Assembly: GCA_013152955.1 (NCBI GenBank)
Contig: JAADFJ010000102.1
Coordinates: 40,729-89,774 of the forward strand
From: Campylobacterota bacterium
Lineage (GTDB): Bacteria > Campylobacterota_A > Desulfurellia > JAADFJ01
Reading direction: 5' to 3'
DNA: 49,046 nucleotides
How positions within the stretch are numbered: the first letter of the stretch is position 1; each line of letters begins with the position of its first letter. Under the pieces are notes generated by a model, which made no database searches, was not told the DNA's origin, and saw only the letters and a program-made list of their open reading frames with translations. Made by a program: the position numbers and the translations under genes. Of this stretch, positions 1 to 49,046 are shown piece by piece.

Positions 1-453
1 ATTGTGGCAAAACTTTTTATGATGATTATGCCGGATTTCGCATTCTTTGGAAAAAAGGATGCACAGCAGCTGATTGTTATACAAAAAATGACTGATGATC
101 TTAATATGCCGATTTCAATAATACCTGTTGAAACCGTGAGAGAACAGAATGGTCTGGCATATTCAAGCAGAAACAGCTACCTGAATGAAAAGCAGAGGCG
201 GGAAGCCGTGGTTCTGTATAATGCATTAATGAGAGCCAGAACGATTGTTCAGGCCGGGCAAAAAAAGTGGAACATTATAAAAAAGGAAATGGAAGAAGAG
301 ATTGGAAAATCCAAAGAGGCAAAAATAGATTATATTTCCTGCAACAGAACGGATAGTCTGTCAGAACTCAGCGAGATAAGTAAAAACAACAGCCTTATCT
401 CACTTGCCGTTTTTTTTGACAAGACAAGATTAATTGATAATATTTGGTTATAG
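1..453 (+). CDS. panC: Pantoate--beta-alanine ligase, C-terminal part (truncated by window start)
   Basis: Frame open from base 1; VAKLFMMIMPDFAFFGKKDAQQL and GLAYSSRNSYL motifs; followed by panD. Confidence 0.93.
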   Translation: MVAKLFMMIMPDFAFFGKKDAQQLIVIQKMTDDLNMPISIIPVETVREQNGLAYSSRNSYLNEKQRREAVVLYNALMRARTIVQAGQKKWNIIKKEMEEEIGKSKEAKIDYISCNRTDSLSELSEISKNNSLISLAVFFDKTRLIDNIWL

Positions 454-461
454 GAGGATAA

Positions 462-818
462 ATGCTGCTAAATATGATGAAAGGTAAAATTCACAGAGCA
501 ATCGTTACCCAGGCTGATCTTAATTATGAAGGAAGCATAACAATTGATTCAAAATTAGCAAAAGCCGCCGGAATTGTACCGTACGAACAGGTAAGCATCT
601 ATGATATAAATAATGGCAGCAGGTACACTACATACTGTCTTTATGGAAAACCGGACAGCGGAACAATCTGTTTGAATGGAGCGGCAGCCAGAATGTCATC
701 GGTTGGAGATCTCATAATAATAGTGTCCTATGCAATGATTGAAGAAGAGCGACTAAATGAATTTAAACCGAAAATTGTGCTGGTAGACGCCAATAACAAT
801 ATAAAAAAGATTTTGTGA
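462..818 (+). CDS. panD: Aspartate 1-decarboxylase
   Basis: 118 aa, MMKGKIHRAIVTQADLNYEGSITID with the Gly-Ser self-cleavage site; adjacent to panC. Confidence 0.96.
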   Translation: MLLNMMKGKIHRAIVTQADLNYEGSITIDSKLAKAAGIVPYEQVSIYDINNGSRYTTYCLYGKPDSGTICLNGAAARMSSVGDLIIIVSYAMIEEERLNEFKPKIVLVDANNNIKKIL

Positions 819-2029
819 GGCTTTTATACCGGGAATTTTTTGATAAATCATTTATAAGTTCTATAGAAGCCGAGTGCGTTAGACTAAAAAAACAAATCAC
901 GAAAATTTTCGGCAATTGGGGATTTTCATCAGTAAAGAAAGACACCGATTTGATAAACTATTTCGAAAGTCGAAAAGGAAAATGGAACCGGTTTGTGCAG
1001 ATTGGAATGGGAGGTTCGGTGCTTGGCGCTCAGGCACTCTGCGAATTTCTGGATACACCAAAAGGCAAATCGATTGAATTTGTAGACGATATAGACAGTT
1101 CATACATATCATCTCTTACCTATAGTCCGAATACATGCTACCATATCGTCAGCAAATCAGGTTCAACCGTCGAAACGATAGCAAATTTTATCTATCTGAT
1201 TAATCATTTTAAAGGAGACCCCGGTAAGCAGATTATAGTCAGTACCGGCAGCAGCGGATTTCTAAAAGATTATGCAGATAATCATAATATCAAGCGATTT
1301 TTAATACCGGATAATGTGGGGGGAAGATATTCCGTATTTACGCCGGTAGGAATGGCAGCTGCAAGTTTTCTCGAATACGACATAGACAAAATTTTTGTCG
1401 GAATGAACCGGGCATTGGAAAATCTTATTTCAGATACACATGCATCTCCATATCTGTTAGCCGCTATAGCGTCCGAATTTCTCAGAAAAAACAGGCGCAA
1501 TCTGGTACTTTTCTGCTATTCTGAAAAACTGCTTAAAACAGTTTACTGGTTTAGACAACTTTGGGCTGAAAGCCTTGGAAAACTTATTGACAAAGACGGA
1601 AATCCGATAAGAACCGGGCAAACTCCGATCGTTGCGCAGGGCACATCCGACCAGCACAGCCAAATTCAGCTTTACAGAGAAGGTCCGCTGGATAAACTGT
1701 TCTGCTTCTTTCGCGGTCCCGCAAATCGCGATGAAAGATTAAATGCAGGCCCGGATTTCGATCGGTTCAACTATCTATCTGGGTATTCTCTAAACGAAAT
1801 CAAATACGCAGAGTACAGAGCCACCAAACATAGTCTTGCGGAGCATTCACCGGTTATTTCTATTGAAACTGACTCATATTCAGAACAGTCGCTTGGCCTG
1901 CTTATAATGAATTTGATGCTGGCAACGGCAATTACCGGAGAACTGCTTAATATTGATGCATTCAATCAGCCCGGCGTAGAATTGGGCAAACGTCTTACAA
2001 AAACTATTTTGACCAAAAATGAGATTTGA
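815..2029 (+). CDS. pgi: Glucose-6-phosphate isomerase (GTG start overlapping panD stop)
   Basis: IGMGGSVLGAQAL, SKSGSTVET, GGRYSVFTPVG and QGTSDQHSQIQLYREGP motifs. Confidence 0.92.
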   Translation: MRLLYREFFDKSFISSIEAECVRLKKQITKIFGNWGFSSVKKDTDLINYFESRKGKWNRFVQIGMGGSVLGAQALCEFLDTPKGKSIEFVDDIDSSYISSLTYSPNTCYHIVSKSGSTVETIANFIYLINHFKGDPGKQIIVSTGSSGFLKDYADNHNIKRFLIPDNVGGRYSVFTPVGMAAASFLEYDIDKIFVGMNRALENLISDTHASPYLLAAIASEFLRKNRRNLVLFCYSEKLLKTVYWFRQLWAESLGKLIDKDGNPIRTGQTPIVAQGTSDQHSQIQLYREGPLDKLFCFFRGPANRDERLNAGPDFDRFNYLSGYSLNEIKYAEYRATKHSLAEHSPVISIETDSYSEQSLGLLIMNLMLATAITGELLNIDAFNQPGVELGKRLTKTILTKNEI

Positions 2030-2417
2030 TTATAAAATTTATTACGAAGATACAGATGCCGCAGGTGTAGTGTATTTTGCCAACTATCTTAAATTTCTTG
2101 AGCGAGCCAAAACGGATCTTATGTCTGCATACGGTATTAATATTGCGGAATGGCACAAGAAATTCATTTTCCTCGCGGTAAGAAAAGTTAATATTCGCTA
2201 TAGAAAACCGGTAGAGTTTGGCGATATATTAACGGTTGATATAGAAATAAAATCGATAAAAAAGGCAAGTATTCAATATACCTATTGTTTAACTGCAAAA
2301 GAGATAGTCGTCTGTGAAGCTGAAATTGATTCGGTCTGTATGAACGGAGAAAAGAAACCCGTTATCATTCCAAAGGAGTGGCGTACCGCTCTTGAGAATA
2401 TCTCAATTGATCCCTGA
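2019..2417 (+). CDS. ybgC: YbgC/4-hydroxybenzoyl-CoA thioesterase family hotdog-fold acyl-CoA thioesterase
   Basis: YYEDTDAAGVVYFANYLKFLERA signature. Confidence 0.9.
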   Translation: MRFDYKIYYEDTDAAGVVYFANYLKFLERAKTDLMSAYGINIAEWHKKFIFLAVRKVNIRYRKPVEFGDILTVDIEIKSIKKASIQYTYCLTAKEIVVCEAEIDSVCMNGEKKPVIIPKEWRTALENISIDP

Positions 2418-2585
2418 ACGCAGCAATTATAAGTTAATATTATCATCGGACGGACAACAAAAGAAAAACTTTAGATGAAAGGCTGGTTGCAATCTCACAC
2501 CTTCCCCGGCTTTCGGCTGATACGTTTATTATTTAACAATCTTGTAATATGAAAAAAACCGTTAAAAGGTTATCATGAAAAACAT

Positions 2586-2613
2586 TTGACACCATGACTA
2601 ATTAAACTATTAT
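2586..2613 (+). promoter_or_regulatory. Candidate sigma70-type promoter for the oxidoreductase operon (TTGACA - 16 nt - TATTAT)
   Basis: TTGACA at 2586-2591 and TATTAT at 2608-2613, upstream of AAGGAGG and ATG 2643. Confidence 0.5.
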
Positions 2614-2642
2614 TAGATAAATAAAATATTAAGGAGGAAAAT

Positions 2643-3224
2643 ATGGCTGCAAAGCTTAATATACGCTGGCACGGAAGAGCCGGCCAGGGCGCAGTTACTG
2701 CCGCCAAAACTATTGCCGAGCTGGTTGCGCAGGATCCGGATAAATATGTGCAGGGATTTGCCATATACGGAGCCGAAAAACGCGGGGCTCCGGTTGCAGC
2801 GTTTACGCGAATCGAAAATTCCCCGATAAGACGCCATTCTTTGAAGATGATACCTGATGTTGTCGTTCTTTTAGATCCAAGTCTGGTTGGAATCGTAGAT
2901 ATTTCAGAAGGAGCCAAAAAAGGGGCAAGCTTCATCATCAATTCGCCAAAAACAAAAAAAGAAATCATCAAAGAACTCGGAATCGATTCGGAACTTTTCA
3001 AAACGTATGTGGTAGACGCGAATAAAATAAGCAGAGAAGAACTCGGAAAGGCCATACCGAATGCACCAATGATGGGTGCAGTTGCAAAAATTACAGGAAT
3101 TTTCTCTAAAGAAGAAATTATGAAAACCACAAAAGAAATATTTGAAGAACAGGGAAAATTTTCGAATAAAATAATAGAAGGCAATCTGCGTTCCATCGGG
3201 AGAGCGTTCGAGGAGGTTTCTTGA
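2643..3224 (+). CDS. porC: Pyruvate/2-oxoacid:ferredoxin oxidoreductase, gamma subunit
   Basis: IRWHGRAGQGAVTAAKTIAE and YGAEKRGAPV motifs; AAGGAGG SD; operon context. Confidence 0.93.
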   Translation: MAAKLNIRWHGRAGQGAVTAAKTIAELVAQDPDKYVQGFAIYGAEKRGAPVAAFTRIENSPIRRHSLKMIPDVVVLLDPSLVGIVDISEGAKKGASFIINSPKTKKEIIKELGIDSELFKTYVVDANKISREELGKAIPNAPMMGAVAKITGIFSKEEIMKTTKEIFEEQGKFSNKIIEGNLRSIGRAFEEVS

Positions 3225-3613
3225 TGAATAATAAAAAGAATTTTATAACTCCTGGATGCGACAAGGATGGAAATCTGCTCGGTTGGCGGTCTGTTGAAAT
3301 CGGAGCTATGGTGATAGACGCAGGCAACAGCCGTATGTATGAAACAGGATCATGGCGCAGCGAACAGCCGGTTTGGAACGCCGATACATGCATAGACTGT
3401 ATGATGTGCTGGCTGGGATGTCCCGACACGGCTATAATAGCCAAAGATGGCCATATGGCCGGTATTGATTATTTTAAGTGCAAAGGCTGCGAAATATGTG
3501 TAGAACAGTGCCCCACAAAACCAAATTCACTAGTCATGATTTTGGAAGAAAAGGCTAAAGACCTCTCGCTGGAAGAGAAAACTGAGCTTGCCTTCAGTAA
3601 GGAGCAAAAATGA
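3221..3613 (+). CDS. porD: Pyruvate/2-oxoacid:ferredoxin oxidoreductase, delta (2x[4Fe-4S] ferredoxin) subunit
   Basis: CIDCMMCWLGCP and CKGCEICVEQCP cluster motifs; overlaps the gamma gene. Confidence 0.92.
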   Translation: MMNNKKNFITPGCDKDGNLLGWRSVEIGAMVIDAGNSRMYETGSWRSEQPVWNADTCIDCMMCWLGCPDTAIIAKDGHMAGIDYFKCKGCEICVEQCPTKPNSLVMILEEKAKDLSLEEKTELAFSKEQK

Positions 3614-4785
3614 GTAAAAGAGTTGCATTATCAGGCAATGAAGCCGCAGCGCATGCAATTAGACAGATAAATCCGGATGTAATTGCGGCATTTCCAATTA
3701 CCCCATCAACACCGATTCCAATGGCTGTTTCACAATTTATTGCTGATGGAAAAATGACCACAGAGTTTGTTACTGTGGAATCCGAACACTCTGCTATTAG
3801 CGCATGTGTCGGCGCTTCTGCTGCAGGCGGAAGAGTGATGACAGCGACAAGTGCCAACGGCTTAGCTTTGATGTTTGAAATTTTATACATTGCATCAGGA
3901 ATGAGACGCCCCATTGTGGCACCGGTTGTAGCAAGAGCACTCTCGGGGCCCCTAAATATTCATGGAGATTTTTCCGATGTATATGGTGTGCGTGAATCGG
4001 GCTGGGTAGAGCTGTTTTGCCAAGACTCACAGGAATTTTATGATACAATTATACAAAGCGTTAAACTAGCGGAAAATGAATCGGTCCTCACTCCCGTTAT
4101 GCCGATTGCAGACGGTTTTGATATAAGTCACACGGTTGAAAACTGGTATATGGAAGATGACGAGGCGGTTCAGAAATTTATCGGGGAATATCATTCCAAA
4201 TATTCACTTCTGGACACGGAACATCCTGTAACTTTTGGAGCATGGGCACCGCCTGATTGGTATTATGAGCACAGAAGAAGTCAGCTCGAGGGACTTTTAA
4301 ACGCCTGCGATGCATTTAAAGCTGTAGATAAAGAGTTCGGTGAAAAGTTTGGACGATCATACGGAGTTATTGAAAAATATCACAGTGATGATGCAGATAT
4401 TGTTGTCATAGGAATGGGAGCGGTAAGCGGCACAATAAAGGATGCCGTAGATGAGATGAGAGCGAATGGAATCTCTGCCGGATTTTTACGTGTCAAACTT
4501 TTTAGGCCGTTTCCATATAAAGATATTATCGAAGCACTTAAAGGCGCAAAAGCAATAGGTGTATTTGACAGATGCATAACTGCCGGTGCTCAAACCGCTG
4601 CATTATGTACAGATATAAGATCTGCTATGTATGGAAAATCCAACATACCTATCGTAAATTATACTTACGGTCTTGGAGGGCGCGACACCACAGTCAGTCA
4701 TGTCAAAACTGTGATAGAACAACTCAAAGAAGCGGCTGAGGGTAAAAAGATAGACCTGATCAACTATATCAATCTTCGCGCTTAG
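3610..4785 (+). CDS. porA: Pyruvate/2-oxoacid:ferredoxin oxidoreductase, alpha subunit
   Basis: SGNEAAAHAIRQINPDVIAAFPITPSTPI, ESEHSAISACVGASAAGGRVMTATSANGL. Confidence 0.95.
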   Translation: MSKRVALSGNEAAAHAIRQINPDVIAAFPITPSTPIPMAVSQFIADGKMTTEFVTVESEHSAISACVGASAAGGRVMTATSANGLALMFEILYIASGMRRPIVAPVVARALSGPLNIHGDFSDVYGVRESGWVELFCQDSQEFYDTIIQSVKLAENESVLTPVMPIADGFDISHTVENWYMEDDEAVQKFIGEYHSKYSLLDTEHPVTFGAWAPPDWYYEHRRSQLEGLLNACDAFKAVDKEFGEKFGRSYGVIEKYHSDDADIVVIGMGAVSGTIKDAVDEMRANGISAGFLRVKLFRPFPYKDIIEALKGAKAIGVFDRCITAGAQTAALCTDIRSAMYGKSNIPIVNYTYGLGGRDTTVSHVKTVIEQLKEAAEGKKIDLINYINLRA

Positions 4786-4798
4786 CACAGGAGGATAA

Positions 4799-5749
4799 AT
4801 GGCAAAAAAACTTTCATTTTTAAATAAATTGGCTTTAAATAAAGAATTGCTGGAAGGAGGGCACAGATTGTGTCCCGGGTGCGGCCACTCGATCATCGTC
4901 AGAATGGTTTTGAATACGGCAATGCAGGAAGGCTATCAGCCGGTTATGGCAAATTCAACCGGATGTCTGGAAGTCTGCACAGGATTATATCCGTATTCAA
5001 GCTGGAATATTCCATGGATACACAATGCATTTGAGAATGTCGCAGCTACCCTGTCAGGTGCCGAATCTATGTATAAATCGTTATCAAGAAGAGGAAAGCT
5101 GAACAACGACAAAATTGTTTTTATAGCATTCGGAAGTGACGGCGGAACATACGATATAGGACTTCAAGCACTGTCGGGAGCAGCAGAAAGAGGTCATCGG
5201 TTTTTGTATGTCTGCGACGACAATGAAGCCTATCAAAATACCGGAAATCAGCGATCAAGCGCAACACCGTACGGCACAAGGACAACAACTTCTGCTGTAG
5301 GTACGGCCGACCCGATAGGGAAAAAACAGAAACGCAAAGATATTATGGAAATAATGGCAGCCCACGAAATTTATACAGCTCAGGCATCTCCGTCATATTG
5401 GATGGACTTGATCAAAAAGGTCAAGAAAGGACTGAAGCAGAATGGACCGGCATATCTGAATGTTATCCAACCATGCACCACCGGGTGGGGATACGATCCC
5501 AAAGATACAATAAATCTTGCCAAATTAGCAGTAGATACCTGTATATGGCCTCTTTATGAGATTGAAAATCGTAGAAGCAAAGTGAACTACAAACCTAAAA
5601 ACAAACTGCCGGTAGAAGAATACCTCAAAAAACAGAAACGTTATGCCCACCTGTTTACACCCAAGGGCAAAGAGGCTCTTGAGAAAATTCAGCAGCTGAC
5701 CGATGAACACTGGAATTTTCTACTTGAAAGAGAGCAGGCCGGATTTTAA
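4799..5749 (+). CDS. porB: Pyruvate/2-oxoacid:ferredoxin oxidoreductase, beta (TPP-binding) subunit
   Basis: GGHRLCPGCGHSIIVR, NSTGCLEVCTGLYPYSSW, GSDGGTYDIGLQALSGA, YVCDDNEAYQNTGNQRSSATPYGT. Confidence 0.95.
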   Translation: MAKKLSFLNKLALNKELLEGGHRLCPGCGHSIIVRMVLNTAMQEGYQPVMANSTGCLEVCTGLYPYSSWNIPWIHNAFENVAATLSGAESMYKSLSRRGKLNNDKIVFIAFGSDGGTYDIGLQALSGAAERGHRFLYVCDDNEAYQNTGNQRSSATPYGTRTTTSAVGTADPIGKKQKRKDIMEIMAAHEIYTAQASPSYWMDLIKKVKKGLKQNGPAYLNVIQPCTTGWGYDPKDTINLAKLAVDTCIWPLYEIENRRSKVNYKPKNKLPVEEYLKKQKRYAHLFTPKGKEALEKIQQLTDEHWNFLLEREQAGF

Positions 5750-5758
5750 GGAGCACTT

Positions 5759-5917
5759 TTGCTAATCCATAAGATGCTACTTGAACCCCGAATTGATCTC
5801 TTCCATGCTGCAAATTTCGACAGCAACTCTGTTATTACCTGCAATTTGCACCTTAACGACGGTTTTAAACTTTTAAACAGAGATATTTTAAAATCTTTGA
5901 GGAGTGAATCAAAATGA
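5759..5917 (+). CDS. Unannotated small ORF, 52 aa, TTG start (or ATG at 5774), unknown function
   Basis: Manual translation: (M)LIHKMLLEPRIDLFHAANFDSNSVITCNLHLNDGFKLLNRDILKSLRSESK*; AAGGAG SD at the porB stop; ATGA overlap with the next gene at 5914; absent from the ORF track (<60 aa). Confidence 0.5.
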   Translation: MLIHKMLLEPRIDLFHAANFDSNSVITCNLHLNDGFKLLNRDILKSLRSESK

Positions 5918-6102
5918 AACTAAAAAATTATATGCGCTTACTTCCGGGTATCTTTATAGTTATATCCGTACTACTCGGTCTTTTTTATAATAAATGGTGG
6001 TTTGCCTTCACTCTGTTTGTAGGATTAAATATGATGCAGTCGGCGTTTACAGACTGGTGTTTGCTTGAAAAAATCCTCAAAAAATTAGGGGTAGAGGAGT
6101 AA
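5914..6102 (+). CDS. DUF2892/YgaP-type transmembrane domain small membrane protein
   Basis: LLPGIFIVISVLLGLFYNKWWFAFTLFVGLNMMQSAFTDWCLLEKILKKLG. Confidence 0.8.
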   Translation: MKLKNYMRLLPGIFIVISVLLGLFYNKWWFAFTLFVGLNMMQSAFTDWCLLEKILKKLGVEE

Positions 6103-6106
6103 TATC

Positions 6107-6718
6107 ATTTCTGGTGGAGTTGCCGGTATAGTTTTAGCTGGCGGCAAATCCGCCAGAATGAAAGAAAATAAACTCTTGATTAAAATTGACGGAAAAAGAA
6201 TAATAGATCATACGATATCGGTGATCTCTCGTCTGTTTCCGATCTATGTTGTCGGAAAGGAAAATTTAAATCATTATATTGACAATAGGTCATTCATAGT
6301 CGATTTATATTCCGTATCGGCACCGCTTGTCGGTCTTTATTCTGCGATTAGAACTGTTGATGCGGAAACGGTCTTTCTAATCTCGGGGGATATGCCGTTT
6401 GCTAAAGCCGACCTCATTTTGTTTTTAAAATCTCAGCTTTCAAAAGATATAGACGCTGTTGTTCCATTTTATGAAAGGCCGCAGACAACATTTGCATTTT
6501 ACAAAAAAAGTTGTTTGGAAACTATATTAAAAGCAATAGAGAATGCCCAGCTCTCGCTAAAAGGGATATTGATGACTCTAAAAGTCAAATATATTTATGA
6601 AGAAAAAATGAGACCGTTTGATCAGAATCTTATCTCATTTTTTAACATCAATACAAGAGAACAGCTTGAGATTGGAAAAAGATTATTCTCAACAACCCAA
6701 CAGTCAGCTTTTGTATAA
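6107..6718 (+). CDS. mobA: Molybdenum cofactor guanylyltransferase; probable non-canonical start (ATT 6107 or ATC 6104)
   Basis: Frame read upstream of the track ATG (6158) gives SGGVAGIVLAGGKSARMKENK, the nucleotidyltransferase motif; next upstream stop in frame is TAG 6092-6094; GGAG at 6096-6099. Confidence 0.8.
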   Translation: MSGGVAGIVLAGGKSARMKENKLLIKIDGKRIIDHTISVISRLFPIYVVGKENLNHYIDNRSFIVDLYSVSAPLVGLYSAIRTVDAETVFLISGDMPFAKADLILFLKSQLSKDIDAVVPFYERPQTTFAFYKKSCLETILKAIENAQLSLKGILMTLKVKYIYEEKMRPFDQNLISFFNINTREQLEIGKRLFSTTQQSAFV

Positions 6719-6734
6719 AAACTAATCCGCAGCT

Positions 6735-7226
6735 TTACTTAACATATTCTATGATCAATTCGGCAATTTCAGCTATCTGATCCTGCCTGTAAAGAGGGCA
6801 GTTAAATTTATGATCATCGTTGCCGATCAAAGCTATTATAGGATTCATTTTGTTCAGATCACTTAATTGGTCTTCCGCGCTTTCAACCCATATTTTTGAA
6901 ATATTCGAATCGGATTTGAAACCCTCAGCCAATATAATATCAACATCATTGAAAAGTGCCGCTATTTTTTTTAAATTTTGAGAACCTCTTATCTTGATGG
7001 CTGAAAAATAAGGTGATATAAGTGCAACTTCTTTTGCGCCCTTCTGATAGAAAAGAGCACTGTCTTTTTTGCCTTCGTCTATTCGAGCTTTTCCTTTCGG
7101 GTCATGCTTTATAACACCTACTGAAAGATTCCTGCTTATAAGCTCATCAATTACTTTCAAAAGTAGTGTTGTTTTTCCTGAATTATGATATCCCACAAAA
7201 GAAATTATAGAAACCTGTTTTTTCAT
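6735..7226 (-). CDS. mobB: Molybdopterin-guanine dinucleotide biosynthesis protein B
   Basis: ISFVGYHNSGKTTLLLKVIDEL P-loop, VGVIKHD, ILAEGFKSD; convergent with mobA. Confidence 0.92.
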   Translation of the reverse strand: MKKQVSIISFVGYHNSGKTTLLLKVIDELISRNLSVGVIKHDPKGKARIDEGKKDSALFYQKGAKEVALISPYFSAIKIRGSQNLKKIAALFNDVDIILAEGFKSDSNISKIWVESAEDQLSDLNKMNPIIALIGNDDHKFNCPLYRQDQIAEIAELIIEYVK

Positions 7227-7686
7227 ACCGATCTCCAGACAGCTTCCGACATTTCCATAGTATACTTTCGTGCGATAGTTTGTCTATATGCAAAATATCT
7301 CTTGCAAACATTTTTTCTCCGCTATTGAAAACAAAATTCCACAGGCATAATAAAACCGCTGCGCAGTAAAAAGCCGCGAATTTGACAACTGTACAGCGAT
7401 TTTATAAGGGTGGAAAATTCTATTATACAAAAGACAGCAAACACCATATCCGACAAGAATAATCTATTTTTACCGAATGCACAAAAAACGGATTTCTCTT
7501 GATAAAACAGATTGCTATACTAACATTAACATAAAATGACAGAGAAAGTAGACTTAAAATTATTTTTATCGAAAGCTTTGTTGATGTGAAGGAAAGAGAG
7601 TCTGGTAAAAATCTTACGCTCGACATTAATAAAAAATTTCAGCACAAAAAAAATATAAAACAAAATCAAAATAATGTACAATTTAT

Positions 7687-8595
7687 ATGCTGAAGGCGCT
7701 GAAGGCAAAAAAGACCCTCGAAAGAAATAAAATTAAACAATTAAGTCGATTCATAAAAAGTAAAGTTCTCGTGATTAATTTAGATGAACCGTTTAGATCA
7801 CTGTCAGATGAAATTAGTATTAAGTTTGTAGATAATTTTGATAAAGTTGAATCTTTAGAAGATATTGAGATAATTTATGTTGGAATAAGCCGGACTAACT
7901 CACTTGATGATTGCAAAAACACCATTACAAATATAAAAGAGAGATGCGGCTATCTAAATATTCCTGTTCTTGCCGCCGGAAACGAAGCTTCAATGTTTAT
8001 TTTAAAACAAGCAATTTCATTTGGCGCTACATCAATCTTGATTTTGCCTGTAAACAAAAAAGAGCTGATTAAAAATATAGAAAAAAATGTAAAGCCGGCA
8101 GGAAAACGGATATCGTTGAATGTCAGTATGGTCAATCCTTTTATATCCGCCACCAAAGAAGTTTTTGAAGTAATGTCCGGAATACATGTAAAGCGAAAAT
8201 CACTCTTTTTAAAAAAAGACTATAAGATATTTGGAGAAATATCAGGAATCATGGGGCTGACAGGTGATGCGGCGGGATCGATAGCAATAAGTTTTTCTTA
8301 TGATTTAGCTAAAAAAGTAATATCCGTTATTCTGGATATGGAAGTCGCCGAATTAGAAGAAAATGATGTAAAGGATGGAATTGGTGAAATACTTAACATG
8401 ATTGCCGGACAAACAAAAGCGATACTTGCAGACACAAAATATCGCTTCAAACTTTCAATTCCAGCTGTAGTTGCCGGATACGGTTACGAAATATATCATC
8501 CGGAGAATGCCCCATGTATAGTGGTTATCTTTGAGGCGCTTGATATGCAATTTGCGCTCCAGGTGTCATTAACTCCTTCAGATAGAAAAAGGTAA
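7687..8595 (+). CDS. CheX-domain protein with an N-terminal degenerate receiver-like domain
   Basis: C-terminal GEISGIMGLTGDAAGSIAISFSYDLAKKVI...DGIGEILNMIAGQTKAIL (CheX/CheC-like); N-terminal receiver-like alternation lacking the acceptor Asp. Confidence 0.72.
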   Translation: MLKALKAKKTLERNKIKQLSRFIKSKVLVINLDEPFRSLSDEISIKFVDNFDKVESLEDIEIIYVGISRTNSLDDCKNTITNIKERCGYLNIPVLAAGNEASMFILKQAISFGATSILILPVNKKELIKNIEKNVKPAGKRISLNVSMVNPFISATKEVFEVMSGIHVKRKSLFLKKDYKIFGEISGIMGLTGDAAGSIAISFSYDLAKKVISVILDMEVAELEENDVKDGIGEILNMIAGQTKAILADTKYRFKLSIPAVVAGYGYEIYHPENAPCIVVIFEALDMQFALQVSLTPSDRKR

Positions 8596-8908
8596 ATGAG
8601 AGGCAGATGTTCCGATTATAATAACATAGGATATAATGAGACCATACTCCTGATCGTTTACCTTTTTAATTTGTTTTTTAGCGGCAGGCATATACCTGTA
8701 GTTTGCGCCTTACCGATAGAGTGGACTCTCAACTTAAAACACTTAGAATAATTAGAAATGTTCTTAAAAAAACTAAAGTCAAGATACTGAAGGAGGATTA
8801 AATTACTCACTAATACAAGCAGTGATCGTAAAATTAATCAGTACAAATAAACCTATGTCAGACGGGTAAATATCATTCTGCATTTGCTGCTGCGCAAGGA
8901 GTTGATCT

Positions 8909-10030
8909 ATGAATAAAATACAGTCTCATTCAACCATCAGACGTCGTAACTTTCTGAAATATCTGGCAGCTGTCGGAATAACCGCAGCCGGGGGATATAT
9001 GTTTTTCGAGTATGCCCCATGGCTGAATTATGATGAACAAGCCAAACAAATCCGAAGACCTTTTGAAAAGAATTTGACTAAGTCAGCACAAATGCAGGAA
9101 ATTGTCCGCTACGCAACGCTTGCAGCGAATGGACATAATACCCAACCATGGAAGTTCGTTATCAAGCAAAATGCTATAGAAATCTATCCCGATTACGCCC
9201 GCCGTTTGTCGGTCGTTGATCCCGGTGATCGCGAACTATGGATCAGCCTGGGCTGTGCACTGGAAAATCTACTGATTGCTGCCCGCTCTGCCGGATACAC
9301 ACCCGAAGTAACCTATCCTTATGCAGTCGATTTTATCCGCATTCGTCTAACAGCAGATACCATGCAAAGGAGTCCGCTGTTAGACGCTATTCCGCTGCGC
9401 CAGAACACTCGCTCTGAATATACCAGCCAAATCATCAAAAGAAATGACTTTGATCAAATACATGCTCCACCGCTGGAGCCGGGTGTAGTGGTACATTTTG
9501 TCACGAATTCGGCCGGTTTAAAAACGGTACTGGAATATGTTATTCAAGGCAACCTGAGCCAGTATGCCGATAAGGCGTTTGTTGATGAGTTGATTTACTG
9601 GCTGCGCTTTAATAAGAAAGAAGCCCTGGCTTCGCTCGATGGCCTGTTCACGCGCTGTTCCGGAAATCCGGAAGTGCCGCGTTGGCTTGGACGGATGTTT
9701 GTAGCCGGTATGAAACCGCAACAGTGGGCTGATGCAGATACCAAGAAATTACGCAGTTCTCACGGTGCAGTTGTACTTGCGTCAGAATCAGATGATAAGA
9801 CCACTTGGGTACGTACCGGACAGGTTTATGAGCGTATAGCGCTCAAGATGACCTCGCTGAATATTAAATCGGCTTTCATTAATCAGCCCGTTGAAGTAAC
9901 AAAACTACGCTCGCAATTCCAGAGTGCGATTGGATTGGGTGCGTATTTACCGCAATTATTGATGCGCTTCGGCTATGCCAATACGATGCCGCGTTCTCTG
10001 CGCCGCCCTATCAAACAAGTGCTTATATAA
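8909..10030 (+). CDS. Tat-signal, Acg-type nitroreductase family protein
   Basis: Twin-arginine signal TIRRRNFLKYLAAVGITAAGG; ATLAANGHNTQPWKFVI nitroreductase-like FMN-binding motif; WISLGCALENLLIAARSAGY. Confidence 0.82.
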   Translation: MNKIQSHSTIRRRNFLKYLAAVGITAAGGYMFFEYAPWLNYDEQAKQIRRPFEKNLTKSAQMQEIVRYATLAANGHNTQPWKFVIKQNAIEIYPDYARRLSVVDPGDRELWISLGCALENLLIAARSAGYTPEVTYPYAVDFIRIRLTADTMQRSPLLDAIPLRQNTRSEYTSQIIKRNDFDQIHAPPLEPGVVVHFVTNSAGLKTVLEYVIQGNLSQYADKAFVDELIYWLRFNKKEALASLDGLFTRCSGNPEVPRWLGRMFVAGMKPQQWADADTKKLRSSHGAVVLASESDDKTTWVRTGQVYERIALKMTSLNIKSAFINQPVEVTKLRSQFQSAIGLGAYLPQLLMRFGYANTMPRSLRRPIKQVLI

Positions 10031-10108
10031 TGAGACCACTGCAATTTTCATTTCCTGTCTGCAATGATCGTCAAAAATTAAAATCTGTCGCTATATCTTG
10101 AGTTTTTG

Positions 10109-10207
10109 TGGTGCCGAGGGCGGGAATCGAACCCGCATGAGGTTACCCTCGAGGGATTTTAAGTGGGATTTTAAGTCCCTTGCGTCTACCTGTTCCGCCA
10201 CCTCGGC
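10109..10207 (-). tRNA. tRNA-Leu (anticodon UAA at 10171-10173), CCA encoded, with a 12-nt tandem duplication in the anticodon-arm region
   Basis: Acceptor GCCGAGG/CCTCGGC, discriminator A, T-arm GCGGGTTCGATTCCCGC, variable-arm GAGG-GTAA-CCTC hairpin, loop CTTAAAA; 99 nt. Confidence 0.9.
10153..10176. repeat. Perfect 12-bp tandem duplication GGGATTTTAAGT x2 inside the tRNA-Leu gene
   Basis: Direct reading of 10153-10164 and 10165-10176. Confidence 0.99.
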
Positions 10208-10297
10208 AATAAACTTATATCCTATTCCAATTTCTTTTTATGTCAACAAATCGTATTGAAAATTCCCTTTATCTATCGTCTTTTTTTGCCGTTCTAT

Positions 10298-11152
10298 CTA
10301 TTTATTTATCAAAAACAGCGGAGCAAAAAGTGCGGTACCGGTTAACTCTGCAACAACGTCACATTTTGCAAGAAAAAGAAAATATACCCTCCATCTGCTC
10401 TCAGATAACGACTCGAAGTTGCCTTGCCCTTTTGAAATAATCAGGTTGCTGTCATCGAATAAATTTTTCAATCTCTCATCTTTTCTTGCGAGAGCACCCG
10501 GAGCAGCATAGCTTGCCTCCACTATCTCCGCATATTGATCAATTCCGACATATTCTGCATCATCAATAGTTACATCATTTATTATCGGACCGCCCCTCAC
10601 GACTGCCGTAAATTCAATATCAAAACTCTCTTTTATGGTTTCTATAAGAATCTTATCGAAAACGATTTCACCTGCATTATCAAGCACAAAAGCAGCTTTA
10701 TCGGCAGATAGTAAATCATTAAAAAATCGATCAATCGCAGGTCGGGGAAGCTGTATATCTGCTATTAGTTTAATAGCTTTTTCCACATCATCGTTAATTT
10801 CCTGCGCTCCGAAATCAATTGTATTGGCGGCTATGGAATATTTGACGGCTGTCATTACCGGATCATTCGAGCGTTTTATTGCACCGATTATCTGTTTCTC
10901 CATCGACAGCACTTTATCGTTTTGAGATTTCTTTATTGAACGATAAGGATCGGTTTCGCCTACAGAATCTTTGATAATTCTATATATTTCCTCAGATAGA
11001 TATGGAGGAGGCAGTTCAAGGTCGGCAATCTCAAGAAATTTGTTGATTCTGCCGGCAGCCTCTTTCTTGATTTTGTCACCAGCTCCAAACCGATCTGCCA
11101 CCCGATCCATCTGTCTGATAAAACAGGACAGACATTCAGGTTTAGTTTTCAT
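10298..11152 (-). CDS. DUF89 (damage-control phosphatase / ARMT1-like) family protein
   Basis: MKTKPECLSCFIRQ (CxxC), TIDFGAQE, FVLDNAGEIVFDKILIE, VVRGGPIINDVT, ISKGQGNFESL. Confidence 0.88.
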   Translation of the reverse strand: MKTKPECLSCFIRQMDRVADRFGAGDKIKKEAAGRINKFLEIADLELPPPYLSEEIYRIIKDSVGETDPYRSIKKSQNDKVLSMEKQIIGAIKRSNDPVMTAVKYSIAANTIDFGAQEINDDVEKAIKLIADIQLPRPAIDRFFNDLLSADKAAFVLDNAGEIVFDKILIETIKESFDIEFTAVVRGGPIINDVTIDDAEYVGIDQYAEIVEASYAAPGALARKDERLKNLFDDSNLIISKGQGNFESLSESRWRVYFLFLAKCDVVAELTGTALFAPLFLINK

Positions 11153-12399
11153 GAAACCCGAATACCTGAAACCTTTATTCCTTTCGGACCTATATAGTTT
11201 GTCCTTTTAGTAATATTCGAAGAAAATGCGGCATTCTTGAAACATTCAGGAATTTTTCCGGTGATTGTTCCTCCTCTGATTGGATAGCTTTTTCCGTTAT
11301 CAACAAAATATCCTGTCCGTATTTCACTTGAAAATTCTCCGGTGATAGGATTGGGTTCAAATGTTGAAAAGCGCAGAAGTTCTAAAAATCTGCCGCTGTA
11401 TAAAGAGCTCATACTTTCTCTACCCTGCTTTATTCGTATACATCTGATATCTCCGATCGGTTGTATTGAAAGAAAATCAGAATATCGTTTTGATGCCGCA
11501 ATCTGCTTAAATATACCGTTTTTTATGATAACATGATTTTTTAAAGCCAAACCGTTTTCATCAAACGGGCTTGTTCCGGCAAATCCCGGCATAAGTGCAA
11601 CCGATTCCATAGTTAAATTATCGGCACTCTCGGCAACAGGCTTTTCGAGCTGAAAATTTGACCATTTTTCAAACAGACTTTTACCGCTTGCATTGGCAAT
11701 AAAATAGCTAAAAAGCGTGTCAAGCGCTTCACCCATAAAAATTACATCGAATTTTCCTTCAGGCGGGGAAACCGCATCTCCCGATTCAATGGCAAAAACC
11801 GCATAATCAGGCAATACCAGATTAAGATTCATCTCCTTCAGGAACGGCTTTTTTACAACAGCCTCAATATCACTGCTTCTTCCTTTATCATTAACAAGAT
11901 TTATATAAGCAGAAAAATTTGAATATTGCCTATACGCATGAAGATCAAAACTGTTCTCTATTTCTATAGATGTTACGGACGAAAAAAGTTCACTTGAAGC
12001 ATATGTGACATAGCGTTTAAACCTTGCAATTCCCTGTTCTATATCGTTCTCAAGTTTATCAAGCGAGCCGGTTTTTAAAGCATTTTCGTCCAGCAATTCA
12101 ACTGTTTCGTAGCTGGAAGATTTAGGTAAACTCCAATGATCGCTGACCGATCGGCCAAGGTTGTCCAAAGCATTTTTTACAACTGCTTTCGGATCATCTC
12201 CTTCTGTGATATAAAAATGCGTCTGATGAGTTTTTTCGCCTTTATGGGCAAGCATAAGCCCCTCAAAGAGTGTATAGCTTACATATCTCTCCTGCTCTAT
12301 ATGTCCGGCACTTATATATCTTTCTATTCTTGATACCGTTTTTTTTGTCAGTTGCCATTCATCTGCACAGCTCATGTTATCGATTATTCGATTTTTCAT
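11149..12399 (-). CDS. TldD/PmbA family protein, TldE-like subunit
   Basis: PmbA-like C-terminal half (SGEFSSEIRTGYFVDNGKSYPIRGGTITG); no HExxxH; coupled to tldD. Confidence 0.83.
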   Translation of the reverse strand: MKNRIIDNMSCADEWQLTKKTVSRIERYISAGHIEQERYVSYTLFEGLMLAHKGEKTHQTHFYITEGDDPKAVVKNALDNLGRSVSDHWSLPKSSSYETVELLDENALKTGSLDKLENDIEQGIARFKRYVTYASSELFSSVTSIEIENSFDLHAYRQYSNFSAYINLVNDKGRSSDIEAVVKKPFLKEMNLNLVLPDYAVFAIESGDAVSPPEGKFDVIFMGEALDTLFSYFIANASGKSLFEKWSNFQLEKPVAESADNLTMESVALMPGFAGTSPFDENGLALKNHVIIKNGIFKQIAASKRYSDFLSIQPIGDIRCIRIKQGRESMSSLYSGRFLELLRFSTFEPNPITGEFSSEIRTGYFVDNGKSYPIRGGTITGKIPECFKNAAFSSNITKRTNYIGPKGIKVSGIRVS

Positions 12400-13718
12400 G
12401 CTACAATCGCCTTAAGTTTCAAATACGGTCCTCCATCAGTGACCTTTACAATCTCTTTATTGCCTTTTCCGCAGTAACCAAGCCCATCAATCTGCATCTT
12501 ATCCGAAACCATAGAAATCGATTTTAAAAGATCGGGAACAAAACCGGTAACAATCACAGGAGAAAACAGTTTTCCTGTCAGTTTTCCGGATTTTATCTCT
12601 TTGGCCGCCAAGCCTTCGAGTTGAATACCCCATCCTTTCGGATCTTCCATTCCGTTTGTCGGATAGCAAAGCATCAATCCGTTGTCAATTGAGGAAATCA
12701 TATCGACAGGCTTGCTTTCTCCTTTTTCAAAATAGGTATTTGTCATGCGTGCATAGGCCTTGTGAAAAATATTCTCCCGCCTGCCATTCGCCGTCCTTTT
12801 TATATCATTATGAATCCATCCGTCAAAATTGGTAAGAGCTCCAACAAGAATACCTTTATCAATAATCTTTGTAGGTGAACTGACCATACCTTCATCATCA
12901 AACAGATAGCTTGCCGCCTGACCGTCCAAAGAAGGCGAATCGTACAGGCTGACAAGAGACGAAGCTACTTTTCTGCCTAAATATTTTACTGCCATTGATC
13001 TATCCTTTTCAAACAGATCCGCTTCAGTCCCGTGTCCAAATGCCTCATGCGCAAAAATACCTGAAAATTCAGGGGAGAAAATTGCGTCATAGCTTCCAGG
13101 ATTAACACGCTCGGCATCTAACAGACGCTCACCGTCCGCTATACGCTGATCATACTCAAACTTATCAATCACTTCTAATCCGCCTTGCTGTTCAGTTCCG
13201 CCGAATATCATTTTCTGCTTTCCTTTGTCATAGAAAATTGCGCTAAACATTACCCCTGTTCTTGGAATCATCTGTGCGAATCTCCTTTTGCCTGATATAA
13301 ACTGCTGACTAAGCCTGTTATGCGTAATGATAACCTTCAAAAAAATAATTTTCTTGCTGCATTTTTTTATTTTCTGCCAAATATCATCAACAAGATCAAC
13401 TCGATCCTTTATCGGCTCTTCAAAATATTCCTTTGTTTGCGGAATAACAAGCTCAAGCTCTTCAGGTTTCTCATCAATTTTGTATTCATATCTATTATCC
13501 AGACTTTCCCAATCAAAGTTGTTCAGATATTCCATATTATCCGAAGAAACTTCAACAATTCTCTTGCCGCTGCAAACCGAAGCTACTGCTCCATTTACTG
13601 TTTTTGAGGGTATAATATTTGTCTCATCATTGCTTTTGATTATCGTTTGTCCGATACGTTTCTCCCTCAAAATGTACCAATAGTCAAAACGCGACAATCT
13701 CTTTTCAAGCGTCTTCAT
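12396..13718 (-). CDS. tldD: Metalloprotease TldD
   Basis: HEAFGHGTEAD metal motif, DDEGMVSSPTKIIDKGILVGALT, AYARMTNTYFEKG. Confidence 0.92.
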   Translation of the reverse strand: MKTLEKRLSRFDYWYILREKRIGQTIIKSNDETNIIPSKTVNGAVASVCSGKRIVEVSSDNMEYLNNFDWESLDNRYEYKIDEKPEELELVIPQTKEYFEEPIKDRVDLVDDIWQKIKKCSKKIIFLKVIITHNRLSQQFISGKRRFAQMIPRTGVMFSAIFYDKGKQKMIFGGTEQQGGLEVIDKFEYDQRIADGERLLDAERVNPGSYDAIFSPEFSGIFAHEAFGHGTEADLFEKDRSMAVKYLGRKVASSLVSLYDSPSLDGQAASYLFDDEGMVSSPTKIIDKGILVGALTNFDGWIHNDIKRTANGRRENIFHKAYARMTNTYFEKGESKPVDMISSIDNGLMLCYPTNGMEDPKGWGIQLEGLAAKEIKSGKLTGKLFSPVIVTGFVPDLLKSISMVSDKMQIDGLGYCGKGNKEIVKVTDGGPYLKLKAIVA

Positions 13719-13885
13719 TTTTGTTTATCCTCCGCTTCATCAATTATTAACCGTGGTATTCCATCCTCTATCTCATATTTAAGTCCGCAATTTGTGCATA
13801 CCAACCGTTCGTTTTCTGTTATTAAGCATCCCTTGCATTTGGGACAAGCCAAAACAGATAGAATCTCTTTTATTGATGAATCCAT
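13715..13885 (-). CDS. Trm112-like small zinc-ribbon protein, 56 aa (not in the ORF track)
   Basis: Manual translation MDSSIKEILSVLACPKCKGCLITENERLVCTNCGLKYEIEDGIPRLIIDEAEDKQK*; LACPxC...C..C and DGIPxL motifs; ATGA overlap with tldD. Confidence 0.88.
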   Translation of the reverse strand: MDSSIKEILSVLACPKCKGCLITENERLVCTNCGLKYEIEDGIPRLIIDEAEDKQK

Positions 13886-14604
13886 TTTGCCATTAAAGGA
13901 ATTTTCTCAAAATAAAAATTTTTGCTGCAGATATTCTCTGAATTTTTTCCCTGTTCCTGCGAATCCGCAGAGCTAACCGATAGATTATCGCTATATTTTA
14001 ATCTGTTTGCTATGATATAGGCTGGTTTTTTATAATATTCCGCTGCAAGCAGTAAAGGAAAGCTCCCTATCTTATTGATAAAGCAGGAATCGCTAATTCC
14101 ATCAGCACCTAAAATAACCGCATCAACATCGTTTACAAGACCGGCTAATGCCGCATCCGGAACAAGGCTTACCCTGATATCTGAAGCTGCCAATCTTTTT
14201 GCCTGCAAAACTCCCTCCTCTGCAGGTTCTCCGATCGACAAAACCACCTTTAATTTTTTCTGTTGAGCAATTCTTTTCAGCGTATTATAAATATCCTCGC
14301 TTGAAGATATAGTCGCAAAACTGTCATATTTCTGCAGGATAGAAACTGCTTTCGCTATAAGCATATTCTGTGAATCTAAAAACTGTTTTTTAATTGCCGA
14401 CAGATTAAATTTCCCTTTCCCGTATTCCGATTTTACAATATCGCATATTGATCTGACGAGAATCATATCAGGAAACGCTTCTTTCATCAATTCAATTTTT
14501 TCTTCAATATTCTCAGGATTCAATTCCAAAAATCTTAAAAAAGAGCTGACTATAGCTACCGAACCGCTTCGGTTATCAGATAAAAGCTCGCTAAACTTTT
14601 GCAT
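13870..14604 (-). CDS. eIF-2B alpha/beta/delta-like family protein (ribose-1,5-bisphosphate/methylthioribose-1-phosphate isomerase-like fold)
   Basis: VVLSIGEPAEEGVLQAKRLA, VSLVPDAALAGLVNDVDAVILGADGISDSCFINKIGSFPLLLAAEYYKKPAYIIA. Confidence 0.82.
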   Translation of the reverse strand: MQKFSELLSDNRSGSVAIVSSFLRFLELNPENIEEKIELMKEAFPDMILVRSICDIVKSEYGKGKFNLSAIKKQFLDSQNMLIAKAVSILQKYDSFATISSSEDIYNTLKRIAQQKKLKVVLSIGEPAEEGVLQAKRLAASDIRVSLVPDAALAGLVNDVDAVILGADGISDSCFINKIGSFPLLLAAEYYKKPAYIIANRLKYSDNLSVSSADSQEQGKNSENICSKNFYFEKIPLMAKWIHQ

Positions 14605-15988
14605 TCAAAAATTTAATGAACCGCTCCATGCGCTTCAGCGATTCCTCTTTGCCCAAAATCAGCAGCATCTCATAAATTCCAGGGCTCACCGTTTTTCCTG
14701 TAAGCGCTATTCTTATGGGCTGAGCAATCTTCAGCATCTTCAGTTGAAATTCATCCATAACGTTTTGAGCAATCTTTTTCAGCTCAGACTCATTCCATTG
14801 AACATCTTTCATCAACAGCATTATTTTATTGAGTAAATCAATACTGCTGCAGTATTTTTTTACACCTTTTTCTTCGTAATCGGAAGGGGTTTCAAAATAA
14901 AACCGCATCTGATCGGCCATTTCTTTCAAGGTTTTGGCTCTTTGCTGAACGGTTTTTACCATCTCTACAAATTTTTCATCTATTTTTACAGTCGTTCCCA
15001 AAAGAGCAGAGATAAACGGCAATACTTCCTCTGCAAGTATCGAAGGTACCCTATTTTTAATATAAACAGCATTCAGCCAAAGAAGTTTCGACGGATTAAA
15101 AACCGATGCCGACTTTCCGAGACGTTTTATATCAAAATAACGGATCATCTCCTCCATACTGAAAATTTCCTGATCATTATAAGAAAAACCCAATCTAACC
15201 AGATAGTTCAATAAGGCATCAGGCAAATATCCTTCTTCTTTATATACGTTAACGGAAATAGCTCCGTGACGTTTAGAAAATCGTTTTTTATCGGCACCCA
15301 GAATCATGGGAACATGGGCATATCTTGGAATATCAAAACCAAGAGCTCTGCACAACAAGATCTGTTTGGAAGTATTTGAAAGATGGTCATCTCCGCGAAT
15401 TATATCTGTAACTCCCATAAGAGCATCATCTACGACACAGGCAAAATTATACATTGGTATTCCGTTTGATCTTACAATAATAAAATCGTCTATCTCTGAC
15501 AAGTTTATCAAGATTTTTCCATGAATCAGATCATCAAACTCAATATTTTCGTCTGTTTTCGGCAGCTTAAACCGTATGGTAAAATTCTCTGCCGCCTCAT
15601 TATTCGTACCTCGACAAAATCCGTCATAATGGGGTTTTATACCGTTTGCCGTCTGAGATTCTTTTAATTTTTTTAATCGTTCTCTGCTACAGCAGCATTT
15701 ATAAGCCTTACCTTCCTCAATAAGTCTGTCTATATATTTTGAATAAATTTCACCTCTTTGAGACTGAAAATACGGACCATCATCAAACTTCAAATCAACC
15801 CATCTGAATGCTTTGATTATCAGATCGCTAAAGCGTTCTTCCGATCTCTCACTGTCCGTATCCTCTATTCTCAAGATAAACTTTCCGTTGTTGTGTCTGG
15901 CATACAGATAGTTAAAAAGTGCGGTTCTGAGGCCGCCTATATGAAGAAACCCGGTAGGACTCGGAGCAAAACGAGTAATTATACTCAT
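14591..15988 (-). CDS. gltX: Glutamate--tRNA ligase
   Basis: RFAPSPTGFLHIGGLRTALFNYL HIGH motif; DKKRFSKRHGA KMSKS-type motif. Confidence 0.96.
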   Translation of the reverse strand: MSIITRFAPSPTGFLHIGGLRTALFNYLYARHNNGKFILRIEDTDSERSEERFSDLIIKAFRWVDLKFDDGPYFQSQRGEIYSKYIDRLIEEGKAYKCCCSRERLKKLKESQTANGIKPHYDGFCRGTNNEAAENFTIRFKLPKTDENIEFDDLIHGKILINLSEIDDFIIVRSNGIPMYNFACVVDDALMGVTDIIRGDDHLSNTSKQILLCRALGFDIPRYAHVPMILGADKKRFSKRHGAISVNVYKEEGYLPDALLNYLVRLGFSYNDQEIFSMEEMIRYFDIKRLGKSASVFNPSKLLWLNAVYIKNRVPSILAEEVLPFISALLGTTVKIDEKFVEMVKTVQQRAKTLKEMADQMRFYFETPSDYEEKGVKKYCSSIDLLNKIMLLMKDVQWNESELKKIAQNVMDEFQLKMLKIAQPIRIALTGKTVSPGIYEMLLILGKEESLKRMERFIKFLNAKV

Positions 15989-16458
15989 TTTGCCTTCTTT
16001 GGAATTACAATAAGCGTAATCGGATGCTTGTCCGAAAAAAGCTCACTATTTCTTGTGTCAATATGATAAACCAACTTTTCTCCTTCTCCTTTATTTGTCC
16101 CGTCGCTAAATTTGACAGGGCCTCCGGTCAATATTAGTGTTTGATCTTTTTTGCTGTAAACTGCCGACTCCGAGGAAGCCGTAAACTGCTTTTTTTTATC
16201 GATATTTTGTATATGTACCGAACCGGTAGCCACCGCTCTCACAACTGCGCCGCTTTTGTTTCTGTATATGACGAGCTTGTTTGATTTAACGGTAAGCCCA
16301 CCTCTTTTAAAAATAACATTCTTAATGAATGTGGCCTTATTGCTGTCTTGATCAAAACGAGCACTTACCGAACGAATCTCAATTGGAATATTCTTCTGCG
16401 GCAATCCGGCTGAATATGCAGTTGAAATAAGCATCAAAAGTATCAGCAAAACTCTCAT
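15985..16458 (-). CDS. lptA: LptA/OstA-like periplasmic LPS-transport protein
   Basis: Signal peptide; FIKNVIFKRGGLTVKSNKLVIY, TASSESAVYSKKDQTLILTGGPVKFSDG. Confidence 0.78.
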   Translation of the reverse strand: MRVLLILLMLISTAYSAGLPQKNIPIEIRSVSARFDQDSNKATFIKNVIFKRGGLTVKSNKLVIYRNKSGAVVRAVATGSVHIQNIDKKKQFTASSESAVYSKKDQTLILTGGPVKFSDGTNKGEGEKLVYHIDTRNSELFSDKHPITLIVIPKKAK

Positions 16459-17027
16459 AGCTTTTTAATAATCTTTTTTATTTTTTTAAGAGCTATCGCC
16501 CTATGACTTATAAACCGTTTCTTGCAGGCAAGTTCCGAATATGTTTTTTGGTAGCCGAGCGGTATAAAAAGAGGATCATAGCCAAATCCGCCCACACCCG
16601 ACAAATTATACGCAATACGTCCGGAAACCTTTCCTATAGATTGATAAATAGTATCAGACAACAGAATTATAACCGATATAAATTTCGCTCTGCGGTCGCT
16701 TTTATTCCCAAGTTTTGATAGTAATTTAATATTATTAGACTCATATGTAGCCTTAGGACCATCAAAACGAGCAGAGTATACTCCGGGCAAGCCGTTTAAG
16801 ATCTTTACTTCAAGACCGGAATCATCCGCAAGTGTCGGAATTCGGTACTTATCATATAAATAGCGCGCTTTCAAAAGAGCATTTTCTCTGTATGTTTTAC
16901 CTGTTTCTCTGGGAGAATCCTCGCCAAGCTCGTCCGCAGAAATAATTTTAACAGACATGTCACAAAAGAATTGCTTAATCTCTCTTAACTTTCCCTGATT
17001 ATGGGTTGCAACGATAAGTTTATCCAA
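16455..17027 (-). CDS. rdgB: XTP/dITP diphosphatase (RdgB/HAM1)
   Basis: [58 protein letters not shown]. Confidence 0.95.
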
Positions 17028-17664
17028 ATCTTAGTTTCCAGTCTTCTAAAAATTTGGCAAGACCAATATCGGTTAAAGGATGATTGAACAGCTTTTCAAT
17101 CACTTCAGGCGGAACTGTTGCAACATCCGCACCATTGAGAGCAGCCTCTATTACATGCGAAGGATGCCTTATGCTTGCAACTATAATCTCGGTTGCAAAT
17201 TGATAATTGTCATAGATTGCCCTTATCTGTTCAATAAGCTCCATTCCATGATGGCCTATATCATCAAGTCTTCCTATAAAAGGACTAACATAAGCAGCTC
17301 CTACCTTTGCGGCAAGCAGCGCCTGAGCCGGAGAAAAAACAAGTGTAACATTGGTTTTTATGCTTTTCTTTGAAAGAGCGTTAACAGCCTTTATACCCTC
17401 CTTTGTCATAGGAATTTTTACAACTATATTCCTGTTTATAGCAGCAAGCTCTTCTGCTTGGCTTATCATTCCAATCGTATCCGTGGCAATAACCTCAGCA
17501 CTTATAGGTCCGTCAACAAATGAAGAAATCTCTTTTATTATATCATCAAAGCTGCCGTCTTCTTTTGAAACAAGCGATGGGTTTGTTGTTACTCCGTCAA
17601 TGATGCCCAATTCATAGTATGATCTTATTAACTCGACATTTGCCGTATCAATAAAAAATTTCAT
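17020..17664 (-). CDS. fsa: Transaldolase / fructose-6-phosphate aldolase-type
   Basis: [58 protein letters not shown]. Confidence 0.94.
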
Positions 17665-17694
17665 CTTCTCTCCTTTTTGAAATCTACAAGCTAA

Positions 17695-17916
17695 TTATTG
17701 TTCGCCGGATTCCACATATTTTTTTTCGCATTCATCGGAGCAAAAATAGTTTGTTTTGCCCCAATTAATCTCTTTTTTTGCATCTTCCTGCGGCAGATAC
17801 GTTCCGCACTGAGAACATGAGACCAATTTCTTGTCCTTCATCGTACCGTCTTTTAGAGACTTTTTCAGATAAGCCCACACAATAAATAACAGCACAAAAA
17901 GTATTAAGTATTTCAT
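17695..17916 (-). CDS. PP0621-type small membrane-anchored Cys-rich protein
   Basis: N-terminal TM helix then CSQCGTYLPQEDA...YFCSDECEKKYV. Confidence 0.65.
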   Translation of the reverse strand: MKYLILFVLLFIVWAYLKKSLKDGTMKDKKLVSCSQCGTYLPQEDAKKEINWGKTNYFCSDECEKKYVESGEQ

Positions 17917-17956
17917 ATTTTTATGATAGAATCAGGATAAGTTTTGTCAATAAATT

Positions 17957-18469
17957 TTAATCATTGAATATTGTAAGCATCGATTTTAGATGCTTAAAAT
18001 CGTTCGGACCAATTGGCTCGTACCGAATCTGCTGCATCCTAAAAATATTAACATCCGCTTCGGAAATGCTCGTTTTTCTGATTTTTCTTATCCTCAATCG
18101 TTTGAGTATGGTTTCTTCTTTGTGAACTCTGCATTCAATCAAATGCATAGGAACTGTTCCTGCATTCTCATAACAAAATTTTCTGTATCTGTATTTAGAA
18201 AATGTAGCATCCAAAATTACCGATTGATCTTTTTTCAACAGTTCTGCAGCCGTTTTTATCATTTCTTTGTAAACACTGTTTATCGCATCCTTGCTGTAGT
18301 TGCCAGTCAATCCTAAATTTTTTCTAATTCTATCAGTTGACAAAATCAGATATCCATTAATCTTAGCTATATTTCTCGCTGTATAGCTTTTCCCCGTTCC
18401 GGAGAATCCCATCATCATTATAATAAGCGGTTCATCAAAATTGATCAGCATATAACGCAGATAATCCAA
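17957..18469 (-). CDS. P-loop ATP-binding kinase-like protein (COG0645-type)
   Basis: GFSGTGKSYTARNIA Walker A; LSTDRIRKNL; VILDATFSKYRYR. Confidence 0.78.
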   Translation of the reverse strand: MDYLRYMLINFDEPLIIMMMGFSGTGKSYTARNIAKINGYLILSTDRIRKNLGLTGNYSKDAINSVYKEMIKTAAELLKKDQSVILDATFSKYRYRKFCYENAGTVPMHLIECRVHKEETILKRLRIRKIRKTSISEADVNIFRMQQIRYEPIGPNDFKHLKSMLTIFND

Positions 18470-19403
18470 AATATCGTTTAGCCCGTTTTAGATTTTCGTC
18501 AGCTTTCGTCTCATCATACATAAAACCTTCCACCTTGCCTCTTACATATGCCCGATAACATTTATAGAAGCTGCACAAAGCTTCTATTTTTTTTTCGTTA
18601 AATTTGCTGCAATATTTCTCAAACATAATTTCAGATATCTTATTATAGTCGTTGTATTCCAGATCCATCAATAAAAACGCAAAGTCGAGCAGCCTGTCCT
18701 GGTATCTAAAACGGTCATTAAATTCTATGCAGTCAAACAGATAAGCCTGATCTTTTTCAAAGTAAATATGTTCAATTCTTATGTCTCCATGGCCATCAAT
18801 AATTGCTCCGGCAGCTATTCTTTCTTTGAATAAATCTTCTTTTAAGCAAAAATTTTCTGCAGCAGTTTTGATTTTTGAGAACTGAGCATCAGTTATTGTG
18901 ATATCAATCTGGTTTTCGGTTTGCTCAAAATTTTCTTTCCAATTATTTATCATAACCGCAGCATCTCCAAATTCCTCAATCCCTGCAGGTACACTTTGCA
19001 GCGCGAATCGATAGAATTTTTCAATAAATGCCTCTATCATATTGCTTGACAGGTTGTCATTCTCAAGATAATAGCTTAGCATCTGATTTTTTTTAAGCCG
19101 CCTCATAACAACCAGCCAATCCACAACCTCATCGTCTGCAAAAACCGGTTCAGCTTTTATATAAATATTAGAAAGTCTTCTATTGAGTTCAATCTCTTTT
19201 TTACAGAAATTCTCCCTCTGCTTTACGCTTCTATAATCAAGAAATCCAAAAAAAAGAGGTTTTTTCTGTTTATATGCAAAATGTTCAGTTAAATAGATAT
19301 TTGAAATATGCGTTCGCTCTATTCTTTGGATAATCTCGCCGCTGCACGAAATAAAATCTTTTGCTATTTTCTCCAGATCAAATTGCTTCTGCTGCATTAC
19401 CAA
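18435..19403 (-). CDS. Aminoglycoside phosphotransferase-like protein (COG2187-type)
   Basis: AYKQKKPLFFGFLDYRSVKQRENFC, IIDGHGDIRIEHIYF, FDCIEFNDRFRYQD; overlaps the downstream kinase by 35 nt. Confidence 0.8.
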   Translation of the reverse strand: MVMQQKQFDLEKIAKDFISCSGEIIQRIERTHISNIYLTEHFAYKQKKPLFFGFLDYRSVKQRENFCKKEIELNRRLSNIYIKAEPVFADDEVVDWLVVMRRLKKNQMLSYYLENDNLSSNMIEAFIEKFYRFALQSVPAGIEEFGDAAVMINNWKENFEQTENQIDITITDAQFSKIKTAAENFCLKEDLFKERIAAGAIIDGHGDIRIEHIYFEKDQAYLFDCIEFNDRFRYQDRLLDFAFLLMDLEYNDYNKISEIMFEKYCSKFNEKKIEALCSFYKCYRAYVRGKVEGFMYDETKADENLKRAKRYFGLSALYADQF

Positions 19404-20271
19404 TCACCTTAATTTTTTCATGCTCAGGTACGCTTGCCCATTCCCAGCTCTTTTCAGTAGAAAAAAGCTTTTTCAGCAAACGGTTATTTAAGGTATGGCC
19501 GGATTTGTAGGCAACATAATGCCCTATAACATCGACTCCTGCAAGTGACACATCTCCAACTGCATCAAGCATCTTATGGCGTACAAACTCATCAGGATAG
19601 CGCAGTCCATCTTCATTCATTATACGATAATCATCAAGGACGATTGCATTATCCAACGATCCGCCAAGTGCCAGATTATTTGCCTTGAGATATTCCATAT
19701 CCCTGAGGAAACCAAACGTTCTTGCTCTGCTGATCTCCTTTATATATTTTTGACGACTGACTCTGAGTGAAAGTTTTTGAAAACCGATTTTCGGATGACC
19801 GAAACTGATCGCATATGTAATTCTTTTATGACTGCATGGAACAAAAGCAGCCCATCTTCCATCTTCCTTAACCTCAATTTTGCTTTTTATCCTGATGGTT
19901 TTTCTCGGAACTCCCTGCGAACGTATACCCGCTTCCTGAATCATATAGATAAATGAAGCGGCGCTGCCATCCATTATGGGAATCTCAGGTCCGTCAACAG
20001 AAACAAAAAGGTTCGATATCTCAAGACCTGCTACTGCAGAAAGAAGATGCTCCACAGTGGCAATTTTTAAAACTCCGTCGCCCAATGTTGTAGCCATAGA
20101 CGTATCTACTACATTATCCCAAGTTGCCTTAATCTGTTTCCCGTTACAAAGGAATACAATTCCGGTACCGACAGAAGCCGGAATCAGTTCTATGGTAGCT
20201 ATTTTACCTGAGTGAAGACTGACACCTTTAACGGAAGTTGTTTTCTTTATCGTTTTTTGAAGCATCAACAC
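19378..20271 (-). CDS. lpxC: UDP-3-O-acyl-N-acetylglucosamine deacetylase
   Basis: QKTIKKTTSVKGVSLHSGK, TVEHLLSAVAGLEI, RHKMLDAVGDVSLAG, GHTLNNRLL. Confidence 0.96.
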   Translation of the reverse strand: MLMLQKTIKKTTSVKGVSLHSGKIATIELIPASVGTGIVFLCNGKQIKATWDNVVDTSMATTLGDGVLKIATVEHLLSAVAGLEISNLFVSVDGPEIPIMDGSAASFIYMIQEAGIRSQGVPRKTIRIKSKIEVKEDGRWAAFVPCSHKRITYAISFGHPKIGFQKLSLRVSRQKYIKEISRARTFGFLRDMEYLKANNLALGGSLDNAIVLDDYRIMNEDGLRYPDEFVRHKMLDAVGDVSLAGVDVIGHYVAYKSGHTLNNRLLKKLFSTEKSWEWASVPEHEKIKVIGNAAEAI

Positions 20272-20275
20272 AATA

Positions 20276-21403
20276 TTATCCCCTCACCATTTTCCTGAAA
20301 TCCCAAAAAAGTTCCATCGCATCATGCGGTCCAGGTGAGGCTTCAGGGTGATATTGAACCCCTTGAACGGATAGATCGCAATGCATTATTGTCTCGACCG
20401 TGCCGTCATTGAGATTCGTTTCTACTATTTTAAACAGGTTTTTATCTTTTGCAATATCTACGGCAAAATTATGATTTTGACTCGTTATTCTTACAGATTT
20501 CTTAAAAATATGGAAAACCGGCTGATTAGCGCCATGATGACCAAATTTCAATCTATATGTTTTATATCCAAATGATAATCCGAGCAGCTGATTACCAAGA
20601 CATATGCCTAATGTTGGAAGTTTTTCGGCTTCATTTCTTATAAATTGTACAGCATCTTCCCTCACAGCCAAAGGATCTCCGGGTCCATTAGATAAAAACA
20701 TAGCATCGGGATTAATCGCATAAAAAGATTCATAATCATATGCAGGAACAACCCATACATCAAATCCGGCACCAATCAGATATCTTAATATATTTCTCTT
20801 TACACCAAAATCGATCACAGCCACCTTTGGTCTGCCGGAAAGCTGATTTTTGTCAGATATGCTATTATAACCTTTATCCCACAGATCTTCCGTCCAATGA
20901 TACGGTTTTTTTGCCGTTACTTGCCCCACAAGATCCTTCCGTTCAATCGGAATAACCGCTTGCGCCTTCTTCTGCAAAAGCTCAATATCAAACTCCCGAT
21001 CTGTTATTATAGCTTTCATGGTGCCGCGCTGTCTCAGCCTTTTCGTCAGTGCTCTGGTATCTATTCCGGAAATGGCAATAACACCATGAGACTTAAGAAA
21101 ATCACTCAGAGTTCCCGAAGCTCTGTAATTACATGGAATATCATTAATATTATGCACTATAAAACCGGAGAGCCATGTTTTGTTTGATTCCATATCTTCA
21201 GAATTTATACCCACATTGCCGATCTCCGGAGCCGTCATTGCCACAATTTGACCACAGTATGACGGATCGGTAAGAATCTCCTGATAGCCGCTCATAGAAG
21301 TATTAAAGATGACCTCGCCTTCAGATGTTCCTTCGGCGCCAAAAGAGTAGCCCTGAAAACAGCTTCCATCTTCAAGTACAAGATATGCGTTCTTATGACT
21401 CAT
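20276..21403 (-). CDS. carA: Carbamoyl-phosphate synthase small subunit
   Basis: GEVIFNTSMSGYQEILTDPSY, FLSNGPGDP, LGICLGNQLLGLSFG, QYHPEASPGPHD. Confidence 0.97.
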   Translation of the reverse strand: MSHKNAYLVLEDGSCFQGYSFGAEGTSEGEVIFNTSMSGYQEILTDPSYCGQIVAMTAPEIGNVGINSEDMESNKTWLSGFIVHNINDIPCNYRASGTLSDFLKSHGVIAISGIDTRALTKRLRQRGTMKAIITDREFDIELLQKKAQAVIPIERKDLVGQVTAKKPYHWTEDLWDKGYNSISDKNQLSGRPKVAVIDFGVKRNILRYLIGAGFDVWVVPAYDYESFYAINPDAMFLSNGPGDPLAVREDAVQFIRNEAEKLPTLGICLGNQLLGLSFGYKTYRLKFGHHGANQPVFHIFKKSVRITSQNHNFAVDIAKDKNLFKIVETNLNDGTVETIMHCDLSVQGVQYHPEASPGPHDAMELFWDFRKMVRG

Positions 21404-21453
21404 TCTAAACTCTTATGGAACAAAAAGATATTATCATTGGTTTTCCTATTTGT

Positions 21454-21530
<77 letters not shown>

Positions 21531-21791
21531 TCAATAAAAAGCATAATAGTATACCATTTCTAATTTGTCAATACCGTTTTTTAACTTTAATCAGCCTTGA
21601 TAACGCATTTTATATATTACAGAATAACCGTTCAAAAAATGAGAGAACAATCAAGTCTGCGGCAAATGAGCTGAAAAAAATATAGATATAAGTTAATAGA
21701 GTCCTATGTTCATAAGAAAATGTAGACTTTTTGTTACCTTTTTTGGCAAAACTCTACTGCATTCAACATCCGCTATCTGCGTTGTGTATCA

Positions 21792-23060
21792 TCAACCGTT
21801 TATCACATGTTTGAACAGTCCGGTTAAATAAAATGATCCTGTTATAAGAATGATTTCATCAGAATCGTATTTTAATTTTACAAACTCACCCAATCCGGCT
21901 ATGTCAAGGATTCTTGAATACTTAAAAAGTCCTTTTGCCGCCTTTAGAAGATTTACTGCTTTTTCAGCTCGCTCAAACGGCAATTCTATAATCAAAAGCG
22001 AGTCAGACAAAGTCGATAGCAGACAAAGATTGCTCTGGTAATCTTTGTTTTTCATAGATGAATAGATAACCGTTATCCTCTTTTTAATCTTTTTAAAAAA
22101 TCTGCAGACACCCTCTATTGCGTCTTGATTATGTCCTCCATCAAAAATAATTGTCAGATTGTTTACTTTTTTCACTTCCAGTCTTGATGGAATTCTCAAG
22201 AATTCGGCAGTCTTTTTTACAATATCGTCCGGCAAATCGTACAACAGTCTTACCGATTCGATAGCTGTAACGATATTTACGGGCTGATACTCGCCTAAAA
22301 GATTAGTTTTTATAAGCATATCTTTGTATAAGAAGTTTGTCCCGAATAGATTACCTTCTAATATTTTTATTAATTTTTTATTGATATATTTAACTGCCGT
22401 CAAAGTTCTTTTTCTTGCATAGGTCGTTAGTTTTCTGTAAACATCCGGTTTTTGCGGAGCAATAACAAGTTTTGAGTTCTCCGATACAGCTGCAATTTTT
22501 TCTTCAGCAATTCTTACCGCCGTTTTCCCGAGATAATCAGTGTGATCTATGCCGATTGACGTAACAACCAAAACAGTTTGTCCAAGTGCGCTTGAGGCAT
22601 CCCATCTCCCGCCCATTCCGGCTTCAAGTACAATCAGATCAACATTGTTAATCTTAAACCAATATAATGCAGCGGCAGTTAAAAGTTCGAAATAGCTCAG
22701 GACAATTCCGGCAGAAACCTCAGCGCTGTTAACAACTGATATAATTTCGTTTAATTGATCTGCTTTTATCTGTCTGTTATTTATCAAAATACGTTCGGTG
22801 GGTGATATCTCGTGAGGTGACATAAATGTTCCCACGCTGTAGCCCAGATTATCAAGCAGACCGGATATTATGCAAGCCGTAGAGCCTTTACCGTTTGTTC
22901 CTACAATCTGGAAGATCGGTCTGTCTCTTTTGATATTCATAGACGAAAGAATTGTTTTTATCCTCGATAAACCAGGTTTTATGTTAAAAAATCCCCTGTT
23001 TAAATAGTCGGGGTTTATAAGTTTGAGCCAGTTTTCAGTTTTGCTCACACGGATAGCCAA
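21792..23060 (-). CDS. folC: Bifunctional folylpolyglutamate synthase/dihydrofolate synthase
   Basis: VGTNGKGSTACIISGLL, VGTFMSPHE, LEAGMGGRWDASSAL, FDGGHNQDAI. Confidence 0.94.
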   Translation of the reverse strand: MAIRVSKTENWLKLINPDYLNRGFFNIKPGLSRIKTILSSMNIKRDRPIFQIVGTNGKGSTACIISGLLDNLGYSVGTFMSPHEISPTERILINNRQIKADQLNEIISVVNSAEVSAGIVLSYFELLTAAALYWFKINNVDLIVLEAGMGGRWDASSALGQTVLVVTSIGIDHTDYLGKTAVRIAEEKIAAVSENSKLVIAPQKPDVYRKLTTYARKRTLTAVKYINKKLIKILEGNLFGTNFLYKDMLIKTNLLGEYQPVNIVTAIESVRLLYDLPDDIVKKTAEFLRIPSRLEVKKVNNLTIIFDGGHNQDAIEGVCRFFKKIKKRITVIYSSMKNKDYQSNLCLLSTLSDSLLIIELPFERAEKAVNLLKAAKGLFKYSRILDIAGLGEFVKLKYDSDEIILITGSFYLTGLFKHVING

Positions 23061-23433
23061 ATATCACAACGGCAACCGCAAACTCCTTCTCGTCGCTCAA
23101 AGAAACAACAAATCGATTCTCATCAAATTGGTCACCTATTGTTCCCAATAAATGTATGCGGGGAGTGCCGCCTGAGATCAGTTCCACCAGTTTAAAATCA
23201 AAGTTTTTTATCTTTCCAACCGATTTCAAAAACGCCTCTTTTGCTGCAAAACGCATAGCATAATGACCGTAAGGATTTGCAAAGCTATCCGCATAGGCTA
23301 TTTCATTTTTTGTAAAAATCCTGTTTTTGAAATGATCTTTAAACCTCGTTATCATATTTTCAATTCTCTGAATTTTGACAATGTCGATCCCCACTCCCTT
23401 GATAAGCAGATTCGGACTATCTGTCATGGTCAT
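23035..23433 (-). CDS. acpS: Holo-[acyl-carrier-protein] synthase
   Basis: GVGIDIVKIQRIE, RFAAKEAFLKSVG, VSLSDEKEFAVAVVI. Confidence 0.93.
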   Translation of the reverse strand: MTMTDSPNLLIKGVGIDIVKIQRIENMITRFKDHFKNRIFTKNEIAYADSFANPYGHYAMRFAAKEAFLKSVGKIKNFDFKLVELISGGTPRIHLLGTIGDQFDENRFVVSLSDEKEFAVAVVIFGYPCEQN

Positions 23434-24136
23434 CTATCAGCTGTTTCATCTGTCTGACAGCATTTTCCATGCCGACGAAAACAGCCCTTGAGATTATACT
23501 GTGGCCGATGTTGAGTTCCGATATCTTTTTTATCTTAACAACATCTCCTGTATTGAAATAGTTCAATCCATGACCTGCGTGAATTTCTATCCCCATATCG
23601 CAGGCAAGCTCTGCCATATCGGATAATTTTTTTAATTCGTAGTATCGCTCGGAGTCGTTTGCATTACTGTATGCTCCCGTATGAAGTTCTATTGCATCAG
23701 CGGACACCTCTTTAGCTGCTCTAACTTGAGCGGATTCGGGATCAATAAACAGTGCCACTTCTATTCCTTTCTGTCTAAATCGCTTTACTACCTTTTCAAG
23801 CTTTTCTTTATTGGCGCAAACATTCAGGCCTCCCTCGGTTGTAAGCTCCTGTCTTTTTTCCGGCACGATTGTTACCTGGTCGGGACAAAGCTTCTCCGCT
23901 ATATCAACAATTTCATCATTTAGAGCCATTTCAAGATTTAATCTGGTTGATACAACACTTTTCAGTATTACAAGATCGCGTTCTTTAATATGGCGTCTAT
24001 CCTCTCTGAGATGTACAGTTATTCCGTCTGCACCGGCAATTTCGCAATAAGGCACAGCCCAGGCCGGGTCAGGCTCACCGCATCCCCTTGCCTCTCTAAT
24101 TGTTGCAATATGATCAATATTTATGCCTAAACGCAT
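23417..24136 (-). CDS. pdxJ: Pyridoxine 5'-phosphate synthase
   Basis: MRLGINIDHIATIREARG, DQVTIVPEKRQELTTEGGL, IELHTGAYS, HAGHGLNYFN. Confidence 0.97.
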   Translation of the reverse strand: MRLGINIDHIATIREARGCGEPDPAWAVPYCEIAGADGITVHLREDRRHIKERDLVILKSVVSTRLNLEMALNDEIVDIAEKLCPDQVTIVPEKRQELTTEGGLNVCANKEKLEKVVKRFRQKGIEVALFIDPESAQVRAAKEVSADAIELHTGAYSNANDSERYYELKKLSDMAELACDMGIEIHAGHGLNYFNTGDVVKIKKISELNIGHSIISRAVFVGMENAVRQMKQLIDDHDR

Positions 24137-25488
24137 ATCTCCTCCCGCTTAATTGCCGATATAAGATTTTTGCAGATCTCATCAATAAGTTGTCTTGAAT
24201 CTCCCTCAATCATAATTCTTGCCTTATTCTCCGTGCCTGAATAACGAAAAACTATTCTGCCGGTTTTGAGTATTCTTCTGGCATCGGCAATTGCGGTTCC
24301 AAACTGCTTCATTTCTTTAATCGGCTTTTTTTCTTTAACATCTATAGAGACAATCTTTTGAGGAAATTTATGAAAATTTGATGTCAATTCTGACAATTTT
24401 TTGCCGGTTTTCAGCATTGTTGAAAAGAGGGCAAGCGCGGTAATTATGCCGTCTCCGGTTGGTAACAACTCAGACAGTATTATATGTCCGGACTGTTCGC
24501 CTCCGAGATATGATCCCACCTGACACATTTTAATTGCTACATTACGATCTCCGACATCGGTTCGTATCAATTCTATCCCAATTTCACGCAGACCTGCTTC
24601 AAGTCCGAGATTGCTCATTATTGTTGCCACTACAGTATTATTTTTTAATGCCCCATCCTTCTGCATCTGTTTTGCAAGAATCAGCATTACCATATCCCCA
24701 TCAACAATATTCCCCTCTTCATCCGAAAAAATTGCTCTGTCTCCATCTCCGTCAAAGGCAATTCCTATATCTGCATTTTTCTCTATCGTTTTTCCGGCAA
24801 TATTTTCAGGATACAAAGCTCCGCAATCTTTGTTGATATTTGTTCCATCTGGAGAAATGCCGTATGCGCTTACTTCAGCTCCCAATTCGCCAAATATTGT
24901 TGGAGCTATCTGATATGATGCACCGTTTGCGCAATCAATTGCTATTTTTAATCCGCTCAAAGAGAGTGCTTGCGGAAATGTTGACTTGGCAAATACTATA
25001 TATCTTCCATTAGCGTCTTTTATGCGGTATGCCTTTCCGATATTAGCTCCATAAGCCCTTATATTGTCTATCTTTTCCTGAAGTATCAGTTCTTCAAGTT
25101 TTTCCTCAACCTCATAGGGAAATTTGGTTCCATGCGAAGAGAACAGCTTCAATCCGTTGTCCTCATAGGGGTTATGCGACGCAGAAATCACTATTGCGGC
25201 ATCCGCTCTCATAGATTGAACAAGAAACGCCATAGCAGGGGTCGGCATAGGTCCTACAAGTAAAGCTTTGGCTCCTATAGAAGTTATACCGCCCACCAAT
25301 GAATGCTCCAGCATATAACCGGAAAGTCTGGTATCTTTTCCAATAATTATCCGACATCCGCCGGTAACGCCTTTTTTGCGATTACAGTAGTAAGCCAGCG
25401 CCCTTCCGAGTCTGAAAGCTATCTCCGGGGTCATAGGATAACTGTTTGCTTTTCCTCTTATTCCGTCTGTTCCGAACAGTCCTTTCAT
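24127..25488 (-). CDS. glmM: Phosphoglucosamine mutase
   Basis: LFGTDGIRGKAN, VISASHNPYEDNGLKLFS, FDGDGDRAIF, RYSGTENKARIMIEG. Confidence 0.96.
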   Translation of the reverse strand: MKGLFGTDGIRGKANSYPMTPEIAFRLGRALAYYCNRKKGVTGGCRIIIGKDTRLSGYMLEHSLVGGITSIGAKALLVGPMPTPAMAFLVQSMRADAAIVISASHNPYEDNGLKLFSSHGTKFPYEVEEKLEELILQEKIDNIRAYGANIGKAYRIKDANGRYIVFAKSTFPQALSLSGLKIAIDCANGASYQIAPTIFGELGAEVSAYGISPDGTNINKDCGALYPENIAGKTIEKNADIGIAFDGDGDRAIFSDEEGNIVDGDMVMLILAKQMQKDGALKNNTVVATIMSNLGLEAGLREIGIELIRTDVGDRNVAIKMCQVGSYLGGEQSGHIILSELLPTGDGIITALALFSTMLKTGKKLSELTSNFHKFPQKIVSIDVKEKKPIKEMKQFGTAIADARRILKTGRIVFRYSGTENKARIMIEGDSRQLIDEICKNLISAIKREEICV

Positions 25489-25497
25489 CTCTACCTC

Positions 25498-26352
25498 TCA
25501 GCTCGATTTTAAAGCCGATTTTATCAAGCTAACCTTTTTTATCCAGCCTTTTTTTATTTTTACATACAGCTCAAGAAATACTTTCGCCCCAACAATAGGT
25601 TCAATTGCACTTCTCGCGCTGATTCCGATCTTTTTTATAAGTTTTCCGCCTTTGCCGATTATTATAGGTTTCTGCGATTCCCTTAATACCCATATTGTCG
25701 CTCTTATATAATATATCCCGTTTTCTCTGATTTTTATTTCGTCGATAATCACAGCTATCTGGTGAGGAAGCTCTTCTGAAACCAGCTCCATTATCTTTGC
25801 CCTTATGATATTGGCTATCAATTCTCTCTCTGTTTCAAGGCTAAGCTGGTCGGGATCAAAAGTCGCTTCCGAATATGGAAGAAAATCAATTATGCTTTCT
25901 ATAAGGTGATTTGTATCGCCATCTAAAAACGACATTTTAATAATCGGCACACCATACTGTTCAAAGTGATCATCAATATCCTGATCGTTGCTGTTCACCA
26001 ATATGATAATCGGTTTATGCTTGGATTTTGCATAACTTATCAAACTGTCGGTATTGGAGTAATCTATGCGAGGACTTGCAGTCATCAAAATAACATCTGC
26101 GCGCCTTATCTCAGATTTTATTGAATCGGCAAGAAATTCTGAAAGTTTATTAGTCTTGCTTGGTATTCCGGCAGTATCTGAAATTACCATTTGATAATTT
26201 TTGCCGGTTACTATTCCTCTTATAGGCATCCATGTCGTTTCAGGTTTCGAAGTAACAGGTGAAAGCTCAACACCCACCAGCCTGTTAAATAGCGTTGACT
26301 TTCCTACATTTGTAGCTCCAACCAATGCTATGTAACCGGCTTTATATTTCAT
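25498..26352 (-). CDS. era: GTPase Era
   Basis: ALVGATNVGKSTLFNRLVG, ISDTAGIPS, C-terminal KH region IGKGGKLIKKIGISAR. Confidence 0.94.
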   Translation of the reverse strand: MKYKAGYIALVGATNVGKSTLFNRLVGVELSPVTSKPETTWMPIRGIVTGKNYQMVISDTAGIPSKTNKLSEFLADSIKSEIRRADVILMTASPRIDYSNTDSLISYAKSKHKPIIILVNSNDQDIDDHFEQYGVPIIKMSFLDGDTNHLIESIIDFLPYSEATFDPDQLSLETERELIANIIRAKIMELVSEELPHQIAVIIDEIKIRENGIYYIRATIWVLRESQKPIIIGKGGKLIKKIGISARSAIEPIVGAKVFLELYVKIKKGWIKKVSLIKSALKSS

Positions 26353-27022
26353 TTTTTATGAGATCAAGCAGCAGACCGGCTGCATTTTCCTCGGCTGTTT
26401 TAATATTTTCTCCCGATGCCTCACTTGACATATCGCTAATTTTTACTCTGGCAGTATAAACCGGCTTATGTTCAGGTCCTTTCACACCGATAATTTTATA
26501 CTCCGGAACCGTCTTCCACAATTTTTGCGACAACTCCTGAAGTCTTGTTTTCGGATCCTTTAACGAAGCTATTGTAACTGCCAGCGGATCAAAAATATTG
26601 TGTAATATCTTCTCCGTTTTGTCAAAACCTGCTGCAAGATAGATTGCTCCCACTACCGCCTCAAAACAGTCCGCAATGATCGATTTTTTCTGCCTGCCGC
26701 CTGTTTTTATTTCAGATTTGCCAAGCTTTATAAGATCAGGTAATCCTATTCTGCCTGCCGCCCTATACAAACCGTTTTCATCAACCAATTTGGACCTCAT
26801 CATAGACATTCTTCCTTCATCAAAATCTTTAAATTTTTTAAACACGAGATTGCTTATCGCCAGCTCCAAAACGGCATCGCCTAAAAACTCAAGTCTCTGA
26901 TTATTTTTGCATTTATGTTCTTTTGCGTATGATTTGTGGGTCAGCGCCTGATCAAGCATCAAGTCATTCTTTATAATTGAAGAAAGTTTGAAATACAAAT
27001 CTTCACTTCCTTTATTAAACAT
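26342..27022 (-). CDS. rnc: Ribonuclease III
   Basis: QRLEFLGDAVLELAIS, ADCFEAVVGAIYLA, C-terminal dsRBD. Confidence 0.96.
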   Translation of the reverse strand: MFNKGSEDLYFKLSSIIKNDLMLDQALTHKSYAKEHKCKNNQRLEFLGDAVLELAISNLVFKKFKDFDEGRMSMMRSKLVDENGLYRAAGRIGLPDLIKLGKSEIKTGGRQKKSIIADCFEAVVGAIYLAAGFDKTEKILHNIFDPLAVTIASLKDPKTRLQELSQKLWKTVPEYKIIGVKGPEHKPVYTARVKISDMSSEASGENIKTAEENAAGLLLDLIKNEI

Positions 27023-27031
27023 TATACCAAC

Positions 27032-29509
27032 CTATCTTTTTTGACGCTTTTTTCTCTTTGTCTTTCTTGTTTTTGTCGTCTGTTTCTGTTTTTCCTCAAT
27101 ATCACTGTCAACTACAATTTTCAATCCAAACAAATAGCCCGCCGTATTGCTGTCGATTTTAAAAATAAGATCCTGAAACAGCTCATAAGATTCTTTTTTG
27201 TATTCAACAAGAGGATCTCGCTGGCCATATCCTCTCAAACCTACGGCGTCTCTCAATCCATCCATCTGATACAGATGATCTTTCCATAATGCATCAAGAG
27301 TGTTTATCATAATCGCTCTTTCAAGTTCTCTAGCCTGCTCTTCCCCTATCAGTTCTTCTTTCTGATTATATTGTTCTTTTACAAAATCATAAAGAAGATC
27401 CAATAATAGTTTAGTATCAGGTTGATTTCTCATTTCATCGTCACTCAGCGGTATTTCAAGATGAAACTGTCTTCTGAACTCTCTTCTCAATCCACTGATG
27501 TCTCTGTCGTCAAAGGAACCTTCTTCGGGGAAAAATTGTCCTATTAATCTATTCAAAAGCACTTTTGCAGCCTCAAACAGATGATTTTTCAGATTAGTCC
27601 CCTCAAATATCATTTTTCTTCTGCTATATATGGCTTCACGCTGAATATTCATTACATCATCGTATTCCAAAAGATGTTTACGCTGATTAAAGTGAAAAAG
27701 TTCGACCTTTTTCTGAGCATTTTCAACCGCTTTCGTAACCATCTTGCTCTCTATCGGTTCGCCATATTTGGTTCCGAGTTTGTTCATTATAAGTTTTATG
27801 CGATCCGATCCGAAAATTCTCAAAAGGTTATCATCTAAAGAGAGAAAAAATCGGCTCTTGCCCGGATCGCCCTGTCTTCCTGAACGTCCTCTCAGCTGAT
27901 TGTCAACTCTGCGTGATTCCTGGCGTTCTGTGCCAATAATATAGAGTCCGCCCGCCTTTTTTGCATCTTCGTCAAGTTTTATATCAACTCCGCGTCCCGC
28001 CATACTTGTTGCAATGGTGATCGCTCCTTTTTTGCCTGCATTTTCTATAATTTTAGCTTCCTGTTCATGATGTTTTGCATTAAGAACTACATGCGGCAGT
28101 CTTCTGCTCTTAAGCATCCTGTGAAAAATCTCTGAATTTTCTACAGATGTAGTACCAATTAATGTTGGTTGTCCCGCTTTATGGGCAGCGGCAATCTCAT
28201 TTACAACCGCTTCATTTCGCTCCTTTCCCGTTTTGAAAATTAGATCGTTCTTGTCATCTCTTATGAGTTTTTTGTTGGTAGGAATTACTACAACATCAAG
28301 ATCATAGATCTCTTTAAATTCACCGGCTTCAGTGTCCGCGGTTCCGGTCATACCTGAAAGTTTTTTATACATTCTGAAATAATTCTGAAGAGTAATCGTA
28401 GCATAAGTTTGAGACTCTTTTTGAATTTTTACGTGTTCTTTCGCTTCAAGAGCCTGATGCAATCCATCGGAATACCTTCTTCCCTGCAGCGCTCTTCCGG
28501 TAAATTCGTCAACAATAAGAATTTGTCCGTCTTTAACAAGATAATCGACCTCATTTTTGAAAAGCGTGTTTGCCCTTAAGGCATTATCAACAGCATGCAC
28601 CCATTTAATATTTTTAGAATCATAAAGATTAGACAGCTTAAGAAACCGCTCTATCTTTTCCACACCGCTTTCTTTAAGGGTAGATTGCTTATTTTTTTCA
28701 TCTATTTCATAATCATCTTTAGACAGTTTTTTTATTGCCGCATCGGATTGATAGTAAATTTCCGTAGAATCTTCAGTAGGTCCGGAAATGATCAAAGGAG
28801 TTCTGGCCTCATCAATAAGTACGGAATCCACTTCATCTACAACTGCAAAATAGAATCCCCTCTGAACGTAATCATCAATATCAAAAGACATATTATCCCG
28901 CAGATAATCAAATCCGAATTCATTGTTTGTACCGTAGGTTATATCCGCACTGTAGGCATCTTTCCTTGACGATCTGACAAGCTCGAGTTCATTAACATTA
29001 TCCGATTTCGGTTTAATCAGATAGCTTGCGGTATCAGACTGTATGATTCCCACAGAAAAACCCAGACTAAGATAAACCGGAGCCATCCATAACGCATCTC
29101 TTTTGGCAAGATAATCATTTACCGTTACAAGATGGGCTCCCTTGCCTGCCATAGCATTAAGAACCAGCGGAAGTGCTGCAGCCAGGGTTTTTCCCTCTCC
29201 AGTCTTCATCTCTGCAATTTTACCATTAGCCAATACTACAGCACCCACGATCTGAACATCAAAAGGTCTCATTCCCAATGTTCTTCCGGCTATCTCTCTG
29301 ACAATGGCAAAAACCTCAGGCATTATCTTGCTGAATTTTTCCTCTTGGGCAAGCGGCTTAAGCTCGCTTATACGCTCTGCAAGCTCAATGTTTGTTTTGC
29401 CTTCTACATTTTTTCCAAAATTGTTAACCAATTCAACGGTTTTGGACAACTCCTTTATTACTCTCTCATTTTTAGTTCCAAAGATCTTTTTCGCAATAGA
29501 GCTTAACAC
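27032..29509 (-). CDS. secA: Preprotein translocase subunit SecA
   Basis: MRPFDVQIVGAVVL, AEMKTGEGKTLAA, YGTNNEFGFDYLRDN, DEVDSVLIDEARTPLIISG, GRSGRQGDPGKSRFFLSLDD. Confidence 0.98.
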   Translation of the reverse strand: MLSSIAKKIFGTKNERVIKELSKTVELVNNFGKNVEGKTNIELAERISELKPLAQEEKFSKIMPEVFAIVREIAGRTLGMRPFDVQIVGAVVLANGKIAEMKTGEGKTLAAALPLVLNAMAGKGAHLVTVNDYLAKRDALWMAPVYLSLGFSVGIIQSDTASYLIKPKSDNVNELELVRSSRKDAYSADITYGTNNEFGFDYLRDNMSFDIDDYVQRGFYFAVVDEVDSVLIDEARTPLIISGPTEDSTEIYYQSDAAIKKLSKDDYEIDEKNKQSTLKESGVEKIERFLKLSNLYDSKNIKWVHAVDNALRANTLFKNEVDYLVKDGQILIVDEFTGRALQGRRYSDGLHQALEAKEHVKIQKESQTYATITLQNYFRMYKKLSGMTGTADTEAGEFKEIYDLDVVVIPTNKKLIRDDKNDLIFKTGKERNEAVVNEIAAAHKAGQPTLIGTTSVENSEIFHRMLKSRRLPHVVLNAKHHEQEAKIIENAGKKGAITIATSMAGRGVDIKLDEDAKKAGGLYIIGTERQESRRVDNQLRGRSGRQGDPGKSRFFLSLDDNLLRIFGSDRIKLIMNKLGTKYGEPIESKMVTKAVENAQKKVELFHFNQRKHLLEYDDVMNIQREAIYSRRKMIFEGTNLKNHLFEAAKVLLNRLIGQFFPEEGSFDDRDISGLRREFRRQFHLEIPLSDDEMRNQPDTKLLLDLLYDFVKEQYNQKEELIGEEQARELERAIMINTLDALWKDHLYQMDGLRDAVGLRGYGQRDPLVEYKKESYELFQDLIFKIDSNTAGYLFGLKIVVDSDIEEKQKQTTKTRKTKRKKRQKR

Positions 29510-29580
29510 AAACTCACCTCTTAGTTTTAAAATTCATCAACGAATCTAATGATAGGGATAATAGCATGGTTTGCAAAATT

Positions 29581-30588
29581 TTAGAATAATGTTTTACTCT
29601 GAATCTTTTTCCCAAAATGCAGAAGTGCCTTTTGAGTGACCATTCTTCCTTTGGGAGTTCTCACTAAAAAATTGTTCTGCATCAGAAACGGCTCAATCAC
29701 ATCAGCCAATGTATCCTTATCCTCTCCTAAAGTCGCCGCCAATGTTTCAATTCCAACCGGTCCTCCGTTAAAACGATCTATAACAGCCAGAAGCAATCTT
29801 TTATCCATTTCATCAAATCCGGCATCATCAATTCCCTGCATCTTGAGAGACAGATTGGCAATCTCTCTGGTTATGCTTTTTTTGCCTTTGACCTGCGCAA
29901 AATCCCGAACTCGCCTCAAAAGCCTATTTGCTATTCTGGGGGTACCTCTGGAACGCCTTGCAATCTCAATTGCTCCCGTCTCATTGATGGCAACATTGAG
30001 AATTTTTGCGGATCTATTTATTATTTTCCTGAGATCATCTGAAGAGTAAAAATTCAGCATATGAATTAAACCGAAACGATCTCTCAGCGGGGATGTAAGC
30101 AGACCCAGTCTTGTTGTTGCCCCTGCAAGAGTAAAAGGCGCAATACTAAGTTTTATCGTCTTTGCTCCGGCACCTTGACCTATCACAATATCAATATTAA
30201 AATCCTCCATTGCCTGATAAAGAATTTCTTCAACTTGAGGCTTTAGACGATGTATCTCATCAATGAAAAGAATATCCTTACTTTTCAAGTTTGTAAGAAT
30301 TGCCGCTAAATCCGACTGCCTTTCAAGCGCAGGGCCGCTTGTACCTATAATAGTTGTATTCATCTCCTTGCTTAAAAGATAAGCAAGTGTCGTTTTTCCC
30401 AATCCGGGAGGACCATAAAAAAGGCAATGGTCCAGTTGTTCATTCCTTTCCCTGGCAGCTTTTATAAAAAGCGATAGATTTGCTTTAAGTTTTTCCTGTC
30501 CTATAAAATCCGATAAACATTCAGGCCTTAATCTTCCCTCGCCTTTGTCTTCAGCAGCTTTTTTACTTGTTAGCTTCTTCTGCAACAC
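29581..30588 (-). CDS. ruvB: Holliday junction branch migration helicase RuvB
   Basis: [63 protein letters not shown]. Confidence 0.97.
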
Positions 30589-32008
30589 TGAGTTTTTTTG
30601 ATCTGATAAATCTGTCTATCGCCTGGGCTGCATTTTTACCTGCTCCGACTGCCTCAATAACCGTAGCGGCTCCCGTAACAATATCGCCTCCGGCAAAAAC
30701 ACCTTCTCTTGTAGTCTGACCCGTCTCAAGACTGGCTACAAAATAACCTCTTTTATCTGTCCTGACACCGGTTGCACTCTTTGCAACAATAGGATTAGCC
30801 TGCTGACCAATCGCCACAATGACAGTATCCACCTCAATTTCCATAGTTTTACCTTCATCGGGAACAGGTCTTGCGCGTCCGGAACTGTCCGGTTCTCCCA
30901 ATTTCATCAATTGACATATGATGGAGGCTACTCTTCCATTTTTACCATTAATTTTAACCGGACTGGCAAGAAAATGGAACTTTACGCCTTCCTCTTCTGC
31001 ATGCATAATCTCTTCGTCTCTTGCAGGAGCCTCATTTTTGGTTCTTCGGTAAACTATAGTTGCTTCATCGGCACCCAGTCTTAACGCAGTCCTTACTGCA
31101 TCCATTGCAACATTACCGGCTCCGAACACAACAACTTTTCTACCGAAATTTACAGGGGTATCAAAATCAGGAAAATTTCTTGCACCCATAAGATTAACTC
31201 TCACAAGAAATTCACTGGCTGAATAAACTCCATTCAGGTTTTCTCCCGGTATACCCAACATCCTTGGCCCTCCGGCACCATTGCCGATAAATACCGCATC
31301 ATACTCCAGTGCCAATTCGTCAACGGTTATGCTGTTGCCTACAACTACATTGGTAACAAATTTAACACCGGTCTCTTTAATAGCATCTATTTCACTGTCT
31401 AAAATATCCTTTGGTAATCTAAAGTCGGGAATTCCGTACCTCAAAACACCGCCAACTTTATGAAGCGCTTCGAAAACCGTGACATCATAGCATGCTTTTG
31501 AAAGATCGGCGGCACAAGCTATGCCTGCAGGTCCGGCTCCCACAATAGCAACTTTTCCCTTAATTTCTCCTTCGGGTGCGCAAACCGGAAGTTTATGCCC
31601 GACATTATTTCTGTTCCAGTCTGCAACAAACCTTTCCAATCTGCCTATCGCAACCGGTCTTTTCTGCTTTTCCAGAACACATGTGTTCTCGCACTGGGTT
31701 TCCTGAGGGCAAACTCTTCCGCACACCGCAGGAAGCGCATTGGTTACTTTCAGTTCTTCCAATGCCTTTTCAAAATCCTCAGCCACAATAGCTTCTATAA
31801 AATGAGGAATACGAACCTGAGCAGGGCATCCGTCCATACAGGTAGCCACTTTACACTGAAGACATCTCTGCGCTTCGCTGATTGCGTCTTCTACGGTATA
31901 TCCGGTTGGAACTTCTTCGAAAATTTTTCCTCTTTTTTCCGGATCCAGAGTAGGCATCTCATGGCGTTTTATTTTCAAACGTTCTTTGATCGGCAGCATA
32001 TCAGCCAT
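30563..32008 (-). CDS. FAD-dependent glutamate synthase small-subunit-like / NfnB-like NADP-binding flavoprotein
   Basis: [92 protein letters not shown]. Confidence 0.92.
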
Positions 32009-32009
32009 C

Positions 32010-32837
32010 TTATCCCTCCAATTCCATATAATGTTTTAAGGCAACAGCTTCCTTTTCTTGATATTGAGTCAATCTGCCCATAAAACCGTCATAATCAACC
32101 GCATAACCGTCAAATTCCGGACCATCCACACACGCCAGCTTGTTCTCTCCATTTACATATACTCTGCAGACCCCGCACATTCCTGTGGCATCAACCATAA
32201 TAGGATTAAGACTGACTGTCAAAGGCACATTGAACGGTTTAGCCGTCAAGGCTACAAATTTCATCATAATTGCGGGACCTATTGCCCAAATATGAGATGG
32301 TTTCTCGTCTCTTTCAAGAACCTCCCTGAGCAGATCTGTTACAAATCCCTTCCTGCCGCAGCTTCCATCATCTGTCGAGATCAGAAGTTCGTCAGAAATT
32401 TCCCTCATCTGATCAGTCATAACAAGAAGCGTTTCCGAGCGTGAGCCCATTATAGAAATTACCTTATTACCCATCTCTTTTGCTTTCTTTGCAATGGGAT
32501 ATATTGGGCCAACACCGATTCCTCCTGCAACAAAAACTGCCGGTCCATCAAATTTTTGCAGCACTGACGGATTACCAAGAGGGCCGACAACCGCATACAG
32601 GCTGTCACCTTCATTCATTCTCGACAACTCAAGCGTACTTTTGCCAACAACCTGAAACAACAATTCTATGCTATCTCCGTCAACATCAACAATAGTCATT
32701 GGAATTCTTTCTCCCTTGCAGCTGTTTATCGTTACAAGAAATTGTCCCGGGCTGGCAGATCTTGCCACCCATGGGGCGTCAATCCAACATGTGAAAACCT
32801 TTTCAGACCACTGTTTTTTCTTCTTTATAACATACAT
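32010..32837 (-). CDS. NfnA / sulfide dehydrogenase beta-like ferredoxin-NAD(P) reductase subunit
   Basis: FVAGGIGVGPIYPIAK, DDGSCGRKGFVTD, DATGMCGVCRVYVNGENKLACVDGPEFDGYAVDY; coupled to the preceding gene. Confidence 0.9.
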   Translation of the reverse strand: MYVIKKKKQWSEKVFTCWIDAPWVARSASPGQFLVTINSCKGERIPMTIVDVDGDSIELLFQVVGKSTLELSRMNEGDSLYAVVGPLGNPSVLQKFDGPAVFVAGGIGVGPIYPIAKKAKEMGNKVISIMGSRSETLLVMTDQMREISDELLISTDDGSCGRKGFVTDLLREVLERDEKPSHIWAIGPAIMMKFVALTAKPFNVPLTVSLNPIMVDATGMCGVCRVYVNGENKLACVDGPEFDGYAVDYDGFMGRLTQYQEKEAVALKHYMELEG

Positions 32838-32965
32838 AAACCCACCTCTTACTATTTTAGTAATCTTTTTAATATAACCGGTTCCAACACAGCAGATGAT
32901 GCTTTATTTTTTCGCTGAAATTGTGTTTAGTGCGCAACATCAGTTAATAAAAATTATGCAAAATC

Positions 32966-33541
32966 CTATTTTTTAGAATTATCTCTAAAATTAAATTTCA
33001 GTTTTCCAAGAATCGATGAAATTGTAATAATTCCATTCGATTCTTTTGTATCAAACTTTACAATATATCTTTTATTCCAATCATTTATACCGAAAAGATA
33101 GCTCCAATCCAACGGCCCCGTTTCCTTTATTTTTGAAGCATATAATTTTCCGTTTTTCAAGCTAAAGCTGATCTGCCATTTTGATCCTTTACCCAAGCTT
33201 TTAAAGGCATCTTCCGGACTATAAAATTTTATTAAAAAGGTTGTTTCGTTGAGATACGCATAAAGCTCATTTTTCTTTTTCTGAAACATTTCATAAGAAG
33301 GCTGCTTTTCCTGCTTGTAGAATTTAAGATATTCATCGATAAATTTTCTATCCAGCAGTATTGCCGAACCTATTGCAGTTGTTTTAAAATCATTATAAAG
33401 CTTTGCAGTTTTTGTCTTTTGTTCAATCTGCTTTTTGAAGACTGCGCTATTTCCCATATATTTCTTTACCGTCGAACATCCGGACAACAAAAGCGGCACT
33501 ATAAATAATAGTGCAAAAAAAACTTTTCTTCTGCTTCTCAT
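32966..33541 (-). CDS. Putative lipoprotein, unknown function
   Basis: Signal peptide with lipobox LLLSGCS. Confidence 0.7.
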   Translation of the reverse strand: MRSRRKVFFALLFIVPLLLSGCSTVKKYMGNSAVFKKQIEQKTKTAKLYNDFKTTAIGSAILLDRKFIDEYLKFYKQEKQPSYEMFQKKKNELYAYLNETTFLIKFYSPEDAFKSLGKGSKWQISFSLKNGKLYASKIKETGPLDWSYLFGINDWNKRYIVKFDTKESNGIITISSILGKLKFNFRDNSKK

Positions 33542-33758
33542 TTCACCGAAAGCTCCTTGGTTTTGTCATTTCGTAATTTATCCTATACATTAGTGCAGCA
33601 TCTTCAGAAAAATTTAGCTGTTTATAAAACTTTCCTAATTACCTTACATAACCGAAACAGACGAGAACTCTCACCTGTTCATACTACAAGTATATTTTCC
33701 TTTCTATTTAGAGTAAGATTAGCACAACCAAGCTAATTTTGCAATAACCGTTTTTCAG

Positions 33759-34835
33759 TCATCCCATATCCATAAATTTGTCAATCGCGTCTTTAACGTC
33801 ATAGGCCTTTTCCACGGCGACACCCATGTTTTTGGCAAAAATAAAACGCAAATTTCCATGACTTCTTTTTTTATCTTTTGCCATAAATGTAAAAATATCA
33901 TTGATTTTAATTGAATGAGGAACTGTTGTTTTCAGTCCGTAGCGCCCAATTAATCTATTTACCTGCTCAAAACGAATCTTTGTTGCATAACCTCTCATCT
34001 CCGAATAAAAGTAGGCAAAAGCCATACCAATGGCGATTGCCTGGCCATGAAGCAGGCTGAATCTGCTTGCGGATTCTACAGCATGACCGAAGGTATGTCC
34101 GAAATTAAGCAGTATCCTTTTCCCCGATTCTTTTTCATCAGCGGCAACTATATTAAATTTTGTATCCATAGATTTCCAGATCAGGTCTTCTATTATAGAA
34201 GCCTTTGCAATGCTGTCCGAATTATTATTTTTTAGAATCTTGTAAATCTCCTCATTTCCAATTAGCGCGTACTTTATGATCTCGGCCATTCCATTTGACA
34301 TCTGACCGGCTGCAAGCGTTGACAATGTTTCCGTATCGCAAAAAATCGCATCAGGCTGATAAAAACTCCCCACCATATTTTTGAAACCGTAAAAATCCAC
34401 CCCTGTCTTTCCTCCGATAGCAGCATCAACCTGAGCAAGAAGGGTGGTAGGGTAATGTATGACCGGAATACCCCTCAGAAAAATGCTTGCGGCAAATCCT
34501 CCTATGTCGGTTATAACTCCACCCCCTATTGTTATTAAAATCGAGGTCCTGTCGGCGCCTTCCAGTATAAGCTGTTTCAATATTGATTCTATGATTTCAA
34601 AGTTTTTATATTGTTCTCCGTCGGCAACAATAATTTTTCCAACAACTCCAAATTTATCCTTGAGTACTTTGTAAATCTTGTTGCCCCAGAGGGGGAATAC
34701 CGTTTCATTCGAAAGTAGGAACAGTTTTCCATGTCTTTTTTTTGAAAGAAAATCGGTCAGTAAATTAGCAAGATTACTGCCTACCGCAACAGATATCTCT
34801 TTATTATTTATCTTGTATACTGTTTGCCTCAACAA
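33759..34835 (-). CDS. aroB: 3-dehydroquinate synthase
   Basis: DGEQYKNFEIIESIL, ITIGGGVITDIGGFAASIFLRGIPVIHYPTTLLAQVDAAIGGKTGVDF, LLNFGHTFGHAVE. Confidence 0.96.
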   Translation of the reverse strand: MLRQTVYKINNKEISVAVGSNLANLLTDFLSKKRHGKLFLLSNETVFPLWGNKIYKVLKDKFGVVGKIIVADGEQYKNFEIIESILKQLILEGADRTSILITIGGGVITDIGGFAASIFLRGIPVIHYPTTLLAQVDAAIGGKTGVDFYGFKNMVGSFYQPDAIFCDTETLSTLAAGQMSNGMAEIIKYALIGNEEIYKILKNNNSDSIAKASIIEDLIWKSMDTKFNIVAADEKESGKRILLNFGHTFGHAVESASRFSLLHGQAIAIGMAFAYFYSEMRGYATKIRFEQVNRLIGRYGLKTTVPHSIKINDIFTFMAKDKKRSHGNLRFIFAKNMGVAVEKAYDVKDAIDKFMDMG

Positions 34836-35868
34836 ATTGATGCTCCTCTATCTTCAGAAAAATTAAGTTTCCGGAATTCGAATTAGGCCGCAGTGTGGTG
34901 ATACCCCGGATTTGTCCGCCACTATCGGTCTTTTCATAATTTACAAGGTAGAATGCCATATCAAATCCAATAGCCTCCATAAGCGCAGGCTCATATCCGA
35001 ACTCTTTGATAAATCGATCTGAGAATTGTTTTGACAGCGCATCTCTCTCCTTATAAAAGACTGAACCAACTACCACGTTTTTTGTCAGCGATGAGTCAAA
35101 TCTCAAAACAGAGTTATCATACCAAAATGGCAGAACCAGCACTGTTTTAGGCATGCATCCATAATATTTAAACAACGCTAACAATTTTTTGCCGTTCAAT
35201 ATCGATGTATCAAGAAAAACCAGATCAGGCAAATCGCAGCTGAATTGATTTTGCCCTATCTTGCGAATATCAAAACTGCGTTTTACAAAAGATAAAAGAT
35301 CAGAAGAATTTCTTGAACTAAAGGAACTTAACACAACAGATTTATTCTTGCCGAGAGCTACCTGCGAATAAAATTTATCGGCAATGGCCGCCTTAAACTT
35401 CTCGTTACTCGGGTAGATTATTTTAATACTTTTTATATCGGATTGCTCTGCGAACTTTGCCATCTGATCAGCTATATTAGGAGTGATTGCAATAGACAAA
35501 AGATTTTTGCCTCCTGTTATACCTGACGGACTAACGGCAACGATATTATGTTTTTTCAACAGCTGCTCAATTGATTTGGCGTTTATATAAAATATGGGGC
35601 CGACAATCCCGTTAACACCTTGCCTGAGGAGCCATTTCAACTGATATTTACTATAAAAAGGACGACCCCTATTGTCTGCCGCGATAATGCTTTTGCCGCT
35701 CATATCTGCTGCTATTGAAGCACCCTTAAGAAATTTTTCGCTGAACCGTGCATATCTGCCGGTTAAGGGAGCCAAAAATCCAATTTTTCCTGATACGGAC
35801 GATGAATATGCGTCAATAGCGGCAATAGACAAACTGAATATGATGATATATCTTATTACTCTATACAC
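34804..35868 (-). CDS. Periplasmic binding / penicillin-binding-protein-activator-like protein
   Basis: Signal peptide; GKIGFLAPLTGRYARFSEKFLKGASIA; VNGIVGPIFYINAKSIEQLLKKHNIVAVSPSG. Confidence 0.75.
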   Translation of the reverse strand: MYRVIRYIIIFSLSIAAIDAYSSSVSGKIGFLAPLTGRYARFSEKFLKGASIAADMSGKSIIAADNRGRPFYSKYQLKWLLRQGVNGIVGPIFYINAKSIEQLLKKHNIVAVSPSGITGGKNLLSIAITPNIADQMAKFAEQSDIKSIKIIYPSNEKFKAAIADKFYSQVALGKNKSVVLSSFSSRNSSDLLSFVKRSFDIRKIGQNQFSCDLPDLVFLDTSILNGKKLLALFKYYGCMPKTVLVLPFWYDNSVLRFDSSLTKNVVVGSVFYKERDALSKQFSDRFIKEFGYEPALMEAIGFDMAFYLVNYEKTDSGGQIRGITTLRPNSNSGNLIFLKIEEHQFVEANSIQDK

Positions 35869-36506
35869 TTGATCGCCTTTTTCAAATCGTCAATAAACAG
35901 ATTGCCCGCAGAAGGATTTCTCAAAAGATACGCCGGATGATAGCTGCAGCTTATTATGATACCATCTTTTTTAATATGAGTACCTCTCAGTTTTCCCATT
36001 GCAGCATCTGTTTCAAACAGATACGAAGATGCAAATTTTCCAAGTCCAAATAAGAGTTTCGGATGGATTATTTCAATCTGTCTTTTAAGATATGGCGTAC
36101 AGTTAGAAATTTCCTCATTCGATGGATTTCTGTTACCCGGAGGTCTGCATTTTATAATATTTGCGATATAAACGGATTCTCTTTTTATGCCAACCGACGA
36201 TAGCATCTGATCCAGTAGTTTTCCGGCCCTTCCGACAAATGGCCGACCCGTAAGATCCTCCTTTTCCCCCGGACCCTCTCCTATAAACATAATATCGGAA
36301 TTTGGATCACCTTCACCGAATACAAGATTATGCCTTAATTCTGCAATAGTACAAAGCCGGCATTTTTTAAGATCATTATTCAGCTTAAAAAGCTCGGTAC
36401 TTTTGTCCGATCTTGCCGCCGTCCATTGAAATCCCATGATCTTATTGGCATATTTCATAAATTTTAAAAGATCGCTAACTGGAGGTGAATTGTTTTGTAA
36501 TCTCAT
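35856..36506 (-). CDS. Type-4 (Fe-S) uracil-DNA glycosylase
   Basis: CRLCTIAELRHNLVFGEGDPNSDIMFIGEGPGEKEDLTGRPFVGRAGKLLD; CRPPGNRNPS; SYHPAYLLRNP. Confidence 0.95.
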   Translation of the reverse strand: MRLQNNSPPVSDLLKFMKYANKIMGFQWTAARSDKSTELFKLNNDLKKCRLCTIAELRHNLVFGEGDPNSDIMFIGEGPGEKEDLTGRPFVGRAGKLLDQMLSSVGIKRESVYIANIIKCRPPGNRNPSNEEISNCTPYLKRQIEIIHPKLLFGLGKFASSYLFETDAAMGKLRGTHIKKDGIIISCSYHPAYLLRNPSAGNLFIDDLKKAIKCIE

Positions 36507-37122
36507 CGATTAACCTATACTTAGCCTTATAAAGTATGGAATTGGCGACAAGCTGCACCGATGAGCTGAAAATCTCCTCTACTACATGCAAATTATTTTC
36601 CTTAAGCGTTTTACCGGTATCTACAATGTCAACTATCTGATCTGCCAGTCCGTAAAGCGGAGCAAGCTCAATTGATCCATAAAGTTCAATAATTTCAACA
36701 GGTAAACCGGCCTTTGCAAAAAATGCTTCTGCTACATGCGGAAATTTCGTTGCGACACGTTTTATGGGACGCCAACACTCTATCTTCTCTATCGGCTCAG
36801 CTACAGCCATTTTGCACTTTCCGAAACCAAGATCGGCAAGATTGACAAGATCCGGTTCATACTCTCTTATTAGATCGAGACCGACAATCCCTATGTCACA
36901 TGCCTTATATTCAACATAAGTAATAACATCTTTCGCTCTTACAATCAGTATGGATATTGGGAAATTTGTAGCGTCTATAGAAAGTTTTCTTGCCGACCTA
37001 TCGGCAAATTTTATCCCTGATTTTTTTAGAATCTCTATCGATTTATCAAATAATCGTCCTTTTGGCACGGCAATTTTTATATTATCACTCATATTATCGC
37101 TCTCTCCAGATTTCAGCACCAA
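36475..37122 (-). CDS. hisG: ATP phosphoribosyltransferase, short form
   Basis: IAVPKGRLFDKSIEILKKSGI, DIGIVGLDLI, ELYGSIELAPLYGLADQIVDIVDTGKTLKENNL; 215 aa. Confidence 0.95.
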   Translation of the reverse strand: MVLKSGESDNMSDNIKIAVPKGRLFDKSIEILKKSGIKFADRSARKLSIDATNFPISILIVRAKDVITYVEYKACDIGIVGLDLIREYEPDLVNLADLGFGKCKMAVAEPIEKIECWRPIKRVATKFPHVAEAFFAKAGLPVEIIELYGSIELAPLYGLADQIVDIVDTGKTLKENNLHVVEEIFSSSVQLVANSILYKAKYRLIDEITKQFTSS

Positions 37123-38374
37123 CGGCTTGAAGCTTCTCTTCTATCGCTTCATAGCCTCTGTCTATGTGATATGCTCTGTCAATCACTGTTGTACCTTTAG
37201 CGGCAAGACCGGCAACAACAAGAGATGCAGATGCCCTGAGATCTGTGGCCATTACATTAGCTCCCATCAGGGAGTTGACACCCTCTATAACGGCTTGCTT
37301 ACCGTTTATACTTATGTCTGCTCCCATTCTTAAAAGTTCGGCAGCATGCATGAAGCGATTTTCAAATATATTTTCATTTATGATGCTTGTTCCGTCAGCC
37401 AGTGATAGATCAGCCATCATTTGAGCCTGCAAATCAGTTGGAAAACCGGGATACGGCGCAGTATAAATAGCTGCGGATTTCAACTTTGCATCGCAGCTTA
37501 CAGCTATTCCCTGAGTTGTCTGTACTATATTTACTCCAATCCCTTTATATACCGATATAGGGCATTCGAGTGCCTCAATATCTGCATTCTTAAGTAATAT
37601 GCTGCCTTTTGAGGCAGAAACCGCTGCAATAAATGTACCTGCTTCAATACGATCGGGGATTATCGCTTCATCGAAACCGCTCAATTCCTTTACCCCTTCC
37701 ACTATTATCTTATCGCTTCCTGCCCCATAAACAGAAGCGCCCATTTTTATTAATGTCTTTGCAAGTGCAACAATTTCAGGCCCCTGCGCAGCATTACGGA
37801 TAGTTGTTTTTCCTTTTGCCAAACTGGCAGCCATAAGAATATTTTCAGTGCCCGTCACGGTAATCTTGGAAAAATAGATCTCTTCGCCATGCAGACCTTC
37901 AGGCGCATCCATGGTTATATATCCTCTTTCAATATTTCCGGTCGCACCCATCTTTTTTAGTGCATCTATATGAAGATTCACAGGTCTGACTCCAATCGCG
38001 CATCCTCCGGGCAGGGAAACCTTTGCCTTCCTGAATCTGGCAACAGTTGGTCCCAAGACCAGTATCGATGCTCTCATTTTTTTTACAAGATCATAATGAG
38101 CCGTCAAACTTCTTATATCGCTGCAGCATATATCAACCGTATGCCCGGATCTTTCAACATCTGCCCCAAATGAATTTAGTAACTCAACAAAACTTGCAAC
38201 ATCATGCAAATTAGGCACATTTCTAAGACTGCATTTTTCTCCGGTCAGCAACGTTGCTGCCATAATTGGAAGCGCTGCATTTTTCGATCCGCTTATTTTG
38301 ATAATGCCGTTTAGCGGCTTTTGTCCCGTAACAACGATTTTCTGCATATATCCATTATTGCATCTAAAGCACAA
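37094..38374 (-). CDS. murA: UDP-N-acetylglucosamine 1-carboxyvinyltransferase
   Basis: ISGSKNAALPIMAATLL, VSLPGGCAIGVRPVNLHIDALKKMGA with catalytic Cys, YPGFPTDLQAQMMA. Confidence 0.97.
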   Translation of the reverse strand: MCFRCNNGYMQKIVVTGQKPLNGIIKISGSKNAALPIMAATLLTGEKCSLRNVPNLHDVASFVELLNSFGADVERSGHTVDICCSDIRSLTAHYDLVKKMRASILVLGPTVARFRKAKVSLPGGCAIGVRPVNLHIDALKKMGATGNIERGYITMDAPEGLHGEEIYFSKITVTGTENILMAASLAKGKTTIRNAAQGPEIVALAKTLIKMGASVYGAGSDKIIVEGVKELSGFDEAIIPDRIEAGTFIAAVSASKGSILLKNADIEALECPISVYKGIGVNIVQTTQGIAVSCDAKLKSAAIYTAPYPGFPTDLQAQMMADLSLADGTSIINENIFENRFMHAAELLRMGADISINGKQAVIEGVNSLMGANVMATDLRASASLVVAGLAAKGTTVIDRAYHIDRGYEAIEEKLQAVGAEIWRER

Positions 38375-38499
38375 AATTCAAGAGGGATTCCTGCAGCCAT
38401 ACGCCGAAAACTACCAATGCAAGGACAAATTTCAAAAAATTGGAATTCTCAATGGCACTCACCTCTGTGGATTAAGATGCTTACTGTGCGGTGGTCTCA

Positions 38500-39456
38500 T
38501 TAACTTACCGCAAGAGATTTTGATAAGATATGCGCCATGCGCAAAGGTTCCGGCAGACGACGGATCATCACCTCTGATACGATTGATGCTGCTTCGCTCA
38601 GGTCTGTTTTCCAGCCGGCTGAAACAAAAACAGGCTTAAAGCCTTTGGTTATTCTCTTGCCTATAACCTTATTATCCATTCTTATAAAATTATCGTCTCC
38701 CGCTGTTCCGCAAAGAAGTGATTTTGCAACACCTATGGTTTTTATGCCGCAAACAGCTCCAAGCATAGAGGCAATACCTGAATTTCTCGGATGGATCAAG
38801 CCGTTGCCGTCAACCAGAACAACATCCGCCGACTTTTTGCCGTCCTCTACCTTTTCTATCAGTTTAGATAAAATCGGCAATTCCCTGAATGAAAGATAAC
38901 CCGGAATATATGGGAAGCAGATCTTGCCTGATTGACTGACATAATCAATCATCTTATTTATTTTAAAATCAAATAGTGTGTAAACGGCAACGACATTTTT
39001 GGAATCTCCGGAATACGAAACATCAACGCCGCCGACAGTCCGAACTGCAGAACCGATAGATTCTATCTCAGGCATAAAACGATCCTGATACTCATGCAGC
39101 CTTGCTAACGGCTTATCAGATACAAAATTACTAAAAAAATATCTTTTAAGATCTGTGATTCTGCCATCTGAAATTTTGATACCATCGGCACTCAAGAGTC
39201 TTGATTTTTCGGCCATCCCGCCAAATCGATAATTTCCTACTGCACCATCGGAATAAACAATTTTATAACATGGATAGAGCTCCGGATTGCTGTTCTCCGA
39301 TAAAATTTTTCCTATTGCTCTTGCAGCCGTCTTATCGCCAAGGGCTTCCGCAACAGCCCCATATGTTGAAACCTTTCCTTTTGGTATATGAGTTATAAGC
39401 TCATATACCATCCGATAAAGATCCGGAATTTCAGGAAACGACTCTCTTTTTTTCAC
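38500..39456 (-). CDS. Fusion: N-terminal O6-alkylguanine-DNA alkyltransferase-like domain + C-terminal endonuclease V
   Basis: AGT-like GKVSTYGAVAEALGDKTAARAIGKILSENSNPELYPCYKIVYSDGAVGNYRFGG; EndoV-like GGVDVSYSG, YIPGYLSFRELPIL, VLVDGNGLIHPRNSGIASMLG. Confidence 0.93.
   Translation of the reverse strand: MKKRESFPEIPDLYRMVYELITHIPKGKVSTYGAVAEALGDKTAARAIGKILSENSNPELYPCYKIVYSDGAVGNYRFGGMAEKSRLLSADGIKISDGRITDLKRYFFSNFVSDKPLARLHEYQDRFMPEIESIGSAVRTVGGVDVSYSGDSKNVVAVYTLFDFKINKMIDYVSQSGKICFPYIPGYLSFRELPILSKLIEKVEDGKKSADVVLVDGNGLIHPRNSGIASMLGAVCGIKTIGVAKSLLCGTAGDDNFIRMDNKVIGKRITKGFKPVFVSAGWKTDLSEAASIVSEVMIRRLPEPLRMAHILSKSLAVS
39382..39410. repeat. Perfect inverted repeat, 11-bp arms, 7-nt spacer, inside the fusion CDS near its 5' end
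   Basis: TGGTATATGAG-ttataag-CTCATATACCA read directly. Confidence 0.9.
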
Positions 39457-39464
39457 CGCACTTA

Positions 39465-40277
39465 CTACAAAAAACTTACAGCAGATAAAATTACAAAAAT
39501 AATGACATTCGCGGTAGAAATAAGTCCTATTTTTTTTATACTTGATCTTTTTTTTGCAACCGACAGCCCAACAAGTATAAACAGCGACGGGACAAGCGAA
39601 ATAAACGTATAGCGGGGAAGAAGGTTTGTGAATCTACCAAGAAAGTATGCCGCAGTTACGGAAAAAAGGCAAAAAACAAAAGGCGATGATATGGATTTGA
39701 TATATTCCGATACTTTCTTATGCCATAATTTGCCTCTGACAAGATATCTTACAACAAAAATCGAACAGACAAAAAAGAGTGCAGAAACAATCCAGATACC
39801 TTCAGCGGCAACACTAAATTTTCCCGATGCCACATAATAGGAGGCCGGCGATACGGCAGCTATGCCGAGCATCCCCATAATTTCCGAACTTAAACTATTT
39901 GCTTTTCCAATTTTTTCAAAATAGAAATAAGACAAGACGGAAATGGCGGGGAGTATGCCAAGAGGAATAAGCATGATCAAATTATAATAAAACAGCAGGA
40001 ACAGGCCTGATGCAGCAAGAATTACAAAATAGAAAAGGATAGGAAGAATAAAGAAGTTGAATTTACGGGGCGTCTTTATTGTCTCGGACAGACTGTATCG
40101 CAGCAAAAATCCGGCAACTACCGATATCAGCAGCAAGAAAGATTTAAAATCAATCTGATACGCCACTATCAAGCCGAGCATAAAACAGGCAAAAAGTGAA
40201 AACCATGCACCATGCTGTCTCGGAATAGTTGCGGCCACCATATTTTTCAGGTTATTTGCAGGCTCAATATTTTTCAT
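39465..40277 (-). CDS. YwiC-like family integral membrane protein
   Basis: PRQHGAWFSLFACFMLGL signature; multiple predicted TM segments. Confidence 0.78.
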   Translation of the reverse strand: MKNIEPANNLKNMVAATIPRQHGAWFSLFACFMLGLIVAYQIDFKSFLLLISVVAGFLLRYSLSETIKTPRKFNFFILPILFYFVILAASGLFLLFYYNLIMLIPLGILPAISVLSYFYFEKIGKANSLSSEIMGMLGIAAVSPASYYVASGKFSVAAEGIWIVSALFFVCSIFVVRYLVRGKLWHKKVSEYIKSISSPFVFCLFSVTAAYFLGRFTNLLPRYTFISLVPSLFILVGLSVAKKRSSIKKIGLISTANVIIFVILSAVSFL

Positions 40278-43200
40278 CTGAAATTTTCAATAATCTCGAC
40301 AATATTATTTACAACAACCAAAATCGGATGCAGATTATCCATAGTTTCAGGCAGCAGCCCTGTCTCTTTTTTTATCAAATTGCCAAGATCGCACTGCAGG
40401 CATCGTTTTATGTCGGAATCGAACTTTTCCTTTGCTATATTGGAAATCAAAATCATACACCTATTCAACTGTTTTCTGATTTGCCATGCAAGCTGGTAAT
40501 CCCAGTCATTTAAAAGCTCTATATTATCAAGACTCTTTTTTATGCCGTCAAAATTAAACGCATCATATATTTTGAGTAATGATTCCGATGCAGCTTCGAC
40601 AGACATTCCAAGATTTTTCGATATGTTAAGCACGGCAGGAAAATTGACGATATGATCGTTTTCGAGATAGTTTATAAACGGTTGGTTTTCTTTAAATATT
40701 CCCAAAGGTTTTAAAAAACCGACCAGCTTCTCCTTGAGACCGGTTATCTGTTTTTCCGTTAAGAGAACATCGACATCATTTAAAACAGCTTCTTTTAGTA
40801 AAATTTCGATTTTATTTTCATAAGCAATAACCAAATTCACGGAATCTTCCCGATCAATAAGATTGTAATAGGAATTATGCAGATCAAACAGTGCATCTAA
40901 CAATAAGAACAGTTTTATTATCTGAATATCATCCTTTGATGTAATCCTGCTAAGATAATCTATGGAAGCAGCACCTGAAAAATTTACGATACGGCTTGAA
41001 ATTTTTGTTGATATTATTGAATCTTTTAAAATATGATTAGACACCGCATTATTAAACTTATCTGTTATTTCACTCGGAAAATAATCTTTTAGATAATAAT
41101 CGGACAGAGGCAATTTACAGATATCACTATCGGCTATCAGCTTTTTTAGATAGATTTTTTCATAGGCAGAAACAACAGAAAGCTCGGGACGAGTAACCGG
41201 AATATTCGGCTTTCGACCTACGACTTTCGAAGCCGCGAGATTCAAAAAATACAGATATTTTTCATGTTTTATTCTTTTTTCTTCCAGCGAAAGCATAAAA
41301 TTTACCAGTTTGTTGTCGAACAAAACATCATCTATCACTACATCTTTGACATCATTCAGCAGTCTGTTTCTTTCCGCTAAAGTCAATTCACCTTTCTCCA
41401 TTAACGGTTTAAAAAGAATCTTGAGATTAACCTCATGATCGGAAAGGTTCACTCCTCCGGAATTGTCAACTGCATCGGTATTAATTCTTACACCTCGCGC
41501 CGCAAGCTTCTGCCGCGCAGCCATTGTGATGCCTAGATTTCCTCCTTCACCAATAACTTTTGCCCTAACGCTATCGGCTGTAATCCTGCATGCATCATTT
41601 GCATGATCGGCGACCTTACCATTAGATTCTCTAACATCTTTAATATATGTCCCTATACCGCCGTTATACAGGAGATCAACCGGAGCCGATAAGATAATTT
41701 GAATGAGTCGTTCACCGTTTACATTATCCTCATCTGTACCGAGAGCCTTTTTTATCTGGCTTGAAAGTTTGATTGATTTCAATTTTCTTGAAAAAACTCC
41801 TCCTCCCGTAGAAATCAATGACGGATTATAGCTATCCCAGGATGAACGGGGAAGCGCAAATATCCTCTTTCGCTCATTGAAGCTTATAGAAGGATCAGGA
41901 TTAGGATCAAGAAATATATGAAGATTATTAAATGCCGCAATAAGTTTAATTTTATCGCTGCAGAGCATTCCATTTCCAAATACATCCCCTGACAGATCAC
42001 CGATACCTGCAACAGTAAACGGCTTGTTAAAGTCGATTCCAGCCTCCTTGAAGTGCCATTTGACAGATTCAAAAGTGCCTCTTGCGGTTATTCCTTCCTT
42101 TTTATGATCGTATCCGTATTTTCCTCCGCTCGCAAATGCATCATGCAGCCAAAAACCGTATTCGGCTGAGATTTCGTTCGCCTTGTCTGATAACCATGCG
42201 GTGCCTTTGTCTGCAGCAACGACAAGATAAGGATCATCTCCATCATATATCACGCAATCATCAGGATGAACTACCTTGCCTTTCACAATGTTGTCGGTTA
42301 TATCAAGCATACCTCTCATAAGTATAGAGTAAGAGTTTTTTATCTGCTCGGCCATATCCTCCGTCACTTTGTGCCTTATGACAAATCCTCCCTTTGATCC
42401 CGACGGAACAATAATGCTGTTTTTCGCAACCTGTGTATTCATAAGACCGAGAATCTCAGTTCTAAAATCATCAGGTCTGTCGCTATAACGTATTCCTCCT
42501 CTGCTGACCATATCGGCACGAAGATGAATACCATCGGTGCTGTACGAATGAACATAAATTTCATAAAGCGGAACAGGGTGTCTGATGAACAGAATATCGC
42601 CGGGCGTAATCTTGAAAGACAGATAGTATCCCGCAGTATCTTTTTTGAAATAGTTTGTTCGTACCATAGCTAAAAAGATAACCATTATCGACCTTAATAT
42701 AATATCCTCTTTGAGCTCTTTTAAACCGGCCAGATATTCTCCAAGTCCTTCTTTAAGCTGCTCGGTATTTCTGCTGGTAAGATCCGGATCGAATCGATTA
42801 CTAAAATAATCAATCAGGAGTGATGCAAATTTAGGATGCGTCGTTAAAATGGCATCAATCGTTGATGAGCTGTACCCTAAAAGTTGAATCAGATAATTTC
42901 GGCTTGCTCTTATAAGATCTATCTGTTTATAGTTTAGTCCATAAAGAGTCAGTCTGTTCAGACTGTCATTATCCACAAGATTTTTCAACGCATTTTCTAT
43001 TGTAGCAGCAACGATCTCATTCTCCATATTATCGGCAGCATCAGGAATTTTTATATCAAGTTTTTGAATATAAATACTACCTTCGCTCAGATGGACCTTG
43101 TGCAATGCTTCGTCAATTACAATAAGATTCATATTTGAAAGTATAGGAACAATTTCTGCCAATCTTATTTTTGATGTCGAATAGATTTTTATTGTAAGTT

Positions 43201-44836
43201 TATCGGCATCAAAAATAACCGAAGGAGAAGAAATAAATTCATACAATACCTTTATGTCATCTATTGCTTCCTGAGGCTCTGTGCAATTTTGATATTCATT
43301 ATCAAATGCATTTGAATATCTGTCGATTATTTTGTCAGAACCTTCCTTAAACCGGTCTCTTATCAGCACGACAAGCCTCTGATGCCAGCTCTCCAATATT
43401 TCCGCAAGCGCCTCTTCCGTATGAGGCAGATCAATGATATGCGCAACAGGTTTGTGAAAATTGAAGTAGTAATGAATTCTTACAAGACCAAATACTCTGA
43501 AATAAACGTTATAATCAACTGTATCGGCAGCAAGATGACTCTTGAGATACTCCGTTATTCGTTTTACAACATCTTCGCTGTAAAGATGCTGGTCAAATAT
43601 AACTATGATAGAAAGTCCCCGGGCTGAAAGATTAGGCTGTACAAATACGCTGACCTGTCTCAGAGGATCCTCCATAACAATAAGATCAATCAATTCCTTT
43701 AAGCTGGAAACATCAGTCAGGAACAGTTCATTTTTAGGAATACTGTTGAAAACCCCCACCGTTTCTCTATAGTCGTGAGATCCGACAATCAGGTTGCGTT
43801 CCGCTACAATCTTTTTTAATTTATTTCTAAGAATGGGCATAGATGAAGGCTGTTCGGTCTGTGCTTTATTTGAGAATATTCCCAGAAAAACTGTTCTTCC
43901 TATAAGTTTCTGAGCATCATCATATTTTGCAATTCCTATAAAATCCATAGGTTCTCTTCTCTCAATCGGACTATAGGAATTTGTTTTGTCTATTGTGAGC
44001 GGCTTATTATTTGTAATTCTTTCAACAATATCATTATCCATATCTTTCAAAAAACATTTGTTGCGGTATTTGGAATCATGCAGCTTCGATATTCCAAGCG
44101 CATCCTTGCCTGCCTGTATATATCCATTATTACCGGTATCAATTTCATAAAATCTGTATCCAAGAAAAATAAAATTGTCATCAAGCAGCCAGTTTAGAAA
44201 ACTGATTTCATCTCCCTTGATTTTCGGATAGTTTTGAAACTGCTTCATAATAATTTTAAGACGATTCTTCATCTCATCGAAATCAGATACGGCAGCATCA
44301 AGAGAGGAAAACAGTTGTTTTACATCTTTGACCACCTTTTCTGTTTTCAGCGTACCTGTTATTTCGATATAAACAGCAGAAAACAGTCGCTTGCCTTCTG
44401 CAGGCAAGTTGATATCAATCAGATTTCCATCCTTGTCATATTTAATATTTAAAATCGGATGCAATATAAAACGGACGGAAAATCCGTGCTCTTTCGCATA
44501 ATTAATAAGGCTGTGAACTAAAAACGGCATGTCATCGGTTAAGGTATAGATCTGAGAGAGACCAAATTCAGAATAAGCCCGAACAGTTAATTTATTTTTC
44601 TGTCTGTTTTTTATAATACTGTACATTCTATACATACGTTCAAAAAATTCAGACTGCGGCAAAGAAAAAAATGCCAAATTATGTGCGCTTTCCGTAACCA
44701 GTTTGACAAATTTAATAAAAAGCGGATCCTTATAAACATCCTTGCTAAAGACTTCCGGACTATTCAGTCTTTCTCTAAGGCGATTTTTCAGTCTGTTTAA
44801 TGTATCTTGAGACGCTCCCACTACTTTTAACTTCAT
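40274..44836 (-). CDS. Large NAD-specific glutamate dehydrogenase (~1520 aa)
   Basis: SRGGIRYSDRPDDFRTEILGLMNTQVAKNSIIVPSGSKGGFV, FTVAGIGDLSGDVFGNGML, VIGEGGNLGITMAARQKLAARGVRINTDAVDNSGGVNLSDHEVN. Confidence 0.96.
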   Translation of the reverse strand: MKLKVVGASQDTLNRLKNRLRERLNSPEVFSKDVYKDPLFIKFVKLVTESAHNLAFFSLPQSEFFERMYRMYSIIKNRQKNKLTVRAYSEFGLSQIYTLTDDMPFLVHSLINYAKEHGFSVRFILHPILNIKYDKDGNLIDINLPAEGKRLFSAVYIEITGTLKTEKVVKDVKQLFSSLDAAVSDFDEMKNRLKIIMKQFQNYPKIKGDEISFLNWLLDDNFIFLGYRFYEIDTGNNGYIQAGKDALGISKLHDSKYRNKCFLKDMDNDIVERITNNKPLTIDKTNSYSPIERREPMDFIGIAKYDDAQKLIGRTVFLGIFSNKAQTEQPSSMPILRNKLKKIVAERNLIVGSHDYRETVGVFNSIPKNELFLTDVSSLKELIDLIVMEDPLRQVSVFVQPNLSARGLSIIVIFDQHLYSEDVVKRITEYLKSHLAADTVDYNVYFRVFGLVRIHYYFNFHKPVAHIIDLPHTEEALAEILESWHQRLVVLIRDRFKEGSDKIIDRYSNAFDNEYQNCTEPQEAIDDIKVLYEFISSPSVIFDADKLTIKIYSTSKIRLAEIVPILSNMNLIVIDEALHKVHLSEGSIYIQKLDIKIPDAADNMENEIVAATIENALKNLVDNDSLNRLTLYGLNYKQIDLIRASRNYLIQLLGYSSSTIDAILTTHPKFASLLIDYFSNRFDPDLTSRNTEQLKEGLGEYLAGLKELKEDIILRSIMVIFLAMVRTNYFKKDTAGYYLSFKITPGDILFIRHPVPLYEIYVHSYSTDGIHLRADMVSRGGIRYSDRPDDFRTEILGLMNTQVAKNSIIVPSGSKGGFVIRHKVTEDMAEQIKNSYSILMRGMLDITDNIVKGKVVHPDDCVIYDGDDPYLVVAADKGTAWLSDKANEISAEYGFWLHDAFASGGKYGYDHKKEGITARGTFESVKWHFKEAGIDFNKPFTVAGIGDLSGDVFGNGMLCSDKIKLIAAFNNLHIFLDPNPDPSISFNERKRIFALPRSSWDSYNPSLISTGGGVFSRKLKSIKLSSQIKKALGTDEDNVNGERLIQIILSAPVDLLYNGGIGTYIKDVRESNGKVADHANDACRITADSVRAKVIGEGGNLGITMAARQKLAARGVRINTDAVDNSGGVNLSDHEVNLKILFKPLMEKGELTLAERNRLLNDVKDVVIDDVLFDNKLVNFMLSLEEKRIKHEKYLYFLNLAASKVVGRKPNIPVTRPELSVVSAYEKIYLKKLIADSDICKLPLSDYYLKDYFPSEITDKFNNAVSNHILKDSIISTKISSRIVNFSGAASIDYLSRITSKDDIQIIKLFLLLDALFDLHNSYYNLIDREDSVNLVIAYENKIEILLKEAVLNDVDVLLTEKQITGLKEKLVGFLKPLGIFKENQPFINYLENDHIVNFPAVLNISKNLGMSVEAASESLLKIYDAFNFDGIKKSLDNIELLNDWDYQLAWQIRKQLNRCMILISNIAKEKFDSDIKRCLQCDLGNLIKKETGLLPETMDNLHPILVVVNNIVEIIENFR

Positions 44837-45813
44837 AAATCCTCCCTTTTTAACGGTCGGTGCATTAAATTTATAGCCGCTTTATGCGGCTTTTCACCTT
44901 CATAAATAAGTTGATAAACTGTCTTTGCAATTGGAATATACAGATCATGAGACTCTGCAAATGTGACAAGCGATTTGACGCTCCATACTCCCTCCGCTAT
45001 CGCTTCTCCCAAATCAATCTGCTCTTCTTTTGCCAAAGCAAGCCCAACTCTATAGTTTCTACTTAACCTGCTTGTGGATGTTAGAAAAAGATCTCCCACT
45101 CCCGAAAGCCCCAAAAGTGTTTCCTGTTTTACATTAAACAGATTTCCTATACGTCTTATTTCTGCCAATGCTCTGGTGATAATAGCAGCCCTGCTGTTAT
45201 TGCCAAGATGCAATCCATCTGATACTCCGCTGGCAATTGCGTATATATTTTTCAATGCTCCCGCAAGCTCAAGACCAACCGGATCGCCCGACCTGTAAAC
45301 CCGAAACGACTCGCATGAAAGTATTTCCTGAAAAAAAATTGCGAGACGTTCATTTTTTGAAGCTACCACCGATGCAGTGGGAAGAAAAATTGATACCTCC
45401 TGTGCAAAATTTGGACCGGACAGCTGGCAAAACCGCTCAAACGGCAGGGCAATAGATTCGGACAGTATGTCATGCGCAAAATAAAATCCTTTTTCTATGC
45501 CTTTAGATGTATTTAAAATCGGCTTGTCTGCAATGAGATGCCTGAGTTTATCTGCAGTATGCTTCAGATATATCGTCGGGATTGCCAGAATTACAGCATC
45601 GGCATCTTCCAAAATCATATTATTTGCAGTAAGTATACTACAAAAACCAGTGTCATAACCGATTTTTTTGACTATATTCTGAAGTCTATCTTTTGATCTG
45701 GCAAGCAGAAAAATTTTGTTTTCCTGTAATTGGAATTTTTTGTATAAAAGTTTTGCAATAGCGTTACCCCATGCTCCCGTCCCGACAACAACAATTTTTA
45801 GTTTTTTAGACAT
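44833..45813 (-). CDS. gpsA: Glycerol-3-phosphate dehydrogenase [NAD(P)+]
   Basis: VVGTGAWGNAIAKLL, LSGPNFAQEV, ELAGALKNIYAIASGVSDGL, GLSGVGDLFLTSTSRLSRNYRVGLAL. Confidence 0.97.
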   Translation of the reverse strand: MSKKLKIVVVGTGAWGNAIAKLLYKKFQLQENKIFLLARSKDRLQNIVKKIGYDTGFCSILTANNMILEDADAVILAIPTIYLKHTADKLRHLIADKPILNTSKGIEKGFYFAHDILSESIALPFERFCQLSGPNFAQEVSIFLPTASVVASKNERLAIFFQEILSCESFRVYRSGDPVGLELAGALKNIYAIASGVSDGLHLGNNSRAAIITRALAEIRRIGNLFNVKQETLLGLSGVGDLFLTSTSRLSRNYRVGLALAKEEQIDLGEAIAEGVWSVKSLVTFAESHDLYIPIAKTVYQLIYEGEKPHKAAINLMHRPLKREDL

Positions 45814-45822
45814 ATAAAAATT

Positions 45823-46593
45823 TTACCTGTTACGTTCGTACAAGATTTTTAAGCCGATCAATGTCAGATTCGGCCTGTCATATTTTATCATTTTGGAACA
45901 ATCGGAGAATATTCCGGCCTGACCTCCGGTAGATGCCACTATGCACTGACCAAAATTCAGGTCTTCGATAACCCTTTCTATCAAACCGTCAATCATAGCT
46001 CCGTAACCATAGTAAAGTCCTGATTTAATGCTGTCAATTGTATTTTTTCCCACTATTGATGCAGGCGGACCAAATGATACATGAGGCAGTTTTGCTGTTT
46101 TAGAGAACAGAGCAAAACTTGCAATATGTATACCGGGAGCAATAATTCCACCGAGATAATCACCGGTCCCTGAAACAATATCAAAGGTTATAGCTGTACC
46201 GAAATCTACAACAATCGATGGTTTGTGAAATTCGCTGAAGATTGCTACAGCATTAAGAATTCTATCTGCACCAACCTCTTTAGGATCATCATACAAAATT
46301 TTTATACCGGTTTTTATGCCCGGTTTTACAATCATAGGTTTTTCGATTGAAAAAAAATCACCGACCGCGCGGCTGAGAGTTACTTCAGCATCAGGTACTA
46401 CGCTTCCTATAATAGCACCATCCACATGCCCTATATTATATTTACTGACAAGATAGCTGAACTTCATCTGAAGCTCGTCTTCGGTTTCAGCTATATCGGT
46501 TTGCCATCTTACTGTCAATTTAAGATTATCATCTTCAAACAACCCAACAACCGTATTGCTGTTGCCAATATCGATTGCTAAAAGAATGCCCAA
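45823..46593 (-). CDS. coaX: Type III pantothenate kinase
   Basis: LLAIDIGNSNTVVGLFE, GADRILNAVAI, VVDFGTAITFDIVSGTGDYLGGIIAPG, ASTGGQAGI. Confidence 0.96.
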   Translation of the reverse strand: MGILLAIDIGNSNTVVGLFEDDNLKLTVRWQTDIAETEDELQMKFSYLVSKYNIGHVDGAIIGSVVPDAEVTLSRAVGDFFSIEKPMIVKPGIKTGIKILYDDPKEVGADRILNAVAIFSEFHKPSIVVDFGTAITFDIVSGTGDYLGGIIAPGIHIASFALFSKTAKLPHVSFGPPASIVGKNTIDSIKSGLYYGYGAMIDGLIERVIEDLNFGQCIVASTGGQAGIFSDCSKMIKYDRPNLTLIGLKILYERNR

Positions 46594-46602
46594 CCGGCCT
46601 CC

Positions 46603-47841
46603 TTAAACAAAATTTACCTTAATAATTTTTTTCCCCAGCTTGATTACGATGGTCTGGGCGGTTTTGGGAAGCAGTTCTATTTTATTACCGTCTATCCGAA
46701 CAGCGCCTTCTCTTATTTTTCTTTTTGCTTCACTGCGGCTTTTTACCAATCCAACATCTCTCAGCAATGTTGCAAGCTCCAGATCGGCATCAAATTTGAT
46801 ATCTACTTGCTCTATATCCTCTGGTATTTGTCCCTTTGAAAAAAGCTGATTGAAATAAAGCTTGGCATCATGCGCTTTATCTTTACCCCAAAATCGCTCG
46901 ACAATATCAGAGGCAAGCGTCTCTTTTGCCTCCTTCATACCAATTTTATCATTTGCAACATCAGATTTAAGCTCAGAAATACGGTTACCGTCAAAACTGC
47001 TTACAAGCGTGAAATATCTCCACATTATTTCATCCGGAATTGACATTGTTTTGCCGAATTGAGTATTCGGATCCTCGGTTATTCCTATATAATTGCCAAG
47101 TGATTTACTCATCTTGTTTTTGCCGTCCGTTCCTTCCAAAAGCGGTAAAGTCATTACAATTTGAGGCTTCTGATTATGTAATTTTTGAAGGGATCTGCCC
47201 ACAAGAAGATTGAAAAGCTGATCGGTTCCTCCCAATTCTATATCCGCTTTTATTGCAACAGAATCATATCCCTGAAGAAGAGGATAAAGCATCTCATGCA
47301 GATAGATTGCCTTTTCGCTTCTAAATCGCCTTTTAAAATCATCTCGTTCAAGCATTCTGGAAACAGTCATACTTGTCATTAAGTTTATTATATCCTTTGA
47401 GGATAATATTCCAAGCCAACTGCTATTATATTTTACTTCCGTTTTATCCGGATCAAGAATCTTGTATGCCTGCTGTGTATATGTTTCGGCATTCTGCTTA
47501 ATCAGATCTTCCGATAATGGCGGTCTTAAGCCGCTCTTTCCGGTAGGATCACCTATGCGCGCAGTAAAATCTCCCACAACAAAGATAACCCTGTGTCCAA
47601 ATTTTTGAAACTGATGAAGTTTATTAAGCAATACGGTATGGCCAAGATGAAGATCAGGTGCAGTAGGATCAAAACCGGCTTTTACGACAAGCGGAATCTT
47701 CGATTCTGCTGATCTTTTGAGTCTGTTCTCTAGTTCTGCTCTCTCAACAACATCAACACTTCCGCGCAAAAGCTCGCTAAGCTGATTATCCGTATCACTC
47801 AGCTGCATCTTGAAAATCCGCATGATCTGCATACCGCACAC
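46603..47841 (-). CDS. tyrS: Tyrosine--tRNA ligase (start uncertain; ATG at 47808 also plausible)
   Basis: KAGFDPTAPDLHLGHTVLL, GTDGKNKMSKSLGN, C-terminal S4-like domain. Confidence 0.96.
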   Translation of the reverse strand: MCGMQIMRIFKMQLSDTDNQLSELLRGSVDVVERAELENRLKRSAESKIPLVVKAGFDPTAPDLHLGHTVLLNKLHQFQKFGHRVIFVVGDFTARIGDPTGKSGLRPPLSEDLIKQNAETYTQQAYKILDPDKTEVKYNSSWLGILSSKDIINLMTSMTVSRMLERDDFKRRFRSEKAIYLHEMLYPLLQGYDSVAIKADIELGGTDQLFNLLVGRSLQKLHNQKPQIVMTLPLLEGTDGKNKMSKSLGNYIGITEDPNTQFGKTMSIPDEIMWRYFTLVSSFDGNRISELKSDVANDKIGMKEAKETLASDIVERFWGKDKAHDAKLYFNQLFSKGQIPEDIEQVDIKFDADLELATLLRDVGLVKSRSEAKRKIREGAVRIDGNKIELLPKTAQTIVIKLGKKIIKVNFV

Positions 47842-49046
47842 CCTTCAAGAAACTCAAGCGTCCCTCCGCATTCGGGACATTCCTCATGCAGCAGCTTTCC
47901 GTCTTCCATCATTTTTCCGTTAAGAAAGTGAGCCTTAAGCACTTTGGCAATTGCATCCGGCACCGATTTTATAAGTCTTCCGTTATCCCAAACAGACTGA
48001 GCACCGGTTATATTCATCAATGTCATAACAATCTTATCAAGTGAAACTCCATTCTGAAGAGCGATAGATATCAGCCTTCCAATCGCTTCAGACAATGCTG
48101 CAGTATCTCCGCCCGACTTCCCGATATTTGTAAAAATCTCAATCGGTGTACCGCTTTTATCAACATTAACCGTCACATATAACGATCCTCTTCCTGTTTT
48201 AAGCTTTTCGGTAAATCCGTTAAGAATATTTTCTCTTTCAATCGGCTTTGTCTTGGTTGAATCGCTCTCTTTGCTGCTGAGTACCTGCACGCTTCTTGAA
48301 CCATCCCTATATACGGTCAGCCCTTTGCATCCGGAATTATAAGCAAGAAGATATGCCTGTTTTACATCCTCAACTGTAGCTTTATTGGGCATATTGATTG
48401 TCTTGGAAACCGCATTATCAACATATTTTTGAAATGCCGCCTGTATTTTTATATGATTTTCAACCGAGCAATCGGCAGATGTTACAAAAACCTTTTTAAT
48501 CTTTTCGGGTATAATGTCTATATTCTGAAGCCCTTCAACAATTATTTTATCAAGAAGCGATTCCGAATATAGTTTTCCCAACGCCTTCTTTAAATATTTA
48601 TTCACATAGTAAAGCTTTTTTCCATCCAGTACATTTTTAGCATAAGCAAGAGAAAAATTAGGTTCTATTCCGCTTGATGTATCAGCTATCATTGAGATTG
48701 TTCCAGTAGGAGCGATAGTAGTTGTAGTTGCGTTTCTCAACTTTACACCTGCTTTTTTCCACTTCGAATTTTTCCATTCAGGAAATGCCCCTCTTATTTC
48801 CGCCAGTACCGCAGAGGCTTTTTTGGATCTTTCATCTACAAATCTCATAATATTTTCAGCTTGAACAATAGCTTCATCGGAGTTATAAGCAATATCCATC
48901 TTTATAAGCATATCCGCAAATCCCATAACGCCGAGTCCTATTTTTCTATATTTTTTCGTCGTTTCACCAATCTGCTTTAACGGATATCTGTTCATATCGA
49001 TTACATTGTCAAGAAAATGCACTGCGACATCAATAACTTCTCCAAG
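47799..49046 (-). CDS. nrdJ: Adenosylcobalamin-dependent (class II) ribonucleotide reductase, C-terminal part (truncated by window end)
   Basis: Frame open to base 49046; [63 protein letters not shown]-terminal [21 protein letters not shown]. Confidence 0.92.

Follow-up and report, generated by a model that had tools for sequence, protein, structure and literature searches.

In the assembled window (the whole 49,046-nt stretch of DNA analysed here), the tRNA-Leu(UAA) gene carries a perfect tandem duplication of half of its anticodon arm. We propose, with a probability of roughly 0.6, that the second ACTTAAAATCCC copy is absent from the genome of the organism, which would possess an ordinary tRNA-Leu(UAA), and that it entered the draft when contig ends were joined without merging their overlap. 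Contig ends sharing about 10-16 bases would in this case have been placed side by side with the overlap left unmerged, which would yield a perfect tandem duplication. We infer this joining mechanism, and the tRNA locus as its product, from an excess of perfect, unmutated duplications in the draft, some of which break genes and three of which lie in or beside tRNA genes, and from the short N gaps that the draft contains.

On the minus strand the gene has the order GCCGAGGTGGCGGAACAGGTAGACGCAAGGG-ACTTAAAATCCC-ACTTAAAATCCC-TCGAGGGTAACCTCATGCGGGTTCGATTCCCGCCCTCGGCACCA (Table 1). The 12-bp copies, which together occupy 10153-10176, show no mismatch, and the run of matches is exactly 12, so that the duplication is not bordered by microhomology. 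The window holds no other perfect tandem repeat whose unit reaches 12, and ten Markov shuffles of the window yielded none. The perfect 12-nt duplication described in the original prediction is thus confirmed by ARAGORN, Rfam and the sequence, as is its claim that a single copy restores a canonical 87-nt gene with intact arms and an encoded CCA: when one ACTTAAAATCCC copy is removed all arms are paired, and the corresponding genes of relatives in the class have 88 nt. The cloverleaf, UAA anticodon, long variable arm and A73 identify the gene as a tRNA-Leu(UAA). It resembles ordinary bacterial class II genes of this kind in its acceptor, D, variable and T arms, A73, CCA and anticodon, and shares identical runs of up to 27 nt with class relatives, but differs from the ordinary form in 12 extra nt that repeat positions 31-42. 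A 5-bp anticodon stem with a 7-nt loop is present if there is a single ACTTAAAATCCC copy, whereas the gene as assembled offers either 4 bp plus a mismatch or a wide arm. In the loci examined, some of which overlap, 349 tRNAs were called, and no other gene among them exceeds 94 nt.

Table 1. Positions in the window of the tRNA-Leu(UAA) gene, its elements and the adjoining promoter-like site
Feature	Position	Strand	Basis
tRNA-Leu(UAA) gene, 99 nt as assembled, CCA encoded	10109..10207	minus	ARAGORN; Rfam RF00005 (calls tRNA)
First ACTTAAAATCCC copy, tRNA positions 31-42; anticodon UAA at 10171-10173	10165..10176	minus	
Second ACTTAAAATCCC copy, identical to first; probably an assembly duplicate	10153..10164	minus	sequence and genome-wide pattern
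Variable arm stem-loop GAGG-GUAA-CCUC, intact	10139..10150	minus	
T arm GCGGG-UUCGAUU-CCCGC, intact	10120..10136	minus	
Sigma-70-like promoter TTGACA-16-TAGGAT, adjoining tRNA upstream	10219..10246	minus	consensus match only; chance frequency for region

Duplications of this type are not confined to the tRNA, as comparable perfect cases of 10-16 bp occur across the draft. Our sample covered 846 kb of the source genome (G000; about 56% of it), 281 kb of the sister genome G001 and 389 kb of the sister G002. Tandem duplications of at least 11 bp in two perfect copies number about 15 in the G000 portion, against about one expected. One of 13 bp (L288:5344-5369; G000 C89:25344) frameshifts an otherwise intact gene for a UbiD-family decarboxylase (about 195 + 284 codons), and across it the Pfam match to UbiD breaks off at profile position 91, to continue at 94. 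Another 13-bp case (L330:10368-10394; G000 C10), situated 373 bp from a contig end, does the same to an otherwise intact pyruvate phosphate dikinase (PPDK), and a 16-bp duplication shifts the C-terminus of a gene which we read as HyfE-like and which Pfam does not recognize. In the sister genomes eight cases were checked, and all of them leave genes unbroken. Two further duplications are associated with tRNAs: an 11-bp perfect one ends on the first base of tRNA-Phe (L008:1573-1594; G000 C19:8769), where the sister G002 has a single copy, and another 11-bp perfect one lies 10 nt past tRNA-Ala(GGC) (L031:1278-1299; G000 C105:1278), where the G002 sequence is unduplicated and diverged. Of the 19 other duplications of at least 10 bp, 2 are within 10 bp of a tRNA; with the tRNA footprint roughly estimated, chance would give this with a probability of about 0.004. 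Blocks of 23-27 nt in tRNAs are exactly common to most relatives, and such conserved blocks are natural break points in metagenome assembly. The draft also includes N runs of 2-57 bases, which indicate that its contigs were scaffolded.

In its perfect copies, short unit, lack of a decayed tail, damage to intact genes and the presence of N gaps in the draft, the pattern matches what unmerged contig overlaps would leave. Against an artefact, several of the perfect G000 duplications are harmless and natural-looking, for instance those in efflux-protein-like and release-factor-like genes, which can still be read through with both copies present, and the sisters too have perfect ones. The original prediction had named an assembly error among its options, and the draft-wide perfect 10-16 bp duplications, some gene-breaking and without decayed copies, support that option rather than its emphasis on a biologically strange tRNA. 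In practice, this result counsels caution: an odd feature seen at a single locus of this draft, the UbiD and PPDK frameshifts included, needs a check against reads before it is interpreted.

The balance between perfect and mutated copies bears on another explanation, namely that short tandem duplications really did arise in this strain in a recent burst, for example by fill-in of staggered breaks followed by blunt rejoining, with the tRNA as one of the targets. Most G000 duplications show 0-1 nt of microhomology, as this explanation would have it, and the duplications of the sisters are also above chance, so that the lineage does produce them. However, decayed copies are not in excess in G000: duplications with one mismatch occur there at 18.9 per Mb, near the 14.7 per Mb expected by chance, as against 49.8 and 38.6 per Mb in the two sisters, where chance gives 10.7 and 18.5 (a two- to fivefold excess). 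Perfect duplications number 16.6 per Mb in G000 and 10.7 and 7.7 per Mb in the sisters, in which one-mismatch copies are about fivefold commoner than perfect ones. The difference between G000 and the sisters in perfect versus one-mismatch copies has a Fisher P of 0.015 on raw counts, with small numbers and with the statistics on duplications picked after the first extra cases had been seen. A natural, long-running process would leave mutated older copies, so their lack of excess in G000, again on small numbers, favors an artefact. As genes are moreover broken only in G000 and not in the sister cases checked, we regard a burst as very improbable.

If the duplication were real, its consequences for the tRNA can be gauged from predicted folds, which take no account of tRNA modifications or proteins. 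In the predicted lowest-energy fold AGGGA pairs with the UCCCU that follows the second copy, and an extra UUAA/UUAA helix forms inside. The wide stem has predicted pair probabilities of 0.79-0.89, the normal anticodon stem ones of 0.10-0.11; with the acceptor and T stems required, the wide arm makes up 29% of the predicted ensemble and the normal 7-nt loop 3.5%. The main fold would hence be predicted to bury the anticodon in an enlarged arm, with about 4-11% of molecules keeping a normal 7-nt loop. The original prediction had envisaged two foldings, one with a 7-nt loop on a mismatched stem and the other with the full stem closing an enlarged loop; both are possible, and the predicted minimum is a variant of the latter with the added UUAA/UUAA helix.

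It is conceivable that such a tRNA, from a real and recent duplication, still works. The first copy would then form the normal 7-nt loop, closed by a 4-bp stem that leaves A27/A43 unpaired, the second would insert 12 nt ahead of the variable arm, and LeuRS would go on charging the tRNA because this enzyme is independent of the anticodon and variable arm. The E. coli LeuRS depends on A73 together with the core of the tRNA, and accepts changes in the variable arm (PMC9976931); by analogy, charging of the 99-nt form might survive. All the other arms are intact, a promoter-like site (a consensus match at chance frequency) lies upstream, UUA is in use and no other UAA gene was found. Nevertheless, the small predicted share of the normal loop, the want of any similar tRNA in the genomes searched and the genome-wide pattern of duplications make a working tRNA quite unlikely. 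That UUA is read by a single 99-nt tRNA-Leu(UAA) with a duplicated anticodon half-arm, through the minority fold or through exact removal of one repeat copy by some further route, appears more doubtful still. An active tRNA with a real duplication would show that a bacterial tRNA can accommodate 12 inserted nt next to its anticodon stem without losing the ability to read a codon that the cell requires.

The source draft comprises 1.51 Mb in 106 contigs and is 88% complete. The genome-wide check for a second tRNA-Leu(UAA) suggested earlier uncovered neither a copy nor a fragment in this assembly, and the completeness of 88% leaves room for a pseudogene with a backup elsewhere. UUA accounts for 15% of the leucine codons in the window and, with this as the sole UAA gene found, damage to it would be costly, which also speaks for an assembly artefact. 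A real duplication might all the same have damaged the gene. UUA would then be read by another tRNA-Leu(UAA) that the assembly missed, or the population would be mixed, with the duplicated form as one of its alleles. The predicted main fold, which destroys the normal anticodon loop, would fit such damage, as would the incompleteness of the assembly. No tRNA-Leu(UAA) was found in the sister assemblies G001 and G002, so this gene is missed by assembly in other members of the genus. On the other hand, no arm has decayed apart from the duplication and no backup is seen in the assembly, and we consider a damaged gene unlikely. Across the three genomes of the genus, no UAA gene other than that of the window was seen; the G001 contig matching its right flank ends at about 14.4 kb of the window, and the missing gene in G001 may therefore be an assembly gap. 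Related families of the class have a tRNA-Gly(GCC)-Cys(GCA)-Leu(UAA) cluster. In G000 (L010:1383-1572, C88) the tRNA-Gly(GCC)-Cys(GCA) pair stands without a following tRNA-Leu(UAA), the next gene being read as rho, and the genus seems to have lost the gene from this cluster or moved it out.

Several other origins were rejected. The contig is not misbinned, as its SecA is 85% identical to that of the same-genus G001 and 56-58% identical to those of other families of the class, and the flanks at window positions 1-7239 and 14439-19999 match G001 at 69-80% DNA identity. A between-species chimera at the tRNA is discounted by the acceptor stem, which pairs 7/7 and shows that the two tRNA halves fit each other. 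The doubled motif, allowing up to two mismatches, is absent in 24 other genomes of the phylum, and a related pattern was present in 85 GTDB stretches and 11 viral contigs, in none of them inside a tRNA-Leu; this search covered stem sequences with TC after CTTAAAA, in genomes other than those near the window's own. These absences argue against a trait common to relatives, and a phage or plasmid origin is rejected, the only similarity being that of ordinary tRNAs. In the part of the literature covered, no tRNA came up in which half of the anticodon arm is duplicated.

The tRNA-Leu(UAA) gene is the host of the cyanobacterial-type group I intron, whose insertion affects the anticodon arm. The insert described here shares this host gene and affected arm with that intron, but has only 12 nt and is a direct repeat. 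The group I intron model RF00028, which matched 4 of 14 control genomes, had no match in G000, G001 or G002, and such an intron is accordingly rejected, in line with the earlier remark that 12 nt is too short for one. Archaeal-type bulge-helix-bulge tRNA introns are, to our knowledge, not expected in bacteria. As to the earlier option of removal by a processing step, excision of the repeat with ligation by RtcB is rejected, since no RtcB ligase was found in the three incomplete genomes (9 of 14 controls were positive).

Close to the tRNA, an ARMT1-like (DUF89) and a TldE-like gene adjoin it at window 10298-12399, with no match in the two sister assemblies. A nitroreductase-like gene at 8909-10030 has 47% GC as against 39% around it and lacks a match at the DNA level in both sister genomes, and was perhaps acquired from elsewhere. 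Further away, at 5746-5869, lies a dispersed intergenic repeat of about 110-120 bp, which recurs at 72-77% identity at six other sites within the G000 sample and at many in G002.
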